This document shows positions 1-64,000 of a stretch of DNA of 64,000 nucleotides, one piece after another. This DNA is from Arthrobacter sp. cf158 (GTDB taxonomy: Bacteria; Actinomycetota; Actinomycetes; Actinomycetales; Micrococcaceae): assembly GCF_900106835.1 (NCBI RefSeq), contig NZ_FNNR01000008.1:1-64000 (forward strand), given 5' to 3'. A model generated the notes under the pieces. That model was not told the DNA's origin. It saw nothing but the letters and a program-made list of their open reading frames with translations, and made no database searches. The translations under genes and the position numbers were made by a program. How positions within the stretch are numbered: position 1 is the stretch's first letter; each line of letters opens with the position of its first letter.

Positions 1-96
1 GGTGGGGCCCGGTGGGTGAGAGAGGGTCCGCTGGTGGGGCTCGTTAGGTGAGAGAGGGTCCGCTGGTGGGGCCCGTTAGGTGAGGGGGGTTCGCCG
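1..96. repeat. three tandem copies of a 32-bp unit at the left edge
   Basis: Bases 1-32, 33-64 and 65-96 are near-identical copies of a unit starting GGTGGGGC and running through a GTGAG(A/G)G(A/G)GGG core. Copies 1 and 2 differ at 4 positions; copy 3 is more diverged in its second half. The array touches the window edge, so more copies may lie outside. It sits downstream of the tetR-paaK-paaI operon. No gene is seen in it. Confidence 0.75.
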
Positions 97-107
97 GGGA
101 GACGAGG

Positions 108-710
108 TCAGGCGGCCGTGTGAAGCCCGTCGAAGGCCATGGTGATGACATCGTCTGCGAGCTTTTCCGGGGATAGCGAGCCCCCGGGCTTGTACCACTC
201 CACGATCGAGTTGATGGTGCCGAACAGCAGTCGCGTGACGGTGCGGGGATCGATGTCCTGGCGGAGCGAGCCGTCCTCACGGGCGGCCGAGATCAACTCG
301 GCCACCCTGTGGTCGAACGCGCGGCGGCGTTCCAGGGCATTCCGCTCGATTTCCGTGTTGCCCCGAAGACGCAGCAGGAGCGTGACGAACGGCAGCCTGT
401 CCACCAGCACAGCGATGGTCTGCCGCAGCACGAACTCAAGCCGCGCATCGGCGGGCCCGGAGGTAGCCGAAGGCTCTTCCAGAATCGCTTCCAGGCCGCC
501 CAGCGCGTGGTCCAGGGCGAGCTTCAGCAGATCGCCCTTGGACGGCACATGGTGGTAGATGGCTGACTTCGAGATCCCGAGGTTTTCAGCCAGGATGCCC
601 ATGGACGTTGCGTCGTACCCGTGGCGGTTGAAGACGTCGACGGCGATGCGGAGCACCGACTGCTGGTCGTAACCGGGCCGTCCGCGCTTGGTGGTGGTCT
701 CAGTAGGCAT
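108..710 (-). CDS. paaR: TetR-family regulator, probable PaaR of the phenylacetate regulon
   Basis: A 200-residue protein with an N-terminal helix-turn-helix at about residues 34-56 (core GISKSAIYHHVPSK), which is the typical TetR DNA-binding domain, followed by an all-helical ligand/dimerisation domain. It lies 30 bases downstream of paaK on the same strand, so it is probably the last gene of paaI-paaK-tetR. Family knowledge: TetR-type PaaR repressors in actinobacteria respond to phenylacetyl-CoA. Supporting this here, both paa promoters in the window carry the same near-palindromic site over their -10 boxes. The effector is inferred. No Shine-Dalgarno is obvious before the ATG, consistent with translation following paaK. 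The symbol rests on context. Confidence 0.85.
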   Translation of the reverse strand: MPTETTTKRGRPGYDQQSVLRIAVDVFNRHGYDATSMGILAENLGISKSAIYHHVPSKGDLLKLALDHALGGLEAILEEPSATSGPADARLEFVLRQTIAVLVDRLPFVTLLLRLRGNTEIERNALERRRAFDHRVAELISAAREDGSLRQDIDPRTVTRLLFGTINSIVEWYKPGGSLSPEKLADDVITMAFDGLHTAA

Positions 711-740
711 GCTGGCATTTTCTCACGATCTCACCCAAGG

Positions 741-2084
741 TCAGCCCTTGGGGCGCATGTCGTATATGCGGCGGAGCTTGCCGTTGGAGCGCTCAAGCGA
801 ACCCGGCTCCACAACATCAACAACACAAGAGGACCCCACGTGAATCTTGATCTGCTCGCGCAAGGTGTGTGCCGCCGTCGTACCTGCCTCGGGGGACACC
901 GCCTCGCGCCGCTCAATACGAACGGTCAGCGAGTCCATGCGTTTGCCTTCGGGCCGGGTGATTTCGAGCTGGAAGTGCGGGCTCAGCTCGGGGATGCGGA
1001 GGGCGATCTCCTCGATCTGTGACGGGAAGAGGTTCACGCCGCGGAGGATGATCATGTCGTCACTGCGGCCGGTGATGCGTCCCATGCGGCGGTGCGCGGG
1101 GCGCGCGGTTCCGGGCAGCAGGCGCGTGAGGTCCTTGGTGCGGTAGCGGATGATGGGCAGCGCTTCCTTGGTCAACGACGTGAAGACGAGTTCGCCGGGT
1201 TCGCCGTCGGCCAGGACCGTGGAGTGATCGAAGGGGTCGATGATCTCGGGGCGGAAGTGGTCCTCCCAGATGTGGCAGCCGTCCTGCGTCTCCACCGCTT
1301 CGCCAGCGACGCCCGGGCCCATGACTTCGGAGAGTCCGTAGATGTCCGAGGCCTTGATGTTCATGGTGGTTTCGAGCTCGTGGCGCATTTCTTCGGTCCA
1401 CGGCTCGGCCCCCAGGACGGCGTACTTGAGCGAGGTGGACCTGGGGTCGATGCCCTGGTGCTGCATGGCATCGGCGATGGTGAGCAAGTACGTGGGCGTG
1501 GCCAGAATGGCGTCCGGCTTGAAGTCCTGGATGAGCTGGATCTGGCGTTCGGTCTGGCCGCCGGAGATGGGGATGACCGTGCAGCCAAGTGCTTCAGCGC
1601 CTGCATGCGCGCCGAGGCCGCCGGTGAACAGGCCGTAGCCGTAAGCGTTGTGGACTTTCATGCCGGGGCGGACGCCGGAGGCGCGGAAGGAGCGGGCCAC
1701 CAGGGTTGCCCAGTTGGCGAGGTCGTTCTTGGTGTAGCCCACCACCGTGGGGCGCCCGGTGGTGCCGGAGCTGGCATGGATGCGCGCCACCTGGTCCTGC
1801 GGGACGGCGAACATGCCGAACGGGTATTCCAGGCGGAGGTCCTCTTTGGTGGTGTAGGGGAACTTTCCGAGGTCGCTCAACTCGCGGAGGTCGGAGGGGT
1901 GTACGCCGATTTCATCGAACTTGCGCTTGTAGAGCGGCACGCGATCGTAGGCGTAAGCAACGGTGTGCTGGAGGCGGGTGAGCTGGAGTGCTTCCAGTTC
2001 GTCGCGGGAGATGGTTTCTTCGCGGTCCAGCACAGGGGCGCTGGCCTGGGAGGTGGCGGGCGCTGCCACGGTGTTCTGAGTCAT
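741..2084 (-). CDS. paaK: phenylacetate-CoA ligase PaaK
   Basis: A 447-residue AMP-forming ligase that activates phenylacetate to phenylacetyl-CoA, the first step of aerobic phenylacetate breakdown. The ANL-family nucleotide-binding loop SSGTTGRPTVVGYT is at residues 105-118. A YGLSEVMGPG segment follows mid-protein, and a TGRSDDMIILRGVNLFP hinge segment marks the C-terminal domain; both are typical of PaaK. The frame is open 38 codons further upstream, but that part lies inside paaI. I chose the ATG at 2084 because it begins 7 bases after the paaI stop and gives the usual family length. It is cotranscribed with paaI upstream and the TetR gene downstream. Confidence 0.95.
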   Translation of the reverse strand: MTQNTVAAPATSQASAPVLDREETISRDELEALQLTRLQHTVAYAYDRVPLYKRKFDEIGVHPSDLRELSDLGKFPYTTKEDLRLEYPFGMFAVPQDQVARIHASSGTTGRPTVVGYTKNDLANWATLVARSFRASGVRPGMKVHNAYGYGLFTGGLGAHAGAEALGCTVIPISGGQTERQIQLIQDFKPDAILATPTYLLTIADAMQHQGIDPRSTSLKYAVLGAEPWTEEMRHELETTMNIKASDIYGLSEVMGPGVAGEAVETQDGCHIWEDHFRPEIIDPFDHSTVLADGEPGELVFTSLTKEALPIIRYRTKDLTRLLPGTARPAHRRMGRITGRSDDMIILRGVNLFPSQIEEIALRIPELSPHFQLEITRPEGKRMDSLTVRIERREAVSPEAGTTAAHTLREQIKIHVGSSCVVDVVEPGSLERSNGKLRRIYDMRPKG

Positions 2085-2091
2085 CAGTTTC

Positions 2092-2550
2092 CTACTTCTT
2101 GGAGATGGTGCGGCTGCGGCCACGGAACTCTGCAATGAGTTCGCCGGGCTCGGTGTCGGGGGCGGCATCGGCATTGGCCGCATAGATCTGGATGTCATAC
2201 AGGCCGCTTCGGCCGGTACTCGCGCGGCGGTTTGCGACGGCGGTGATCACCTGGCCCTGGAACGCCGGCTTGATGAAGTTGATGTCGACGCCGGAGGCCA
2301 CCGTGATGTTGGCGGCTTGCTTGGGCGTGGGGTTGGCCGGGTTGCAGGCCAAGGCGAAGGCGGTGTCTCCGAAGGCGAAGATCATTCCGCCGTGGGCCAT
2401 GCCGAAACCGTTGAGCATCTCCTGGCGGAGGTGCATGCGGATGGTGGCGTGGCCGTCGTCGAGCTTGAGGACCTCGATGCCCATCCATTCGGACGCGTAA
2501 TCGTTCGTCAGGATGTGGTGCGATGCACCGGAGAGGGTTGTTTCAACCAT
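2092..2550 (-). CDS. paaI: hotdog-fold phenylacetyl-CoA thioesterase PaaI
   Basis: A 152-residue single hotdog-domain acyl-CoA thioesterase. The signature GMAHGGMIFAFGDTAFA spans residues 50-66, with the HGG loop at 53-55 and the conserved Asp at 62. Family knowledge: PaaI hydrolyses ring-hydroxylated phenylacetyl-CoA and is thought to release trapped CoA when the pathway stalls. It is the first gene of the minus-strand paa operon. A GGAGG lies 9 bases before the ATG at 2550. Upstream is a promoter with a perfect TTGACA -35 and an operator-like palindrome over the -10. Confidence 0.93.
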   Translation of the reverse strand: MVETTLSGASHHILTNDYASEWMGIEVLKLDDGHATIRMHLRQEMLNGFGMAHGGMIFAFGDTAFALACNPANPTPKQAANITVASGVDINFIKPAFQGQVITAVANRRASTGRSGLYDIQIYAANADAAPDTEPGELIAEFRGRSRTISKK

Positions 2551-2572
2551 GCGTCATTGCCTCCAGCTTTAT

Positions 2573-2594
2573 TTACCGAATGTTCATTAGGTAA
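2573..2594 (-). promoter_or_regulatory. PaaR-type operator of paaI-paaK-tetR
   Basis: A 22-bp near-palindrome (9 of 11 half-site positions match) containing TTACCGAATGTTCATTAGG. It overlaps the -10 box of the paaI promoter. It aligns with the paaA operator at 20814-20835, read on its minus strand as TTACCGACCGTTCGTTCAG, at 14 of 19 positions. It also partly fits the ACCG..CGGT dyad I recall for the Corynebacterium glutamicum PaaR motif. Confidence 0.7.
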
Positions 2595-2617
2595 TCCCAG
2601 ATCGCGCCACGTGTCAA
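2588..2617 (-). promoter_or_regulatory. promoter of paaI-paaK-tetR
   Basis: Minus strand: TTGACA (-35) at 2617-2612, an 18-base spacer, then TACCTA (-10) at 2593-2588. The -35 is a perfect consensus match and the -10 is weaker. The -10 lies inside the palindrome at 2573-2594, which fits repression by a TetR protein. Confidence 0.6.
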
Positions 2618-2658
2618 GACTGGGCCACGAATCGGCCGTACCTAGTAGCCTCGATGTC

Positions 2659-3237
2659 ATGCCCGAAATTGAGCTTCCCATCATCACCGATCGACTCATC
2701 CTGCGCCGCTTCGAGGCCGAGGACCTCGATCGCTTCCACGGCTATCAGTCCCTGCCCGAAACTGCCCGCTTCCTGTTGCGCAATGAGCTGACCAGGACCA
2801 AGTCCATGGAGGTCCTGGGCCGGTACGCGAACTTCGAGTTCAAACAAGAGGGGGACTGGGTTTGCCTGGCCATTGAACGCAAAGACCAGCCCGGCCTCAT
2901 GGGCGAGGTTGTGCTGAAGTGGCTGGAGGGCACAGGGCAAGCCGAGGTGGGCTGGATACTCCATCCTGACGCCCAGGGCCACGGCATCGCCACGGAAGCG
3001 GCGGAAGCCGTGCTGCGGCTGGCGTTCGAGACACTGTCCTTCCACCGGGTGGACGCCAAACTGGATGCCCTCAACGAAGGCTCGGCAGGGATTGCCAAGC
3101 GGCTGGGCATGCGGTTGGAGGCCACTTTGGTGGATAACTGGCACTACAAAGGGCAGTGGGCCAGCGAGTGCATCTACGCCATTCTGGACTCGGAATGGCG
3201 CACGCGGCACCACCCGTGGACGCGGACCATCAGCTGA
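2659..3237 (+). CDS. GNAT-family N-acetyltransferase, RimJ/RimL type
   Basis: A 192-residue GNAT acetyltransferase of the RimJ/RimL class. The N-terminal LPIITDRLILRRFEAEDL is the classic opening of this class. The acetyl-CoA-binding region is around HPDAQGHGIATEAAEAVL, followed by HRVDAKLDALNEGSAGIAKRLGM. The substrate (ribosomal protein, antibiotic or metabolite) cannot be told from sequence. An ATG at 2659 was chosen because the family N-terminus begins there; the frame is open further upstream. Divergent from paaI. Its stop overlaps the stop of the opposing GGDEF-EAL gene by 8 bases. Confidence 0.9.
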   Translation: MPEIELPIITDRLILRRFEAEDLDRFHGYQSLPETARFLLRNELTRTKSMEVLGRYANFEFKQEGDWVCLAIERKDQPGLMGEVVLKWLEGTGQAEVGWILHPDAQGHGIATEAAEAVLRLAFETLSFHRVDAKLDALNEGSAGIAKRLGMRLEATLVDNWHYKGQWASECIYAILDSEWRTRHHPWTRTIS

Positions 3238-4780
3238 CAGGCCACGTCTTGTGGTGCTTCAGCTGCTCCGTGAGCTGCTCTTCGGGCAGTGGCCGGCTGA
3301 AGTAGTAACCCTGTCCGCTGGTACAGCCGATGCTGAGGAGATATTCGGCCTGCTCAACGGTTTCAATGCCCTCCCATACGGCCGCCAGACCGCACGCACG
3401 GATCAGTTGCAGCACAGCAGCCAGCAGCGCGGGCTGTGACGGGTCGCTGCCCAAGGCGGAGAGCAGCGTCCGGTCCACTTTGACGGTGTCCACGGGCAGC
3501 TGGCGGAGATAGCTGATGGAGGAGTAGCCGGTGCCGAAGTCGTCAATTTCCAGTCCCACCCCCAGGCGGCGCAGGCTGTTGAGCGTGTAGCGGTCCAGGT
3601 CGTTGCCCAGAATGACCGCGCTTTCGGTCAGCTCCAGGACCAGCAGCGAGGGGTCAAGCCCGGCTGAGGCCAGGGCCTCCCGCACATCTTCGATGAATTC
3701 AAGACGCTGCAGGTCCGCGGCTGATACGTTGATGCGCATGCTGAAGTCGTGGCCCGCCGTCAGGGGGTCGGTGCGCCATTGCTTCAACTGCTCGACGGCG
3801 GTGCGGAGCACCCAGCCGCCCAGCTCTGAGATCATGCCGGTTTCCTCGGCGATGGGAATGAACTCGTCCGGCATGATCAGTCCCCGGGTGGGGTGATTCC
3901 AACGGACCAAGGCCTCCACGCCTTCAATTCCGCGGGTATCCAGCCGGATGATGGGCTGGTAGTAGAGCACCAGTTGGGATCCGGCTATTGCCTCTTTGAG
4001 CTCGCCCACCAGTTGGTTCCGCATCTGCCTCGCATGCAGCATGGCCGGCTCAAACACCTTGAGCTTGCCGCGTCCGTCAGCCTTGGACTCGTACATGGCA
4101 ATGTCCGCTTCCATCATCAGCTCCTCGGCGCGATGCCCGGGATCGGCCATCCTGAGGCCCATGCTGGCCCCGCAGCGGAGATGCTGGCCCTCAACCTCCA
4201 TGACGCTCACTACGGCAGCTAGGATGCGGTTGCCAATGGAAGCGGCCACTGCAGGGGTCACGTCGGGGATGAGCACGGCGAATTCATCCCCACCCATGCG
4301 GGCCACCATGTCCTGTTCCCTGACCGCGCCGCTGATCCGGTTGGCCACGGTCTCCAGGACTTTGTCCCCGATGGTGTGGCCCAGGGAGTCGTTGATGGCC
4401 TTGAAACCGTCCATGTCCAGCAGGAGGATGGCTGCCCGCCCGCCTGTCACTCCGCCGGCCTGGGCCTCGCTGAGGGCGGAGGCAAAAGCTGAGCGGTTGT
4501 TCAAACCCGTCAGGGGATCCGTCATTGCCATGTGCTGCATCGCCAAATGGGCTTCGTTGAGCTGTTGGGTCCGGGCCTGCACCCGTTGTTCCAACTCTTC
4601 GTAGACAATCTGGAGGTCCTCGGCCAGGAGGTTGGTCCCCATGATCACAGCATCAATTTCGTCGCGCGCGTCCGAAACTTCGATCCTGGTGTTGAGGTCG
4701 CCGGCGGCCAGCCTGACGATACCTTCCAGCAGCAAACCCAGGCGGGGATCGTTGCCGGAGTACATTTTTCCTTCGGACAT
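3230..4780 (-). CDS. HAMP-GGDEF-EAL cyclic-di-GMP enzyme
   Basis: A soluble 516-residue protein with no membrane segment. An N-terminal HAMP-like stretch (about 15-60) and a coiled coil (60-82) lead to a GGDEF domain with an intact GGDEF at about 163-167. An RxxD inhibitory site sits five residues before it. The EAL domain has its EAL motif at about 289-291 and keeps DDFGTGYSS, the Lys in VKVD, the Glu of WEGIET, and QGYYFSRP. Both domains look catalytically competent, so it could make and break c-di-GMP. The start is the ATG at 4780, with GGGGAG five bases upstream; a GTG at 4786 overlaps the TPR gene stop as GTGA. The overlap implies translational coupling to the TPR gene, the likely partner. 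Confidence 0.93.
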   Translation of the reverse strand: MSEGKMYSGNDPRLGLLLEGIVRLAAGDLNTRIEVSDARDEIDAVIMGTNLLAEDLQIVYEELEQRVQARTQQLNEAHLAMQHMAMTDPLTGLNNRSAFASALSEAQAGGVTGGRAAILLLDMDGFKAINDSLGHTIGDKVLETVANRISGAVREQDMVARMGGDEFAVLIPDVTPAVAASIGNRILAAVVSVMEVEGQHLRCGASMGLRMADPGHRAEELMMEADIAMYESKADGRGKLKVFEPAMLHARQMRNQLVGELKEAIAGSQLVLYYQPIIRLDTRGIEGVEALVRWNHPTRGLIMPDEFIPIAEETGMISELGGWVLRTAVEQLKQWRTDPLTAGHDFSMRINVSAADLQRLEFIEDVREALASAGLDPSLLVLELTESAVILGNDLDRYTLNSLRRLGVGLEIDDFGTGYSSISYLRQLPVDTVKVDRTLLSALGSDPSQPALLAAVLQLIRACGLAAVWEGIETVEQAEYLLSIGCTSGQGYYFSRPLPEEQLTEQLKHHKTWPVS

Positions 4781-4782
4781 GC

Positions 4783-5850
4783 TCACTCCCCGTGTGGCCG
4801 GCCTCGTTGTGGATCGGTATGGAGCAGATGCTGCCGGACTGCCGCGCTGCGGTCAGGCAATGCTGCTTGATCGAACAGGCTTGATGCTTCCTCGAAGGTG
4901 GCCAGTGCATCATCGCGCCTGCCGGACTCAAGCAACGTTCGGGCCAAGAGGAAATGTGCCTCCGCGGAGGTTTGCGTCGCCAAAATTGAGGATCGGGCGC
5001 AGAGCGGTTCAAGGATTCCGGTGGCTTGTTCCATATCGCCGCTGAGAAAATACCAATGTGCGCGGACCAAGGACATTTCCAGATGGTCGCGTTCTGAGCC
5101 GCCCACAATGTCCGTGGCGAGTTCGGCCCTTTCAATGCAGCGGAGGGTAGCGGCGTCGCTGAGTTTCGCCTGAAGCCGCATTTCCGCGGAAGCCCGGTTG
5201 AAACGCGCCCACAAATCAACGTCCTTTGACGGTGACAGCCGTTCGGCAGCGAGATCGTGATAACGCCCGCCGTCAGCAACCCGATCGGCAAGGAAAGCAA
5301 CGTTGCCAATCACCCAATAGCCCTTTCCGGCAGTGTCTTCATCCACGTCGTCGGTCAGGAGGGTTTCCAGCACCAAGCACTCACGCCAGGCGTCGTCCAG
5401 GAGCCGGCTTTCAGCCAAGGCCGCGATCAGTGCACGCTGGGCAAGGATCTGGACGTAGAGCAGGTCGGCGTCGCGGGCCGCCAGTTTGGCAGCGTCGGCG
5501 GCCATGGCTGCTGCCTCGGCGAGGCGGCCCAGCCCTTGGAACGCAATGGCAACCATGGTTCCTGCCTTGGCCCCCAGCTCCGGCGAAGAGGAGGTAAGGC
5601 TGTGATCGTTCAGCTCGAAGGCCAGGCTGAGGTACTCCTCGATCCGGCCCTGGTCCCGGAGGCATTCGGCCTGCAGGTACCGCATGTTCCACCATGCTTC
5701 TTCGTCCCCGGCCGCCGTGGCGAGCTGTGCGGCCTCTCCTGCCAAGCGGAAGGCTTCATCGAAGTCCCGTTCCTTCCATTTGGCGCGTGCCGTGAGACCG
5801 GCAACAAGGTGGGATGCGAGATGGGGACTTTGCATGTGCCCATTATCCAT
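4783..5850 (-). CDS. TPR-repeat protein, possible peptide receptor coupled to the GGDEF-EAL gene
   Basis: A 355-residue, alanine-rich, all-helical protein made of degenerate tetratricopeptide-like helix pairs throughout (for example AFQGLGRLAEAAAMAADAAK and FLLARTLLESGRRDDALATF). I see no helix-turn-helix, signal peptide or membrane segment, so it should be cytoplasmic and act by protein or peptide binding. It is the first gene of an operon with the GGDEF-EAL gene (4-base overlap) and is transcribed away from the IGWWPN precursor gene at 5943. That context recalls Rap/RRNPP-type TPR receptors that bind imported peptides, but sequence kinship is not shown. The start could also be the ATG at 5835; neither has a strong Shine-Dalgarno. 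Confidence 0.85.
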   Translation of the reverse strand: MDNGHMQSPHLASHLVAGLTARAKWKERDFDEAFRLAGEAAQLATAAGDEEAWWNMRYLQAECLRDQGRIEEYLSLAFELNDHSLTSSSPELGAKAGTMVAIAFQGLGRLAEAAAMAADAAKLAARDADLLYVQILAQRALIAALAESRLLDDAWRECLVLETLLTDDVDEDTAGKGYWVIGNVAFLADRVADGGRYHDLAAERLSPSKDVDLWARFNRASAEMRLQAKLSDAATLRCIERAELATDIVGGSERDHLEMSLVRAHWYFLSGDMEQATGILEPLCARSSILATQTSAEAHFLLARTLLESGRRDDALATFEEASSLFDQAALPDRSAAVRQHLLHTDPQRGRPHGE

Positions 5851-5870
5851 GTCATTGCGGAAGAAAAGCT

Positions 5871-5899
5871 CGTATAGTTTGCACCGTGACTTTATTCAA
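5871..5899 (-). promoter_or_regulatory. promoter of the TPR / GGDEF-EAL operon
   Basis: Minus strand: TTGAAT (-35) at 5899-5894, a 17-base spacer, and TATACG (-10) at 5876-5871. Spacing is ideal. The -35 box lies in the middle of the palindrome at 5886-5904, so a protein bound there should block this promoter. Confidence 0.55.
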
Positions 5900-5904
5900 G
5901 TCAC
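5886..5904. promoter_or_regulatory. perfect 7-5-7 palindrome, candidate operator
   Basis: GTGACTTTATTCAAGTCAC: the 7-bp arms GTGACTT and AAGTCAC are perfect inverted repeats around 5 bases. It lies in the 92-base region between the TPR operon and the peptide gene and covers the -35 of the TPR promoter. There is no T-run, so it is not a terminator. The binding protein is unknown. Confidence 0.6.
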
Positions 5905-5942
5905 ACTCAACAAATTCGCATCAGTACGAAAGGGCATAGCGG

Positions 5943-6113
5943 ATGAAAAAATTTGCGGCAACCCTGCTCATGGCGGCGGTTCTGGCAGTAACGGGATTCG
6001 CTGCTCCGGCTAATGCCGAGCCTTCGCAGGACAGCACGGCAATCGGTTGGTGGCCTAACAGCGTCACTTCCACAAAGACGAACACCACCAGCATCGGTTG
6101 GTGGCCGAACTAA
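5943..6113 (+). CDS. secreted peptide precursor with two IGWWPN repeats
   Basis: A 56-residue small ORF. Residues 1-25 are a textbook Sec signal peptide: MKK, then a hydrophobic core, then an APANA cleavage site. The predicted mature part (26-56) holds AIGWWPN at 33-39 and SIGWWPN at 50-56, the second forming the exact C-terminus, joined by a Ser/Thr/Asn/Lys linker. The repeats are also alike in DNA (ATCGGTTGGTGGCC then T or G, then AAC, at 6042-6059 and 6093-6110). A GAAAGGG (5928-5934) lies 8 bases before the ATG, and a strong terminator follows. Repeated short motifs with a free C-terminal copy suggest a signalling-peptide precursor. The neighbouring divergent TPR gene suits that. Other possibilities are a Trp-rich antimicrobial peptide or a ligand-binding peptide. 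Confidence 0.8.
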   Translation: MKKFAATLLMAAVLAVTGFAAPANAEPSQDSTAIGWWPNSVTSTKTNTTSIGWWPN

Positions 6114-6152
6114 ACATTGGGGGAGTGCCTCTCGAGGCCATATGACGTAAAT

Positions 6153-6188
6153 TGATGCCCTGGGCCGCTGCCCGGGGCATCAGTTTTT
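6153..6188 (+). terminator. Rho-independent terminator of the peptide gene
   Basis: TGATGCCCTGGG and CCCGGGGCATCA form a 12-bp stem (one G-U pair) around CCGCTG, followed by G and TTTTT. It lies 40 bases after the peptide stop. It isolates the peptide gene from the convergent histidine kinase and supports a short dedicated transcript. Confidence 0.85.
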
Positions 6189-6329
6189 GTTTCGCCGGAT
6201 GTCGCGCATTAGTGACCGCAGACCACATGTCCGGACGCCCGCTTGACACAACTGTCACAGGGGCAGGGGACGCAGAGGACATGGGTGCGGGAGCTCAGGT
6301 ACAGCGGCATGCACACACCCGCGTGCCCA

Positions 6330-7967
6330 CTACGGTCCGCCCACCGGCAGCTCTACGGACACCGTCGTCCCGGATCCCAACGTGGAGTCCAGCAGGAGGC
6401 GGCCCATGTGGCGGCTGATGATGTCGTGGGCTATTGCGAGTCCCAGGCCACTGCCGGGAACCGCAGCGGACGTGGCGTTGGAGGCACGGTAGAAGCGGGT
6501 GAAGATATGAGGCAGATCGTGCTCGGGGATGCCCAGGCCATTGTCCGCGACCCGCACCAGGGCCAGGCCGCCATGCTCGGAGGATGACACGGAGCTGGTG
6601 ATGCCCACGCGGCCACCCTCGGGCGTGAACTTGATGGCGTTGGCCACGATGTTGGTGAACACCTGTTCCAGTTTTGCTTCGTCAGCGGTGACTTCGATGT
6701 CCTCGGTTCCTTCGGTAACGGACACGGAGACATGGCGGGAATCTGCCAACGGGCGGAGAGTGGCCACCACCACGTGGAGGAGTTTGGCGATATCCACCGG
6801 TTTGAGGTCCAGGTTGCTGCCGTCCTGCATGGAAACGGTGAGCATGTCCTCGATGAGCTTGCGGAGGCGGGTGGAATTCCGGGCGATCACATCAAGCATT
6901 TTGCCAATGCCTTCCGGGACCGGGCCCCCGGAACCATCCTGGATCATGTCCAGGTATGCCGTGATGGACGTCAGGGGCGTCCGAAGTTCGTGGTTCACGG
7001 TTGCCAGGAAGTCGGTTTTTGCCTTGTCCAACTGCCGTAGCTGGTGCAGGACGCGCTGCTGTGCGCTGATGAGGTGGCCTTGGATGAGGCCGTGGGCCAC
7101 GTTGCCGGCCACATGCTGCATCAGAGCGATCTCCGGCCGGGTCCAGTCATGTGGCTCACGCACGGTGCTCAGGAGAATGATTCCCATGGCGGATGCGCCT
7201 TCGCCCACCGGGAGGAGCACCGTGGACACAGGATGGAGTTCGTGGGACCACGTGCGCAGTTCCCGGGCAATGATGGAATCGGGATCGTCTCTATGGTCTG
7301 TGACGGCCAGGACGTCAGCTTCGGCCCATAGCTTGTTGGCCACATCCGCGATGATGTTCTCGCTGTCGCCGAGCCGGGCAGGAAGCATCGGTAAGCCGGG
7401 GGCATTCCATTGCGCGCGGATGCTCGGGACGCGTTCGTCACGGAACGTAGCGAACCAGACGTGGTCCACACCCAGGGCCTGACCAAACCCACGGACCACG
7501 TGGTCTGCGATGAGTTGGGGCTCGTTGGTTTCCCGGACTGCGGCCGAGACGTTCCTGAGGCTTTCCCGGAGTGCTTCAATCTCGCTGCGGGAGCGTGCAC
7601 GCTCCTTGGCGCGCCCGATCAGCGTTTCAACACGGTGAACAAGCTCGCCGGGCCGCACAGGACTGAGGACGTAGTCGGCTATACGCCAGGACTCCACTTC
7701 CTTAAGGTCCACACAATCCTGTGCCTCAAGGATCAACAGCACTGGAACTCCCGGACTGCGGAGCCCATGAGCCAGGGAGCTCTCGGCCACCACCACAGAG
7801 GGGCTTTGCTCCTGGACGTGCCGGACCAAGGCCGCGTGGTCCGGAGCCGGGCGCACGGTGAAACCCGCCAAGGCGAGGGCGTCCGAGGTGGCAGCCAGAC
7901 GGTCCTTGTTTGAATCCGCCACCACGGCAGAGCGGGCATGCTGTATGGCGGCAACGGTCTCGCCCAC
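6330..7967 (-). CDS. histidine kinase with degenerate receiver and GAF domains
   Basis: A 545-residue cytoplasmic sensor kinase. Order: receiver-like domain (about 12-118), coiled-coil linker, GAF-type domain (about 150-300), HisKA with NHELRTPLTS (His at about 326), and an HATPase with NIVANAIKFTPEGG and GSGLGLAIAHDII. The receiver is unusual: the phosphoacceptor Asp position reads VVVAESS (Glu), and the usual TKP loop reads LSPVRP, so it is probably a pseudo-receiver. The start was taken at GTG 7967 because of GGAAGGGG just upstream; the frame stays open to a GTG at 8021. No response-regulator gene is adjacent. It converges on the peptide gene. Confidence 0.9.
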   Translation of the reverse strand: MGETVAAIQHARSAVVADSNKDRLAATSDALALAGFTVRPAPDHAALVRHVQEQSPSVVVAESSLAHGLRSPGVPVLLILEAQDCVDLKEVESWRIADYVLSPVRPGELVHRVETLIGRAKERARSRSEIEALRESLRNVSAAVRETNEPQLIADHVVRGFGQALGVDHVWFATFRDERVPSIRAQWNAPGLPMLPARLGDSENIIADVANKLWAEADVLAVTDHRDDPDSIIARELRTWSHELHPVSTVLLPVGEGASAMGIILLSTVREPHDWTRPEIALMQHVAGNVAHGLIQGHLISAQQRVLHQLRQLDKAKTDFLATVNHELRTPLTSITAYLDMIQDGSGGPVPEGIGKMLDVIARNSTRLRKLIEDMLTVSMQDGSNLDLKPVDIAKLLHVVVATLRPLADSRHVSVSVTEGTEDIEVTADEAKLEQVFTNIVANAIKFTPEGGRVGITSSVSSSEHGGLALVRVADNGLGIPEHDLPHIFTRFYRASNATSAAVPGSGLGLAIAHDIISRHMGRLLLDSTLGSGTTVSVELPVGGP

Positions 7968-8183
7968 TGAGCCCCTTCCGTTCCAACGTTCGTTCACGGT
8001 GTTTACGTGATGTGGCAACACCCTATCAGCGGGTTTGAGGACAAGGGTGGCCGTGCGTCAAATGGGTTGGATGAGTCGTGGCCCACACCTTTACTTTGGC
8101 CCACGGATTAGACAGCCTTGAGGGAATCAGCGACTGGGAGCCGTGTCCGCCTCCCCTGCAGTACCAAAGGCAAGAGGAGCAAC

Positions 8184-8567
8184 GTGGACCACCCAGCAGC
8201 ACCGCAGGATCATCAGCAAGTGGCGTTCCGGTTGGAACTCGAGGAATCGGGCATCCTTCGGCTGACATGGCCGCGCGGTGCGAGGATCCAGGAACCGGAC
8301 GCCCAACGGGCCATGGACCGGGTCAACGAGCTCTGTGGCGAGGACCGCCATCCGATGATTGTGGACATGGCCACCACCGACGACGTCACGCGGGGTGCAC
8401 GGTCCGTGTTCGCGAAGCCATGCCAGGCCAACAGGATCGCCCTCTGGGGATCGTCTCCGGTGGACAGGGTCATTGCCAACTTCTTCCTTGGCATCATGAA
8501 GCCTCCGTGCCCTACCAAGTTCTTTACATCTGAAACAGAGGCGTTGGAGTGGCTGGTGGAGGCGTAG
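8184..8567 (+). CDS. small STAS/SpoIIAA-like protein
   Basis: A 127-residue soluble protein. It resembles the small STAS or SpoIIAA-like proteins common in Arthrobacter: an N-terminal beta strand region (VAFRLELEESGILRLTWP), then DRHPMIVDMATTDDVTRGARSVF and ALWGSSPVDRVIANFF, and a C-terminal helix EALEWLVEA. The function is not known; such folds bind nucleotides, lipids or partner proteins. The GTG at 8184 was chosen because GAGGAG lies 4 bases before it; the frame is open to 8118. The methyltransferase gene follows after 19 bases on the same strand. Confidence 0.7.
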   Translation: MDHPAAPQDHQQVAFRLELEESGILRLTWPRGARIQEPDAQRAMDRVNELCGEDRHPMIVDMATTDDVTRGARSVFAKPCQANRIALWGSSPVDRVIANFFLGIMKPPCPTKFFTSETEALEWLVEA

Positions 8568-8586
8568 GGCCACTTATATTTGGAGA

Positions 8587-9399
8587 ATGTTCTCCGCCCT
8601 CAGGAAGTACCTGCTGATCCCGCGCCTCATCAGGCTCTCTTCCGCTGCTCCCAAGGATCCCCGCACAGCGTGGGACCAGTTTTGGGGCAATATCCGCTCC
8701 ACTGGCGCTACGGGCGATGTCCTGTGGGATTCCGGCAGCGATCACGAACTGAACGGCTACCTCCCCAAGCTGGCGCATTTGGATCCAGCCCTGCCCGTGG
8801 TGGACGTGGGGTGCGGAAACGGCAGCTTCACCCGGCTGCTGGCACAGCACTTCCCGCACGCGCTGGGGCTCGACTACTCGGCAAACGCCGTTGACCGTGC
8901 ACGGCAGGAAGCCGCGGACATCACGACGGCGTCCTTCGCTGTGTGCGACATGACGGCACCTGACGCGGCGCAGACCGTCGCAACGGCTCTCCAGGAGTCA
9001 GGCTGGACCGGAGACGCGAACGTGTTCATCCGCGGCGTTCTGCACGTCCTGGATCGCGACGGCCGTTCCGCGTTGGCGGCGAACCTGCTGCCCGTCGTCG
9101 GGACGCGCGGAAGCGTGTTCCTGGCAGAAACCAACTTCCCGGGCACGCCCGTGGACTATGTCAGCCATCTTGGAGCCACCCGGAAATCAATCCCAGGACC
9201 ACTCGAGTGGGCTATTCGTGGGCTGCCGATGCCGGGACGCTTTGGCGCCAAGCAGCGCGCCAAGGCATTCCCGACGGCGGATTGGAACCTTGTGGAGGAA
9301 GGCTCAGCGAGCATCGAGACGCGCCCGCTGAGCAATCCCTCGGCCCCGGACGTGATCCCGGGCTACTACGCACTGCTGCGGGCGCGCCAGCCGTCCTGA
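8587..9399 (+). CDS. class I SAM-dependent methyltransferase
   Basis: A 270-residue Rossmann-fold methyltransferase. Motif I is VVDVGCGNGSFT (about residues 71-82), followed by the acidic motif II region LGLDYSANAVDRAR and the motif IV region FAVCDMTAPD. The N-terminal ARG-rich segment and WDQFWG are typical of small-molecule methyltransferases. The substrate cannot be predicted. A TGGAG lies just before the ATG. It probably shares a transcript with the STAS-like gene and converges on the S9 peptidase gene with a 4-base gap. Confidence 0.88.
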   Translation: MFSALRKYLLIPRLIRLSSAAPKDPRTAWDQFWGNIRSTGATGDVLWDSGSDHELNGYLPKLAHLDPALPVVDVGCGNGSFTRLLAQHFPHALGLDYSANAVDRARQEAADITTASFAVCDMTAPDAAQTVATALQESGWTGDANVFIRGVLHVLDRDGRSALAANLLPVVGTRGSVFLAETNFPGTPVDYVSHLGATRKSIPGPLEWAIRGLPMPGRFGAKQRAKAFPTADWNLVEEGSASIETRPLSNPSAPDVIPGYYALLRARQPS

Positions 9400-9403
9400 C
9401 CGG

Positions 9404-11623
9404 CTACTTGAGACCGGCGCCAGGGAGCAGTTCCGTGGCACCCACGGAGTCGGCCACGAAGGCATAGTCCCACGCGCGCTCACGCCACTGGACGTACCGG
9501 CCCGACGCGCCGCCATGGCCTCCGTCCATCTCGATTTTCATGACGATCGGCTCAGACCCGGTGGCCACGGAACGCAGGGCCTGGACCCACTTGGCGGGTT
9601 CAACATACAGCACCCGGGTGTCATTGAAAGAGGTCACTGCGGCGATCTTGGGATAGGCCACCGCCCCCACATTCTCGTACGGCGTATAGGACTTCATGTA
9701 GGCATAGGCCTCGGGATCCGTGATCGGGTTGCCCCATTCCTCCCATTCCAAGGCGGACAGCGGGAGCTCGGGATCGAGGATGGTGGTCAGGGCGTCGACG
9801 AACGGCACCTGGGCCACCACGGCAGCGTACTTTTCCGGGGCCATGTTGGCGATGGCACCCATGAGCAGGCCACCTGCCGAGCCGCCCATGGCAGCAATAC
9901 GGGAGGGCGCAACCCAACCTGAGCCTGCCAACCAGTCCGTGGCCGCTATGAAGTCCGTGAACGTGTTCTTCTTGGTGAGCTTCTTGCCGTCCTCGTACCA
10001 GTGCCGCCCCAGTTCACCGCCGCCGCGGATGTGGGCAATCACCATGACGATTCCGCGGTCAAGGAGCGACAACCGGGCAACCCCGAAGCCGGGATCCATG
10101 CTCACCTCGTAGGAGCCGTACCCATACACGAGCCCGGCAGCCGTACCGTCCTGCTGGACCGAAGCGTGGCGCAGCACGGACAACGGGACCCTGGTGCCGT
10201 CGTCGGCCGTTGCCCATTCACGGGTGGCGACGTAGTCCGTGGAGGAGTAGCCGCCCAATACGGGGCTTTCCTTGCGGAGCAACAGCTGGCCGTCAGGAAG
10301 GTCGGCGGTGGGCAGGACGAAGTCGTAGACGCGTGACGGCGTGAAGTAGGACGTGTAGCCCATACGGATCACGGGGGCCTCGTAATCCGAGCCGGAAACG
10401 CCGGCAGTGTAGAGCTCTTCAGCAAAGGCGGGCTCAACGGGTGCGCCCTGATCGGCAGTGCCAAGGCCTGCCAGCGGAAGGACCTGCACGCGCTCAATGG
10501 TGTCCTTGCGGACGGAGATGACAAGGTGCGTGGACGTTACCCCTGCACCGTTGACCCGCACGTCGTCTGAATGCCCGACGACGGTGCGCCAGTGCTGCTC
10601 AGCCAGCGGCTTGGTGAGTTCGGCCGGGTCCACCAGGCTCACCATCGAGTTGATGGCGTCCTTGTTGTGGGTCAGCAGCAGGGTCTCCCGGCCGTCCAGG
10701 AGGAAGGGCTCGGCCTCGTAGAGAACGTGGTGGTCGCGGGAGATGACCGTGCTGAGCCCGGCCTCGTAGTCATCGAAGCGGAGCAGCCGGGTTTCGCTGA
10801 ACTCCGAGCAGCCGATGCTGAGCACCAGGTGGCGGCGGTCGGAGGCGAGGTCGAAACCGAGCCACATGGCGACGTCGTCCTCTTGGTAAAGAACCTCATC
10901 CTCAGTGACGGGTGTGCCCAGGACGTGGGCCTTTACCTGGTACGGGCGCCATGAATCGTCCACCACGGTGTAGAAGAGACGGGTGCCGTCAGGGGAGAAG
11001 GCCACCCCATAGAAGATGTCCTCGATGATGTCCGGGAGAAGTTCGCCGGTGCGCAGGTCCTTGATCCGGAGAGTGAAGCGCTCGTCCCCGGAGTTGTCCA
11101 CAGCGTAGGCATAGAGGTTGCCGTCCACGGTTACTGCAGCGCCGCCTACGCTGAAGAATGGCTGGCCCTCGGCTTCGATGTTGCCGTCAAGGAGCACCTG
11201 CTCACCGGGAAGGTCCACGCCGGCTTCCACAGCAGGAGGAGTCCAGTCCGCCACAGGGTCGCCAGTGTTCCGGGCCACGACGCGGCACTGGATGCTGTAC
11301 TCCTTGCCCTCCACTGAACGGTTGTAATACCACCAGCCGTCCTTGCGGTTGGGCACTGACAGGTCCGTCTCCTGGGTGCGGCCCTTGATCTCCTGGAACA
11401 TCGCCTCGCGCAACGGTTCCTGATGCGCTGTAACGGCTTCCTGGTAGCTGTTTTCCGCCTTGAGATGTGCCACGACCTCGGCGGACTCCTTGTCCCTGAG
11501 CCATTCGTAGTTGTCCACGAAGACGTCGCCATGGTGCTCGCGGCGAGTGGGAACCCGCTTGGCGACTGGGGGCTGGACTGCTGATTCCGGAGTAGCGGCA
11601 GGGGCCGAAGATGTGTGGCTCAT
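9404..11623 (-). CDS. ptrB: S9-family prolyl oligopeptidase / oligopeptidase B
   Basis: A 739-residue serine peptidase. An N-terminal beta-propeller (about 70-430) is followed by an alpha/beta hydrolase domain. The nucleophile elbow is MGGSAGGLLMG, and the catalytic His lies in EMDGGHGGASGR near the C-terminus. The N-terminal PVAKRVPTRREHHGDVFVDNYEWLRDK opening is characteristic of oligopeptidase B, which cleaves short peptides after Lys or Arg in the cytoplasm. No signal peptide is present. It is transcribed alone, and the ATG at 11623 fits family length. The choice between oligopeptidase B and prolyl oligopeptidase rests on that N-terminus. Confidence 0.92.
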   Translation of the reverse strand: MSHTSSAPAATPESAVQPPVAKRVPTRREHHGDVFVDNYEWLRDKESAEVVAHLKAENSYQEAVTAHQEPLREAMFQEIKGRTQETDLSVPNRKDGWWYYNRSVEGKEYSIQCRVVARNTGDPVADWTPPAVEAGVDLPGEQVLLDGNIEAEGQPFFSVGGAAVTVDGNLYAYAVDNSGDERFTLRIKDLRTGELLPDIIEDIFYGVAFSPDGTRLFYTVVDDSWRPYQVKAHVLGTPVTEDEVLYQEDDVAMWLGFDLASDRRHLVLSIGCSEFSETRLLRFDDYEAGLSTVISRDHHVLYEAEPFLLDGRETLLLTHNKDAINSMVSLVDPAELTKPLAEQHWRTVVGHSDDVRVNGAGVTSTHLVISVRKDTIERVQVLPLAGLGTADQGAPVEPAFAEELYTAGVSGSDYEAPVIRMGYTSYFTPSRVYDFVLPTADLPDGQLLLRKESPVLGGYSSTDYVATREWATADDGTRVPLSVLRHASVQQDGTAAGLVYGYGSYEVSMDPGFGVARLSLLDRGIVMVIAHIRGGGELGRHWYEDGKKLTKKNTFTDFIAATDWLAGSGWVAPSRIAAMGGSAGGLLMGAIANMAPEKYAAVVAQVPFVDALTTILDPELPLSALEWEEWGNPITDPEAYAYMKSYTPYENVGAVAYPKIAAVTSFNDTRVLYVEPAKWVQALRSVATGSEPIVMKIEMDGGHGGASGRYVQWRERAWDYAFVADSVGATELLPGAGLK

Positions 11624-11693
11624 GGGGCAACTCTATAGACGGGCTCTGACAGGCAACCAGTGATTTCGCTCAGAGCGCCGGGAGACTTCCCCG

Positions 11694-12610
11694 TCAGTCG
11701 GATCCGTGGGGGAGGGCGTTTGCCAGGGTCACCCGGTTCCGGCCTGAAGCCTTCGCGGCATACAGGGCAAGATCGGCCTCGCGCAGGAGTTGCTCAGTCC
11801 CGGCGCGGTGCCCCTCGGTGGAAGCAGAGACTCCGGCGCTGATGGTCAGAACACCGTCGGGGTCACCGGAGTGTTCGATCCTCAAGGAGTGCACAGCGGA
11901 CCGGACACGTTCCACCACCACCCCCGCAGTGGCCGCGGACTCCTCCTTGAGGACCAACAGGAATTCTTCGCCGCCAAAGCGGTACACGGCGTCCGTCCTC
12001 CGGACCTCGCGCGCCAACGTGGTTGCAATGGCCACCAACGCGGCGTCGCCGGCCTGGTGCCCGTAGATGTCGTTGTAGCTCTTGAAATTGTCCACATCCA
12101 CCATCGCCAGGCAGTAATTGTGGTCTGTGCGGTTATGCAAAGCGCCCAGGTCCTCGGTGAGCTTCAGACGGTTGTGCAGCTTGGTCAGGGGGTCCGTGCG
12201 GGCTTCCTCTGTCAGGGCAGAGCGGTAACGGGCCAGGTCCGCATGCAAGGACGTGATCCGCTGGGCAGCCAGGAGGCGGATATGCAGGTTGAAGGGATCC
12301 AATGGCTTGGTGACGTAATCGTCCGCCCCGGCCTCCATGCCTGCCAGGACATCCTTTCGCGATCCGTGGGAGGTCACCAGGATGATGTAGGTGTAACTGT
12401 CATCCTCGGCCGCCCGGATGGTGCGGCAAAGGTCCAGACCGTTGAGGCCGGGCATCATCAGGTCGGTCACTACAGCCTCGGGCTGGTGCTCAAGGTAGAG
12501 CTGCCACGCAGAGTCGCCGTCCACTGCCACGATGCATTCGTGGCCTGATTGTTCAACGGCGGCCTTGGTGATCATCCGGGAGATCTGGTCGTCGTCGGCG
12601 ATCAGGACTT

Positions 12611-12614
<4 letters not shown>
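11694..12614 (-). CDS. response regulator with GGEEF diguanylate cyclase output
   Basis: A 306-residue PleD-like protein. The receiver domain (1-120) has DDD near the start, the phosphoacceptor in VVTDLMMPGLNG and the switch Lys in VTKPLDPFN. A GGDEF domain follows with an intact GGEEF preceded by an RxxD inhibitory site (RRTD), so it should be an active, product-inhibited diguanylate cyclase. Its ATG at 12614 overlaps the stop of the hybrid kinase gene by 4 bases, so that kinase, which ends in an HPt domain, is the likely phosphodonor. Confidence 0.95.
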
Positions 12615-16099
<3,485 letters not shown>

Positions 16100-16395
16100 T
16101 GAACCCCTGCCTTCATAAGTGGCCCCACCAAAAGCGAACAACGCGTCGTGACTCTGCGCTGAGGAGAGCATACGCCGAAAAGGCCCGTTGAGTAGCAGAT
16201 CACGCCGTTTTGACGGTGTTGTCGTCACAGTGTGTTTCCAACAGTCGGGGGTGACCGGCGGAAGACTAGCCCATGCTGATTGGCGCACCAGTCCGGTGGC
16301 CGGTTCACTTCTATAGTTGTTGTCAGGGCGATAGCTGCCGCCGGACGGCGGTGTGGACATCTGTGTGGCGTCCCGGATGTCAGGAAAGGTGAGAG

Positions 16396-16824
16396 GTGTT
16401 TGCTCCGAAGTACACCACGCGGTGGCTCTCAGCGTTTCTTGTCGTGTACCTGGTTTCGCTGTCCTTCGTTGTGTTTCTGCCGGCGCGCGAAGCCAGCGAC
16501 GTCACTGGGTTCGTGGGGGTCATTGCCGGCTGGTTGTCTGCCCTCGGTTTGCCACGCAATGCCGCCGACGTTGGTGTGGAGTTCGTTGCCAACATCGCCC
16601 TGTTTGTCCCTTTGGGACTCTTGGTCCGGCTGCTGCGGCCGACGCTGTGGAACTGGTGGCCGGTGGCGCTTCTGGCAGTCGTGTCCTCGGTGGCCATCGA
16701 AGTCCTCCAGCTGGTCATACCCGGCCGGGTGACGGCTCTGTCCGACGTCATAGCGAACACCCTTGGAGCACTGGCAGGCCTGGCACTCGCGAAGTGGCTG
16801 GCGGCTCTGCGTTCAGTGATTTAG
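16396..16824 (+). CDS. VanZ-family membrane protein
   Basis: A 142-residue protein with four hydrophobic helices and the VanZ signature: NIALFVPLGLLVRLL, then AIEVLQLVIPGRVTALSDVIANTLGALAG. VanZ-like proteins are membrane proteins; the founder confers low-level teicoplanin resistance by an unknown route, and most homologues are uncharacterised. The start is GTG with AGGTGAGAGG upstream. It lies alone, 176 bases before signal peptidase I on the same strand. Resistance should not be assumed. Confidence 0.88.
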   Translation: MFAPKYTTRWLSAFLVVYLVSLSFVVFLPAREASDVTGFVGVIAGWLSALGLPRNAADVGVEFVANIALFVPLGLLVRLLRPTLWNWWPVALLAVVSSVAIEVLQLVIPGRVTALSDVIANTLGALAGLALAKWLAALRSVI

Positions 16825-17000
16825 AGGTGCACAGCGCGGCCCAGATACGGCGGCAGTGACGTGCAGTGCGCGATACACGGGCCGCCCTGCGGCGTAGCCC
16901 TTCCGACGACGACTGCTGTTGCCCTGCGTGCCGGGTGTCGTAACGTCGGACCAACTGAGCCTGCCCACCGGATGGTTCATTCCGAGTGGAAAGAAGAATC

Positions 17001-17723
17001 ATGGCCCGCCGGATTCCGGGCGCCACGCGCCGTCGTCGTTTCCTTCGATCTCCGTGGATCCACCTGGTGCTGGCGCTGGTGATTGTGTCCTTGGTTCAAG
17101 GCTTCGTCGTGAGGGTCTATTCGGTGCCTTCGGGCTCCATGGAGCAGACCCTCAACGTCGGTGACCGGATGCTGGTGAACCGGACTGCCTACGCCGGTGC
17201 GGAGCCCAAGCGTGGGGACGTCGTCGTCTTTCGAAAGCCAGCGGACTGGGGGCCCGGGCCCCAACGAGGCGCCCTGCGGACGGCCGTTGGCTGGTTTGGG
17301 GACCTGACGGGCATCGGTCCTGGAAACACCGAGTATTTGGTGAAGCGGGTCATTGGGCTGCCGGGGGACACCGTGGAATGCTGCGACGTCACGGGTCACG
17401 TCAAAGTCAACGGGGAAACACGTGCGGAACCGTACGTCTTTAGGGATCTGACGTTCGCGGGCGGAGTCATGGACTGCTCGACGGCGGCGAGGTCGCCGCG
17501 CTGCTTCGGCCCCCTCATTCTGGGCGAGGACCAGTACCTGTTCCTCGGTGACCACCGCTCCAATTCGGACGACTCCGTTTCAGCCTGCCGGAGGACCCTG
17601 GCGCCGGCCGGCTGCGCCAAGACAGCTGCCCGCTCAGACATCATTGGCCGGGTTGAGTGGTTCCTGTTCCCGTTCCACAAGTGGGGAACTGCAGGTTTCC
17701 TCCAGGTGCCGGCGCCAAGCTGA
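17001..17723 (+). CDS. lepB: signal peptidase I
   Basis: A 240-residue type I signal peptidase that removes Sec and Tat signal peptides outside the membrane. An Arg-rich N-terminus and one membrane helix (19-37) precede VPSGSM with catalytic Ser46, then the GDRMLVNR region, the catalytic Lys in VKRVIGLPGD, and GDHRSNSDDS near the end. The ATG at 17001 follows GAAAGAAG; a GTG at 16986 is an alternative. The protein has an insertion around TAVGWFGDLTGIG, common in actinobacterial copies. It ends 11 bases from the convergent LCP gene. Confidence 0.93.
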   Translation: MARRIPGATRRRRFLRSPWIHLVLALVIVSLVQGFVVRVYSVPSGSMEQTLNVGDRMLVNRTAYAGAEPKRGDVVVFRKPADWGPGPQRGALRTAVGWFGDLTGIGPGNTEYLVKRVIGLPGDTVECCDVTGHVKVNGETRAEPYVFRDLTFAGGVMDCSTAARSPRCFGPLILGEDQYLFLGDHRSNSDDSVSACRRTLAPAGCAKTAARSDIIGRVEWFLFPFHKWGTAGFLQVPAPS

Positions 17724-17734
17724 ACGACCGGTGT

Positions 17735-18802
17735 TCAGTTTCCCTTTTCCAGGGCGTGTGCAGTCACATAGCTGTCCAGCTGATCTTTGGAGAGCGCAGC
17801 TGCAATATCGGAGATCGCAGTCGTGTCTGCCAAGACGATGGACTGACCATCCGCCGATGTCCCTGTGCCAAGGGTCGGAAGGGTAAACATGACGGTGTCC
17901 TGGGCCCGGACGTCCTTCATGCCCAAAGCCAGGTTTCCTATCGCCGCGGCATCGAAGCTCTTGTCCACGCTGACGAAGGGGGAAACAGCGGAGACCATGT
18001 TGCTGATGGTGACCGGATTGGTCAGCGTTTCGCGGGCGATGACCTTGCTGATGATGGATTTGAGGTAGGCCTGCTGGTTTCGCACGCGCTGGTAGTCTCC
18101 ATCGCTGAAGGCCTTGCGCTCCCTAACGAAGGCCAGTGCTTCGTCCCCATTGAACGTCTGCTTGCCTGCCTCGTAGACGTGTCCCGCCATGGGGCCGGAG
18201 TTGGGTGCGAATGGGATCTTGACGTCAACTTCCACGCCGCCGAGGGCATCGGTGAGCCCCTTGAAGCCTTCGAAATCGATCATGGCCACGTGGTCGATGC
18301 GCTGCTGAAAGAGCGACTCCACGGTCTGAACCATCAGGGGGACGCCGCCGTAGGCAAGCGCGGCGTTGATCTTTGATTCTCCCTTTCCGGGGATGTCTAT
18401 CCAGAGGTCCCGCATCAGGGAAACTGCGTAGACCTTTTTTCTGTCGGCCGGAATGTGGACCAGCATCAGCGTGTCAGCACGTTGATCAGTGGAAGCGTCG
18501 GTCTCCACATCGACTTCCGAGGAACCGCGGGTGTCGCTGCCCATCACCAGAATGTTCATGGCCGTGTTCCCGGCAGCCTTCTGCGGGCGCGTTGACTCTT
18601 CAGGGAATGCGTTATCGATCTTGGTGGTGCCTGAGTTGAAGGTCTGCGCCAGGTTAAAGACATAGGCACCGGCAACCAGGCCGACAATAAGCACAGCAGC
18701 CGCGAAGCCAAGGAGCACATTCCGGGCAGTCTTCTTACCATTCTTGGGAGGGCGTGAAGACGGTTCCGCAGAGGGATTTCGGGATTCTGTCGGGAGCGTC
18801 AT
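17735..18802 (-). CDS. LytR-CpsA-Psr (LCP) family protein, copy 1
   Basis: A 355-residue type II membrane protein: a short cytoplasmic N-terminus rich in Pro and Lys, one membrane helix (about 28-50), then the extracytoplasmic LCP domain with MGSDTRG, DTLMLVHIPADRKKVYAVSLMRD and the conserved Arg/Asp cluster. LCP enzymes transfer polyprenyl-phosphate-linked glycopolymers onto peptidoglycan. The ATG at 18802 has AAGGA upstream. A close paralogue at 32834-33910 shares nearly the whole protein and its ribosome-binding site, a recent-looking duplication. This copy stands between lepB and phoD. Confidence 0.93.
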   Translation of the reverse strand: MTLPTESRNPSAEPSSRPPKNGKKTARNVLLGFAAAVLIVGLVAGAYVFNLAQTFNSGTTKIDNAFPEESTRPQKAAGNTAMNILVMGSDTRGSSEVDVETDASTDQRADTLMLVHIPADRKKVYAVSLMRDLWIDIPGKGESKINAALAYGGVPLMVQTVESLFQQRIDHVAMIDFEGFKGLTDALGGVEVDVKIPFAPNSGPMAGHVYEAGKQTFNGDEALAFVRERKAFSDGDYQRVRNQQAYLKSIISKVIARETLTNPVTISNMVSAVSPFVSVDKSFDAAAIGNLALGMKDVRAQDTVMFTLPTLGTGTSADGQSIVLADTTAISDIAAALSKDQLDSYVTAHALEKGN

Positions 18803-18955
18803 GTGTTCCTTGGTTTTCGGCGGCTGCAGTGATGGTTTGGCCCAGCATACTGTGGCAATCACCGGTCAAGCTGGGTGCTGCATCAGTTTGATCCATGGAG
18901 GAGGCGCGCACATCCCGTTCATGGACAGTCCTGAACAACCCGGGAAGTGGAACTG

Positions 18956-20626
18956 TCAGCGCTGCGGGGTGAGCTCCTTCGAGTAGAGGACGGCCCCATT
19001 GGCGTTGCGGAGGCTTACAGTAAACGTCCCGTCGGTGGCTATGTCCACGTGCCCGAAGTATTGGTTCTCGCCGTCGCGTGGGGACTCGCCGGCGAATCGG
19101 CCGGCCTTGGTGAACAGCACCTCCGGTCCAAACGTCCCGTCCATCTCATTCGGACCAAATGATCCAGCGTTGATGGGGCCGGCCACAAACTCCCAGAAGG
19201 GGTCGAAATCCGTGAAAGCGGCGCGCTCGGGGGAGTAATGGTGGGCAGCGCAGTAGTGCACGTCCGCGGTGAGCCACACAGTGTTCTTCACCCCGTACTT
19301 CTTGAAGGCGCTGAGCACGGCGGCGATCTCCAGCTCACGGCCCAGAGGAGCACCGTGGTCCCGGTTGGCCAGGCTTTCCTGGTTGACAGGGCCATCGGGG
19401 ACGATGATGCCCAACGGCAGGTCGGCGGCGATCACCTTCCACGTCGCCTTGGACTTGCGCACTTCCTTGATCAGCCAATCCACCTGCTCCTGCCCCAGGA
19501 TGTTGGTGGCGTAGCTTTCCTTGCCGTCCGTGTTGGGGGACTTGAACGTCCGCATGTCCAGGCAGAAGACGTCCAGCTGCGGGCCGCGCGAAATCTTCCG
19601 GTAGATACGCGCGGGTTGGTACCGCCCGGCGTCGAACGTTCCCGGGCGCCACAGTGCCGCTGCGTCGGCGATGGGCATGTTCTCCTGCCAGGCCTGGCGG
19701 CCGCGCGCAGCGAGGACATTGACGTTCCGCTCGGTGTAGCGGGGGTCGTCCAGGATCTCGCCGGGGTACCAGTTGTTGGTGGTCTCGTGATCGTCCCACT
19801 GTGCAATCACGGGGACCTCGGCAAACATGGCGCGCATGTTGGCGTCCAGGGAGTTGTAGCGGTGCCGGCCACGGTATTCCTTAAGCGTTTCGGCCACTTT
19901 GGACACTTCCTCGGTAACGATGTTCCGCCACACCTGGCCGTCCTTTTCCGTGACGGAGGAGGTGATGGGGCCGTCGGCGTAGATGGTGTCGCCGGAGTGG
20001 ATGAAGAAGTCCGGCTTTGTGGCGTGCATGGCTTTGTACCCGCGCATGCCTCCCAGGTCCTCGTTGATGCCCCAGCCCTGGCCTGCGGTATCGCCGGTCC
20101 AGACGAAGGACTGGGAGGACGACGCCGGCCCGCCGCCTCCACGCGCGTCATCAGCGGCGTCGTCCAGCTGACCCTTTGCAGAACCCGCTCCGGGTGCCGT
20201 GCTGAACGTACCGTGGACTGCTTCCCCCGCTCCATTCTCGTCCTCGAAGTTCAGTTCCAAGGCGAAGCGAGTACCAGCGGGGAGGCCTTGGGCGTGGATC
20301 TTGGCCGTGAAGTCGCTGGCCTCGGTGGCCAAGGGCCCGCGGATGGTGCGACTGAAGCCGTAACGTCCGCGGAGGATTTCGCCGGCGCTGTCTATGGCAC
20401 GGAGCTGTGCCGTGAGCCGGCCGGGGCTGGACGCGCGGGACCAGAGGACGGCTGAGTCAGTGGTGACATCCCCGGTAGCGATTCCGGTGGGGAGCGTGAG
20501 GCGCTTGCGGACCAGGGGGATGGCGGAGGGGGCGGCCGATGCTGGGGCTGCGTTGGCGGCGAGGCTGGTCAGGGCCAATCCGGCCAGGGAGGTCTTAACG
20601 AGGGTGCGGCGCGAAAGGTCAGTCAT
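18956..20626 (-). CDS. phoD: Tat-exported PhoD-type alkaline phosphatase/phosphodiesterase
   Basis: A 556-residue secreted metallophosphatase. The twin-arginine signal is LSRRTLVKTSLAGLALTSLA, with cleavage near PASA. An N-terminal PhoD beta domain is followed by the catalytic domain with VWTGDTAGQGWG, IHSGDTIYADGPI, AQWDDHETTNNW and LTADVHYCAAHHY, the calcium/iron ligand motifs of PhoD. It releases phosphate from organic phosphate esters outside the cell. The frame is open 75 codons upstream, but the Tat motif fixes the ATG at 20626. It is divergent from paaA; the region between contains a long inverted repeat. I see no clear Pho box. Confidence 0.93.
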   Translation of the reverse strand: MTDLSRRTLVKTSLAGLALTSLAANAAPASAAPSAIPLVRKRLTLPTGIATGDVTTDSAVLWSRASSPGRLTAQLRAIDSAGEILRGRYGFSRTIRGPLATEASDFTAKIHAQGLPAGTRFALELNFEDENGAGEAVHGTFSTAPGAGSAKGQLDDAADDARGGGGPASSSQSFVWTGDTAGQGWGINEDLGGMRGYKAMHATKPDFFIHSGDTIYADGPITSSVTEKDGQVWRNIVTEEVSKVAETLKEYRGRHRYNSLDANMRAMFAEVPVIAQWDDHETTNNWYPGEILDDPRYTERNVNVLAARGRQAWQENMPIADAAALWRPGTFDAGRYQPARIYRKISRGPQLDVFCLDMRTFKSPNTDGKESYATNILGQEQVDWLIKEVRKSKATWKVIAADLPLGIIVPDGPVNQESLANRDHGAPLGRELEIAAVLSAFKKYGVKNTVWLTADVHYCAAHHYSPERAAFTDFDPFWEFVAGPINAGSFGPNEMDGTFGPEVLFTKAGRFAGESPRDGENQYFGHVDIATDGTFTVSLRNANGAVLYSKELTPQR

Positions 20627-20676
20627 ACGTCCACTCTGGTGAGCCTCCGTGAACGGAAAGTGAGGCTGAGGTGAAG

Positions 20677-20767
20677 GATTCTGCTGGATCATTTTTGTGG
20701 GCTTGCACGTCCGCCGCGTGGTGGCGGGGGCGGCTGGCCGGGCAGATTGGAATGATCCAGCAGAATC
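20677..20767. repeat. 17-bp perfect inverted repeat flanking a 57-base GC-rich spacer
   Basis: GATTCTGCTGGATCATT at 20677-20693 is exactly reverse-complemented as AATGATCCAGCAGAATC at 20751-20767. It lies between divergent phoD and paaA, upstream of the paaA -35. The arms are too far apart for a standard terminator. They could be paired operator half-sites, a long-loop RNA hairpin, or ends of a tiny element. Confidence 0.8.
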
Positions 20768-20786
20768 TGTGCGGCGGCCCAAAAGC

Positions 20787-20816
20787 TTGACTGAAAACGT
20801 CCATTCCGCATATTCT
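20787..20816 (+). promoter_or_regulatory. promoter of the paaABCDE operon
   Basis: TTGACT (20787-20792), an 18-base spacer and TATTCT (20811-20816), followed 33 bases later by the paaA ATG with AGGAG. The PaaR-type site starts inside the -10 box. Confidence 0.7.
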
Positions 20817-20835
20817 GAACGAACGGTCGGTAATT
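20814..20835. promoter_or_regulatory. PaaR-type operator of paaABCDE
   Basis: The minus strand reads TTACCGACCGTTCGTTCAG, matching the paaI site at 2573-2594. It fits 13 of the 16 fixed positions of the ACTNACC..GGTNAGT motif I recall for C. glutamicum PaaR. Position over the -10 suggests repression. Confidence 0.7.
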
Positions 20836-20849
20836 TATTAGGAGCAACC

Positions 20850-21845
20850 ATGGCATCGCAGAATCTGCAGTCAGTGCCCGCTGAGCTGTCCCCGGAGGAG
20901 CAGGAGCGGGAGGCCGCCGGTCAGGCGTATTTTGATCGCATCATTTCGGAGGACTCGCGCATCGAACCGCGCGACTGGATGCCTGCGGCTTACCGCAAGA
21001 CTTTGCTGCGCCAGATCTCGCAGCACGCACACTCGGAAATCATCGGCATGCAGCCGGAAGCCAACTGGATCACCAGGGCACCGAGCCTGAAGCGCAAGTC
21101 CATCCTGATGGCCAAGGTCCAGGACGAAGCGGGCCACGGCCTGTACCTGTACTCCGCGGCCGAGACCCTGGGCCAGTCCCGGGACCAGATGATGGAAGAC
21201 CTGATTGCCGGCAAGGCCCGGTATTCGTCCATTTTCAACTACCCCACGATTTCCTGGGCAGACATGGGAGCCATCGGCTGGCTTGTTGATGGCGCCGCCA
21301 TCTGCAACCAGGTGCCCCTGTGCCGTGCATCCTATGGTCCTTACGGCCGCGCAATGGTGCGCATCTGCAAGGAAGAGTCATTCCACCAGCGCCAGGGTTT
21401 TGAGATCCTGCTGGAACTGTCCAACGGCACCCCTGCGCAGAAGCAGATGGCCCAGGACGCAGTGAACCGGTGGTACGCGCCGTCGCTGATGATGTTCGGC
21501 CCGCCGGATGACGATTCACCCAACTCCAAGCAGTCCATGGCCTGGAACATCAAGCGCTTCAGCAATGACGAGCTGCGCAGCCGGTTCGTCGGCATGATGG
21601 TGGAGCAGGTCCGGGTCCTCGGGCTGACGCTCCCTGACAAGGACATCCGTTTCAACGAAGAAACCAAGAAGTGGGAGCACGGACCCCTGGACTGGAACGA
21701 GTTCAAGGAAGTCCTGGCCGGCCGCGGCCCCTGCAACTCGCAGCGCGTCGAGCGCCGCCGCGAGGCACACGAAAACGGTGCCTGGGTCCGCGAAGCCGCA
21801 GTGGCGTACGCCCGCAAGCAAGCACAGAAAGAGAACGCAGCATAA
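20850..21845 (+). CDS. paaA: phenylacetyl-CoA epoxidase catalytic subunit PaaA
   Basis: A 331-residue ferritin-like diiron protein, the catalytic subunit of the multicomponent epoxidase that converts phenylacetyl-CoA to its ring 1,2-epoxide. Iron-ligand motifs are DEAGH (92-96) and KEESFH (174-179). The ATG at 20850 follows AGGAG. Its TAA overlaps the ATG of paaB by one base (TAATG). It is the first gene of a tightly packed plus-strand operon and is regulated by the promoter/operator just upstream. Confidence 0.96.
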
Positions 21846-22222
21846 TGGCTCCCCACGGAAACCCGGAAGCACCTGGCAGCGCCGCCAGCCACATCAACCG
21901 CGAAGCGCCCAAAGTAGCGGCCACTACGGAACAGCACCAGGAATCCCCGTGGTCCCTTTGGGAAGTCTTTGTGCGCTCCAGCCGCGGCCTGTCCCACGTG
22001 CACGCAGGTTCCCTGCACGCACCGGATGCCGCCATGGCGCTACGGAACGCGCGGGATCTTTACACCCGCCGCAACGAGGGCGTGTCCATCTGGGTGGTCC
22101 CTGCCGAGGCTATTTCCTCCAGCGATCCTGACTCCAAGGGCTCCTTCTTCGAGTCCCCGCAGGGCAAGGATTACCGGCATGCCACGTACTACACCAAGAG
22201 CGAAGGCGTGAAGCACCTGTGA
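21845..22222 (+). CDS. paaB: phenylacetyl-CoA epoxidase subunit PaaB
   Basis: A 125-residue small subunit. The PaaB core starts at about residue 34 with SPWSLWEVFVRSSRGLSHVHAGSLHAPDAAMALRNARD (first part), and the protein ends near YYTKSEGVKHL. PaaB bridges PaaAC heterodimers in the complex and has no known catalytic residues. The first 30 residues are a variable extension common in actinobacterial copies. The ATG overlaps the paaA stop, and its own stop overlaps the GTG of paaC. Confidence 0.95.
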   Translation: MAPHGNPEAPGSAASHINREAPKVAATTEQHQESPWSLWEVFVRSSRGLSHVHAGSLHAPDAAMALRNARDLYTRRNEGVSIWVVPAEAISSSDPDSKGSFFESPQGKDYRHATYYTKSEGVKHL

Positions 22223-23136
22223 CTACCAAAGACACTGACTTCGCCATCGAAGGCCACGGCGACATCTCCGTTGGCGTCCATGGAGCCGGTGCGTCCGGCG
22301 ACGGCTCGGCCAGCGCCACCCGAATCACTCCGGGCAACGCACTGCGGCCCGAGGACATTGCGCTGGAAATCAGCCGCGGCCAGGTCAAGCCCACCGAAGA
22401 CGTTGCCGAGTTCGCGCTGCGCATCGGCGACGACGGCCTGATCCTCGCCCAGCGCCTGGGCCACTGGATTTCCCGTGCTCCCGAGCTCGAGGAAGACATC
22501 GCCCTTGGCAACATTGCGCTGGACCAGCTGGGCCACGCGCGTTCCTTCCTCACGTACGCGGGCGCCGCATGGGACAAGTCCGAAGACGATCTCGCCTACT
22601 TCCGCCGTGAGCACGAGTTCCGTTCCGCACACCTGTTTGAGCAGCCCAACGGGGACTTCGCGGTGACCATCGCCCGCCAGTTCATTGTGAGCTTCTACCA
22701 ATACGAGCTCTACACCAAGCTCATGGGGTCCACGGACGCTACCATCGCAGCCATCTCCGCGAAGGCTGTGAAGGAAGTGGATTACCACCGCGACCACAGT
22801 GCCCAGTGGGTCCTGCGTTTGGCCGGCGGCACGGATGAGTCCCGAGCACGAATCATTCAAGGCTTCAAACTGGTGTGGCCGTATGTGGACGAACTCTTCG
22901 AAGACGATGAGCTCACTACGCGCCTGGCCGAGGCCGGCGTCGCGGTTCAGCCCTCCAGCCTCCGCGCCGAATTCGACCGCCTTACCGGTGAGATCATGGC
23001 TGAGGCTGAACTGGAAGTCCCCGGCGTCCCGCAGTCCCTGGGCGGCGGCCGCAAGGGCAAGCACTCCGAATTCCTGGGCTACATCCTTGCTGAAATGCAG
23101 GTCCTGGCCCGCGAGCATCCCGGCGCGAGCTGGTGA
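22219..23136 (+). CDS. paaC: phenylacetyl-CoA epoxidase structural subunit PaaC
   Basis: A 305-residue ferritin-like partner of PaaA that provides structure rather than catalysis. Typical segments are LGDDG-like RIGDDGLILAQRLGHWISRAPELEEDIA (first part), LDQLGHARSF, and KEVDYHRDHSAQWVLRLAGG. The start is GTG at 22219, overlapping the paaB stop by 4 bases. A variable acidic N-terminus of about 45 residues precedes the conserved domain. Confidence 0.95.
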   Translation: MTTKDTDFAIEGHGDISVGVHGAGASGDGSASATRITPGNALRPEDIALEISRGQVKPTEDVAEFALRIGDDGLILAQRLGHWISRAPELEEDIALGNIALDQLGHARSFLTYAGAAWDKSEDDLAYFRREHEFRSAHLFEQPNGDFAVTIARQFIVSFYQYELYTKLMGSTDATIAAISAKAVKEVDYHRDHSAQWVLRLAGGTDESRARIIQGFKLVWPYVDELFEDDELTTRLAEAGVAVQPSSLRAEFDRLTGEIMAEAELEVPGVPQSLGGGRKGKHSEFLGYILAEMQVLAREHPGASW

Positions 23137-23687
23137 CCATCATGAGGACGCAGGAACGTACTGAAGAGCAGCGGGCGTGGGACATCGCGTCTACTGTCTG
23201 CGATCCGGAGATCCCGGTCCTCACCATCGAGGACTTGGGGATCCTGCGCGGCGTGCGCGTCTTGCCGACGCAAGCGGCAGACCAGCCCGACGGCGGCGCC
23301 TCAAGTACCGCCGTCGAGGTCACCATCACGCCCACGTACTCGGGTTGCCCGGCGATGGACGCCATTGGTGACGATCTGCGGACGGCTTTTGCGAAGGAGG
23401 GCTACGCCAGCGTCCACATCAACCTGGTGTTGTCTCCGGCGTGGACCACTGACTGGATGACCGAGTCCGGCAAGGCCAAACTGGAGGAATACGGGATCGC
23501 TCCGCCCAGCGGCATGGCTGCCGCGGGTGGCCACTCCGGTCCTGTGCGCCTGAGCCTGGCCGTGAAGTGTCCCCAGTGCAACTCCTTGAACACCAAGGAA
23601 CTCACCCGCTTTGGTTCCACGTCCTGCAAGGCACTGTTCGTCTGCCAGGACTGCAAGGAACCGTTCGACTACTTCAAAGTTCTCTAA
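23133..23687 (+). CDS. paaD: PaaD, iron-sulfur/DUF59-type assembly factor of the epoxidase
   Basis: A 184-residue protein. An N-terminal MIP18/DUF59 domain (AWDIASTVCDPEIPVLTIEDLGI and TPTYSGCPAMDAI) is followed by a C-terminal Cys4 zinc-ribbon-like module (CPQCNSLNT and FVCQDCKEPFDYFKVL). PaaD is needed for epoxidase function in vivo and is thought to help metal or cluster maturation. The GTG at 23133 overlaps the paaC stop (GTGA); an ATG at 23142 is an alternative. Confidence 0.94.
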   Translation: MTIMRTQERTEEQRAWDIASTVCDPEIPVLTIEDLGILRGVRVLPTQAADQPDGGASSTAVEVTITPTYSGCPAMDAIGDDLRTAFAKEGYASVHINLVLSPAWTTDWMTESGKAKLEEYGIAPPSGMAAAGGHSGPVRLSLAVKCPQCNSLNTKELTRFGSTSCKALFVCQDCKEPFDYFKVL

Positions 23688-23697
23688 GGAAGCAGCC

Positions 23698-24903
23698 ATG
23701 ACCACCGAAACACAGACGGCCAGCCGCCGTCGTGCGTCTTTCCATAACCTGACCGTGGCTGAAGTCCGGCGCCTCACGGACGATGCCATCGAGGTCACGT
23801 TCGGTGTTCCCGCCGAGCTCGCCGGCCAGTATGACTACCTTCCCGGCCAGTACGTGGCATTGCGCACCACGCTTCCTGATGACAACGGTGAGCCGCACGA
23901 GGTCCGCCGCAGCTACTCCATCTGCGCAGAGCCGCGCAGCTTCGAGGACGGCAGCAGTGAGATCCGGGTGGCCATCAAGAAGGACCTCGGCGGTATTTTC
24001 TCCACGTGGGCCAACGCTGAGCTGAAGGCCGGCGATGTCCTGGATGTCATGAGCCCGCAGGGCGCGTTCATTTCGCGTCACGGCAAGGATGGCTCGTCCG
24101 TCCAGCACAACGTCATGAACTCCATGAACCATCCGGAGGAGTTGGCGGGGGAGCCCGGCAGCTTTGTGGCCATCGCCGCAGGCTCGGGCATCACGCCGGT
24201 GATCGCGATCGCGAGGACACTGCTGGCCGCCAACCCCGAGACCCGCTTTGACCTGGTGTATGCCAACAAAGCCGCCATGGACGTGATGTTCCTGGAGGAA
24301 CTGGCGGACCTGAAGGACAAGTACCCGTCGCGCCTGGCGTTGCACCACGTGTTGTCCCGCGAGCAGCGCATTGCGCCGCTCATGACTGGTCGGATCGATT
24401 CGGAGAAGCTGCAAGCGCTGCTGAGCAGCGCCATTCGATCCGAGGATGTTGACGAATGGTTCCTGTGCGGGCCGTTTGAGCTGGTCCAGCTGTGCCGTGA
24501 CACCCTTGCAGCGCGCGGCGTGGAGCCTGAGCACGTGCGCTTTGAATTGTTCACCACTGGCCGTCCGGACCGTCCCGAGGGCAACGCCGGCCGTCCCGTT
24601 GTGGAGGACGAGTCACAGGACACCTTCAAGATCACGTTCACGTTGGACGGACTGACCGGCGATGTCGCCAGCCCCACCCACGCCCGGGAGTCCATCCTCA
24701 ACGCTGCTTTGCGCGTCCGTCCGGACGTTCCGTTTGCCTGTGCAGGCGGCGTTTGCGGAACCTGCCGTGCCAAGCTGATCACCGGTACGGTGACCATGGA
24801 TGAGAACTACGCCCTTGAACAGGACGAGCTGGATAAGGGCTACGTCCTTACTTGCCAGTCCCACCCCACCAGCGAAGAAGTTACCGTCGACTTCGACGTC
24901 TAA
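23698..24903 (+). CDS. paaE: phenylacetyl-CoA epoxidase reductase PaaE
   Basis: A 401-residue reductase that passes electrons from NADPH to PaaA. The ferredoxin-reductase-like FAD part contains RRSYSICAEP, the nucleotide part AAGSGITPVIAIARTLL, and the C-terminal plant-type 2Fe-2S domain CAGGVCGTCRAKL followed by a distal Cys in GYVLTCQSHP. The order FAD-NAD-2Fe-2S matches PaaE. The ATG at 23698 is 10 bases after the paaD stop, with AAGGA before it. Confidence 0.95.
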   Translation: MTTETQTASRRRASFHNLTVAEVRRLTDDAIEVTFGVPAELAGQYDYLPGQYVALRTTLPDDNGEPHEVRRSYSICAEPRSFEDGSSEIRVAIKKDLGGIFSTWANAELKAGDVLDVMSPQGAFISRHGKDGSSVQHNVMNSMNHPEELAGEPGSFVAIAAGSGITPVIAIARTLLAANPETRFDLVYANKAAMDVMFLEELADLKDKYPSRLALHHVLSREQRIAPLMTGRIDSEKLQALLSSAIRSEDVDEWFLCGPFELVQLCRDTLAARGVEPEHVRFELFTTGRPDRPEGNAGRPVVEDESQDTFKITFTLDGLTGDVASPTHARESILNAALRVRPDVPFACAGGVCGTCRAKLITGTVTMDENYALEQDELDKGYVLTCQSHPTSEEVTVDFDV

Positions 24904-24911
24904 GGAGTCCC

Positions 24912-25691
24912 ATGATCGAGCTCTCCATTGCCAACGGCATTGCCGAAATCGTCCTCAATTACCCGGACAAGCTGAACTCGCTGAACGAGGACGCGCTTGC
25001 CCAACTGGACAAAGCGTACGACGACGCTGCTGCCGCCGCCTCCCGCGGTGAGGTGCGGGCACTGCTGCTTCGCGGAGAGGGACGCGCCTTCTGCGCCGGC
25101 CGCGACATCGCCGCCGTGACTCCTGAAACCGATGACGCGCAGGCGTACCTCGGCGGACTCGTGGAGCCATTGCTGAAGAAGATGGCTGCGTTCCCGGCAC
25201 CGACGTTCGCCGCCGCTCACGGTGCTTGCTTGGGTGTTGGACTGGGATTGTTGCTTGCCACCGATGTTGTGTACGTGGCGGACAACGCCAAGTTCGGCTC
25301 ACCCTTTGCCAAGCTGGGAGCCACGTTGGATTCCGGTGGGCACTGGTACTTCGCCGAACGGCTCGGTATGCACCGCACTTTGGACCTGATCTACACCGCC
25401 GACCTCATGAGCGGCGCCGAAGCTGTGGCGCAGGGGATGTTCAGCAGGGCCATGCCGGCGGATGTTTTGCTGGAGGAGACGCGGGCCATCGTTTCCCGTG
25501 TTGCCGTTGGTGCCACCGAAGCCTTCAATGCTTCGAAGGAACTCGTGGCACACATTCGCGATCAGCGCCTGGGCCTGTGGGCTTCCATGGCCGAGGAAAA
25601 CTCGGAGCAGGCGCGGCTGTGCAAAACCGACGACTACGCCGAAGGTTTCCGTGCGTTCCAGGAGAAACGGGCGCCGGTTTTCAAAGGCTAG
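24912..25691 (+). CDS. crotonase-family enzyme, PaaG-like isomerase or PaaF-like hydratase
   Basis: A 259-residue enoyl-CoA hydratase/isomerase. The oxyanion segments are AFCAGRDIA and AAHGACLGVGLGLLLATD. The catalytic loop reads LGATLDSGGHWYF, with an Asp before SGG as in PaaG isomerases rather than the Glu-containing hydratase loop. This suggests the ring-1,2-epoxyphenylacetyl-CoA isomerase step, but PaaF cannot be excluded. It is the last operon gene, 8 bases after paaE. PaaZ, PaaH and PaaJ, needed for the rest of the pathway, are not in the window. Its stop overlaps the convergent lipoprotein gene by 4 bases. Confidence 0.88.
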   Translation: MIELSIANGIAEIVLNYPDKLNSLNEDALAQLDKAYDDAAAAASRGEVRALLLRGEGRAFCAGRDIAAVTPETDDAQAYLGGLVEPLLKKMAAFPAPTFAAAHGACLGVGLGLLLATDVVYVADNAKFGSPFAKLGATLDSGGHWYFAERLGMHRTLDLIYTADLMSGAEAVAQGMFSRAMPADVLLEETRAIVSRVAVGATEAFNASKELVAHIRDQRLGLWASMAEENSEQARLCKTDDYAEGFRAFQEKRAPVFKG

Positions 25692-27226
25692 ACGAAGTCC
25701 TTCAGGAGCTTGTACCCGGCCACTTTGCCTTCCAAGGATATGACCGCCATGTCCTGATCCGTGGTGGTTACATCGGTGAGGGCGCCATAGGTGAGTGCAG
25801 GTACGGCGGAGCCACTTTTCATGCACGGGAATGCCCAGAACGAGCCTGAACCGGGAGCATCCTTATAGGGTCCATCGGGCGGCATGGGATACGTTGCCTG
25901 CTCCAAACAGACAAAGACATCTTCAAAGCTTGTGCCGCGGAATTTTCCAGTCCGGGTATCAAGGAGATTCTGACTCATCGGGACGCCGGCAATGACAAGG
26001 TCGCCATGGCTCGCTGTGGGAATAAGTTCACGGGTATTCCATCCGACATCCACGGGTTCGGTCTCCCATGAGACGTCGCCGGTGAGGGGTTTGTAGCCAA
26101 CCAGCTTCGATTTGGCGCTCCGGTATTTGCCTGAGGGAAACTCGATGAAACCCTCCGTGAACTCGCACCGGACGGGAAAGGAATCCCCATCCTCCAACGT
26201 GGTGGCCTCGGTTCCGATTGTCTGTGAACAATCCAGGGTGGAGCCGTCCGCCGTCCACAACACCTGCCCGCTGGAAGCCCGGAAGCCTACCGTCTTAGTG
26301 GTTTCGCGCAGGTTCATCGACAACGATTGTTTGGTCAGATTTTGGGGTTCAACACCCGTTGGGTTGATTCCGACCGAGCCCACATAGAGGTCCAGTTTTT
26401 CGGAGTAGGCGAAGTGCCGGCCGAAATCGGTGGAGGCCCCTTTACCAAATACCTTTTCCAGCTCCAGTTCCCACAGGACCTCGCCGTAAGCGACGTGGGC
26501 CAGCTTTTCGACGCCGTCCTCCACCACTGAGTACAGTTCTTTGCCCACCGGCCCGAAGACCCCGGTAAGCGGGTTGATATCAGCCCCTCCGGACTCCTCT
26601 CCGGATTCAAGGTCCACCCAGTGCTCAACCGACTCGGACTTTTCGTCATAGGCGATGAAGCACAGATCGAAAAATCCATCGCAGGCGAAGGGGCGGGTGC
26701 TGACCACTTCCGGCCGTCCGCGGTACAGTTCCTTGCCGGTGTTCAGATCAAAGGCAACAGGCGCAGTCCACCATGCCACGTCAGTGTCGAGGCCAGCCGG
26801 TGCAGAAGCGGCCTGCAGGAAGATCGCGGCGCTCCGTCCCGCGGCTGTCCTGCTGACAACGGGCTCCAAGGGAACCGAAGGTGCCTCGTAGCCCGGATGG
26901 ACGGGCTGAGTCCACAGTTGTTTGCCATCGGCAACGGAAACGGCGTGGGCAGAGACGCCTGTCGCGCTCTTGGCGTAAACCAGCGCAACACCGTCGGCAA
27001 CCACAGGCTGGCCGATCGGTTCGAGCGCCACCTCCCAGGCCGCCGTCGCAATCTCCGTGTTTCGCTCCAGCGGAGGGCTGCTCGGCGCTGGTGTCGTAGC
27101 AACGGGCAGGCCGGGGATCGGGAATGCGGTGCACGACGCCAGCAAGATCGCTGCACCGACGGCTACGATACCGAGTCCCACAGACTTCAGGCGGGCAGAA
27201 AGAGGCGCCGTTGGAGAGTGATTCAT
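25688..27226 (-). CDS. secreted lipoprotein with PQQ-type beta-propeller
   Basis: A 512-residue predicted lipoprotein. The signal segment at about 14-30 ends with the lipobox LASC (Cys at about 32), followed by a Pro/Ser/Thr-rich linker. The rest reads as beta-propeller blades of PQQ-like type ([54 protein letters not shown]). No catalytic residues are recognised. Such lipoproteins are common in Arthrobacter with unknown roles, perhaps as scaffolds in the cell envelope. It is divergent from selO. Confidence 0.85.
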
Positions 27227-27456
27227 GGTTCCCCCAGGAACATCAATGGTTCAGCACCTGCAGGGCGGAGTTCCAAACCAGAAAAGGCCAGCTAAGCGTG
27301 GCTCAGATAGAGAATACAGCTCACCTACCCGGATGGTTGCCTCCGGTTGTCTCACCAGCCAAAGGTGTTCGTCACGAGGAACCATCTGGTAGATCTTGGG
27401 CACCCACATTATCGGTTGCCGGCCGGGGCCGGGGCCGGGATGGCTATCCTTGGGAG

Positions 27457-28920
27457 ATGAGTGACGTCGCGCGTTCCACTATTGCTTTCGAAGGGCAGTT
27501 CGCCCGGTACTTCCCGGAGATGGCTGTTCCTTGGCGGGCAGACGAAGCTCCCGAACCGCGGCTGGTGGCACTCAACCGGCCACTCGCCGTCGAACTCGGT
27601 TTTGATCCTGACTTTCTCTCGAGCCCGGAGGGCGTCCGCCTGCTGATCGGAAATGCCGTCCCGGAAGCTGCAACACCGGTAGCTCAGGCCTACTCAGGTC
27701 ACCAGTTCGGCTGGTACTCACCGCGTCTTGGCGACGGGCGGGCTTTGCTCCTCGGCGAGATTTCCGGTGCCGACGGGAAGCTCCGCGACATCCACCTCAA
27801 AGGTTCGGGGCGTACGCCTTTCGCAAGAAACGGGGATGGCCGGGCTGTGGTCGGTCCGATGCTGCGGGAGTACATCGTCAGTGAGGCCATGCATGCTTTG
27901 AATATTCCCACTACCAGGAGCCTTGCCGTCGTCAGGACAGGGAGCCAGGTGCAGCGCGAGAGGCTCCTTCCAGGGGCGGTCCTGACCCGGGTGGCCAGCA
28001 GCCATGTGCGAGTTGGCAGTTTCCAATACGCCAGGGCCGGCAACGACCTGGGCCTGTTGCGCCGGCTGGCCGATCATGCGATCGAACGTCACCACCCGTC
28101 GTCGGACCGTGAACCCAACCGTTACTTGGGCCTTCTTCAGGATGTCGTGTCTGTCCAGGCGACACTTGTGGCGCAGTGGATGTTGGTCGGGTTCGTGCAC
28201 GGGGTGATGAACACGGACAACATGACTGTGTCTGGCGAGACCATCGACTACGGTCCCTGTGCTTTCATGGAGGGCTTCGACCCGGGAGCGGTTTACAGTT
28301 CCATCGATGAAACAGGCCGCTACGCCTACCGCAATCAGCCGCTGGTAGCAGAGTGGAACCTTGCGCGTTTTGCCGAGTCGCTCGCGCCTCTCATCCATGA
28401 GGATGAGGAGCAGGCGGTGTCCCTTGCTGTCGAGTCACTGAAGGGGTTCCGCGAGCAGTACAGCGCTGCCTGGTTCGCGGGCATGAAAGCCAAGCTTGGG
28501 CTACCGGAGCGAATTGACGACGACGTTGCCTCACCCTTGGTGGATAACCTGCTTGTGCTGGTGCAGGAGGCGAGGGCGGATTACACCTCGTTCTTCCGCG
28601 TTCTGGGAAAGGCGGCCCGCGGGCAGGCTGAACCCGCACGCGGAATGATCCTCGACCTGGCGGCGTTCGACGCCTGGCTGGATCGTTGGCGGACACTGAA
28701 GCCGGATGCGGATGCCATGGACAGGGTCAACCCGATCTACATCCCACGCAACCACTTGGTGGAGGAAGCGCTCGCCGCCGCAACAGAGGGGGACGTGGTG
28801 CCATCGGAGCGGTTGCTCGAAGCCATATTCGATCCGTACAAAGAACGCCCTGGGCTGGAAAAGTTTGCCGCCCCCGCGCCCGAAAGCTTCGGACCGTACC
28901 GGACTTTCTGCGGCACGTAA
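27457..28920 (+). CDS. selO: SelO/YdiU protein adenylyltransferase
   Basis: A 487-residue member of the SelO pseudokinase family, which transfers AMP from ATP to Ser/Thr/Tyr of target proteins. Family landmarks are [76 protein letters not shown] (part) and a Cys three residues from the C-terminus (FCGT), where SelO proteins carry Cys or Sec. The ATG at 27457 starts the family N-terminus, with GGGAG close before it; the frame is open far upstream without homology. It is single, divergent from the lipoprotein gene. Confidence 0.93.
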
Positions 28921-29136
28921 CTGAGCGGGGGCCAGCCAGGTTGAGATTCTGCCTGCCTGTTTCCGACCCTGCCGTTCCGCTTCAACCGGTCCCTCGGAAC
29001 GATGATTCATCGTGAGGACGATCTTCGTGTACCACCAAGGCAGTACATAAGTGCACACCCAGGGGTGACGCGCGCGGCTCCACTATCCACAAGGCTGGAG
29101 ATAGGGGGCGCATGGTGTGCCCGTGGAGAGGCACGG

Positions 29137-30069
29137 TTGAAGAGGTCTGTTAGGAAAATGCTGATGGGGGCCGCTGCCGTTGGGGCGGTACTGGCGGTCG
29201 GCCTGGCGACCACCACCGTGGTGAATGTGGTTGCCAGTGAATCCGAGAGCCACCGGATTGAATCCTATGGCCAGCGCGTGGAGGTTAACGGCGGCAAGAT
29301 GAACGTCTTCATGAGCGGGGCAGGGGAGAACATTGTGCTCTTGCCCGGGTTTGGTACCTCTTCTCCCGTCCTTGATTTTGCGCCGTTGGTCAGGGACCTC
29401 GCCACAGATCATCGTGTAATTGTTGTTGAACCCTTCGGCTACGGCCTCAGCGACGGCACTGATCGGGAACGGACCACGGAGAACATCGTCGCGGAGGTCC
29501 ACACGGCCCTTGAGACGCTGGGTGTTGACCGGTACGTCCTGATGGGACACTCCATCGCAGGTATTTACGGCATTGAGTACGCAGCCCGCTATCCGCAGGA
29601 AGTATCAGCGTTCGTGGGCATCGACTCCAGCGTTCCCGGACAGCCCGGCATGGACGCCGGGTTCCCTACCGGGTTGCTCTCCGCCGCGAAGAATCTCGGT
29701 CTGCTCCGCATTGTCGCCGCGCTAAATGATGGCTACAGCGACGTGTACTCGGAACATGCCCGTGAGCAGATGCGGATGCTCAGCAACCGCAACTCCATCT
29801 CTCCCACTTACCTCAACGAGATGACCCACATAGCCACCAATTTCGAACGTGCCCAGGGAACGGTCTTCCCCGAGGCGCTGCCCCTTCTTCTCTTTGCTGT
29901 GTCTGAGAACGCACAGAACCCGGACTGGCTGGGACTTCATGAGAGGCAAGCAGAGAGCGTCTGGGACGGTACCGTGGTGCCCCTCCCGGGTGAGCACTAC
30001 CTCCATCACACGCACGCCACGGATATCGCTGAGGGGTTCCGGAGTTGGAAAGCCGGACGGAGCCTTTAG
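29137..30069 (+). CDS. membrane-anchored alpha/beta hydrolase
   Basis: A 310-residue alpha/beta hydrolase with an N-terminal membrane segment (about residues 8-32, MLMGAAAVGAVLAVGLATTT), so the catalytic domain is probably outside the membrane. The fold shows LLPGFGTSSPVLDF, the nucleophile elbow MGHSIAGIYG, and a likely catalytic His in PGEHYLHH. The substrate is unknown. TTG 29137 with GGAGAGG upstream was chosen; ATG 29158 is an alternative. It is followed by a strong bidirectional terminator. Confidence 0.82.
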   Translation: MKRSVRKMLMGAAAVGAVLAVGLATTTVVNVVASESESHRIESYGQRVEVNGGKMNVFMSGAGENIVLLPGFGTSSPVLDFAPLVRDLATDHRVIVVEPFGYGLSDGTDRERTTENIVAEVHTALETLGVDRYVLMGHSIAGIYGIEYAARYPQEVSAFVGIDSSVPGQPGMDAGFPTGLLSAAKNLGLLRIVAALNDGYSDVYSEHAREQMRMLSNRNSISPTYLNEMTHIATNFERAQGTVFPEALPLLLFAVSENAQNPDWLGLHERQAESVWDGTVVPLPGEHYLHHTHATDIAEGFRSWKAGRSL

Positions 30070-30090
30070 GCCAAGACCCGGCTACAACGC

Positions 30091-30127
30091 AAGTGTCCCG
30101 CCTGATGGGGGATCAGGCGGGACACTT
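30091..30127. terminator. bidirectional terminator hairpin
   Basis: A perfect 16-bp stem (AAGTGTCCCGCCTGAT and its complement) around GGGGG, between convergent genes ending at 30069 and 30243. There is no long T-run, but position and strength fit termination in both directions. Confidence 0.75.
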
Positions 30128-30242
30128 CAACTCTAATGCCGCTAGCTGGTAATTGACCGAGTGCCTTGCTTGGTGCGTGCGCCCGGCCCGTTACCACGGC
30201 GGGCCCTGCTCTCGAAGCCAGGGACCGCCGTCGTGCTTTCCG

Positions 30243-31760
30243 CTACGGGTGACCCGGGCGGCTCTCGCAGGCGATGCGGTCCCCGTCGCTGTCAAGACCT
30301 GCTATGTCGCCGTACCACGGGTAGTAGTAGTCGAACCAGTCCTGGGCCTGACGCCATGTGGCAAAGTCCGTGCAGTTCTTGGTGTTGCCAGGGTTCGCCG
30401 GCGGCTGCGGGGTGACCGGGGGAGTCACGGGCGGCTGCGGCGTGGGCGGAGGTGTTACAACGGGCGGAGGGGGAGGAGAGCACGTGTTGCCTGTGATTCC
30501 ACCTGTGCCGCCGTTGACGAAGCGGTACATGAACGCTGCCATGGCGTCACGTGCCACGGGCTGGAGCGGGTTATAAGCGCGGCAGCCATAGCCGATGTCC
30601 CAACCTGTCGAGATGCCCTGCGCGGCAAGCCAAGTGATCTGCTTGTAGAACTGGGTTCCTACAGGGACATCCTCGAACGGGGAAGTGCCCGGCTCGGAGA
30701 AGTCCGGGTTGCCGCCGAAGCGGTACAGGAACGCTGCCATGGCGTCACGGTTGACGGGCGTGAGGGGGCGGAAAGTCTTGGAACCGTTCGATTCGGTCCA
30801 GCCCGTTGAGATGCCGCTCGTTGCCAGCCAGGTGATTTCCTTGTAGAACTGGCTCGACGGCGTCACGTCAGTGAACGGCGACGTCGCAGGGGGAGTAAAG
30901 GCAGGTTTGCCGGCCAGGCGGTACAGGAACGCTGCCATGGCGTCACGGTTTACGGGGCTGAGCGGACGGTAGGTGCGCGTCCCGTTGGCTTCTACCCAAC
31001 CCGTGGAGATCCCTTGCGATGCGAGCCAGGAGATCTCTGCATTGAACTGGGTGGAACTGTTGACGTCGCTGAACGTGATCGGCTCTGTGGGAGGAGCGTC
31101 CACGGCGATTGTGGGAATGGTGACCTGCGTGGTTGCACAGGAGCCTTGGATGGCCGATGAGATGGCCGCCGATTCAGCTTGGTCGATTGCCAGCTGCCAA
31201 CGGTATTTCACCAGTACCCAGTCTGTTGCGTATTGGCAGGCTGTTCCTGCCAGCGGCGGCATCCATTCGGCCGGGTCGCGATCGCTCTTGGACTGGTTCA
31301 CGTTGTCGGTCACAGCTTCGAGGGCCACGTCCAAGGTGAGGTCGTTGGCGTAGTCGCGGCGCTGTTCGGCCGTCCAGGCGCTTGCGCCGGAACCCCACGC
31401 TTCGGCGAGTGGGACCAAGTGGTCGATGTCGACGTCGGAGGCGTTTGTCCATGTCGCGCCGTCATACCAAGAGGTCCACTTACCTGTTGCCACAGTGCAG
31501 TTACCGGGATTGAACGTCACGGGTGTCAAGGATTCGAGTTGAAGGACCTCGGAGCGTGTATCGCAACCGTCCTGATCGGAGTCCACCCAATGCTGGAAGA
31601 GGTCGCGGTTGTAGCCGGTATTTGATTCGGCCGCGACGGTCAATGATGAGAGAAGAGAAGCGACGCTGGCTTTGTCCGAAGCGATCGCGGTTTGCGGCAA
31701 AAAGACAGCCGCCGACGCGGTCAGCGATAGGATCGCCAACCACGAAAGTGCCTTGGGCAT
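30243..31760 (-). CDS. secreted HNH-nuclease-like protein with three SLH-like repeats and excalibur domain
   Basis: A 505-residue exported protein. A signal peptide (1-28) is followed by an HNH/DUF1524-like domain with DVDIDHLVPLAEAWGSGAS, NVNQSKSDRDPAEWMPP and an N-terminal DSDQDGCDTRSE. Three 67-residue SLH-like repeats follow (each with TGW, NRDAMAAFLYR and FTDV-type elements), then a Pro-rich linker and an excalibur domain (CTDFATWRQAQDWFDYY to DSDGDRIACES) that probably binds calcium. The repeats are visible in DNA with a period of about 201 bases. Likely a wall-associated nuclease; activity is inferred. ATG 31760 follows GGGAACCC. Confidence 0.85.
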   Translation of the reverse strand: MPKALSWLAILSLTASAAVFLPQTAIASDKASVASLLSSLTVAAESNTGYNRDLFQHWVDSDQDGCDTRSEVLQLESLTPVTFNPGNCTVATGKWTSWYDGATWTNASDVDIDHLVPLAEAWGSGASAWTAEQRRDYANDLTLDVALEAVTDNVNQSKSDRDPAEWMPPLAGTACQYATDWVLVKYRWQLAIDQAESAAISSAIQGSCATTQVTIPTIAVDAPPTEPITFSDVNSSTQFNAEISWLASQGISTGWVEANGTRTYRPLSPVNRDAMAAFLYRLAGKPAFTPPATSPFTDVTPSSQFYKEITWLATSGISTGWTESNGSKTFRPLTPVNRDAMAAFLYRFGGNPDFSEPGTSPFEDVPVGTQFYKQITWLAAQGISTGWDIGYGCRAYNPLQPVARDAMAAFMYRFVNGGTGGITGNTCSPPPPPVVTPPPTPQPPVTPPVTPQPPANPGNTKNCTDFATWRQAQDWFDYYYPWYGDIAGLDSDGDRIACESRPGHP

Positions 31761-31888
31761 CTGGGTTCCCCATATTCGATTAGAGCGCTCTGAGCAGCGC
31801 ATACATCATGGGATCGTACAGGCGGGATGGCTTCCGTCAGGAACCTTGTCACCTCGTGACTCCAGCGTGGCGGGCGTACTCTGGGTCC

Positions 31889-32692
31889 ATGGAGTCCGAG
31901 GTCAGGACTGTAGCTCTGCGGACCGGCATCAGTGTTCCCTGTTTTGTCCGAGGTCACCTTGAGCAAACGGTCGACGACGGCGGCACGCCGTTGGTTATGT
32001 TGCACGCCTGGGGTGAGTCCTGGCGGAGTTTTGAGCGGTTGATTGCCGCACTCCCGGATGTGGTTGTGGTGGCACCGGACCTGCGTGGACATGGTCTTGC
32101 TGAGAAACCTCCGGGCGGTTATTCGTTGGTGGAGGTAGCCGAAGACGTCGTGGCCCTGTTTGATGCCCTGGGCCTTGTTCGTGCCCACGTGCTGGGTTCG
32201 TCCAGCGGGGGGTATGTGGCGCAGCAATTGGCGGTGGCGCGGCCCGATCTTGTGGCATCGCTGATTTTGGTGGGGGCGCCGTTGAGCCTCCACGGCACGC
32301 CGGCGTTTGCCGCCGAAGTGGATTCTCTGACTGATCCGATCTCGGAGGAGTGGGTGCGCGGGTCATTGTCCTGGTACCGGCTGCTGCACACCGTTCCCGC
32401 CTCCTATATAGAGGACCGTGTACAGGACGGTCTGGCCATGCCCGCGTCTGTTTGGAAGGAATCGCTGCGAGGCTTCTACGAAGCCGTCCCGCCGACGGAA
32501 GCCGGCAGTATTTCAACGCCCACTCTGATTCTCTGGGGTGCCTACGACCACCTGGTGCCGCGGAACCATGAAGAGACCCTGGCACGGCGCATCCAGGGAT
32601 CCCGTCTCAAGATCTATGAGGAGACCGGGCACCTGGTGCTGTGGGAATGTCCGGAGCGGGTGGCGGGGGATGTGGTGGGGTTTCTTGGGTGA
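31889..32692 (+). CDS. cytoplasmic alpha/beta hydrolase
   Basis: A 267-residue alpha/beta hydrolase with no signal sequence. The oxyanion motif is LHAWGESW, the nucleophile elbow LGSSSGGYVAQQLA, the acid is in WGAYDHLVPRNH and the catalytic His in EETGHLVLWE. A complete triad suggests an active esterase, lactonase or C-C hydrolase; the substrate is not predictable. The ATG at 31889 was chosen as the start of homology; the frame is open to 31808. It is transcribed away from the SLH gene. Confidence 0.87.
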   Translation: MESEVRTVALRTGISVPCFVRGHLEQTVDDGGTPLVMLHAWGESWRSFERLIAALPDVVVVAPDLRGHGLAEKPPGGYSLVEVAEDVVALFDALGLVRAHVLGSSSGGYVAQQLAVARPDLVASLILVGAPLSLHGTPAFAAEVDSLTDPISEEWVRGSLSWYRLLHTVPASYIEDRVQDGLAMPASVWKESLRGFYEAVPPTEAGSISTPTLILWGAYDHLVPRNHEETLARRIQGSRLKIYEETGHLVLWECPERVAGDVVGFLG

Positions 32693-32765
32693 TGTACGGG
32701 GCGGCCCTCGTCGATTCCCCCCTACAGGTGCACCTGTTACGGTGCTCCTGTTCCGGAGGTAAAGC

Positions 32766-32807
32766 AGCAAGCCCCTGCACCTCTGATATTCAGTGCAGGG
32801 GCTTGCT
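32766..32807. terminator. bidirectional terminator hairpin
   Basis: A perfect 15-bp stem, AGCAAGCCCCTGCAC and its complement, around a 12-base loop, between convergent stops at 32692 and 32834. Confidence 0.75.
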
Positions 32808-32833
32808 ACATTCGGACGCGTTCTACTCGACTA

Positions 32834-33910
32834 TCAGTTGCCCTTTTCGAGTGCGTGTGCGGTCACGTAGGCGCCCAGCTGGTCCTTTGATAGAGCCGTT
32901 GCGATCTCCGAGATGGCTGTGGTGTCTGCGACGACGATCGACTGACCATCCGTCGAAGTTCCCGTCCCGAGGGTTGGCAAAGTAAACATAACGGTGTCGT
33001 TCGCTCGAAGGTCCTTCATGCCCAAAGCGAGGCTACCGATGGCTGTGGCGTCGAAACTCTTGTCGACGCTGATAAATGGAGAAACTGCGCTGACCATACT
33101 GTTGACAGTCACGGGGTTGGTTAGTGTCTCACGAGCGATTGTCTTGCTGATGATCGCCTTCATGTACGCCTGTTGGTTTCGCACGCGCTGGTAGTCGCCG
33201 TCATTGAACGACATTCGTTCCCTCACAAATGCAAGGGCCTCGTCGCCGTTCAGGGTCTGCTTGCCTGCTTCGTAATAATGGCCCTTCATGGGGCCCTTGG
33301 CCGGAGCAAACGGAATCTTCACGTCAACTTCTACGCCGCCCAAGGCATCGGTGAGGCCTTTGAATCCTTCGAAGTCGACCATGGCTACGTGGTCAATGCG
33401 CTGCTGAAAAAGCGACTCCACAGTCTGGACCATGAGCGGGACACCGCCCTGGGCAAGAGCCGAGTTGATCTTGGACTCTCCCTTGCCGGGGATGTCCACC
33501 CATAAGTCACGCATAAGGGATACGGCGTAGACGTTCTTACGGTCTGCCGGAATGTGAACCAGCATAAGGGTGTCGGCCCGCTGGTCAGTAGACACAGGGG
33601 TGTCGACATCGAGTTCAGCAGATCCACGGGTGTCACTGCCCATCACCAGGATGTTCATCGCAGCCGTGCCGTTGACAGGTTCCGCCTTCTGCGGTCGTGT
33701 CGATTCTTCAGGAAATGCAGTTTCGATCTTCGTAGTGCCCGAGTTGAAAGTCTGCGCCAGATTGAAAATGTAGGCGCCTCCTATGAGGCCAGCAACCAGC
33801 ACTGCGGCGGCGAAGCCAAGGAGTACATTCCGCGCAGTTTTCTTGCCGCTTTTCTGACGTCGGGGACGGGACTCAGCAGAGGGAGTTTGGGTGTCTGTCG
33901 GGAGCGTCAT
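32834..33910 (-). CDS. LytR-CpsA-Psr (LCP) family protein, copy 2
   Basis: A 358-residue close paralogue of the protein at 17735-18802, with the same layout: basic N-terminus, one membrane helix (about 28-50), LCP domain with MGSDTRG, DTLMLVHIPADRKNVYAVSLMRD and RIDHVAMVDFEGF. Even the ribosome-binding region (CAAGGAACACATGACGCTCC) is shared. Its place next to the polysaccharide export locus suggests it attaches that polymer to peptidoglycan. The ATG at 33910 was chosen by AAGGA and by comparison with copy 1. Confidence 0.93.
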   Translation of the reverse strand: MTLPTDTQTPSAESRPRRQKSGKKTARNVLLGFAAAVLVAGLIGGAYIFNLAQTFNSGTTKIETAFPEESTRPQKAEPVNGTAAMNILVMGSDTRGSAELDVDTPVSTDQRADTLMLVHIPADRKNVYAVSLMRDLWVDIPGKGESKINSALAQGGVPLMVQTVESLFQQRIDHVAMVDFEGFKGLTDALGGVEVDVKIPFAPAKGPMKGHYYEAGKQTLNGDEALAFVRERMSFNDGDYQRVRNQQAYMKAIISKTIARETLTNPVTVNSMVSAVSPFISVDKSFDATAIGSLALGMKDLRANDTVMFTLPTLGTGTSTDGQSIVVADTTAISEIATALSKDQLGAYVTAHALEKGN

Positions 33911-34006
33911 GTGTTCCTTGATGTTGGCATCAGCAGTGATGATTCTATCAAGGTGCAGAAGTTGCCAGCTCATTGACCGTTCAGACGCGGTCGCTGGAGG
34001 GAGTTG

Positions 34007-35749
34007 CTAGGAGACCAGGGAACGAAACTCTGTCGATTTCACGCCCCACCCATTGGTTACTTTGACAGAATAGGTCCCCTTGGCCTTGGTGGTTATGGCA
34101 CCGACGTTGACCGTGATCATTTGGAGCTTGGGGTTCATTCCTTTCTGCAGTCCGTATGCGGTGTTTAGACTGCTTGCCTTTACCAACTTCTCAAGTGGTT
34201 GCCCCTTTTGGCTGGACCACTTCAGTGTGGCTGTACTTCCTCTTAAGTTGAAACCGACAATCTCGACTCGTCCAGATTCGGGGAAAAAATACGTGTCGGT
34301 GATGATGGGGGTTGTTAGTCCCACCTCGATTTGTTTCGTCAGGGAAGTGCCAGTTCCTTGGCAGGTGAAGTACTCATCCCACATAAAGGAAATGACTTTC
34401 TTGGCTGTACCCATCTGTTGAAGCTGGCGGTCCAGCCTCGCCTTGGTTGTCTGTCCGCGAAGACTGTCAGCGCAGCCGTTTGCAGTCGTTGCTGGCGCCA
34501 TCCCTTCCAGATTGGCCCAAAGCACAGCCCCTGTTCCTGAAATCCCTGAGGCCGCTGCGGAAAAGTAGTCCTTGTTGGGGGCGAGGTACTTGTTGCCCCA
34601 TGTACCTTCGCCCACGATAGTCGCCGCGAAGGGATCAACCGCGGAGTTGGCATCGCTGCCGCTGAACGCTCCGCCTTTGCCGGTGCCCATGCCGTCCTGG
34701 ATCGCGATATTTAGCACAAGGCCTCCCGCGGTCTGGGCGATTCTGCGGATCCCCTTGCGCGCCTTTTCTGGACTGATTCCCCCGTCAACTCGAGCGTCGA
34801 TGTACGGACTCACGACCGCCTGACGTGTGGGGAGGTAGCGATGAATGGCACGATTTTGGACTCTGTATATGTCTAGGATCGAGTCGAAGGCGGGACTATC
34901 GGTCAGTGGCATCTCGGTGTGGTGGTAGAAGCCGGCCAGTCCTGGTGTGTCGTTGGTTGTCGCTTGGTAGGACAGGAACCGCTCAGTAAAGGCAGCGAGC
35001 GTCTCCTGGTAGGAGATGTCCGGAAGATATGGAAGCTCAGTTCTTTTCGCTGGAGCGGGCATGCCAGCAAAGAACTTCATGCCGAGTTTGGTGGCTGCTT
35101 TTGCCAGCGAATGAGATGGATCAATTGCGGATGAACTGCTGCCACCGACAACCACAACGTCGTACTTGCCGTTGGAGGAGACGCAGCCTTGCCCCAGTTT
35201 GGGCAGAACCAGCACTGAAAAGGATTGTCCCTTGTGTGTGACTTTGCGATCGTTCGGGCACTTGAGAGCCGAACTTCCCCAATTGCTTCCATCCAAGAAT
35301 GTGAAATAGCGATCAATGCTAAGGGAGCCAGCGGCGACCCTGGCACAATTCTTCCCGTTAATCAGGCAGTCGGGGGGAATCGAATCGAGGGTGGCAGGCT
35401 GGAGTGATATTCCGAAAGTGATGACAGTATCGCCGCCGGATGCCTTGATGTCTGCCAGTTTCCTATAGTTCGTAGCGTCTCGAGAGCTAGCGGAGATGAA
35501 GTATCCGGTGATCGGGTACGTCGGGTCGGCTACCTTTGGGCTGGGCGTGTTTGAAGCCTCGGGGCTGTGCGTTTCAGCAGTTTGAAGCTTTGCTTCGTCG
35601 TGTTGGACGGAACTCGGCCCGGCGGTAACCAGTATCGCAACGGAGAGCCCAGCGAGTGCGGCCACCAAACGTCGGAGTTTCGTGGGGAAGACTGGTTTTT
35701 GGGACCAATTGGGAGATGCTTCACACGTAGGCAGCTTGCGTAGCGGCAT
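34007..35749 (-). CDS. secreted DUF4434-type protein, copy A
   Basis: A 580-residue exported protein: N-terminal membrane/signal segment (about 28-46), then a Thr/Ser/Pro-rich stretch, a DUF4434-like TIM-barrel-type domain (YPITGYFISASSRDATNY, then GFYHHTEMPLTDSPAFD, VVSPYIDARVDGGIS, and the QDGMGTGKGGAF loop), and a C-terminal beta-rich domain. DUF4434 proteins look like glycoside hydrolases, and here the HTEMP/QDGMG elements could be catalytic; that is inference. It shares full-length similarity with the protein at 51055-52707. The two flank the polysaccharide locus. The ATG at 35749 follows AAGGAAG. Confidence 0.8.
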   Translation of the reverse strand: MPLRKLPTCEASPNWSQKPVFPTKLRRLVAALAGLSVAILVTAGPSSVQHDEAKLQTAETHSPEASNTPSPKVADPTYPITGYFISASSRDATNYRKLADIKASGGDTVITFGISLQPATLDSIPPDCLINGKNCARVAAGSLSIDRYFTFLDGSNWGSSALKCPNDRKVTHKGQSFSVLVLPKLGQGCVSSNGKYDVVVVGGSSSSAIDPSHSLAKAATKLGMKFFAGMPAPAKRTELPYLPDISYQETLAAFTERFLSYQATTNDTPGLAGFYHHTEMPLTDSPAFDSILDIYRVQNRAIHRYLPTRQAVVSPYIDARVDGGISPEKARKGIRRIAQTAGGLVLNIAIQDGMGTGKGGAFSGSDANSAVDPFAATIVGEGTWGNKYLAPNKDYFSAAASGISGTGAVLWANLEGMAPATTANGCADSLRGQTTKARLDRQLQQMGTAKKVISFMWDEYFTCQGTGTSLTKQIEVGLTTPIITDTYFFPESGRVEIVGFNLRGSTATLKWSSQKGQPLEKLVKASSLNTAYGLQKGMNPKLQMITVNVGAITTKAKGTYSVKVTNGWGVKSTEFRSLVS

Positions 35750-36000
35750 GTCTTCCTTGGTTTCGGCTGGGGGCAGGTACGACTCTAGCAAGGCGAAGGA
35801 CCGCCACGGACATGAGGACTCCAGGAGCGCTCCCCGAACTGGAAGGCCGTAAAGTAGCGGAGAAGGGCCGACTCTAATCCATACGATAAACTAATCCGGG
35901 TCGCCCTCCGATGGTGGACGTCCGTGCGCCGCCAAGTCTCAGGCGGTTGCGTTCGACAGGACACTGACAGCGTTCTGAAACATATTCAACGGGGGGAAAG

Positions 36001-36660
36001 TTGGGCACCGGAATCAAACGTGTTCGAGCCGCGCTTGTGGTTTTGATGCTGGCCATTCTTGGGTTCCTTGGAACCCAGCCTGCAATCGCTACCGAAACGG
36101 AACCCGGACCTGGGCAGGAAACCGGGCAACCAGTCGACCCGGGAACGCCTACGACGCCGCCGGTCATACCTCCAGTAGTTGTTCCTCCCATTGTTGAACC
36201 AGTTCCGACCCCGACGCCCTTGGACCCAGAGCCTACGCCTGCCCCGGTTCAGCCTTCCGAGGAGCCCGCACCTGTCGTTCCGGCTGTCACGCAGCCCCCG
36301 GTCCCGCCTGTCGTTGAACCAGTCGTTCCAGTCGCGCCGGCTCAAAACTCACCAGTTCCTGTCACTCCCACCGATGCTGAGGTCCAAGGCTACTTCGTCG
36401 AACCGGAAGCGCCGGCAGAGACCATAACGCCTTCCGCTGAGCCCACGCCCACTCCCACACCCGAGCCCACAAAGACGGTCGCTCCGCCGGTTGTCAGCGC
36501 GGACATCGCGGGCCCCCTGAAGGTAGCTTTGGCACCGGTTGCTGATAATAACCCTATTGTCCAAGGCCTTACCGTCCTCGTGTTGATCCTTCTGGGTGTT
36601 GCCTACTTCCGCGCTCTGCGATCTAAGGGAGTCCCCGGACCCCGCCTCAACGGCAAGTAG
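36001..36660 (+). CDS. proline-rich surface protein with C-terminal membrane anchor
   Basis: A 219-residue low-complexity protein. A signal peptide (1-30, ending near PAIATE) is followed by about 130 residues of Pro/Val/Thr/Glu repeats (PEPTPAP, PTPTPTPEPTK) and a C-terminal hydrophobic helix (about 187-205) with the basic tail RALRSKGVPGPRLNGK. There is no LPXTG motif, so it is probably anchored by the membrane helix and spans the wall. The start is TTG with GGGGGGAAAG upstream. It precedes the glycosyltransferase genes on the same strand and may mark the start of that operon. Confidence 0.75.
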   Translation: MGTGIKRVRAALVVLMLAILGFLGTQPAIATETEPGPGQETGQPVDPGTPTTPPVIPPVVVPPIVEPVPTPTPLDPEPTPAPVQPSEEPAPVVPAVTQPPVPPVVEPVVPVAPAQNSPVPVTPTDAEVQGYFVEPEAPAETITPSAEPTPTPTPEPTKTVAPPVVSADIAGPLKVALAPVADNNPIVQGLTVLVLILLGVAYFRALRSKGVPGPRLNGK

Positions 36661-36715
36661 GCCGATGGGTTACTCCCTCCCCGGGAAAAAGGCCGCGGAA
36701 AATCCTGCATTCGCG

Positions 36716-37939
36716 ATGCGCCTCATGCTCCTCACACACTCGTACTGGCCCGAACACAGTCCTCCACAGCGCAGGTGGATGTCCTTGGCACGGGAGTTTC
36801 GGCGGGCTGGGTGGGATGTCGATGTCGTGGCTCCGGTGGCGCATTATCCCAACGGCCGACGCAACCTGCCCCGCCGGGAGGCTGGGATTGCCTTTTCACA
36901 TCAAAACGGACCCCACGGGGAAACGATCCGCCGTGTTCCGTACTTGCGACACTTGGGCACATCGTCCTTGGCGCGTTTCGTAGATCAGCTTTTTTCGGCT
37001 GTCATGTCCGTTCCCGCAGGGCTGGGTGGCAAGAAACCAGATGCAATTCTTGCCACTGCGCCGAGTCTCCCTACGCTGGCCACTGGATACGTCCTCTCCA
37101 AATTGCGCAGGGTGCCATTAATTGTCGAGATGCGAGACGCCTGGCCGGATCTCGCGCGAGATGCACGAATGGTCCAAGGCAGCGTGAAAAGCCTAGTTGA
37201 GCGCGTTGTGGAATACGTGCAACAGCGGGCGGATCTGGTGGTGACAGTGACAGAGGGCTTTGCGGACACGCTGCGGGATCGGGGCCTGCAAAATGTGGTC
37301 ACTGTAAGCAACGGACTCGATCTCAACTCAATACCGTTTCTGGAACCGCCCGCAACGCAGCGCGACACCTTCCACGCCCTTTACCTAGGCAACCACGGCA
37401 AAAGCCAGCGCTTGGATATACTCATCCGCGCGAGCGCACTCTTAGGTGACGCCTTCCATCTGACTCTTGTCGGCCATGGCACCAGCCGCCCCCAGTTGGT
37501 GAAGTTGGCACGTGAACTGAACGCACCGGTGACGTTCTTTCCCTCCCTTCAAGGGCCAGAAGTGGTGGAAAAATACCGTGCGGCGGACACGTGCATCGTT
37601 TCCCTCCGCGACGACTGGAAGTCTTTTGAGACCACAGTGCCGTCCAAGACGTATGAAGTCCTTGCTATCGGCAGGCACGTCACAGCCATCGTGCGGGGTG
37701 AGGCTGAACGGATCATCCTCGAGGCTGGAGGGGGCGACGTCGTACCCGCGAACCCTGAGGCCGTGGCGCAATTGTGGCGTGAGCTCGCAGCAGACCGTGG
37801 TCGGTTGGCGTCCGGCGCCAGTGGACGTGAGTGGGTTCGCGACAACGCAGATTACGCTCAGCTAGCGGTCAAATACATGGAGGCAATCTCTGCTGTTGTG
37901 CGTCCGGGCTCCATCCCAGACCGGGAGCACTCGTCGTGA
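36716..37939 (+). CDS. GT4-family glycosyltransferase
   Basis: A 407-residue GT-B glycosyltransferase. The N-terminus MRLMLLTHSYWPEHSPPQRR is typical of GT4 sugar transferases, and the C-terminal nucleotide-sugar site is around VEKYRAADTCIVSLRD and TVPSKTYEVLAIGRHV. No membrane segment is seen. ATG 36716 was chosen by homology; ATG 36665, just after the Pro-rich gene, is possible. Its stop overlaps the GTG of the next glycosyltransferase by 4 bases. Probably adds one sugar to the lipid-linked polymer. Confidence 0.88.
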   Translation: MRLMLLTHSYWPEHSPPQRRWMSLAREFRRAGWDVDVVAPVAHYPNGRRNLPRREAGIAFSHQNGPHGETIRRVPYLRHLGTSSLARFVDQLFSAVMSVPAGLGGKKPDAILATAPSLPTLATGYVLSKLRRVPLIVEMRDAWPDLARDARMVQGSVKSLVERVVEYVQQRADLVVTVTEGFADTLRDRGLQNVVTVSNGLDLNSIPFLEPPATQRDTFHALYLGNHGKSQRLDILIRASALLGDAFHLTLVGHGTSRPQLVKLARELNAPVTFFPSLQGPEVVEKYRAADTCIVSLRDDWKSFETTVPSKTYEVLAIGRHVTAIVRGEAERIILEAGGGDVVPANPEAVAQLWRELAADRGRLASGASGREWVRDNADYAQLAVKYMEAISAVVRPGSIPDREHSS

Positions 37940-39687
37940 TCCAATTCCTTCGCAATGTCAGGCTGACTGCTGGAACTATTTCTGAGCACATAACCGAGGC
38001 CCCGTTTGTCTTGGTACTTCAATTCTTGAGAAAGCTGCCGCCTGGTTTCACAAGGCCTGTTGCACGCTTCCTCTCAAGGCTTTCGCCGTCGTCAGGTCGA
38101 CCTCTCTTCCTGTTGGCCAGCCTTGCCGCGGGACAGGAAGCGGGACTTATCCGTCGCTTTGAGACCTTGCAAGCGTCAGGCGTCGAAGCAGAGCCCGCCC
38201 GTAAAGCTGCTGAGGTCGCTGTCGCAGCGGGCCAGCCTCAATGGGCAGACACTCTCCTGAGGATGGCTGGCAGCTCTACGCGGACACCAGCGGCCGTGGC
38301 CAGACGCAGATGGTATGACGGCGATATGAGCGGAGCTATCGCTGTCCTTCAAGGGCGAACAGGCAGCATGGAGAAACAACGGCGGCGGCTCGAGTCGGAG
38401 CTCAAGGTGTTCAGCGGCTGGAGTCCAGCACTGCCGGCGGCGCCGGTGGAAGCGGAACCGCGTCGAGTGCTCCACCTGCTGACAAACTCGGTACCCCACA
38501 CGGGAAGCGGATACGCGCGGCGGGCCCATTCCATCTTGATTGCACAGCAGGAAGCCGGCTGGGAGACTCTGGCAGCCACTCGTTTGGGGTACCCCGTTCA
38601 GATTGGAGCGCTGACCGCCAGGAAGCGGGACATCGTGGACGGGGTCCGATACGAGCGGATTCTTCCTGGCCGTATAGCCAGCACCATGGACGGCCGCTTA
38701 CAGCAGCAGGCGTCCGCGCTTCTCACCATTGCCCGTGGATTCAGGCCTTCGATAATTCACACCACTACACACTTTGTTAACGGACTTGTGGCTCGGGAAG
38801 TGGCCAATGCTCTGGAAGTTCCGTGGGTCTACGAAGTCCGTGGGCAGTTGGCAGATACGTGGGCATCCAGCCGCGATGAAGCAGCCCGCAGCAGCGAACG
38901 GTACGAGCTCTTTTCTGCACGAGAATCCGATGTAATGCACACGGCTGACTTGGTTGTCACCCTTGGCGAGTCCATGAAGAAGAACATCGCCGCCATCGGT
39001 GTTCCGGAGGACAAGATCCTGATCAGCCCCAATGCTGTTGGGGGCGCCTATCTCACAACACCGCTGGACCATGGAGTAGCGCGGCAGGCTCTGGGCCTGG
39101 AACCAGACGACCTCTATATAGGGACCGTCAGTAGCCTTGTCGGCTACGAAGGCTTGGACGACCTCGTCACAGCATTTGCGCTGCTAGCGCCACGGCTGCC
39201 AAAGTTGAAGCTGGTCTTGGTAGGGGATGGCACGGCCGCTCCTGGACTCAAGGACCAAGTACAGCGTTTGGGACTTTCAGATCGAACCATCTTCACAGGG
39301 CGGGTTCGTCCTGAACAGGCGCGTCTTTTTCACTTGGCATTGGATGTTTTCGTAGTGCCTCGGAAGAATTCGGCAGTGACCCAGGCTGTAACGCCGCTGA
39401 AGCCCGTGGAGGCACTCGCCTCCGCTCGGCCGGTCGTGGCCAGTGACCTGGATGCTCTCCGGGAAATAGTGCAAGACGGCGTCAACGGCAGGATGACCAA
39501 GGCCGAGGACCCTGAGCGGCTGGCGGAAGTTCTGTTGGAGTTGCTGGAGGATGAAGGAATGCGTCGGCGGATGGGAATCGCCGGCAGGGAGTACGTATTA
39601 GCAACGAGGACGTGGCAGGCCAACGCTCAGGCGTACGGCCAAGCTTATGAAACTTTGGCGTCTAACTATAGGAGGAGGGTCCGCTGA
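37936..39687 (+). CDS. GT4-family glycosyltransferase with N-terminal extension
   Basis: A 583-residue protein. The first 170 residues are helical and basic and are not recognised. A GT-B domain follows: HTGSGYARRAHSILIAQQEAGWE, YEVRGQLADTW, then GTVSSLVGYEGLDDLV, FTGRVRPEQ, and TPLKPVEALASARPVVASD with the conserved Glu of GT4 enzymes. The start is GTG 37936, overlapping the previous stop. It overlaps the ABC permease gene by one base, so it belongs to the export operon. Confidence 0.88.
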   Translation: MIQFLRNVRLTAGTISEHITEAPFVLVLQFLRKLPPGFTRPVARFLSRLSPSSGRPLFLLASLAAGQEAGLIRRFETLQASGVEAEPARKAAEVAVAAGQPQWADTLLRMAGSSTRTPAAVARRRWYDGDMSGAIAVLQGRTGSMEKQRRRLESELKVFSGWSPALPAAPVEAEPRRVLHLLTNSVPHTGSGYARRAHSILIAQQEAGWETLAATRLGYPVQIGALTARKRDIVDGVRYERILPGRIASTMDGRLQQQASALLTIARGFRPSIIHTTTHFVNGLVAREVANALEVPWVYEVRGQLADTWASSRDEAARSSERYELFSARESDVMHTADLVVTLGESMKKNIAAIGVPEDKILISPNAVGGAYLTTPLDHGVARQALGLEPDDLYIGTVSSLVGYEGLDDLVTAFALLAPRLPKLKLVLVGDGTAAPGLKDQVQRLGLSDRTIFTGRVRPEQARLFHLALDVFVVPRKNSAVTQAVTPLKPVEALASARPVVASDLDALREIVQDGVNGRMTKAEDPERLAEVLLELLEDEGMRRRMGIAGREYVLATRTWQANAQAYGQAYETLASNYRRRVR

Positions 39688-40574
39688 TGTCGGCGAAAAA
39701 GGCACTTTTGCCAGAGCCAGCAGTGGTGCAGCCGCTGGCTGTGGATATGCGGCGCTTGACGCGCGTCGGCGCGCGCCCTGGCTTCTTGGACTATCTTGTA
39801 CAGCTTTGGGACTTCCGGGAGTTTATTTATTACGACGCCCGGGCGAGAGTCCAGAGCGGTACTCGTCGTGACCGCTTGGGCAGCGCTTGGCTCCTGCTCA
39901 ACCCGATTTTCAACGGACTGACCTATTACGTGATCTTTGGGTTGCTGCTACAAACAAGCGGTGGCATTGAGAATTACGTTGGCTACCTGGTTATCGGAAT
40001 TTTTATCTTCCAAGGAACCTCTGGTGCCATCACCAGCGGCGCCAGATCCATTCACAGCAACAAGTCCGTGGTTCAAGCGTTCAACTTCCCACGCGCTACG
40101 TTGCCCATTGGCCTGAATATCAGGGAAATGATGGCAAACGTACCCCTGATCCTAGCTATGCTCCTGATCATCGTGTTGATCCCGCCAGTGGAGAAAATTA
40201 CCTGGCTGTGGGTGCTAATCATTCCGGCTCTACTGCTTCAGGCGCTCTTCAACCTTGGCGTTGGGTTGATCTTGGCGCGCATCATCTCGCGGGTCCATGA
40301 CGCGACGCATTTGCTGCCGTTCTTCATGCGTGCGTGGATGTACGGCTCCGCCATTTTCTATTCGTACGAGCGCTTCGTAACGCATCCGGAATTGCTCGCT
40401 GTTTTGAAGATGAATCCGCTCTTCAACGTCATTGACATACTTCGCAATTGCATTCTCTATGCCCAGCCTCCTACCTGGCAGTCCTGGGCGACCCTCGCAG
40501 TCTGGGCGCTGGGCGCGCTTTTGGTCGGACTCGTCTTCTTCTGGCAGGGGGAGGAATCTTATGGTCGCGGCTGA
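39687..40574 (+). CDS. polysaccharide ABC exporter permease, Wzm/TagG type
   Basis: A 295-residue ABC-2 membrane protein with six helices. Hallmarks are LWDFREFIYYDARARVQSGT, the interfacial segment, then RLGSAWLLLNPIFNGLTYYVIFG (part) and LLPFFMRAWMYGSAIFY. With the ATP-binding protein downstream (14-base overlap) it forms an exporter for lipid-linked polysaccharide. The ATG overlaps the previous stop (TGATG) and has GGAGGAGGG upstream. Confidence 0.93.
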   Translation: MSAKKALLPEPAVVQPLAVDMRRLTRVGARPGFLDYLVQLWDFREFIYYDARARVQSGTRRDRLGSAWLLLNPIFNGLTYYVIFGLLLQTSGGIENYVGYLVIGIFIFQGTSGAITSGARSIHSNKSVVQAFNFPRATLPIGLNIREMMANVPLILAMLLIIVLIPPVEKITWLWVLIIPALLLQALFNLGVGLILARIISRVHDATHLLPFFMRAWMYGSAIFYSYERFVTHPELLAVLKMNPLFNVIDILRNCILYAQPPTWQSWATLAVWALGALLVGLVFFWQGEESYGRG

Positions 40575-41451
40575 GCAGGTCCTAGACGTTGAAGGGCATC
40601 CATGTGTAGTGGTGGACCGGGCCGCCATGGAGTACAGGGTGGTCACAACGGATTCAGAGGCGGTCGCCCAAGAACGCCGGGATACCAGTTTCATGAGCAG
40701 GTTGGGGCGTAGACCCAACACGGTCACTGTGCGTGCTCTCTACGAGCTGTCTCTAGTTGTTGAACGAGGCGAGTCCGTGGGAATCATTGGTCGGAACGGT
40801 TCCGGAAAGAGCACGCTGATGAAGCTCATCAGCGGACAGGTCCGACCATCTTCGGGCGCTGTCTTTGCTTCCAGTACGCCTATCATGTTGGGCGTCAACG
40901 CGGCCCTCATGCCTGACTTGTCCGGGCACCAGAACGTTGTGCTGGGCTGCCTTGCCATGGGGATGAGTCGGCAGGAAATCGACCAAAAGTTTGCGAGCAT
41001 CGTCGAGCTCTGCGGGCTGGAAGATTCCATTTATTTGCCGATGAAGTCATATTCTTCCGGAATGGCTTCAAGGTTGCGCTTCGCAATTGCGGCGAGCATC
41101 GACCCTGAGATTCTTCTCGTGGACGAGGCCCTGAACACCGGTGATGCCCAGTTTGGCGACCGCAGCAAGCGACGAATGGATCAACTTCGAGAACAGGCTG
41201 GCTGCGTCTTCCTCGTCAGCCACTCGCTGGACACCATCACCAAGATGTGTACCCGGGTTATCTGGTTGGATAAAGGCCATCTCATCATGGACGGTGATCC
41301 TGCTGAAACTGTCAGGGCCTATCAGGATTTCACTGGCCAACTGGCGAAGGGCAACAACTTGTCCGCTGCCACAATTAGGGATGAAGCGCGTGCGAATCTT
41401 CAGATGACCGAAGTTTTGGCTAGAAGTAAGATGCGCAGGAGCCGGGCATGA
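40561..41451 (+). CDS. polysaccharide ABC exporter ATPase, Wzt/TagH type
   Basis: A 296-residue ATP-binding subunit. Walker A GRNGSGKS (77-84), signature YSSGMASRL, Walker B EILLVDEAL and switch His in LVSHSL are intact. It starts with about 60 residues before the ATPase core, as in TagH/Wzt. It lacks the long C-terminal carbohydrate-binding domain of some Wzt proteins, so polymer length is probably not capped through this subunit. The ATG at 40561 overlaps the permease; its stop overlaps the next ATG by 4 bases. Confidence 0.94.
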   Translation: MVAAEQVLDVEGHPCVVVDRAAMEYRVVTTDSEAVAQERRDTSFMSRLGRRPNTVTVRALYELSLVVERGESVGIIGRNGSGKSTLMKLISGQVRPSSGAVFASSTPIMLGVNAALMPDLSGHQNVVLGCLAMGMSRQEIDQKFASIVELCGLEDSIYLPMKSYSSGMASRLRFAIAASIDPEILLVDEALNTGDAQFGDRSKRRMDQLREQAGCVFLVSHSLDTITKMCTRVIWLDKGHLIMDGDPAETVRAYQDFTGQLAKGNNLSAATIRDEARANLQMTEVLARSKMRRSRA

Positions 41452-43346
41452 CGCGGAGTTCAACCTCGCTAAGAACGGCGGCATGGCACCTACGTAAAGG
41501 TGGCCTCTCGCAACTGCGGCAGTGGTATCGGCGCCAGAAAGCGCAGTCCGCTGGCACTTTTGGCACTGCTAAGGGAACCATGGTCCGCAACAAGGACGGT
41601 CGTTCGCTGTCTTTTGAGCCATTCGAGTTCCCCTCTTGGTCCCCACGCAGGGCAGATCTCAGAGTAGGCGTGATCTTGGATGATTTCTCCGCACGAGCGT
41701 TCGCGTATGAGTGGGAGATCGTTCTTCTCAAGAAGGACACCTGGCTGAGTGATCTCCAGGAGAAGCGCATTGACTTCCTGTTCGTGGAGTCCGCCTGGAA
41801 CGGCAATGGCGGCTCCTGGAAGTACCAGTTGACTGGCACCTCAGGGCCAAAGACCGAAATTCTCGGTCTCTTGCGTTGGTGCCGTGAAAACGACGTACCA
41901 ACGGTCTTTTGGAACAAGGAAGATCCACCACACTTCGAGGACTTCCTGCCAGCGGCCAGAGAGTTTGATGTCGTCTTCACCTCAGATGAGAACAAAATTC
42001 CCGAGTATCGCAAAGCTCTAGGGCATGACCGAATCTCTGTGCTTCCATTCGCTGCGCAGCCGGTCATTCACAATCCGGTCCGTCCGGCGGAGGGCAGGCA
42101 CGCCCGCGACGTAGCATTCGCTGGTATGTACTTTGCGCATAAATATCCAGAGCGTCGAGAACAGATGCGCTTGCTTCTAGACGGAGCCATCGAAGGTTCG
42201 GACAGACTTAGGACCGGTCTGGAGATCTTCTCTCGCCAGTTAGGCGGGGAGCCGAACTATCAGTTCCCGGCTCCCTATGACAAGCACGTCGTGGGGGCAT
42301 TGGACTACGACCGGATGCTCACGGCTTACAAGGCCTACAAGGTGTTTCTAAATGTTAACTCCGTTGTGGATTCTCCGAGCATGTGCGCCCGACGTATCTT
42401 CGAAATATCGGCTTCTGGTACTCCTGTCGTGACGACAGGGAGCCATGCCATTCCGCGGTTCTTCCCCGACGGAGAGATACACAGCGTATCTACGTCCGAA
42501 CAAGCGGCAGATGTCATTAAAGCGCTCATACGCAGCCCGGAACTTAACGACCGCTCTGTCCACTTGGCGCAACGCCGGATTTGGGCTGAGCACACGTATG
42601 CACACCGCGCCGAGCACGTCCTTGAGCTCGCCTTGCCACACCGCCGGCGACCCATCATTGCCAAGCCCGTTAGCGCCCTTGTGTCTACCATTCGGCCGCA
42701 TCAGCTGGAACACGTCTTTAGGACAATTGGGGCCCAACGCGGAGTCGAGGTCGAGCTGGTCCTTTTGACTCACGGATTTACACCTGGCAAGAGTGAAATC
42801 CGTGCTCTGCAGGAGAAATACGACGTGAGGAACCTGGTCCTGCTTCAGGAACCGGAGACCACCAGTCTGGGAGCTTGCCTCAATGTTTGTGCCAGTGCGG
42901 CGAACCATGCCGTATTGACCAAGATGGACGACGACGACTACTACGGGCCCAACTATCTGTCGGACCAACTGCACGCGTTGATGTATTCCGGTGCCGACGT
43001 CGTTGGCAAGCTGGCCCATTTCATGTACATAGCCAGCCGAAACGCTGCAGTATTCAGATTTGACCATATGGAGCACCGGTTCAGCCACATGGTGATGGGC
43101 CCCACTATTATGGCCCGTCGCGAAGTCTTCGAACAGCATCGTTTCGGCGACATTAACCGCGGGGAAGACACAGAGTTTCTCAAGGCCATCGTTGAGTCCG
43201 GAGGAAAGATCTATTCCTCAGACCGATATAACTACTACCAACACCGGGGTGGGTCGGGTCACACCTGGACCGCCTCCGACGATGAGCTCCTCGCCTCCGG
43301 GGAGATCCAGTTCTGGGGGAATCCCACAGAACACGTCACTCTTTAG
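41448..43346 (+). CDS. CgeB-like GT-B plus GT2 (GT-A) glycosyltransferase
   Basis: A 632-residue two-domain protein. The first part (about 70-395) is a CgeB/DUF3880-like GT-B fold, with FLFVESAWNGNGGSWKYQ, VPTVFWNKEDPPHFEDFL, FAGMYFAHKYPERREQM and SMCARRIFEISASGTPVV. The second (about 405-630) is a GT2-like GT-A domain with an acidic DDDDYYGPNY metal/nucleotide motif and RGEDTEFLKAIV. Two active sites could add alternating sugars. The first domain is closely related to the protein at 46770. Overlaps the ATPase gene by 4 bases. Confidence 0.85.
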   Translation: MTRSSTSLRTAAWHLRKGGLSQLRQWYRRQKAQSAGTFGTAKGTMVRNKDGRSLSFEPFEFPSWSPRRADLRVGVILDDFSARAFAYEWEIVLLKKDTWLSDLQEKRIDFLFVESAWNGNGGSWKYQLTGTSGPKTEILGLLRWCRENDVPTVFWNKEDPPHFEDFLPAAREFDVVFTSDENKIPEYRKALGHDRISVLPFAAQPVIHNPVRPAEGRHARDVAFAGMYFAHKYPERREQMRLLLDGAIEGSDRLRTGLEIFSRQLGGEPNYQFPAPYDKHVVGALDYDRMLTAYKAYKVFLNVNSVVDSPSMCARRIFEISASGTPVVTTGSHAIPRFFPDGEIHSVSTSEQAADVIKALIRSPELNDRSVHLAQRRIWAEHTYAHRAEHVLELALPHRRRPIIAKPVSALVSTIRPHQLEHVFRTIGAQRGVEVELVLLTHGFTPGKSEIRALQEKYDVRNLVLLQEPETTSLGACLNVCASAANHAVLTKMDDDDYYGPNYLSDQLHALMYSGADVVGKLAHFMYIASRNAAVFRFDHMEHRFSHMVMGPTIMARREVFEQHRFGDINRGEDTEFLKAIVESGGKIYSSDRYNYYQHRGGSGHTWTASDDELLASGEIQFWGNPTEHVTL

Positions 43347-43380
43347 AAAAATCATAAACACAAATGTGGGGAGCATTGCG

Positions 43381-44661
43381 TTGAACACCATTAATCGCGT
43401 AGCCGTCATCGGATTGGGCTACATCGGACTGCCAACCGCAGCCATCTTGGCAACAAATGGCGTCGAGGTCATCGGCGTTGACGTCAACCAGCGCACGGTG
43501 GACGCCGTGAATGCAGGTCAGGTTCCTTTCGTCGAGCCCGACCTAGGTGTGCATGTGGCGGGTGCGGTAAGCCAAGGCAACTTGAGCGCCAGCACCTTGA
43601 CGCCGCAGGCAGAGGCCTACATCGTGGCAGTACCCACACCGTTTAGGGAAGACCGTTCGGCGGACTTGAGCTACATTGAGTCTGCGGCGCGCGGTATTGC
43701 ACCCCAGTTGCAAGGGGGGGAGCTTCTGATTCTGGAGTCCACTTCCCCTCCAGGCGCCACCGAACACATGGCCAACTACATCTTGAACTTGCGCCCGGAC
43801 TTGAGCCTTGACGGTGCCGACTCGAAGCCTGCAATCCTGGTTGCCCACTGCCCCGAACGTGTACTTCCAGGACGAGTCATGATCGAACTCGTGACTAACG
43901 ACAGGATTGTTGGAGGCATGACGGCCGAGGCCGCCGAAACAGCTAAACACCTCTACGCGGTGTTCTGCCAAGGCGAAATCCTCACCACCGATGCTGTTAC
44001 AGCGGAGATGGCAAAGTTGGTAGAGAATTCCTACCGTGACGTCAACATTGCGTTCGCCAACGAGCTCTCCGTTATCAGCGATAAGCTCGGCATCGATGTG
44101 TGGGAGCTCATCCGTTTGGCCAACCACCATCCGCGGGTGAACATCCTGCAGCCGGGACCCGGCGTTGGCGGCCACTGCATTGCAGTTGACCCGTGGTTCA
44201 TTGTTGCAGCTGCACCGGAAGAGTCCAGGCTCATTCGGACTGCCCGTGAAGTCAACGATGCAAAGCCGGAGTGGGTCTTCCAGCAGGTCGTGGCATCACT
44301 CGAGTCGCTTCCCGCTACTGCCGAGGTTTCGGTCTTGGGACTTGCATTCAAGGCAAACATCGACGACCTCCGCGAATCGCCGGCAATTGAGATCGCAGCA
44401 CACCTGGCCGAGGCTCTCTCGGACCGCCGCATCAACGTCGCCGAACCGCACGTCGAGGAATTGCCCAAGCAGTTGGCTGGGCGCAACAACGTGGAGCTTG
44501 TCTCGATCGAAGAGTCCGTGAAGCGTTCTGACGTAGTGGTTGTCTTAGTTGATCACGATGACGTCAAAGCAATATCGCCCGAACTTCTGGCCGGCAAAAT
44601 TGTCATTGATACCCGGGGTGCCCTGACTCGTGAACCCACTCCAGCCGCCGCGGCTGTCTAG
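43381..44661 (+). CDS. wecC: UDP-N-acetyl-D-mannosamine dehydrogenase
   Basis: A 426-residue UDP-sugar dehydrogenase that oxidises UDP-ManNAc to UDP-ManNAcA with 2 NAD. The NAD site VAVIGLGYIGLPTAA (about 6-20) is followed by LILESTSPPGATEHM, the substrate helix MAKLVENSYRDVNIAFANEL, and the catalytic Cys in GPGVGGHCIAVDPWFI; a C-terminal UDP-binding domain starts at GLAFKANIDDLRESPA. The start is TTG 43381 with GGGGAG upstream; the frame is open further but overlaps the glycosyltransferase. Its partner epimerase WecB is at 52868-54022. Confidence 0.93.
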   Translation: MNTINRVAVIGLGYIGLPTAAILATNGVEVIGVDVNQRTVDAVNAGQVPFVEPDLGVHVAGAVSQGNLSASTLTPQAEAYIVAVPTPFREDRSADLSYIESAARGIAPQLQGGELLILESTSPPGATEHMANYILNLRPDLSLDGADSKPAILVAHCPERVLPGRVMIELVTNDRIVGGMTAEAAETAKHLYAVFCQGEILTTDAVTAEMAKLVENSYRDVNIAFANELSVISDKLGIDVWELIRLANHHPRVNILQPGPGVGGHCIAVDPWFIVAAAPEESRLIRTAREVNDAKPEWVFQQVVASLESLPATAEVSVLGLAFKANIDDLRESPAIEIAAHLAEALSDRRINVAEPHVEELPKQLAGRNNVELVSIEESVKRSDVVVVLVDHDDVKAISPELLAGKIVIDTRGALTREPTPAAAAV

Positions 44662-44708
44662 GATCCAACAACCGTTCGAGTTGCTTGCCTTCCCCAGGAG
44701 CGATAGAC

Positions 44709-44744
44709 ATGAAAGTAGAGAATGACCCGCGCAAGAAATATTGA
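44709..44744 (+). other. possible 11-codon leader ORF overlapping the hydrolase start
   Basis: AGGAG 8 bases before an ATG at 44709 opens MKVENDPRKKY then stop. The hydrolase ATG at 44722 lies inside it in another frame and has only a weak ribosome site of its own. It could couple translation, or be chance. Confidence 0.3.
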
Positions 44745-45630
44745 TCCCAAAGTTCATGCGATCACAGGCTATCCCTCCATTGGCGCATTCCTAGCCGCCC
44801 GCAGCATAAGTGGCGGCTACCACGTGATTGACCATGGCGGACTTCCTATTGATGTCTTGGTCCAAAACCGTGGGCACAAGACGACAGCGGTTTTTTTGCA
44901 TGGAGCCGTCCGCCCGGAATACAGACTTCCAATGATTGCTGGGTTGGGAGTCTCCCGCGATGTGGACGTCAACAGGATCTTCATATCCGATCCCAGCCTG
45001 ATCATTAGTTCAACAATGAACCTCAGTTGGTATGTAGGCAACTCAAAGCAACGCCTCCAGCAAATTCTGCAGGACATCATCGCTAAGATCGTTTCGTCCT
45101 TTGGCAGCGAAAAGCTGGTCTTCTTCGGCACTTCTGGGGGCGGCTTCGCTTCTCTTTACTATTCGTCCCAGTTCGCGGGCTCACTCGCGATCGTGGCCAA
45201 TCCCCAGACTAATATCGCTCGGTATGAGCCGGATCCTGTAGCCAATTTTGCTGCGACCTGCTTTGAGGTCACGGGAAGCGACGCCATGGAAAGACTTCCT
45301 CACAGCGTTACAACGGATCTAGTTGAGGTGTACAGCAAACCAGTAGACAACACCGTTGCCTACATGCAAAACAGCATGGACACATTTCACATCAATGGGC
45401 ACCGAGATCCATTTGTTGAGAATTTGCACTACAGTAACGCTGTATTTGAATTGATGGGGGACGATTGGGGCGACGGGCACGCGGCTCCGCCTAAGGCACT
45501 CATAACCGACGTCTTGAATATTGCAGTAAGCGATGACTGGGCTGCTGGACTTAAAGGACTCGGATTTACCGCGCCGAATCTTGATGGAATGGATGCCTCA
45601 ACCAGTCGAGGAAGGCGCGTACGCGAATAG
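44722..45630 (+). CDS. unrecognised alpha/beta-hydrolase-fold protein, copy A
   Basis: A 302-residue protein without signal peptide. The nucleophile-elbow motif FFGTSGGGFASLYYS suggests a serine hydrolase or acyltransferase fold. Other blocks shared with the paralogue ending at 61403 are GLPIDVLVQNRG, VNRIFISDPSL, NPQTNIARYEPD, VAYMQNSMDTFH and DWGDGHAAPPKALI, the last perhaps holding the catalytic His. I do not recognise a named family. Both copies lie in polysaccharide gene groups, so modification of a glycan, for example acylation, is a possibility. A TAG just upstream in frame bounds the N-terminus. Confidence 0.75.
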   Translation: MTRARNIDPKVHAITGYPSIGAFLAARSISGGYHVIDHGGLPIDVLVQNRGHKTTAVFLHGAVRPEYRLPMIAGLGVSRDVDVNRIFISDPSLIISSTMNLSWYVGNSKQRLQQILQDIIAKIVSSFGSEKLVFFGTSGGGFASLYYSSQFAGSLAIVANPQTNIARYEPDPVANFAATCFEVTGSDAMERLPHSVTTDLVEVYSKPVDNTVAYMQNSMDTFHINGHRDPFVENLHYSNAVFELMGDDWGDGHAAPPKALITDVLNIAVSDDWAAGLKGLGFTAPNLDGMDASTSRGRRVRE

Positions 45631-45816
45631 CTGTACGTCGCCTTGGCCCAGTCTGCTGTCCTGCCCCGGGGCAGCACGCCGCGGTTCATGACTACGACTT
45701 GCAGGCAGATGTTGCCGGACGCGAGTCGCGTTCTGTCGGTCGCCGGTTTGGCTTAGAAAATTTAATACGTCCCAGAGCAGTTCGATGCACGAAACGACTT
45801 CACGGAGCATTGCAGA

Positions 45817-46773
45817 ATGTTAAGACCTAAGAGTGACTCACCGCTAACTAGATTTTTACGAACGCCCAGAGGGATCCTGGGTCTGGCGATCGGTGCTCTG
45901 ATTTTTGCCGGAGGCCTGATCCACTTCGTTGAAACCAAAAACCTGGGCATTTTTATCGTTGTTACGGGGATAGCTATCGCTGTTCCAGTCCTTTTTGAGG
46001 GAACGTTCACTCTTCGCCGTTCGCTTGCAGCTGTACGACAGAGTACGCAAAAAACATCGGAACAGACCCAGAACCTGGCCGGAATCGCGAAATCGGCAGA
46101 CTCAATCGATAGGCGTGTTCGTCTGAATGAAGCTGATGTGGCTAAGCTGGCCACCACTGCGGGCCCCTCCAAGCACTCGGCGGCAACAGAGTTCCACTTT
46201 CCAACGGAACAGATTCGCGACTGGGTTGGGATGACTCGACACACCGATGGCCGTAACATCTCGGTGGCCGCCGCGAACGGCATTTTTGAGGCCCTTAGTC
46301 ATCATTTGCCGACTACTGCAGTGCACGTGGGATCCGGAATCTCGACGGCATGGATTGCAAACTGCCTGGCTCATCTCCAGCCCCGCCCTTCCCGTGTAGC
46401 AGGGTTAGTGGAGTCAGACCGAGAATTGGCTGCTTTCCGCGCAGTTTCTGGTGCTGCCCAGGCCAAGGAAATGGCAAGTTGCCAGCTCCTGCCTTCCAGT
46501 CCAGTCCCAGCCGCTTCACTTTCAGGCATCACTGCCCACTCGGCTGACATTGTCGTTATCGATTTCGGCGGAATTTCTTCCGGTGAAACACTCGCTAACA
46601 GCATCCCGGCACTCTACTTCAACTGGCTCCGACCCAAAACGCCTGTGATTATTGTCGACTCAACAGCTATTGATGTCCGTCCCGCAGTACAGGCATTTTT
46701 GCAAGCCCACCCCCGATTTTTTGTCAAAAGCTTGTCGAAATCGTACAACCATGCAGAATTGATTGGAGCGTGA
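45817..46773 (+). CDS. membrane protein with coiled coil and methyltransferase-like domain
   Basis: A 318-residue protein. Two membrane helices (about 20-36 and 43-61) are followed by a helical coiled-coil-like stretch (65-110) and a C-terminal domain (about 135-318) with VHVGSGISTAWIANCLA, similar to SAM-binding motif I, and ADIVVIDFGGISSGE like motif IV. I cannot assign a substrate. Its own GC content looks lower than the flanks of the window. GGAG lies 10 bases before the ATG. Its stop overlaps the GTG of the next gene, linking it to the CgeB-like proteins. Confidence 0.7.
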   Translation: MLRPKSDSPLTRFLRTPRGILGLAIGALIFAGGLIHFVETKNLGIFIVVTGIAIAVPVLFEGTFTLRRSLAAVRQSTQKTSEQTQNLAGIAKSADSIDRRVRLNEADVAKLATTAGPSKHSAATEFHFPTEQIRDWVGMTRHTDGRNISVAAANGIFEALSHHLPTTAVHVGSGISTAWIANCLAHLQPRPSRVAGLVESDRELAAFRAVSGAAQAKEMASCQLLPSSPVPAASLSGITAHSADIVVIDFGGISSGETLANSIPALYFNWLRPKTPVIIVDSTAIDVRPAVQAFLQAHPRFFVKSLSKSYNHAELIGA

Positions 46774-48431
46774 AAGTGATGAACTCGAGCGACGTCCACC
46801 ATGGCCTGTTTAACCTCGTTAATGCCTCATTTGGTCTGGATATTTCCTACGCCCTACCTGATTCCACAAGGGAGCTCCCCTCGGTAGGTGTGGTGCTGGA
46901 TGAATTCTCCACGCAGTGCTTCGCTCCGGAAGCCCGCCTCTGGCCGATCTCCACAAAGGACTACTCCGAAGCCCTAGAGCGTCTTCGCCCCGATATCATG
47001 CTGATCGAGTCGGCTTGGAATGGAAATGACGGCGATTGGGCCTATCAGATCACTGGGCCCAGCGGTCCTAAGCCTGCCTTCTATGCGTTGATCCAAGCCT
47101 GCCGTCAGCAGGGAATTCCTACGGTTTTTTGGAATAAAGAGGATCCGCCCCACTTTGAGGAATTCCTGCCAGCAGCAAAGGAGTTCGACGTTATCCTCAC
47201 GTCCGAGGAGTCGTTGATCGAGGCGTACTCGTCCGCTGCGGGCCATGACAACGTGGCAACACTACCCTTCGCAGCGCAGCCGAGAATTCACAGGCCTCTG
47301 CGCGATCCTCAGTCGAGTGTCGGAAATATAGCTTTTGCCGGCCAGTATTTTGCACACAAATTCCCGGAGCGCCGGGAACAAATGGATCTGCTGTTTCCCC
47401 CTTCGGCGGAACTTGGCTTCTCGATATATTCTCGGGCGCTCGGTGGCGATCCAAATTATGCCTTCCCCGAATCCTATGCCCACTTCGTGGTGGGATCGCT
47501 GCCTTATGAGGCAATGGTCCGGGCCTATGGTCACCACAAGGTCTTCCTTAACGTCAATTCCGTCCCCCAATCGAAGAGCATGTGTGCGCGCCGAATCTTT
47601 GAGCTCAGCAGCAGCAAAACGGCTGTTGTCAGCGTCGAGTCAGAGGCCATTTCAGGAGCATATGCTGCCGACGAGGTCTTCACAGTCCGGACCCAGCCCG
47701 AGGCACGGGAAGTTCTCGGGCGGCTAGTGGGTGACCACGTATTCCGCGAGCGGGCGACCCATAGGGCATGGCGTAGGACCCTGCAGCAGCACACTTACGC
47801 CCACAGAATGCAGCAGATCTACGGCATGGCCGGGCTTGAGTGGAGGGTGCCCCAAGAGGATGTCACCGCTGTTTTGGTCGCGTCGTCGTTGGCATCCTTG
47901 GAACGGCTCATCAGCCAAGCAAAGGAACAGACTGTTGAGCTCTCCAGCATCGTGGTTGTCTGCCGGGTTGGTCCAGAGGACAGCCAAATCCGGGCCGTTT
48001 TGCAGCGACGAGGCCTGTCTGAAGCGACAATCATCCTGCGGACTCCGCAAGACATCGAGAACTTCCAGCCACAAACGAGGTTTATAGCCGTTCTGTCGGA
48101 AGCGTTTGATTACGCCCCCAACTACGTCGGCGACTTGAAGCTATACACACTTCACGATGCCCAGCCGCGCGTTACGGGCAAGGCAGTCACCGCGAGTTCA
48201 CATAAAGCCGATAGCGATTACCTCGGTGATAGTTGGCCAGAAGACACTGAAAGCTTCGGCGTTCTCTCGGGGGCCTGGATTGCACCTGTATCTGCCGGCT
48301 GGAAACCGCTGCTGGTGCAGGAAGCCTTGGCACCTGGCACTGTGTACGAGTCTTCGGAACTGGTCGCTATTGCGGATCGGTTCAACGTTCGTGAGGCATC
48401 TACCAGTTCAGATCCGTCCTGGACGGTTTAG
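46770..48431 (+). CDS. CgeB-like glycosyltransferase with degenerate C-terminal GT-A domain
   Basis: A 553-residue relative of the protein at 41448. The GT-B part is well conserved: IMLIESAWNGNDGDWAYQ, IPTVFWNKEDPPHFEEFL, FAGQYFAHKFPERREQM and SMCARRIFELSSSKTAVV. The C-terminal region aligns with the GT2 domain of the paralogue but is shorter, and the acidic motif is lost: SEAFDYAPNY replaces DDDDYYGPNY. That domain is probably non-catalytic. Start GTG 46770 (overlap GTGA) or ATG 46779. Confidence 0.82.
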   Translation: MKVMNSSDVHHGLFNLVNASFGLDISYALPDSTRELPSVGVVLDEFSTQCFAPEARLWPISTKDYSEALERLRPDIMLIESAWNGNDGDWAYQITGPSGPKPAFYALIQACRQQGIPTVFWNKEDPPHFEEFLPAAKEFDVILTSEESLIEAYSSAAGHDNVATLPFAAQPRIHRPLRDPQSSVGNIAFAGQYFAHKFPERREQMDLLFPPSAELGFSIYSRALGGDPNYAFPESYAHFVVGSLPYEAMVRAYGHHKVFLNVNSVPQSKSMCARRIFELSSSKTAVVSVESEAISGAYAADEVFTVRTQPEAREVLGRLVGDHVFRERATHRAWRRTLQQHTYAHRMQQIYGMAGLEWRVPQEDVTAVLVASSLASLERLISQAKEQTVELSSIVVVCRVGPEDSQIRAVLQRRGLSEATIILRTPQDIENFQPQTRFIAVLSEAFDYAPNYVGDLKLYTLHDAQPRVTGKAVTASSHKADSDYLGDSWPEDTESFGVLSGAWIAPVSAGWKPLLVQEALAPGTVYESSELVAIADRFNVREASTSSDPSWTV

Positions 48432-48440
48432 GGAAACATC

Positions 48441-50990
48441 ATGAAAATTGCTTTGTTTGATGGCATTGTCGAAACGCACGTTGCTAGCTCACTTGAGCGG
48501 GCTTTGGTGGCAGCCGGTCATACGGTTCTGAACACCGGCAAGGTCGGACACGGTTACAAATTCGCTACTGGTCCTGGCCAACTGCACGTCCTCAACGCCA
48601 CGTTGGACAAGGTCATCGACTTCCGTCCCGACGTGATCTTTGTGTTCCGTCCCGCCAGTTTGCCCATGCCCTTGTTGGAGCGGGCTAAACGCACCGGTGC
48701 ACGCTTGGTGGCATGGCTGTCTGATGACCCAGTACTGTGGGACCTTTCGTATGGTCCTGTAGTAGAAAGCTACGACGTGGTGCTGCACTGCGGAACCGCC
48801 AGGGTCTTGGACTTCTACGAATCCATGTTCGGGCGTCCGACGGGGGTTAACTTTCCATTCTGGACAGATCAAACGGCGTTTCCGTACGTATTCGGCTCAC
48901 AGCCACGGGAATCGGACGCGATGTTCTTGGGCAACGTCCACGACGAAGTTCGCCGTACAAGGTACTTCGACCTCGGTTCGCTGTCGTCAAGTATTCGGAT
49001 CCATGGCAACGTGGGGCGGGACTACTATCACATCGGTGGTGGCTTCCTAGATAGCGATGAGGAAGTAGTTGAGGCCGGTGCCAGAACTGCTCTTGCTATC
49101 AACATTCCTCAGTACTTCCGAGATCACCAAGGCCTCGAAACATGGTTTGACGGCCTGGACAAGCTCGGCTTCTTCCAGTATCCGAGCCGCGTCATCCAGT
49201 ACGCCGCGATGGGTATTCCGATCGTGTCTGTGGTACCAGACGCTGAGGACCTGGCGTCCTTTCCTGAAATAATCTGCGTTGACTCTATTGCCGAACTGGA
49301 TTCCAAGATTAGGTCTGTGCTCGCGTCTCCTTCACTGGAGGATTTGAGCCGAGCGACGCACGATCGTTTCCTTCGGAACTACTCTGCCGCTGCCCGGGTC
49401 ATGGCATTGGAGTCCGTGCTTTCGGACGATTCGTGGACGGGCTTGGATGCCACCGAGCGTAGTCTTTGGTTTACGCAGTTTGACGCCGTCGAGGCTGGCC
49501 GCGAGAGTGCCGAGCCATTAGGTTCAGGGGAGGTCTCAACCGCGCGAGAGCACATCGAAATCAGTGCCCCTTCAACGGAGCGCTCAATTGCAGTTCTTGG
49601 CGTCGGCTTCCGCAGAGTAACCTCAACATCTTCCGTTGCCATGCGCGCACTCCAAACGTTGGGCCACAACGCGCAAGCGCTGGACCTTGCCAAGTACAAG
49701 AGCGTTTTGGTGCCGGACCCCAATGGTGAGTTCAAATTTGTCATCAACGCTGCAAAATTCATTCAGTCCGTGAAGGACCTGCCTGAGCTACTGATCGTTT
49801 CTGGGCTTGACTGTGGCATAACACAGGCAGGGAGGGATCAACTGCTCGATGCGGGCGTCAGGTTGGCAGTGATTGGTGCTGAGTATTCCAACAGCAGCGA
49901 GAAAGTTAAGCGCTTGGCGTCCAGAGTGGACTACCTCGGCGTCCTTAACGAAACCGTTGCCGCCGGGTTGTTGGGTGACGGTTTCGAGACTGTCGAGTAC
50001 TTGCCGCATCTTGCAGACCGTTCATTCCGGATGGCAACGGACCGAGTTCGCGAGCGCCAACAGCGCGTAGTCGTTGCAGGCAAGCGACGGCTGCATTTCA
50101 CCAAGCAGGCCGCAGCTTTCCGCGACTTGTCCGACTGGCCCTCGATGGAGCTCTTCATTGAGGAGTCACCGCAGGAATTCAATGACCTTGAGGCCTTGGC
50201 CGCAGCCCTGAAGGCCACGGTTATTGTCGCACCATTCGATGCCAGCATTCCTGGTCCCTTGCCTTCGGAGGCATTGCCGTTTGCCCTGGCATCGGGCTCT
50301 TTGGTGGTAGTTCCACGCGGTGTAGGCACCATGAATATCTGCCCCGCTGGAACAGCATCGGTGTCTGTGCGGGAGAAGGGCGAGCTGGCGATGAAACTAG
50401 CCAGGCTTGCATCTTCCAATGCGAGCACCTCAAGAATTCTAACGGCGGCCCGGGCAACGGTCTTGGGACCCTTGAATGCAGAACAAAGGTTCGCCGGACT
50501 TCTGGAGCGGATCTTCGTCGAGGAAACAATTGCGCCCGACACCAAACAAGAGACGAGCGGATTTCCTTGCGTCGAGCAGAACCTTAGCTGGACCTTGGGC
50601 CATGACCAGAGATCCGTGGCAGTAACGCACGAACGCATCAAGGGCAAGGGCACGGACTTGGTGGCGACGGTCGCGCACGGTGTAAGCGAGGAGTCGGCGG
50701 GCCTTTACAAGCTCATCGTCAATGTGGGCGGTTCAACCGCATACACTGAGGTGCTCAAGCAGTCTCCGGCAACGCGGAACTTGCGGATCCACGTTCCCAA
50801 GAACCAGAAGAATCCTGAAGTGTCCTTCGCGATTCTTCCGGCTTCCAAGTCTTTGAAGGTCCGCCCGGGGGCATTTCCCTCGGCGGAGGTCAGCAATTTG
50901 GAGTGGGTGGCCGCCTTGGAGAATGTTAATTCGTTGGTGACGGTTTCTACGTCGGCCTGGGGCTCGGGGAACGGCACGTTCTCCCACTAG
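48441..50990 (+). CDS. large protein with two CgeB-like glycosyltransferase units
   Basis: An 849-residue protein. Residues 1-330 form a CgeB-like GT-B unit (DGIVETHVASSLERALVAAG, VFRPASLPMPLLERA, AMFLGNVHDEVRRTRYF, FFQYPSRVIQYAAMGIPIV). After a linker, residues 385-700 look like a second, more diverged unit (IAVLGVGFRRVTSTSSVAMR, EALPFALASGSLVVVPRG). The last 140 residues are beta-rich. It may glycosylate a long substrate with two sites or use one as a binding module. GGGAAAC precedes the ATG. Last plus-strand gene of the locus, ending at a strong terminator. Confidence 0.78.
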   Translation: MKIALFDGIVETHVASSLERALVAAGHTVLNTGKVGHGYKFATGPGQLHVLNATLDKVIDFRPDVIFVFRPASLPMPLLERAKRTGARLVAWLSDDPVLWDLSYGPVVESYDVVLHCGTARVLDFYESMFGRPTGVNFPFWTDQTAFPYVFGSQPRESDAMFLGNVHDEVRRTRYFDLGSLSSSIRIHGNVGRDYYHIGGGFLDSDEEVVEAGARTALAINIPQYFRDHQGLETWFDGLDKLGFFQYPSRVIQYAAMGIPIVSVVPDAEDLASFPEIICVDSIAELDSKIRSVLASPSLEDLSRATHDRFLRNYSAAARVMALESVLSDDSWTGLDATERSLWFTQFDAVEAGRESAEPLGSGEVSTAREHIEISAPSTERSIAVLGVGFRRVTSTSSVAMRALQTLGHNAQALDLAKYKSVLVPDPNGEFKFVINAAKFIQSVKDLPELLIVSGLDCGITQAGRDQLLDAGVRLAVIGAEYSNSSEKVKRLASRVDYLGVLNETVAAGLLGDGFETVEYLPHLADRSFRMATDRVRERQQRVVVAGKRRLHFTKQAAAFRDLSDWPSMELFIEESPQEFNDLEALAAALKATVIVAPFDASIPGPLPSEALPFALASGSLVVVPRGVGTMNICPAGTASVSVREKGELAMKLARLASSNASTSRILTAARATVLGPLNAEQRFAGLLERIFVEETIAPDTKQETSGFPCVEQNLSWTLGHDQRSVAVTHERIKGKGTDLVATVAHGVSEESAGLYKLIVNVGGSTAYTEVLKQSPATRNLRIHVPKNQKNPEVSFAILPASKSLKVRPGAFPSAEVSNLEWVAALENVNSLVTVSTSAWGSGNGTFSH

Positions 50991-51008
50991 TCTCTACTGC
51001 TGGTACCA

Positions 51009-51050
51009 CAAAGGCGTCTTCTACCCTGTTAAGGGTAGAAGACGCCTTTG
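51009..51050. terminator. bidirectional terminator hairpin
   Basis: CAAAGGCGTCTTCTACCCT and its exact complement form a 19-bp stem around GTTA, between convergent stops at 50990 and 51055. AT-rich bases follow on the plus strand. Confidence 0.9.
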
Positions 51051-51054
51051 CTAT

Positions 51055-52707
51055 TTAACCGCGGTCGGAGTAGTAGGCGTCATTCTTCACGCCTGAACCG
51101 TTGGTCACGTTAATCATGTAGTACTTGCCGATACCCAGAGAGGTGGCACCCAGGCTGGCAATTACGGACTCGAGCCGTGGATTGATGCCGCGCTGCTCAC
51201 CATAATCTGGGTTATAACTGGAAGCGGTAACGGTCTTTTCGTAGGTCCGGCCGGCGGTGTCCGTCCACTTAATGTTCACAGTCCCGCCACTCAAATTGTG
51301 CCCCGTGACCAGAACATTCCCATTGCCGTAGAAGATCGAATCTGTGATGACGGGTGTGGTGTTTCCGGCCTTCATTCGATCGGACAGAGGCCCCCAGACG
51401 CCTTGGCAAGTGTAGAAGCCGTCCCACATGTAAGAGATTACCTTCATGGGAACGTTGCCCAGTTGCTGGAGTTGACGGTCAATTCGCGCTTTCGTTGACT
51501 GGCCCCTGGTATTGGTATCGCATGGGTTTTGGCTGGTCAGGGGGGCCATGCCCTCCAGATTCGCCCATAGCTCGGCGCCTGTGCCGTCGACTCCTTCTGC
51601 AGCAGCCGCGAAGTAGTCGCGGATGGGCGCTTGGTATTTGCTTCCCCACGACCCACTTCCGACGATGGAGGCCGCATACTGATCCACCGGGCTATTTGCT
51701 TCGTTTCCGAAGAATGCCCCAGATTTGCCTGTTCCCATTCCATCCTGGATAGCGATGGAGAGATGGTTATTGCCGGCCGTGTTTGCAATTTTTTCAGCAC
51801 CATCGCGGACTTGGGTAGTCGTAAGACCTACGTTATATCTTCCATCCAAATAGGGACTCACAATCGCGCCACGATCCGGATGTAGCCGGGCAATGGCTTG
51901 GTTCTGGATTCGGTAGATGTTCAATATAGGGTCAAATGTTGAGCCGCTGGTGACTGGCATCTCGTAGGACAAGTAGAAGCCACCCAGTCCTGAAACATTG
52001 ATCACCTTGGATTGGTAACGCAGAAAACGATCCGTGAACTGAGTAAACGCTGGAAGGTAACTGACATCCGGCAGATAGCCGTAGTCGGTGCGTGCCACCG
52101 GCAAGGGCATCCCGGCGTAGTATTTCATGCCCAGCGATGTAGCTGTTTTTGCTAATGAGATGTTCACGCCGGAAGTACCGGCTGCGGTCGCACCGCTAAC
52201 GACCACCACATCGTAGAGTCCATTCGATGACGTGCAGTTGCTGCCTTGGTTTGGAAGTACGAGCACAGTGAATGGCTTGCCGTTGCCCGTGAGGGAAACA
52301 TCGCGAGGGCAAACATGCGAAGGCGTTCCCCACAATGCGCTGTCCGAGTATGTAAAGTACCGGTTGACCTTTATGCCCGATGCTGCAGCTTGAGCGCAGT
52401 TCGTTCCGTTAATCGTGCAATCGGCGGGGATATCGCTCAAAGTGGCTGGCTTAATGCGCGAACCAAAGGTGAGGACAGTGTCCCCGCCAACGGCTTTGAT
52501 GTCAGAGAGTTTTTGTGCATTTATGGCGTCGCTGCTGCTCCCAAAAATGAAATAGCCACTAATGGGGTATACAGGGGGTGCTGCCGCTTGGGCCGCTGTT
52601 CCATGAACGGAACCTGCCACCAGGACAAATGCGGCCAGAAGGCTTGCGGCGACATGACGGGCGGTCAGTGTGCTGGCAGTGGATGTTTTGGACCTGAACT
52701 TTTCCAC
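51055..52707 (-). CDS. secreted DUF4434-type protein, copy B
   Basis: A 550-residue exported protein with a signal peptide (about 1-42, ending TAAQAAA). It is similar over its whole length to copy A: YPISGYFIFGSSSDAINAQ, NRYFTYSDSALWG, GFYLSYEMPVTSGSTFDP, VSPYLDGRYNVGL, QDGMGTGKSGAFFGNEAN, ISYMWDGFYTCQG, and a beta-rich C-terminal domain. A glycan-cleaving or glycan-binding role is inferred from the fold and place. The start is GTG at 52707 with AAGGATC upstream. Confidence 0.8.
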   Translation of the reverse strand: MEKFRSKTSTASTLTARHVAASLLAAFVLVAGSVHGTAAQAAAPPVYPISGYFIFGSSSDAINAQKLSDIKAVGGDTVLTFGSRIKPATLSDIPADCTINGTNCAQAAASGIKVNRYFTYSDSALWGTPSHVCPRDVSLTGNGKPFTVLVLPNQGSNCTSSNGLYDVVVVSGATAAGTSGVNISLAKTATSLGMKYYAGMPLPVARTDYGYLPDVSYLPAFTQFTDRFLRYQSKVINVSGLGGFYLSYEMPVTSGSTFDPILNIYRIQNQAIARLHPDRGAIVSPYLDGRYNVGLTTTQVRDGAEKIANTAGNNHLSIAIQDGMGTGKSGAFFGNEANSPVDQYAASIVGSGSWGSKYQAPIRDYFAAAAEGVDGTGAELWANLEGMAPLTSQNPCDTNTRGQSTKARIDRQLQQLGNVPMKVISYMWDGFYTCQGVWGPLSDRMKAGNTTPVITDSIFYGNGNVLVTGHNLSGGTVNIKWTDTAGRTYEKTVTASSYNPDYGEQRGINPRLESVIASLGATSLGIGKYYMINVTNGSGVKNDAYYSDRG

Positions 52708-52812
52708 GGAGGATCCTTGGGCTCGTAGGGTGAGACCTTGGACCTATGGCAAAAGAATGACGGGGTAGCAGGCGAAACTCAATGACTTGACAGAAATATT
52801 CAAGCAAAAGAA

Positions 52813-52849
52813 AGGGCCGTCAACTCACAGTAAAGTGTGTGACGGCCCT
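52813..52849 (-). terminator. terminator of wecB
   Basis: AGGGCCGTCA and TGACGGCCCT form a 10-bp stem with a 17-base loop. Read on the minus strand it is followed by TTTCTTTTG, just after the wecB stop at 52868. Confidence 0.8.
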
Positions 52850-52867
52850 ATCACCAATATGGTGGTG

Positions 52868-54022
52868 TTAGACGGAAACTGTCATGCCGAATTCATCGAT
52901 TCGCTGGCCAACTCCGAGTAGCTCAGCGATAGCGGCGACAGTGCGTTCTGAAGCGCGACCGTCGCCATACGGGTTCACCGCGTTGGCCATCGCGTCGAAG
53001 TGAAGCGGGTCGTTCAGCAGGCGGTCAACTTCTGCAACAATCTTTTCCTCATCAGTACCGATGAGGGTAACCGTGCCGGCAACAACGGCCTCAGGACGCT
53101 CAGTGTTTTCGCGCATCACAAGCACGGGCTTGCCAAGGCTGGGTGCCTCCTCCTGGACTCCACCGGAGTCCGTGAGGACGATGTGGGCCATTGAGAGCAT
53201 TCGAGTGAATTCTCCGTATGCCAGTGGTTCGGTCACAATCACGTTCGGCTTGCCATCCAGCGCAGGCAGAACGGCTTCCCTCACGACGGGATTCTTATGA
53301 GCCGGCAGCACGATGACGAGGTTTGGCTCGGCGTCGGCAATTCGGGCAAGCGCACGGCCAACGCCGCGCATTGCGTCGCCCTGGTTTTCGCGGCGGTGTG
53401 TCGTGACCAAGAGAATCTTTTGGCCACTGGCCGCAAGTTCCTCCAATTGGGGGTCAGTAAAGGGAATTTTCTTGTCTACCGTGGTGAACAACGCGTCAAT
53501 AACAGAGTTACCGGTGACAACGATGTCCTTAGCAGGCACACCTTCAGCGAGAAGGTTTGCTCGACTGGTCGACGTGGGAGCCAAGTGGAGCGCCGTGATC
53601 TGACTGGTGATCTTACGGTTGGCTTCTTCGGGGAAGGGAGAGTACAAATTGCCACTGCGGAGTCCAGCCTCGACATGGACTACGGGGATGCCGTGATAAA
53701 ACGCTGCGATGGCGCCAGCTGTTGAAGTCGTCGTGTCACCCTGAACGATGACAGCGTCAGGCTTCTTTTCGGCGAAAAGTTTGTCAAGACCGGTGATGGT
53801 GCGGGTCATGATGTCAGAGAGGGACTGGCCGGGCTGAAGAATGTCGAGATCGTGGTCGGGCGTGATGCCGAACAATTCGTTGACCTGGTCCAACATCTCA
53901 CGGTGCTGACCAGTTACCGTGACGATGCAATCGAACTCTGCCGATTCGTGGAGTGCGTGGACAATGGGCGCCATCTTGATGGCTTCCGGACGGGTACCAA
54001 AAATGGGCATGATGCTGGGCAC
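52868..54022 (-). CDS. wecB: UDP-N-acetylglucosamine 2-epimerase (non-hydrolysing)
   Basis: A 384-residue epimerase that interconverts UDP-GlcNAc and UDP-ManNAc. Signatures are PIFGTRPEAIKMAPIVHAL, VTGQHREMLDQ, VIVQGDTTTS, VVHVEAGLRSGNLYSPFPEE, TTHRRENQGD and TDSGGVQEEAPSLGKPVLVM. GTG 54022 was chosen because GGGGGAAAA lies just upstream and the family starts there; the frame is open to 54067. Product feeds WecC at 43381-44661, although the two genes are 8 kb apart on opposite strands. Confidence 0.94.
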   Translation of the reverse strand: MPSIMPIFGTRPEAIKMAPIVHALHESAEFDCIVTVTGQHREMLDQVNELFGITPDHDLDILQPGQSLSDIMTRTITGLDKLFAEKKPDAVIVQGDTTTSTAGAIAAFYHGIPVVHVEAGLRSGNLYSPFPEEANRKITSQITALHLAPTSTSRANLLAEGVPAKDIVVTGNSVIDALFTTVDKKIPFTDPQLEELAASGQKILLVTTHRRENQGDAMRGVGRALARIADAEPNLVIVLPAHKNPVVREAVLPALDGKPNVIVTEPLAYGEFTRMLSMAHIVLTDSGGVQEEAPSLGKPVLVMRENTERPEAVVAGTVTLIGTDEEKIVAEVDRLLNDPLHFDAMANAVNPYGDGRASERTVAAIAELLGVGQRIDEFGMTVSV

Positions 54023-54125
54023 GATTTTCCCCCATAGAGCGATTTTGCGGCAGACAGAGACCTTCACATCCTATCTGAGCGCAACGCTGAGCCAGAATCC
54101 GAGCGGATTCGGAACCGTCTGGGCT

Positions 54126-54377
54126 CTAGCCGGCAAAAATCAAGGCAACTATCAATGTTGGGACGGCGACAACGACCAGGACTACGAGAACCAGGGCCAC
54201 TCGGCGCTTAAACTGCTGCAGTTCGTAGGCCTTTGTCTGGACTATCGGGGTTGCGGCAGACGATGGTCGAGGATGGGTGGTTGTTGCTCGGACAGAACCC
54301 GAAAAGAGCCGGAGTCCGAACCGGCGGCGCTTGAAATGGCGACCAGCCGGAAGCGGACGCGCGGGTTCTTGACTCAC
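54126..54377 (-). CDS. small single-helix membrane protein
   Basis: An 83-residue protein. A basic, Pro-rich N-terminal half (RHFKRRRFGLRLFSG) precedes one strong C-terminal membrane helix (VALVLVVLVVVAVPTLIVAL) ending IFAG. The start is GTG with AAGG about 10 bases upstream. It lies between the DUF218 gene and wecB on the same strand. The helix makes a real gene plausible; the function is unknown. Confidence 0.55.
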   Translation of the reverse strand: MSQEPARPLPAGRHFKRRRFGLRLFSGSVRATTTHPRPSSAATPIVQTKAYELQQFKRRVALVLVVLVVVAVPTLIVALIFAG

Positions 54378-54439
54378 CGTTTGTACCTTCCCTGGATGGC
54401 GGCTGTAAGGCCGGTTATCGAACTGTTCCTTCCACTACC

Positions 54440-55018
54440 TTAGTGAGAAGAGCACTCCGGCCGCATCCAGGTGTCGATCAATCCGCCCGTTTCGATCACG
54501 AACCGGTCAATCCACGCGCCCGAGGAAAGGTCCGGCTTAGATCCAACCATCTGCACCTCGGCGGACGTGCACTGGCCAATCAGGGTGCCTGCACGCATGA
54601 GGTGATATTCAGACGTCACCACGGTCACGGATTTCCAGCCATGATCCGCAATCAATCCGCGCAAAGCCTCAGCCTCACCCCTGGTGTTCAACGGAGACGG
54701 ACGGAAGCACACAAGATCAGGATCGCCTTCGCCCGCGTTCTCCTGGCATAGTGCGTCCCCTTCCACGTTGCCGGCCAAGCCGGTGGTTGAGACGACCAGA
54801 ACGGGTATATCCAGTTTCTCCTGCAATTCCAACGCCACCGGTAACCGTTCCTTGCTCATGCCACCCAGGACAACGATCGCGTCGGTGCGGTGGGGCGTCG
54901 CCTGAGGCGGGTTGTAGAAGAATTGAAACGCTGCGATCAGCCAGAGAAATACCGCCAAGAAGCATGCCCCAACAACAACGCCCATGACGCGCGTAGCGGG
55001 GGCAGTTTTGAGGGGCAC
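54440..55018 (-). CDS. YdcF/DUF218-family membrane protein
   Basis: A 192-residue protein with one N-terminal membrane helix (about 11-34) and a DUF218 domain: TDAIVVLGGMSKERLPVALELQ, NTRGEAEALRGLIADHGW, and VTVVTSEYHLMRAG with the conserved TS.YH motif. Related proteins (SanA, YdcF) are linked to envelope integrity and bind nucleotide-like ligands; the exact reaction is not known. It stands upstream of wecB on the same strand. Confidence 0.85.
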   Translation of the reverse strand: MPLKTAPATRVMGVVVGACFLAVFLWLIAAFQFFYNPPQATPHRTDAIVVLGGMSKERLPVALELQEKLDIPVLVVSTTGLAGNVEGDALCQENAGEGDPDLVCFRPSPLNTRGEAEALRGLIADHGWKSVTVVTSEYHLMRAGTLIGQCTSAEVQMVGSKPDLSSGAWIDRFVIETGGLIDTWMRPECSSH

Positions 55019-55078
55019 GGGGACAGTCTAAGGTTCGGAAATGGGTGCCCTCTCCCAGCCAGGAGCCGCCGGGAGCGC

Positions 55079-55543
55079 CTAGCGGGTGTCAACATCCTCA
55101 AACACAAGGAAAGTCTGGGTATCCAGCACACCGTCCATGGACTGCAATTGGTCGAAGATCACACGGCGGAGATGGATGTTGTCCGTAGCACGCACCAGAA
55201 GAATGACGTCAAAGTCCCCACCCACCAGTGCAATGTGGTGAACCTCGGGAATGGCCCGCAGTTGTTCCTTCAGTTCGCGCCACGAATGTTGCTGAACCTT
55301 CAGCGTCACGTAGGCAGAAGACCGTAGGCCTGCCTTGATGGGGTCAACCAAGGCAGTGAACTTGGTCAGCACGCCCTCGCCGGTGAGCCGGGCAATGCGG
55401 GAGTACGCGTGGGCGCGGCTGATGTGGACGTTCTCGGCCACCTGCGTGATGGACATGCGGCCGTCGGTGGTGAGTTCGCGGATGATGTCCCGGTCCACGT
55501 TGTCCAGGGGTATGGCAGTCTGCTCCGCCTCGGCCTCACTCAT
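55079..55543 (-). CDS. bkdR: Lrp/AsnC-family regulator, probable BkdR
   Basis: A 154-residue regulator. The winged HTH (about 14-60) has LDNVDRDIIRELTTDGRMSI and VAENVHISRAHAYSRIARL, and a RAM ligand-binding domain follows (VGGDFDVILLVRATD). It is divergent from the branched-chain dehydrogenase operon, the usual place for BkdR, which activates that operon in response to branched-chain amino acids. The ATG at 55543 has GGAGAG upstream; the frame is open 15 codons further. The symbol rests on context. Confidence 0.88.
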   Translation of the reverse strand: MSEAEAEQTAIPLDNVDRDIIRELTTDGRMSITQVAENVHISRAHAYSRIARLTGEGVLTKFTALVDPIKAGLRSSAYVTLKVQQHSWRELKEQLRAIPEVHHIALVGGDFDVILLVRATDNIHLRRVIFDQLQSMDGVLDTQTFLVFEDVDTR

Positions 55544-55714
55544 GCGCTCTCCAAACCGTCTACAGCAAGGGCACGTTACCCAGCTCACAATTGCAATCTG
55601 TCTTTCAGAATACCCATTTTAGGCAAGGTCTTCCATGATTCAGCCGAAAGCTGGATACGAAATATCGCGGGGGAACATACTGGAAGCACATAGTGGCTAG
55701 AGAAGGACGGACCA

Positions 55715-56908
55715 ATGACGATCCACGCAGACCACTCTGCGCCGGAAACGGTTGTAGAGGACCAAGCTGCTGACGTTCGGACAAAATTCGGCATCAGCGT
55801 TGAGGACTACATGCTTCCCGCCCGGCACCAGATCCAAATGGTGAACCCGGACGGCACCCTCCGCTCCCATGACGAGCAAGGCACCGAACCCGGCCATGAA
55901 TACCCCACGCCCAGCGATGCTGAACTGATGGCCGCGTACGAGCAGCTCGTCGTCGGCCGCCGCGTTAACGACCAGAACTCTGCGCTCGTCAGGCAGGGCC
56001 GTATGGCCGTCTACCCCTCAAGCCACGGCCAGGAAGCCTGCCAGGTGGCAGCTGCCATGTGCCTTAGCGAGGGGGACTGGCTTTTTCCCACCTACCGTGA
56101 TGCCGTCGCCGTCATGACCCGCGGGGTGGACCCCGTTGAGGTGATGACCATTTTCCGCGGCGACTGGCACGGCGGGTACGACCCCACCGAGCACAACGTG
56201 GGCATCCAGTGCACCCCGCTCACCACCCAATTGCTGCACGCCGTGGGCGTCGCCCACGCTGCCAAGCTGCGCGGTGAAAACACCGTTGTGATGGCGATGT
56301 GCGGCGACGGCGCCACCAGCGAGGGCGACTTCCACGAGGCCCTGAACTTCGCCGCCGTCTTCCACCTTCCCGTCATCTTCTTCGTCCAGAACAACAAATA
56401 CGCCATCTCCGTACCGCTCAGCCACCAGTCCGTGGCACCGTCGCTGGCCCACAAGGCTGTTGGCTACGGCATGGCCGGTGAGCGCGTTGACGGTAACGAC
56501 CTCGTGGCGCTGCTCGCCGTGATGGACCGTGCCGTGAAGCTGGCCCGCGACGGCTCAGGACCGTTGCTGATCGAAGCCCACACCTACCGCATGCAGGCCC
56601 ACACCAACGCCGACGACGCTACCCGCTACCGCCCGGACAGCGAAGTCGCCGAATGGCAGGCAAAGGATCCGCTGGCGCGTATGAAGTCGTACCTCACGGA
56701 CAATGGTCTCCTCGACGATGAGGCCAGCAACAGGATTGCTGAGCACGCCGAAACCGTCGCCACCCAGCTCCGCGAAGGCCTGGGCGAGGACGTCCCCGTC
56801 CAGCCGCTTGACCTCTTCAAGTACGTCTTCGCCAAGCAAACCCCGCAGTTGAAAGAACAGTCCGAGATGCTCGCCAGCGAACTCGCACGAGAGGAGAGCG
56901 GAAAATGA
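55715..56908 (+). CDS. bkdA: branched-chain 2-oxoacid dehydrogenase E1 alpha
   Basis: A 397-residue thiamine-diphosphate-dependent E1 alpha subunit that decarboxylates branched-chain 2-oxoacids from Leu, Ile and Val. The ThDP motif GDGATSEGDFHEALNFAAVF leads to NNKYAIS, with RQGRMAVYPSSHGQEA and TYRMQAHTNADDATRYR typical of this family. Pyruvate as substrate is possible, but the Lrp neighbour and lack of E3 favour Bkd. AAGGACGG precedes the ATG. First gene of a three-gene operon; overlaps the next ATG by 4 bases. Confidence 0.93.
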   Translation: MTIHADHSAPETVVEDQAADVRTKFGISVEDYMLPARHQIQMVNPDGTLRSHDEQGTEPGHEYPTPSDAELMAAYEQLVVGRRVNDQNSALVRQGRMAVYPSSHGQEACQVAAAMCLSEGDWLFPTYRDAVAVMTRGVDPVEVMTIFRGDWHGGYDPTEHNVGIQCTPLTTQLLHAVGVAHAAKLRGENTVVMAMCGDGATSEGDFHEALNFAAVFHLPVIFFVQNNKYAISVPLSHQSVAPSLAHKAVGYGMAGERVDGNDLVALLAVMDRAVKLARDGSGPLLIEAHTYRMQAHTNADDATRYRPDSEVAEWQAKDPLARMKSYLTDNGLLDDEASNRIAEHAETVATQLREGLGEDVPVQPLDLFKYVFAKQTPQLKEQSEMLASELAREESGK

Positions 56909-57993
56909 CCGTCACCACCACCGTTAACGGCAACGTCAGCGCAGCCACCGCCAGCGCCGCCGCTTCCGCCGCGGCCACTGCCGAAGCCACCGGCCCGCAA
57001 AGCCTCACCATGGCCAAGGCGCTGAACACGGCCATGGCCGATGCCATGCGCGCCGACTCTTCCGTCCTGGTCTTCGGCGAAGACGTGGGAATGCTGGGCG
57101 GCGTCTTCCGTATCACCGACGGCCTCATGGCCGAGTTCGGCGAACAGCGCTGCTTCGACACCCCGTTGGCAGAATCCGGCATCGTCGGCATGGCAGTGGG
57201 CATGGCTATCAACGGCATGCGCCCTGTCATCGAAATGCAGTTCGACGCCTTCGCCTACCCGGCCTTCGAGCAGATCGTCAGCCACGTGGCCAAGATGCAC
57301 AACCGCACCAAGGGCAAGCTCAAAATGCCTTTGGTGATCCGTGTTCCCTACGCCGGCGGCATCGGGGGAGTGGAGCACCACTGCGACTCTTCCGAGTCCT
57401 ATTACGCCCACACCGCCGGCCTCAAGGTCTATACGCCGGCCACCGTGGCCGACGGATACCGGATGCTCCGCGAAGCTATCGACTCTGATGACCCCGTGAT
57501 GTTCATGGAACCCAAGAAGCTCTACTGGTCCAAGGACCAGGTTGACTTGGGTGCCTTGCGAGCAGAGCACGACGCCGGAACCTCCACCGAGGGCCGCGCG
57601 GCTGTTGCCCGTCCCGGCACAGACGCCACGCTCGTCGCCTACGGGCCGTCCGTCCCCACCGCGCTCGCCGCTGCCGCTGCCGCCGCTGAAGAAGGCCGCT
57701 CCCTGGAAGTCATCGACGTCCGCACGCTGGTCCCCTTCGACGACGAGACCGTCTGCGCGTCCGTACGCAAGACGGGACGCGCCGTCGTGATCGCTGAAGC
57801 GCATGGCTTCGCGTCCGTGTCCTCCGAGATCGTGGCCCGCGTCCAGGAACGCGCGTTCCACTACCTCGCGGCGCCGATCCTCCGTGTGACCGGCTTCGAC
57901 GTACCGTTCCCGTCTCCCAAGCTGGAGCACTATTACCTGCCAAGCGTCGATCGCATCCTCGACGCCGTTGACGACCTTCAATGGGAGGACTGA
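56905..57993 (+). CDS. bkdB: branched-chain 2-oxoacid dehydrogenase E1 beta
   Basis: A 362-residue E1 beta subunit. After an Ala-rich N-terminus of about 35 residues come FGEDVGMLGGVFRITDGL, RCFDTPLAESGIVGMAVGMA, PVIEMQFDAFAYPAFEQIVSH (part) and the C-terminal transketolase domain DVRTLVPFDDETV. It forms the heterotetramer with E1 alpha. Overlaps E1 alpha (ATGA) and ends 2 bases before the E2 ATG. Confidence 0.94.
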   Translation: MTVTTTVNGNVSAATASAAASAAATAEATGPQSLTMAKALNTAMADAMRADSSVLVFGEDVGMLGGVFRITDGLMAEFGEQRCFDTPLAESGIVGMAVGMAINGMRPVIEMQFDAFAYPAFEQIVSHVAKMHNRTKGKLKMPLVIRVPYAGGIGGVEHHCDSSESYYAHTAGLKVYTPATVADGYRMLREAIDSDDPVMFMEPKKLYWSKDQVDLGALRAEHDAGTSTEGRAAVARPGTDATLVAYGPSVPTALAAAAAAAEEGRSLEVIDVRTLVPFDDETVCASVRKTGRAVVIAEAHGFASVSSEIVARVQERAFHYLAAPILRVTGFDVPFPSPKLEHYYLPSVDRILDAVDDLQWED

Positions 57994-57995
57994 CC

Positions 57996-59450
57996 ATGAG
58001 CTCAGATATGCAGGTCTTCAAACTGCCCGACTTGGGGGAAGGCCTCACCGAAGCTGAACTGGTGAACTGGCTTGTCGCCGTTGGTGACGAGGTCAAGGTT
58101 GACCAGCCGATTGCCGAGGTAGAGACCGCCAAGTCAATGGTGGAGGTGCCTTCGCCTTACGCCGGTACGGTTGCCGAGCTTCACGGTCAGGCCGGGGAAA
58201 CGCTCGACGTCGGCAAACCGCTGATCTCGATCGCCCGGGCTGGCGCTGCGGCCGCGGCGCCCGCTGCCGCAGCCGTGTCTGTGGCGCCCACTGCCGTCTC
58301 CTCCGGTATTGATGCCTCGCCTGCAGTTGAGGCTGCCGCGGAGACGTATCGCACGGAGGAGAAGGCCGGTTCCGGCAACGTGCTGATCGGCTATGGCACC
58401 CCTGGTGGCGCGACCGGTGGTCGCACCCGGCCGCGCAAGGCGAGTGTCGCCGTCGTCGATCTTGGTGCCGTGGCTGAGCCCGCTGCTGAACCGATGATGG
58501 AACCGGCGGTTGCCGGGACCCGTATCCCCGGCAGGTTGAGTGCTGTCATCTCGCCGCTCGTGCGCAAGATGGCCCGCGATCATGGAGTCTCCCTCGACGC
58601 GATTGCGGGTTCGGGTGCAAGCGGTCTGATCATGCGCCGGGATGTGGAGGCTGCTATCTCAGCGCCGGAGGCTCCTGCCGTTGCTCCGTCCAAGGCAGAG
58701 GTGACGGCCGCTGCCGAAGGTTCCGTTGACAGCCGGACCGGCTTGAGCGTTTCCGCCCGGATGCCTGTGCGTGGGGTCCGCAAGGCTGTTGCGGCGAATA
58801 TGACCCGCAGTCGCTCCGAGATACCCGAGGCAACGGTCTGGGTGGATGTCGACGCAACGGCTTTGCTTGAGATGCGGGCTGAGCTCAAGAAGCGCGCACC
58901 GCACGATACCCCCGGTCTGCTGGCCTTCATCGCCCGTTTTGTCACGGCTGGGTTAAAAAAGTACCCGGCCCTGAACACCCGCTTTGAAACTGCTGTGGAC
59001 GGCTCGCAGGAGATCGTCGGCTTCGATGGCATCAACCTCGGCTTCGCGGCCCAGACGGACCGCGGTCTCGTTGTTCCTTCGGTCCGCAACGCGCATGGGC
59101 TGAGCGCCCGTGAGCTGGACGCGGAGATCCGCCGCCTTACCGCCGTCGCCCGTGAGGGTAAAGCGACTCCAACCGAGCTGGGCTCGGGCACCTTCACGCT
59201 CAACAACTACGGCGTGTTCGGCGTGGACGGATCCGCAGCGATCATCAACTACCCCGAGGTAGCGATGCTGGGCGTGGGCCGCATCATCGACAAGCCCTGG
59301 GTGGTCAACGGTGAGCTGGCCGTCCGCAAGGTCACCGAACTGACCCTCGCCTTCGACCACCGGGTGTGCGACGGCGAAACGGCTGCGGGCTTCCTGCGGT
59401 ACGTGGCTGACGCGATCGAGAACCCGGGTGGAGCGCTCGCGGATATGTAA
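57996..59450 (+). CDS. bkdC: dihydrolipoamide acyltransferase (E2)
   Basis: A 484-residue E2. Order: lipoyl domain with the lipoylated Lys in VETAKSMVEVPS (about 44), an Ala/Pro linker, a peripheral-subunit-binding domain (SPLVRKMARDHGVSLDAIAG, part), a second linker and the catalytic domain with the HxxxDG motif in FDHRVCDG near the C-terminus. It transfers the acyl group to CoA. GGGAGG precedes the ATG. E3 is not encoded here and must come from elsewhere. Followed by a strong terminator. Confidence 0.94.
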   Translation: MSSDMQVFKLPDLGEGLTEAELVNWLVAVGDEVKVDQPIAEVETAKSMVEVPSPYAGTVAELHGQAGETLDVGKPLISIARAGAAAAAPAAAAVSVAPTAVSSGIDASPAVEAAAETYRTEEKAGSGNVLIGYGTPGGATGGRTRPRKASVAVVDLGAVAEPAAEPMMEPAVAGTRIPGRLSAVISPLVRKMARDHGVSLDAIAGSGASGLIMRRDVEAAISAPEAPAVAPSKAEVTAAAEGSVDSRTGLSVSARMPVRGVRKAVAANMTRSRSEIPEATVWVDVDATALLEMRAELKKRAPHDTPGLLAFIARFVTAGLKKYPALNTRFETAVDGSQEIVGFDGINLGFAAQTDRGLVVPSVRNAHGLSARELDAEIRRLTAVAREGKATPTELGSGTFTLNNYGVFGVDGSAAIINYPEVAMLGVGRIIDKPWVVNGELAVRKVTELTLAFDHRVCDGETAAGFLRYVADAIENPGGALADM

Positions 59451-59470
59451 GGCCGCAAAGTAGGTCAACG

Positions 59471-59510
59471 ACAGCAGGGACCACGATTTCTGTATCGTGG
59501 TCCCTGCTGT
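59471..59510. terminator. bidirectional terminator hairpin
   Basis: ACAGCAGGGACCACGAT and its perfect complement form a 17-bp stem around TTCTGT, between convergent stops at 59450 and 59553. Confidence 0.88.
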
Positions 59511-59552
59511 TGAATCTGGATCAGAAATGAGGGCTGCGCGGTATCGGGGCCG

Positions 59553-60284
59553 CTACTTTACGGCGGCTGTTATCGCATCCCGCATCTTGTGGTAAACCGC
59601 ATCTACATAGTGATAGGGCGCCAGGCCCCATTGGTGGCCTGCGGCGGCCTTGACTGTGTCTTGCCCGATGGATAGCACGGTACAACCCTCGGCCCGAAGG
59701 TGGTCAAAATAGCGCTGATAAACCTTGTTGTACGTTGCAGCGTAGAGGCCCCGGTATATGAGGTCCGCGTGTCCGCTGTCAGAGCTCTCCGACCATTCCG
59801 GGGCCAGGACAAGAATTGGACGGCCTGTGTCTTTGATCTTACGGATCACTACACTTGCCGACTGCGACCAGAGCTTGAAGTGTTCCTCGGACCCAAAGGC
59901 GATGAGGCGAGGCTCGATGTCCTGCTGTTGTAGAAGTTTGCTTTCTCCCAGTTCCCAGCTCTGCGTGATGTATGAACCACCTCCGAGCTCGTACACTCCC
60001 AGCCGTTCGTCCACGAGGTCCAGAACAAAGAGGTCAGTTTCGCTCGCCGCCTTATCGATCGTGGCAAAGAGGGACGACCGGATGTCATTTCGGACGCACT
60101 GATTCTGGAACTTGGATGTGAGTGCGCTCTCTCCACGGAGAACGCCCCTGGGGGAGGCGGCACTGATCATCCCTTGACGGGCGACGTATTCGACGATGGT
60201 CCAGTCTTTGTCGAGGAAGGGGTACGTGTCGCGGGACACGCAACTGCCGTAAATGAACAAGCCGGGCAAAATGAACTCCCACAT
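59553..60284 (-). CDS. DUF6270-type protein, possible SGNH-like hydrolase
   Basis: A 243-residue protein. The N-terminal LFIYGSCVSRDTYPFL resembles the first block of SGNH-like domains, and DUF6270 proteins share it. Later blocks are LFVLDLVDERLGVYEL, PILVLAPEWSES and WGLAPYHYVDAVYHKMRDAI, the last with a His-containing end typical of this group. Related proteins sit in capsule or teichoic acid loci. It is divergent from the hydrolase ending at 61403. The start is ATG 60284; TTG 60314 is an alternative, and neither has a strong ribosome site. Confidence 0.72.
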   Translation of the reverse strand: MWEFILPGLFIYGSCVSRDTYPFLDKDWTIVEYVARQGMISAASPRGVLRGESALTSKFQNQCVRNDIRSSLFATIDKAASETDLFVLDLVDERLGVYELGGGSYITQSWELGESKLLQQQDIEPRLIAFGSEEHFKLWSQSASVVIRKIKDTGRPILVLAPEWSESSDSGHADLIYRGLYAATYNKVYQRYFDHLRAEGCTVLSIGQDTVKAAAGHQWGLAPYHYVDAVYHKMRDAITAAVK

Positions 60285-60452
60285 TGTCGGAAGAGAATTC
60301 CCCCAGCGTAGCAAGACGAGTGGAGTCCTGATGACATGCCAGCTTCAGTGCCTGGCCGACCGGCGAGTTCGTCGGCCGGAGGACGGGTCCGGTATCTTAT
60401 CTTGGTGGGGAATATAGAACACTTCGCTGAACGTCGTACTTATGCGTTCGAT

Positions 60453-61403
60453 ATGGGCTTTGGTTTTTGTGAGCTGTGTGCTGAGGCGTACTTCCTGAAC
60501 GGTCAGAATGAGGGCCCGGACCACCCCTGTCCCACGCGGCCCCGGATCATCGACCCTTCGGTACATATGGTCACCAACTACAAGGGTATGGAGTCGTTCC
60601 TGCGAGCGTCAGCCATCCCGCAGGGCTATCAGATTGTCGTCGAGAACGGCCTCCCCATTGACGTCAACGTTCAAAACAGGGGTTTCGACACGACCGTTGT
60701 CTTCTTCCAAGGAGCCATCGACCCGAGGTGGACATTACCCGCCTTCGCCGGCATGGGTGTCTCATCCGATATAGCCGTGAATCGAATCTTCATATCGGAC
60801 CCGAGCCTGGTCCTTACCGACCGACTGAACTTGGGATGGTTCGTTGGCAACTCGCGGATGAACATCCAGAAGAACTTGTTGGCCATTATCAGTCACATAA
60901 CGGAAACATGGGGGGAGCAGCAGATTGTCTTCTACGGTGCATCCGGTGGTGGCTTTGCATCGTTGTTCTTCTCGGCACACTTCCCCGGCTCGTTGGCAAT
61001 CGTTTCCAACCCGCAGACGAACATAGCTAAATACGAACTAGCAGCAGTGGAACGTTTTGCTGACGTTTGCTACGGCGTCCGTGGAGAGGATCCAATGGAT
61101 CAGCTTCCTGAGGACGTCACAACCGACCTTCTCGGGCTCTACCGAGAACCGAGGGGAAACGTTGTGGCGTATATGCAAAACAGCACGGACGTCTCCCATG
61201 TTGAGAATCACATGAATCCACTTCTGGCCGCGGCACACCCGGACAACGAGATTCATCTTTTGCTCGGCCAGTGGGGTGAGGGTCATGTGGCTCCACCCAA
61301 GCCAATCCACGTGGAAGCGCTGACAGTAGCCGCAAGCCGAGACTGGCAGTCGGGGCTCGCCGCCATGGGCTTCGAAAGAGTCGAGTTGTCAGTTCAGGCG
61401 TAA
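60453..61403 (+). CDS. unrecognised alpha/beta-hydrolase-fold protein, copy B
   Basis: A 316-residue paralogue of the protein at 44722-45630, sharing GLPIDVNVQNRG, VNRIFISDPSL, WFVGNSRMNIQ, FYGASGGGFASLFFS with the Ser elbow, NPQTNIAKYE, VAYMQNSTDVSH and GEGHVAPPKPIHVEAL. It has an extra N-terminus with several Cys (FCELCAEA and HPC) absent in copy A. The start is uncertain: ATG 60336 has GGAG 10 bases upstream, but ATG 60453 leaves room for a promoter. Neighbours (DUF6270 and pyruvyl transferase) suggest surface-polymer modification. Confidence 0.73.
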   Translation: MGFGFCELCAEAYFLNGQNEGPDHPCPTRPRIIDPSVHMVTNYKGMESFLRASAIPQGYQIVVENGLPIDVNVQNRGFDTTVVFFQGAIDPRWTLPAFAGMGVSSDIAVNRIFISDPSLVLTDRLNLGWFVGNSRMNIQKNLLAIISHITETWGEQQIVFYGASGGGFASLFFSAHFPGSLAIVSNPQTNIAKYELAAVERFADVCYGVRGEDPMDQLPEDVTTDLLGLYREPRGNVVAYMQNSTDVSHVENHMNPLLAAAHPDNEIHLLLGQWGEGHVAPPKPIHVEALTVAASRDWQSGLAAMGFERVELSVQA

Positions 61404-61439
61404 GGCACAAACTGTCCGCCGCGCGGGGAAAAGTAGTCA

Positions 61440-61484
61440 CGACGCCGATGGTCAGGTTCCCCTCGAACCTGACCATCGGCGTCG
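61440..61484 (+). terminator. terminator after the hydrolase gene
   Basis: CGACGCCGATGGTCAGGTTC and its exact complement form a 20-bp stem around CCCTC, followed by TACTTTTCC. An outer AAAAGTA/TACTTTT pair extends it. It separates the hydrolase from the pyruvyl transferase. Confidence 0.88.
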
Positions 61485-61577
61485 TACTTTTCCGCAACCA
61501 AAAAGCCACCGTCCGGTTCCCACAGCCCGACCCGGTAGGCTGGAAGCTGCTTTTTGACGCTCTAAAACCGAGGTACC

Positions 61578-63131
61578 GTGCGAGTTGTAGTTCTTGGAGA
61601 CATTGGTCAATCCATTTATCACGTGGGTGACGAAGCGATGACTCATGCCGTAGTGGACGAACTCCAGGCCCGCGGAATCACGGACATTGTGCTCCTGTCC
61701 CGGAACCCGGAACAGAGCAGCAAGCTGTATGGCACGGCCGCAGTGAAGACCTTGAAGTTCCCGTGGCCTCCCAACCGTCGAGAGACGTACCTGAAGGAAA
61801 TCCAGGCTGTCCTGACGGGTGATATGGATGCCCTTCCTGCCGCAGATCAGGTCCATACGCTCATCGAGACAATTAAGTCTTCTGATGGTGTGGTTATTGC
61901 AGGCGGCGGCAACATGAACTCCCCGTATGGCTGGTTGCTGTACGAACGGGCCGCAGTGGGCGCAATTGCGAACGCACTCGACAAGCCGCTGGTCATCTCT
62001 GGCCAGACCGTGGGACCCGTCCTCACAGGACCCGACTACGACGCCGCTGTGGAACTCTTCCGCTCGGCAGCGCTCTCCAGTGTCCGGGAGCAAACGTCCT
62101 TCGAACTGATGCGTGAAGCTGGCGTCCCGGCCGGATTGACCTTGGATGACGCCAGCTTCCTCAAAGCGGGCCCTGTTGACGCAGCCTATTCGTCGGCCGT
62201 TCCGACGTACCAGCCCAGCCCGGATCGGCCGTACATAGTGGCCAGCTTCGCGCCTGGAACGGGAGCGATGGACAGGGACGACTTCAACCAGGGCGTGGCA
62301 GACCTGCTGGACAGGATCGCCGACGCCGGCCAGGTGGACGTCGTGATGGTTCCGCACATGTCCCGACCGGGGAACCGTGACATGGACATGGAGACGCACG
62401 AGGATATCCGCCGCCGGATGCGGTCCAAGAACGTCACCGTCTGCGGGCAGTTCACTGCGGAAGACGCTGCATCCCTGACGATGCGGGCCGAATTCGTAGT
62501 CGCCAGCAGATACCACCCCATCGTCTTCGCATTGGCAGCAGGGGTGCCTTGCCTTGGTATTGCGGTGGACTACTACGGAGAAGTCCGGCTGGGTGGCGCC
62601 CTTGCCAACTGGGGCTTGGGACACACCCTGCGGTCATTGAGGCACGTGGTAACCCCAGGGTTTGACGACTATGTGGACCTTCTCTGGAACCGCCGGAATG
62701 ACATCCGGGCTTATCTGCAGGACCTCAGCGCCGCGCAAAGCTCGTTCCAAAGCACCTGGTGGGACGCCGTCGTCGAGACCCTCAAGGGCGCCACCCTGGA
62801 CGCCCCGGTCCTCAGCACTCCGGAACCGGTCTTCCCCGAACTGCACTCGGGCGAGCACCCTGCCGCTGCCAAACTAACGGCCAACAACGAATCGCACATT
62901 GGTCACCAGTCCGTGGAGCTTTACCGGCTGACCCATGCCTTGGAGGACACCACCGGCACTCTCGCGGCGGTGGAAGCTGAACACGAGAAGCTGCGGGTTG
63001 CCTTGGAGGACTCGGCCGGGAAACTGTCAGCCGTAGAGACCGAATCCAACGAGCTCCAGAATCAGCTCCGGGCGCTCGAGACGTCCCTTGTTGTACGGGT
63101 GGCACGACGCCTGAAGTTGCTCCGGGCCTGA
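61578..63131 (+). CDS. polysaccharide pyruvyl transferase family protein
   Basis: A 517-residue protein. The pyruvyl-transferase domain (1-390) has VVLGDIGQSIYHVGDEAM, VVIAGGGNMNSPYGW, LVISGQTVGPV, and FVVASRYHPIVFALAAGVP with the CsaB-type His. The family adds ketal pyruvate to surface glycans. The C-terminal 80 residues form a coiled coil with repeated ALEDTTGTL, ALEDSAGKL and ALETSL heptads, ending in a basic tail VARRLKLLRA. The start is GTG with GAGGT upstream. Monocistronic after a terminator. Confidence 0.88.
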   Translation: MRVVVLGDIGQSIYHVGDEAMTHAVVDELQARGITDIVLLSRNPEQSSKLYGTAAVKTLKFPWPPNRRETYLKEIQAVLTGDMDALPAADQVHTLIETIKSSDGVVIAGGGNMNSPYGWLLYERAAVGAIANALDKPLVISGQTVGPVLTGPDYDAAVELFRSAALSSVREQTSFELMREAGVPAGLTLDDASFLKAGPVDAAYSSAVPTYQPSPDRPYIVASFAPGTGAMDRDDFNQGVADLLDRIADAGQVDVVMVPHMSRPGNRDMDMETHEDIRRRMRSKNVTVCGQFTAEDAASLTMRAEFVVASRYHPIVFALAAGVPCLGIAVDYYGEVRLGGALANWGLGHTLRSLRHVVTPGFDDYVDLLWNRRNDIRAYLQDLSAAQSSFQSTWWDAVVETLKGATLDAPVLSTPEPVFPELHSGEHPAAAKLTANNESHIGHQSVELYRLTHALEDTTGTLAAVEAEHEKLRVALEDSAGKLSAVETESNELQNQLRALETSLVVRVARRLKLLRA

Positions 63132-63218
63132 CCCGCCAGTCTTCCAGCTTCCCTTCGGATTTGGTGGGTAGAGTAGAGGCCTGAACATCGCCGGATTGCA
63201 GTGGATACGGAGCACGAA

Positions 63219-64000
63219 TTGTCAGCTTGGCTAGAACTCGGACCAGACAACTACGTCTTGGAAACCGAGGGATCGTTACTGAACACCGGGCTCGTGGTGG
63301 GCTCTGAGCTTGCCATGGTCATCGACACCGGCTGTGGCCCCCGCCAAGGCCGGGAGATCCTCGCTGCGGTCCGCGAAAAGACCCGGCTGCCGCTGGTAGT
63401 GGTGAACACGCATGCGCACTATGACCACTTCTTCGGCAATGCAGTTTTTGCCGACGACGGCGTCACGGAGTTTTGGGCGCACGCCAACTGTGCTGCGGCC
63501 ATCGAGCGCGACGCCGACAACCAGCGCCGCTTCGTGGCCACCAACGAACCGGAGATGGCAGCGGCGGAAGGCGACGCCGTCGACATCGTCGTTCCCAACG
63601 CGCTGGTCCACGATCAGCCGGTCCTCGTGGACCTCGGCGGAATCACCGCCACACTCTTCTATCTGGGCCGCGCGCACACTGACGGTGACCTCTTGGTAGG
63701 CACCAGCTCCACGTTGTACGTGGGCGATTTGGTGGAGCAGGGTGCGCATCCGTCGTTCGAGGATTCGTACCCCGAGGAGTGGGCCGATGCCCTGCGGCAC
63801 ATCTCCGCCCTCCGACACCGTTACGAGTTCCTGGTCCCCGGGCACGGCAAACCTGCCAGCGACGAGTTCGTCAAAACCATGGCCGACACCATGAGCACGG
63901 CTGTACGCCAGGCCACCCAGAGCATTCGGGACATGCCTTCCGACGCAACCAAAGCGATTCCCGTGCTGCCGTACGGCCCGGAGCAGTCCCGCTGGTTCAT
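63219..64000 (+). CDS. metallo-beta-lactamase-fold hydrolase, 3' end outside the window
   Basis: 260 complete codons are visible, and the frame runs off the right edge. The zinc motif HAHYDHFFGN (HxHxDH) is at about residue 66, followed by GRAHTDGDLLVG and the C-terminal PGHGKP His. Those residues place it in the glyoxalase II/MBL-fold group; a general hydrolase such as a glyoxalase or lactonase is likely. TTG 63219 with GGAG 6 bases upstream was chosen; GTG 63201 is an alternative. Confidence 0.85.
   Translation, partial: MSAWLELGPDNYVLETEGSLLNTGLVVGSELAMVIDTGCGPRQGREILAAVREKTRLPLVVVNTHAHYDHFFGNAVFADDGVTEFWAHANCAAAIERDADNQRRFVATNEPEMAAAEGDAVDIVVPNALVHDQPVLVDLGGITATLFYLGRAHTDGDLLVGTSSTLYVGDLVEQGAHPSFEDSYPEEWADALRHISALRHRYEFLVPGHGKPASDEFVKTMADTMSTAVRQATQSIRDMPSDATKAIPVLPYGPEQSRWF

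Follow-up and report, generated by a model that had tools for sequence, protein, structure and literature searches.

A putative peptide pheromone precursor divergent from a TPR protein and a GGDEF-EAL enzyme in Arthrobacter: a candidate branch of an RRNPP-like family in Actinomycetes

In the window, i.e., the whole stretch of 64,000 nucleotides analysed from Arthrobacter sp. cf158, a short open reading frame encoding a 56-residue product (MKKFAATLLMAAVLAVTGFAAPANAEPSQDSTAIGWWPNSVTSTKTNTTSIGWWPN) stands divergent from the gene for a TPR protein, with 92 bp between the two start codons. The features of this locus are as follows:

3230..4786, minus strand: (HAMP-like)-GGDEF-EAL enzyme of 518 aa, the proposed output (Pfam, motifs, neighbourhood counts)
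4783..5850, minus strand: TPR-only protein of 355 aa, the proposed cytoplasmic peptide receptor (Pfam, AlphaFold, tree, groove residues)
5849..5878, plus strand: weak sigma-70-like promoter match for the precursor, ATGTCA-18-TATAGT (1 found against 0.3 expected in shuffles)
5943..6113, plus strand: putative peptide precursor gene, 56 aa, stop codon included (26 homologues; whole-gene pN/pS 0.13)
5943..6017, plus strand: Sec-type signal peptide, codons 1-25, ending APANA (AxA-like), with invariant positions (pN/pS 0.014, 15 sequences)
6042..6059, plus strand: core 1, IGWWPN (no non-synonymous changes; 3 of 6 codons vary synonymously)
6093..6110, plus strand: core 2, IGWWPN, the exact C-terminus (no non-synonymous changes; 2 of 6 codons vary synonymously)
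6149..6186, plus strand: terminator-like stem of 17 pairs, 3' of the precursor (2 such sites in the region against 0.5 expected)
6330..8021, minus strand: GAF-HisKA-HATPase kinase (Pfam), convergent with the precursor, which it adjoins in part of the family
8118..8567, plus strand: DUF7793 protein, SpoIIAA-like below the cut-off, with a homologue that, in other genera, sits between the TPR gene and the GGDEF-EAL gene

The initial annotation had singled out the 56-residue frame for its signal peptide and two IGWWPN repeats, one of them at the exact C-terminus, all of which the sequence confirms; the signal peptide call combines judgement by eye with a simple hydrophobicity rule, and the cleavage end APANA was likewise assigned by eye. 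We infer that the precursor is exported by Sec. The terminator-like stem that follows it suggests a transcript of one gene. A search of genome contigs recovered the 26 homologues that carry the core C-terminally, and in the 15 orthologues used for pN/pS (L021 was excluded for its length) the IGWWPN cores show only synonymous changes (pN/pS 0.000) as the spacers drift. A lack of conservation or of purifying selection, or freely varying repeats, had been named as grounds for abandoning the pheromone reading; within this group, the values of 0.13 for the gene and 0.000 for the cores point the other way. Across the family the cores differ (GWWPN, GNWPY, GSWPF, IDDWPH) and number up to six, with 2-6 cores in 48 of 109 distinct precursors and an exact end at WPx in 69 of the 109. 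A C-terminal G(W/S)WPN pattern gave 20 matches in 395 genomes, comprising 15 true precursors and five rejected candidates (L043, L044, L053, L054, and L055). Two Corynebacterium candidates (L034, L035) were also rejected, as the signal peptide alone matches and there is no core. A match of residues 1-48 to the NCBIfam WGxxGxxG family (E 2.4e-4; 21.6 bits, cut-off 35) was set aside because the precursor has no such motif.

The best TPR-type Pfam matches of the window TPR protein fall just under their cut-offs; its AlphaFold model is all-helical (mean pLDDT 89) and aligns with TPR superhelices, so that by fold it has the TPR repeats of an RRNPP(A)-type receptor. Pfam finds no DNA-binding domain in it, and hence no N-terminal HTH of the sort found in RRNPP receptors other than Rap, which bears out the earlier description of a TPR-only protein divergent from the precursor. 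Fold comparison ranks LGN (Z 28.1) above NprR (Z 20.0) and RapI (Z 19.6, over 329 residues) and thus supplies nothing that discriminates in favour of RRNPP receptors; a PDB sequence search with the TPR part likewise returned generic TPR matches and named no RRNPP receptor. The TPR and GGDEF-EAL frames overlap by 4 bp (GTGA). The enzyme gives strong Pfam matches for EAL (E 2.8e-71) and GGDEF (E 9.3e-41), and keeps both signature motifs along with an RxxD site before GGDEF. Of the HAMP-GGDEF-EAL enzyme originally proposed to be coupled to the TPR gene, the gene overlap and the two intact domains therefore stand, but the HAMP label is weak because its match (E 8.7e-5) scores 23.2 bits, short of the cut-off of 25.

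The pairing of precursor and TPR gene is well supported. The proposed check, a precursor search scored for adjacency to the TPR gene, came out in favour of the pairing from both sides: in 40 TPR-picked loci, all 44 TPR genes not at a contig edge face an ORF that has a signal peptide and, in its last 25 residues (the last 20 in an earlier scan), a WP core, against 2 of 164 control genes, and the TPR gene is next door in 39 of 41 precursor-picked loci. These counts come from hand-picked samples: 40 loci on the precursor side, from full-length profile matches with E up to 7.4e-5, some in-range matches being left out, and 40 on the TPR side, among the TPR matches listed and limited to places not already sampled. 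Many of the latter match the precursor profile weakly, one matches it well (G332), and others do not match it; the WP-partner count includes close relatives, and the order-level set of loci repeats places already sampled. Of the 395 genomes searched in one actinobacterial family, 221 encode the TPR receptor, and its association with the precursor persists in another genus amid other neighbours. The small propeptide with its conserved peptide thus lies beside the receptor, as in RRNPP(A) systems, export being judged from the signal peptide alone. Core types follow receptor clades, and this includes five loci with tandem precursor-TPR pairs, each pair with its own core (L156, L157, L159, L160, L163). 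There are exceptions. A precursor occurring without the TPR gene had been named as counting against the circuit, and one clade is a case in point: among the 26 genome-contig homologues, 10, all from one Arthrobacter group (L023-L032), have no adjoining TPR-GGDEF pair and stand beside a response regulator instead. The precursors of L087, again beside a response regulator, and of L089 also have no TPR neighbour. Conversely, the WP-ORF scan found none beside L188, L193, and the first TPR gene of L114, and at L192 the WP match (DTWPA) is questionable.

The GGDEF-EAL neighbourhood recurs in relatives: counting both sides of the TPR gene, a same-strand GGDEF-EAL gene lies within 4.5 kb of 79 of 96 TPR-only receptors, close relatives (among them 15 Paenarthrobacter-type loci) included, against 0 of 5 HTH-TPR receptors. 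In three cases (L110, L121, L126) this gene lies beyond the precursor and not behind the TPR gene. A GT2 glycosyltransferase is present in 19 loci, and its place within the cluster of several relatives points to exopolysaccharide; some clusters hold a CBM5-12 protein together with the GT2. In the genome, 17 matches to the oligopeptide-binding protein family PF00496 make peptide import possible, and that is as far as they reach.

A second TPR protein of the same genome has the RRNPP layout, with HTH (HTH_31, E 8.6e-12; HTH_3, E 6.2e-11) and TPR matches all above cut-off, and faces its own precursor with two copies of IGNWPDPM. In a phylogenetic tree, the TPR-only receptors fall on one side of a branch (SH-aLRT 92) beside the HTH-TPR proteins; this was a quick build with long-branch warnings, which omits near copies or repeats (L009-L020, L168-L180, L194, L196) and rows with cut domains, and in which the label for the first TPR protein of L158 is wrong, being taken from a neighbour as the upstream region lies off the contig. 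Class-wide, a small secreted peptide, in many cases CC-ended, stands opposite 40 of 60 HTH-TPR relatives, against 3 of 128 controls, and the remaining 20 relatives have no recognised peptide end; the end classes (CC, WP, W..P) were defined post hoc, and the count omits repeats (L263-L267), the two own-family loci, and one edge case. One of the three control matches, L237, resembles a true precursor. Searches of phages and plasmids yielded no TPR-only relative. Two plasmids carry an HTH-TPR relative (25-29% identity), and a scan beside these genes found one hydrophobic, not precursor-like ORF at L268 and none at L269. The circuit proposed in the initial annotation does not stand alone: it belongs, as one branch, to a larger family in which the other members have an HTH, and the c-di-GMP neighbourhood is seen in the HTH-less branch only.

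Eight groove-type residues are kept in at least 95% of 106 receptors (W179, N183, W214, F217, N218, R225, R263, and W266). Among 10 class-level receptors with WP or W..P partners, W179 is kept in all 10, W214 in 4, R225 and F217 in 3 each, and R263 in 1, and N183, N218, and W266 are absent from the commonest letters. This poor retention indicates that the groove is not simply transferable to the class level.

We propose, with a probability of about 0.77, that the 56-residue product is the precursor of a peptide pheromone sensed by the TPR protein, which would act via the GGDEF-EAL enzyme. The precursor would be exported by Sec, proteases would cut out the IGWWPN core as part of a short peptide, and an oligopeptide permease would bring this peptide back in to bind the concave TPR groove (W179, N183, W214, N218, R225, R263, W266). 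The TPR protein may then act on the co-encoded enzyme, with the DUF7793 partner in other genera, and c-di-GMP would thereby be set by peptide concentration. That the target is the enzyme and not DNA is suggested by the missing HTH, in which the window protein differs from its paralogues.

An unlikely alternative is that the peptide is a secreted effector, be it antimicrobial, surface, or matrix, whose expression the divergent TPR or HTH-TPR protein controls without binding it. Divergent regulator-target layouts are common, the Thr-rich spacers could conceivably be a glycosylated stalk, and GT2 and CBM5-12 proteins do occur in some clusters. However, the pair is kept although the window TPR protein has no Pfam DNA-binding domain, core types segregate by receptor clade even in tandem pairs, and one to six short cores amid free sequence better fit a released peptide. 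We give still less credence to two-component-style sensing of the peptide by the adjoining GAF-HisKA kinase, joined in some species by an OmpR-type regulator, the TPR protein being incidental. At all 26 loci examined for it, the kinase converges on the precursor, and L023-L032 and L087 have the regulator beside it. However, a tblastn search with E up to 1e-20 places the kinase in only 38 searched records (the window twice, some places repeated); apart from L100, L109, and L111, these come from the window's genus or near relatives. It was not seen at the other precursor-TPR loci of other genera, where the TPR protein is the constant partner, and its Pfam domains are GAF, HisKA, and HATPase. Chance neighbours or a spurious ORF are refuted by the conservation (pN/pS) and by the control rates (2/164 and 3/128).

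Our best reading of the pheromone system is an undescribed RRNPP-like family in Actinomycetes, of which the window would represent an HTH-less, c-di-GMP-linked branch. It resembles the RRNPP(A) systems (PlcR-PapR, NprR-NprX, Rgg-SHP, ComR-XIP) in the TPR receptor, the adjacent small exported propeptide, and the HTH (here in the paralogues), and is unlike them in its actinobacterial host, WP core, and HTH-less window receptor; sequence traces no kinship between the solved RRNPP TPR domains and the window TPR. Rap proteins are TPR receptors with no DNA-binding domain that act on partner proteins, namely response regulators or other regulators. The Rap-Phr systems are thus alike in coupling an HTH-less TPR receptor (RapI aligning over those 329 residues) to a partner, and unlike in that the candidate partner here is a co-encoded GGDEF-EAL enzyme. 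RpfR is a PAS-GGDEF-EAL protein and is not known to contain a TPR. This DSF receptor also ties a quorum signal to c-di-GMP, but differs in its fatty acid signal and Gram-negative hosts (PMC6361424). Some RRNPP systems reportedly have propeptides duplicated in tandem (PMC11343458), and the RRNPP papers drawn upon, as far as excerpted, treat Bacillota/Firmicutes. Within the same phylum as our system, gamma-butyrolactone and LuxR-type signalling employ small molecules, not peptides, and the excerpt drawn upon lists Arthrobacter with bioinformatic evidence for AAA, LuxR_C-like, and REC domains only (PMC4748050). Peptide quorum sensing by intracellular receptors has been described from Bacillota, and the signals of actinobacteria as typically small molecules (PMC10075063).

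We also favour, though less firmly than the circuit itself, the view that Actinomycetes own a large pheromone class in which secreted precursors of ~40-120 aa, bearing WP cores or ending in CC, are each divergent from an HTH-TPR receptor, along with a Micrococcaceae branch that has lost the HTH and been rewired to GGDEF-EAL and, in some genera, exopolysaccharide genes. If true, peptide quorum sensing with intracellular receptors would span a second Gram-positive phylum. As the core beside nearly every receptor examined can be read from sequence and synthesised, the family would offer a test set for ligand-receptor co-evolution. It would also provide a candidate wire from peptide to c-di-GMP and, possibly, a handle on biofilms in soil actinobacteria.

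The candidate signalling locus is organized as the initial annotation had described it, with a 56-residue ORF, two IGWWPN repeats (one of them C-terminal) and a divergent TPR gene coupled to a GGDEF-EAL gene:

5943-6113, + strand: peptide precursor ORF, 56 aa, with two IGWWPN cores, the second forming the exact C-terminus
4783-5850, - strand: TPR protein, 355 aa, divergent from the precursor
3230-4786, - strand: GGDEF-EAL gene, 518 aa, sharing a 4-bp overlap (GTGA) with the TPR gene

The precursor is separated from the divergent TPR start by 92 bp; its promoter-like match is weak and, since a terminator-like stem lies 3' of it, it may constitute its own transcript unit. The GGDEF-EAL protein gives clear EAL and GGDEF matches, with an RxxD site preceding the GGDEF domain, and a HAMP match under the Pfam cut-off. 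A second candidate c-di-GMP gene, combining by eye a response regulator and a GGDEF domain, lies about 6 kb from the pair (11694-12749, - strand).

Purifying selection marks the small ORF as a gene. Across 15 two-core orthologues, both cores show zero amino-acid changes with synonymous variation in 5 of 12 codons (pN/pS 0.000), and the corresponding values are 0.014 for the signal peptide and 0.41 for the spacers. The closest relatives are found in Paenarthrobacter and Arthrobacter, and in the genome_contigs search the core occupies the C-terminus in 26 of 28 loci (25 GWWPN, one GSWPN). A more distant Arthrobacter group has a single core left, with a spacer differing in both length and sequence. 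Two Corynebacterium loci were rejected as homologues, having in common with the precursor the signal peptide alone and no core.

Within the Micrococcaceae, a TPR protein is the usual partner of the precursor. The precursor profile matches 126 of 395 family genomes at E up to 0.01, many of them weakly; all 41 loci taken around strong matches possess a WP core, and 39 have an adjoining divergent TPR homologue, the exceptions being L087 and L089. Reciprocally, the TPR profile matches 221 of the 395 genomes (17 of 32 genera), and among the 46 TPR genes of 40 further loci chosen from these matches, 44 are divergent from an ORF that has a signal peptide and carries WP close to its C-terminus, the remaining two lying at contig ends; control genes were positive in the same test in 2 of 164 cases, neither precursor-like by eye. 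In another genus the pair has different neighbors, including by eye a deoC-like gene, and the TPR gene is followed by DUF7793-like and GGDEF-EAL genes. The initial annotation had proposed that the IGWWPN peptide is exported, cut, and sensed by the TPR protein, which then sets c-di-GMP turnover. The pairing itself is well supported, but 10 of the 26 first homologues lack a TPR neighbor and the wiring steps are only putative, so the proposal is partly supported.

In L023-L032 and L087, the precursor is lodged between an upstream OmpR-type regulator and a GAF-HisKA kinase, with no TPR gene. The window's version of this kinase (6330-8021, - strand), which is convergent with the precursor, recurs in 38 searched records, a count in which the window figures twice and some places were fetched twice. 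In three lone-precursor genomes, a TPR system whose precursor has 4-6 GWWPN cores lies at another site (L132-L134), so we would guess that the lone precursor may feed that receptor. One genome (G009) carries a second GWWPH precursor without a TPR neighbor (L089, 5657-5803).

The window genome also codes for a second TPR protein (G000:C5, L167), with an XRE-type HTH (HTH_31, E 8.6e-12), with its own precursor opposite it, in which the IGNWPDPM core occurs twice. A quick tree of 116 rows places the 87 TPR-only receptors on one side of a single branch (SH-aLRT 92, under the 95 mark), beside the HTH-TPR receptors of the family, with tool warnings of long branches for the outgroup and for a small number of further rows; because of this placement, the simple reading would be a single loss of the HTH. 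The concave side of TPR proteins is lined by A helices, and across 106 TPR-only and HTH-TPR receptors at least 95% conservation is seen at W179 and N183 (helix A5), W214, F217, N218, and R225 (A6), and R263 and W266 (A7). W179 is present in all 23 receptors of CC-ending peptides, R263 in 11, and the other positions seldom or never. W179, with few of the other groove positions, is likewise kept by the 10 receptors identified at class level for WP or W..P peptides. The predicted groove thus marks this receptor branch and does not go with every WP peptide. The 109 distinct precursors have 1-6 cores each (at least two in 48), with an exact WPx terminus in 69; WP is preceded mostly by GN, GW, GS, GD, or NN and followed mostly by N, D, H, Y, or F. 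In L156, L157, L159, L160, and L163 the whole pair is tandemly duplicated, with one core type per receptor clade, namely IDDWPH or IDNWPN in the first pair and repeated GNWPD or GNWPG in the second. In these sequences, peptide and receptor diversify together.

Among 396 genomes of the order, TPR-profile matches outside the Micrococcaceae are confined to four genomes, all from a single family; in two of these, VGGSWPT repeats adjoin an HTH-TPR gene, the third has a doubtful WP, and the fourth has none. At class level, 74 of 394 genomes match the HTH-TPR profile, and 40 of 60 HTH-TPR genes from other families face a small signal-peptide ORF ending in CC (29), WP (7), or W..P (4), as against 3 of 128 control genes; as the three end classes were fixed after viewing the data, this rate is exploratory. 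One family shows a CC end in 14 of 14 cases. Secreted peptides of about 40 aa with two terminal cysteines (e.g., PGQYCC, GGIWCC, and, in L218 and L220, DWPGMCC) are encoded divergently to HTH-TPR regulators across six or more families (L233-L236, L238, L240, L242, L249, L253, and others). A Streptomyces plasmid (L268, NZ_CP108097.1) codes for an HTH-TPR relative annotated just as a helix-turn-helix protein, with no clear peptide found beside it.

The excerpted literature places RRNPP systems in Bacillota (PMC10075063, PMC12700828, PMC9765709), and the excerpted portion of a review of actinobacterial quorum sensing credits Arthrobacter with only LuxR_C-like, REC, and AAA domains (PMC4748050). 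Among the matches listed, mostly outside subscription journals, no title or abstract opening describes actinobacterial TPR-type peptide signaling, and no relevant paper among them contains any of six core strings. The putative peptide-TPR system would resemble RRNPP in its mode of working, a resemblance that may or may not extend to descent.

With regard to output, 79 of the 96 TPR-only cases with sufficient sequence have a same-strand GGDEF-EAL gene no more than 4.5 kb away, on one side or the other, compared with 0 of 5 HTH-TPR cases. The 17 misses trace to 13 loci, each of them encoding a GT2 glycosyltransferase as well as a CBM5-12 protein homologue (GH18 match below cut-off); in three of these loci (L106, L117, and L120), part of the GGDEF-EAL gene is visible at the distal edge of the retrieved sequence. 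The window's 64 kb contains no GT2. In total, GT2 occurs in 19 loci (one a 58-residue match), placed inside or beside the TPR...GGDEF-EAL cluster (L157, 7862-11981, and 18 other loci), and is accompanied by the CBM5-12/GH18-like protein in 16 of the 19. Exopolysaccharide would be a likely output in the GT2-bearing genera.
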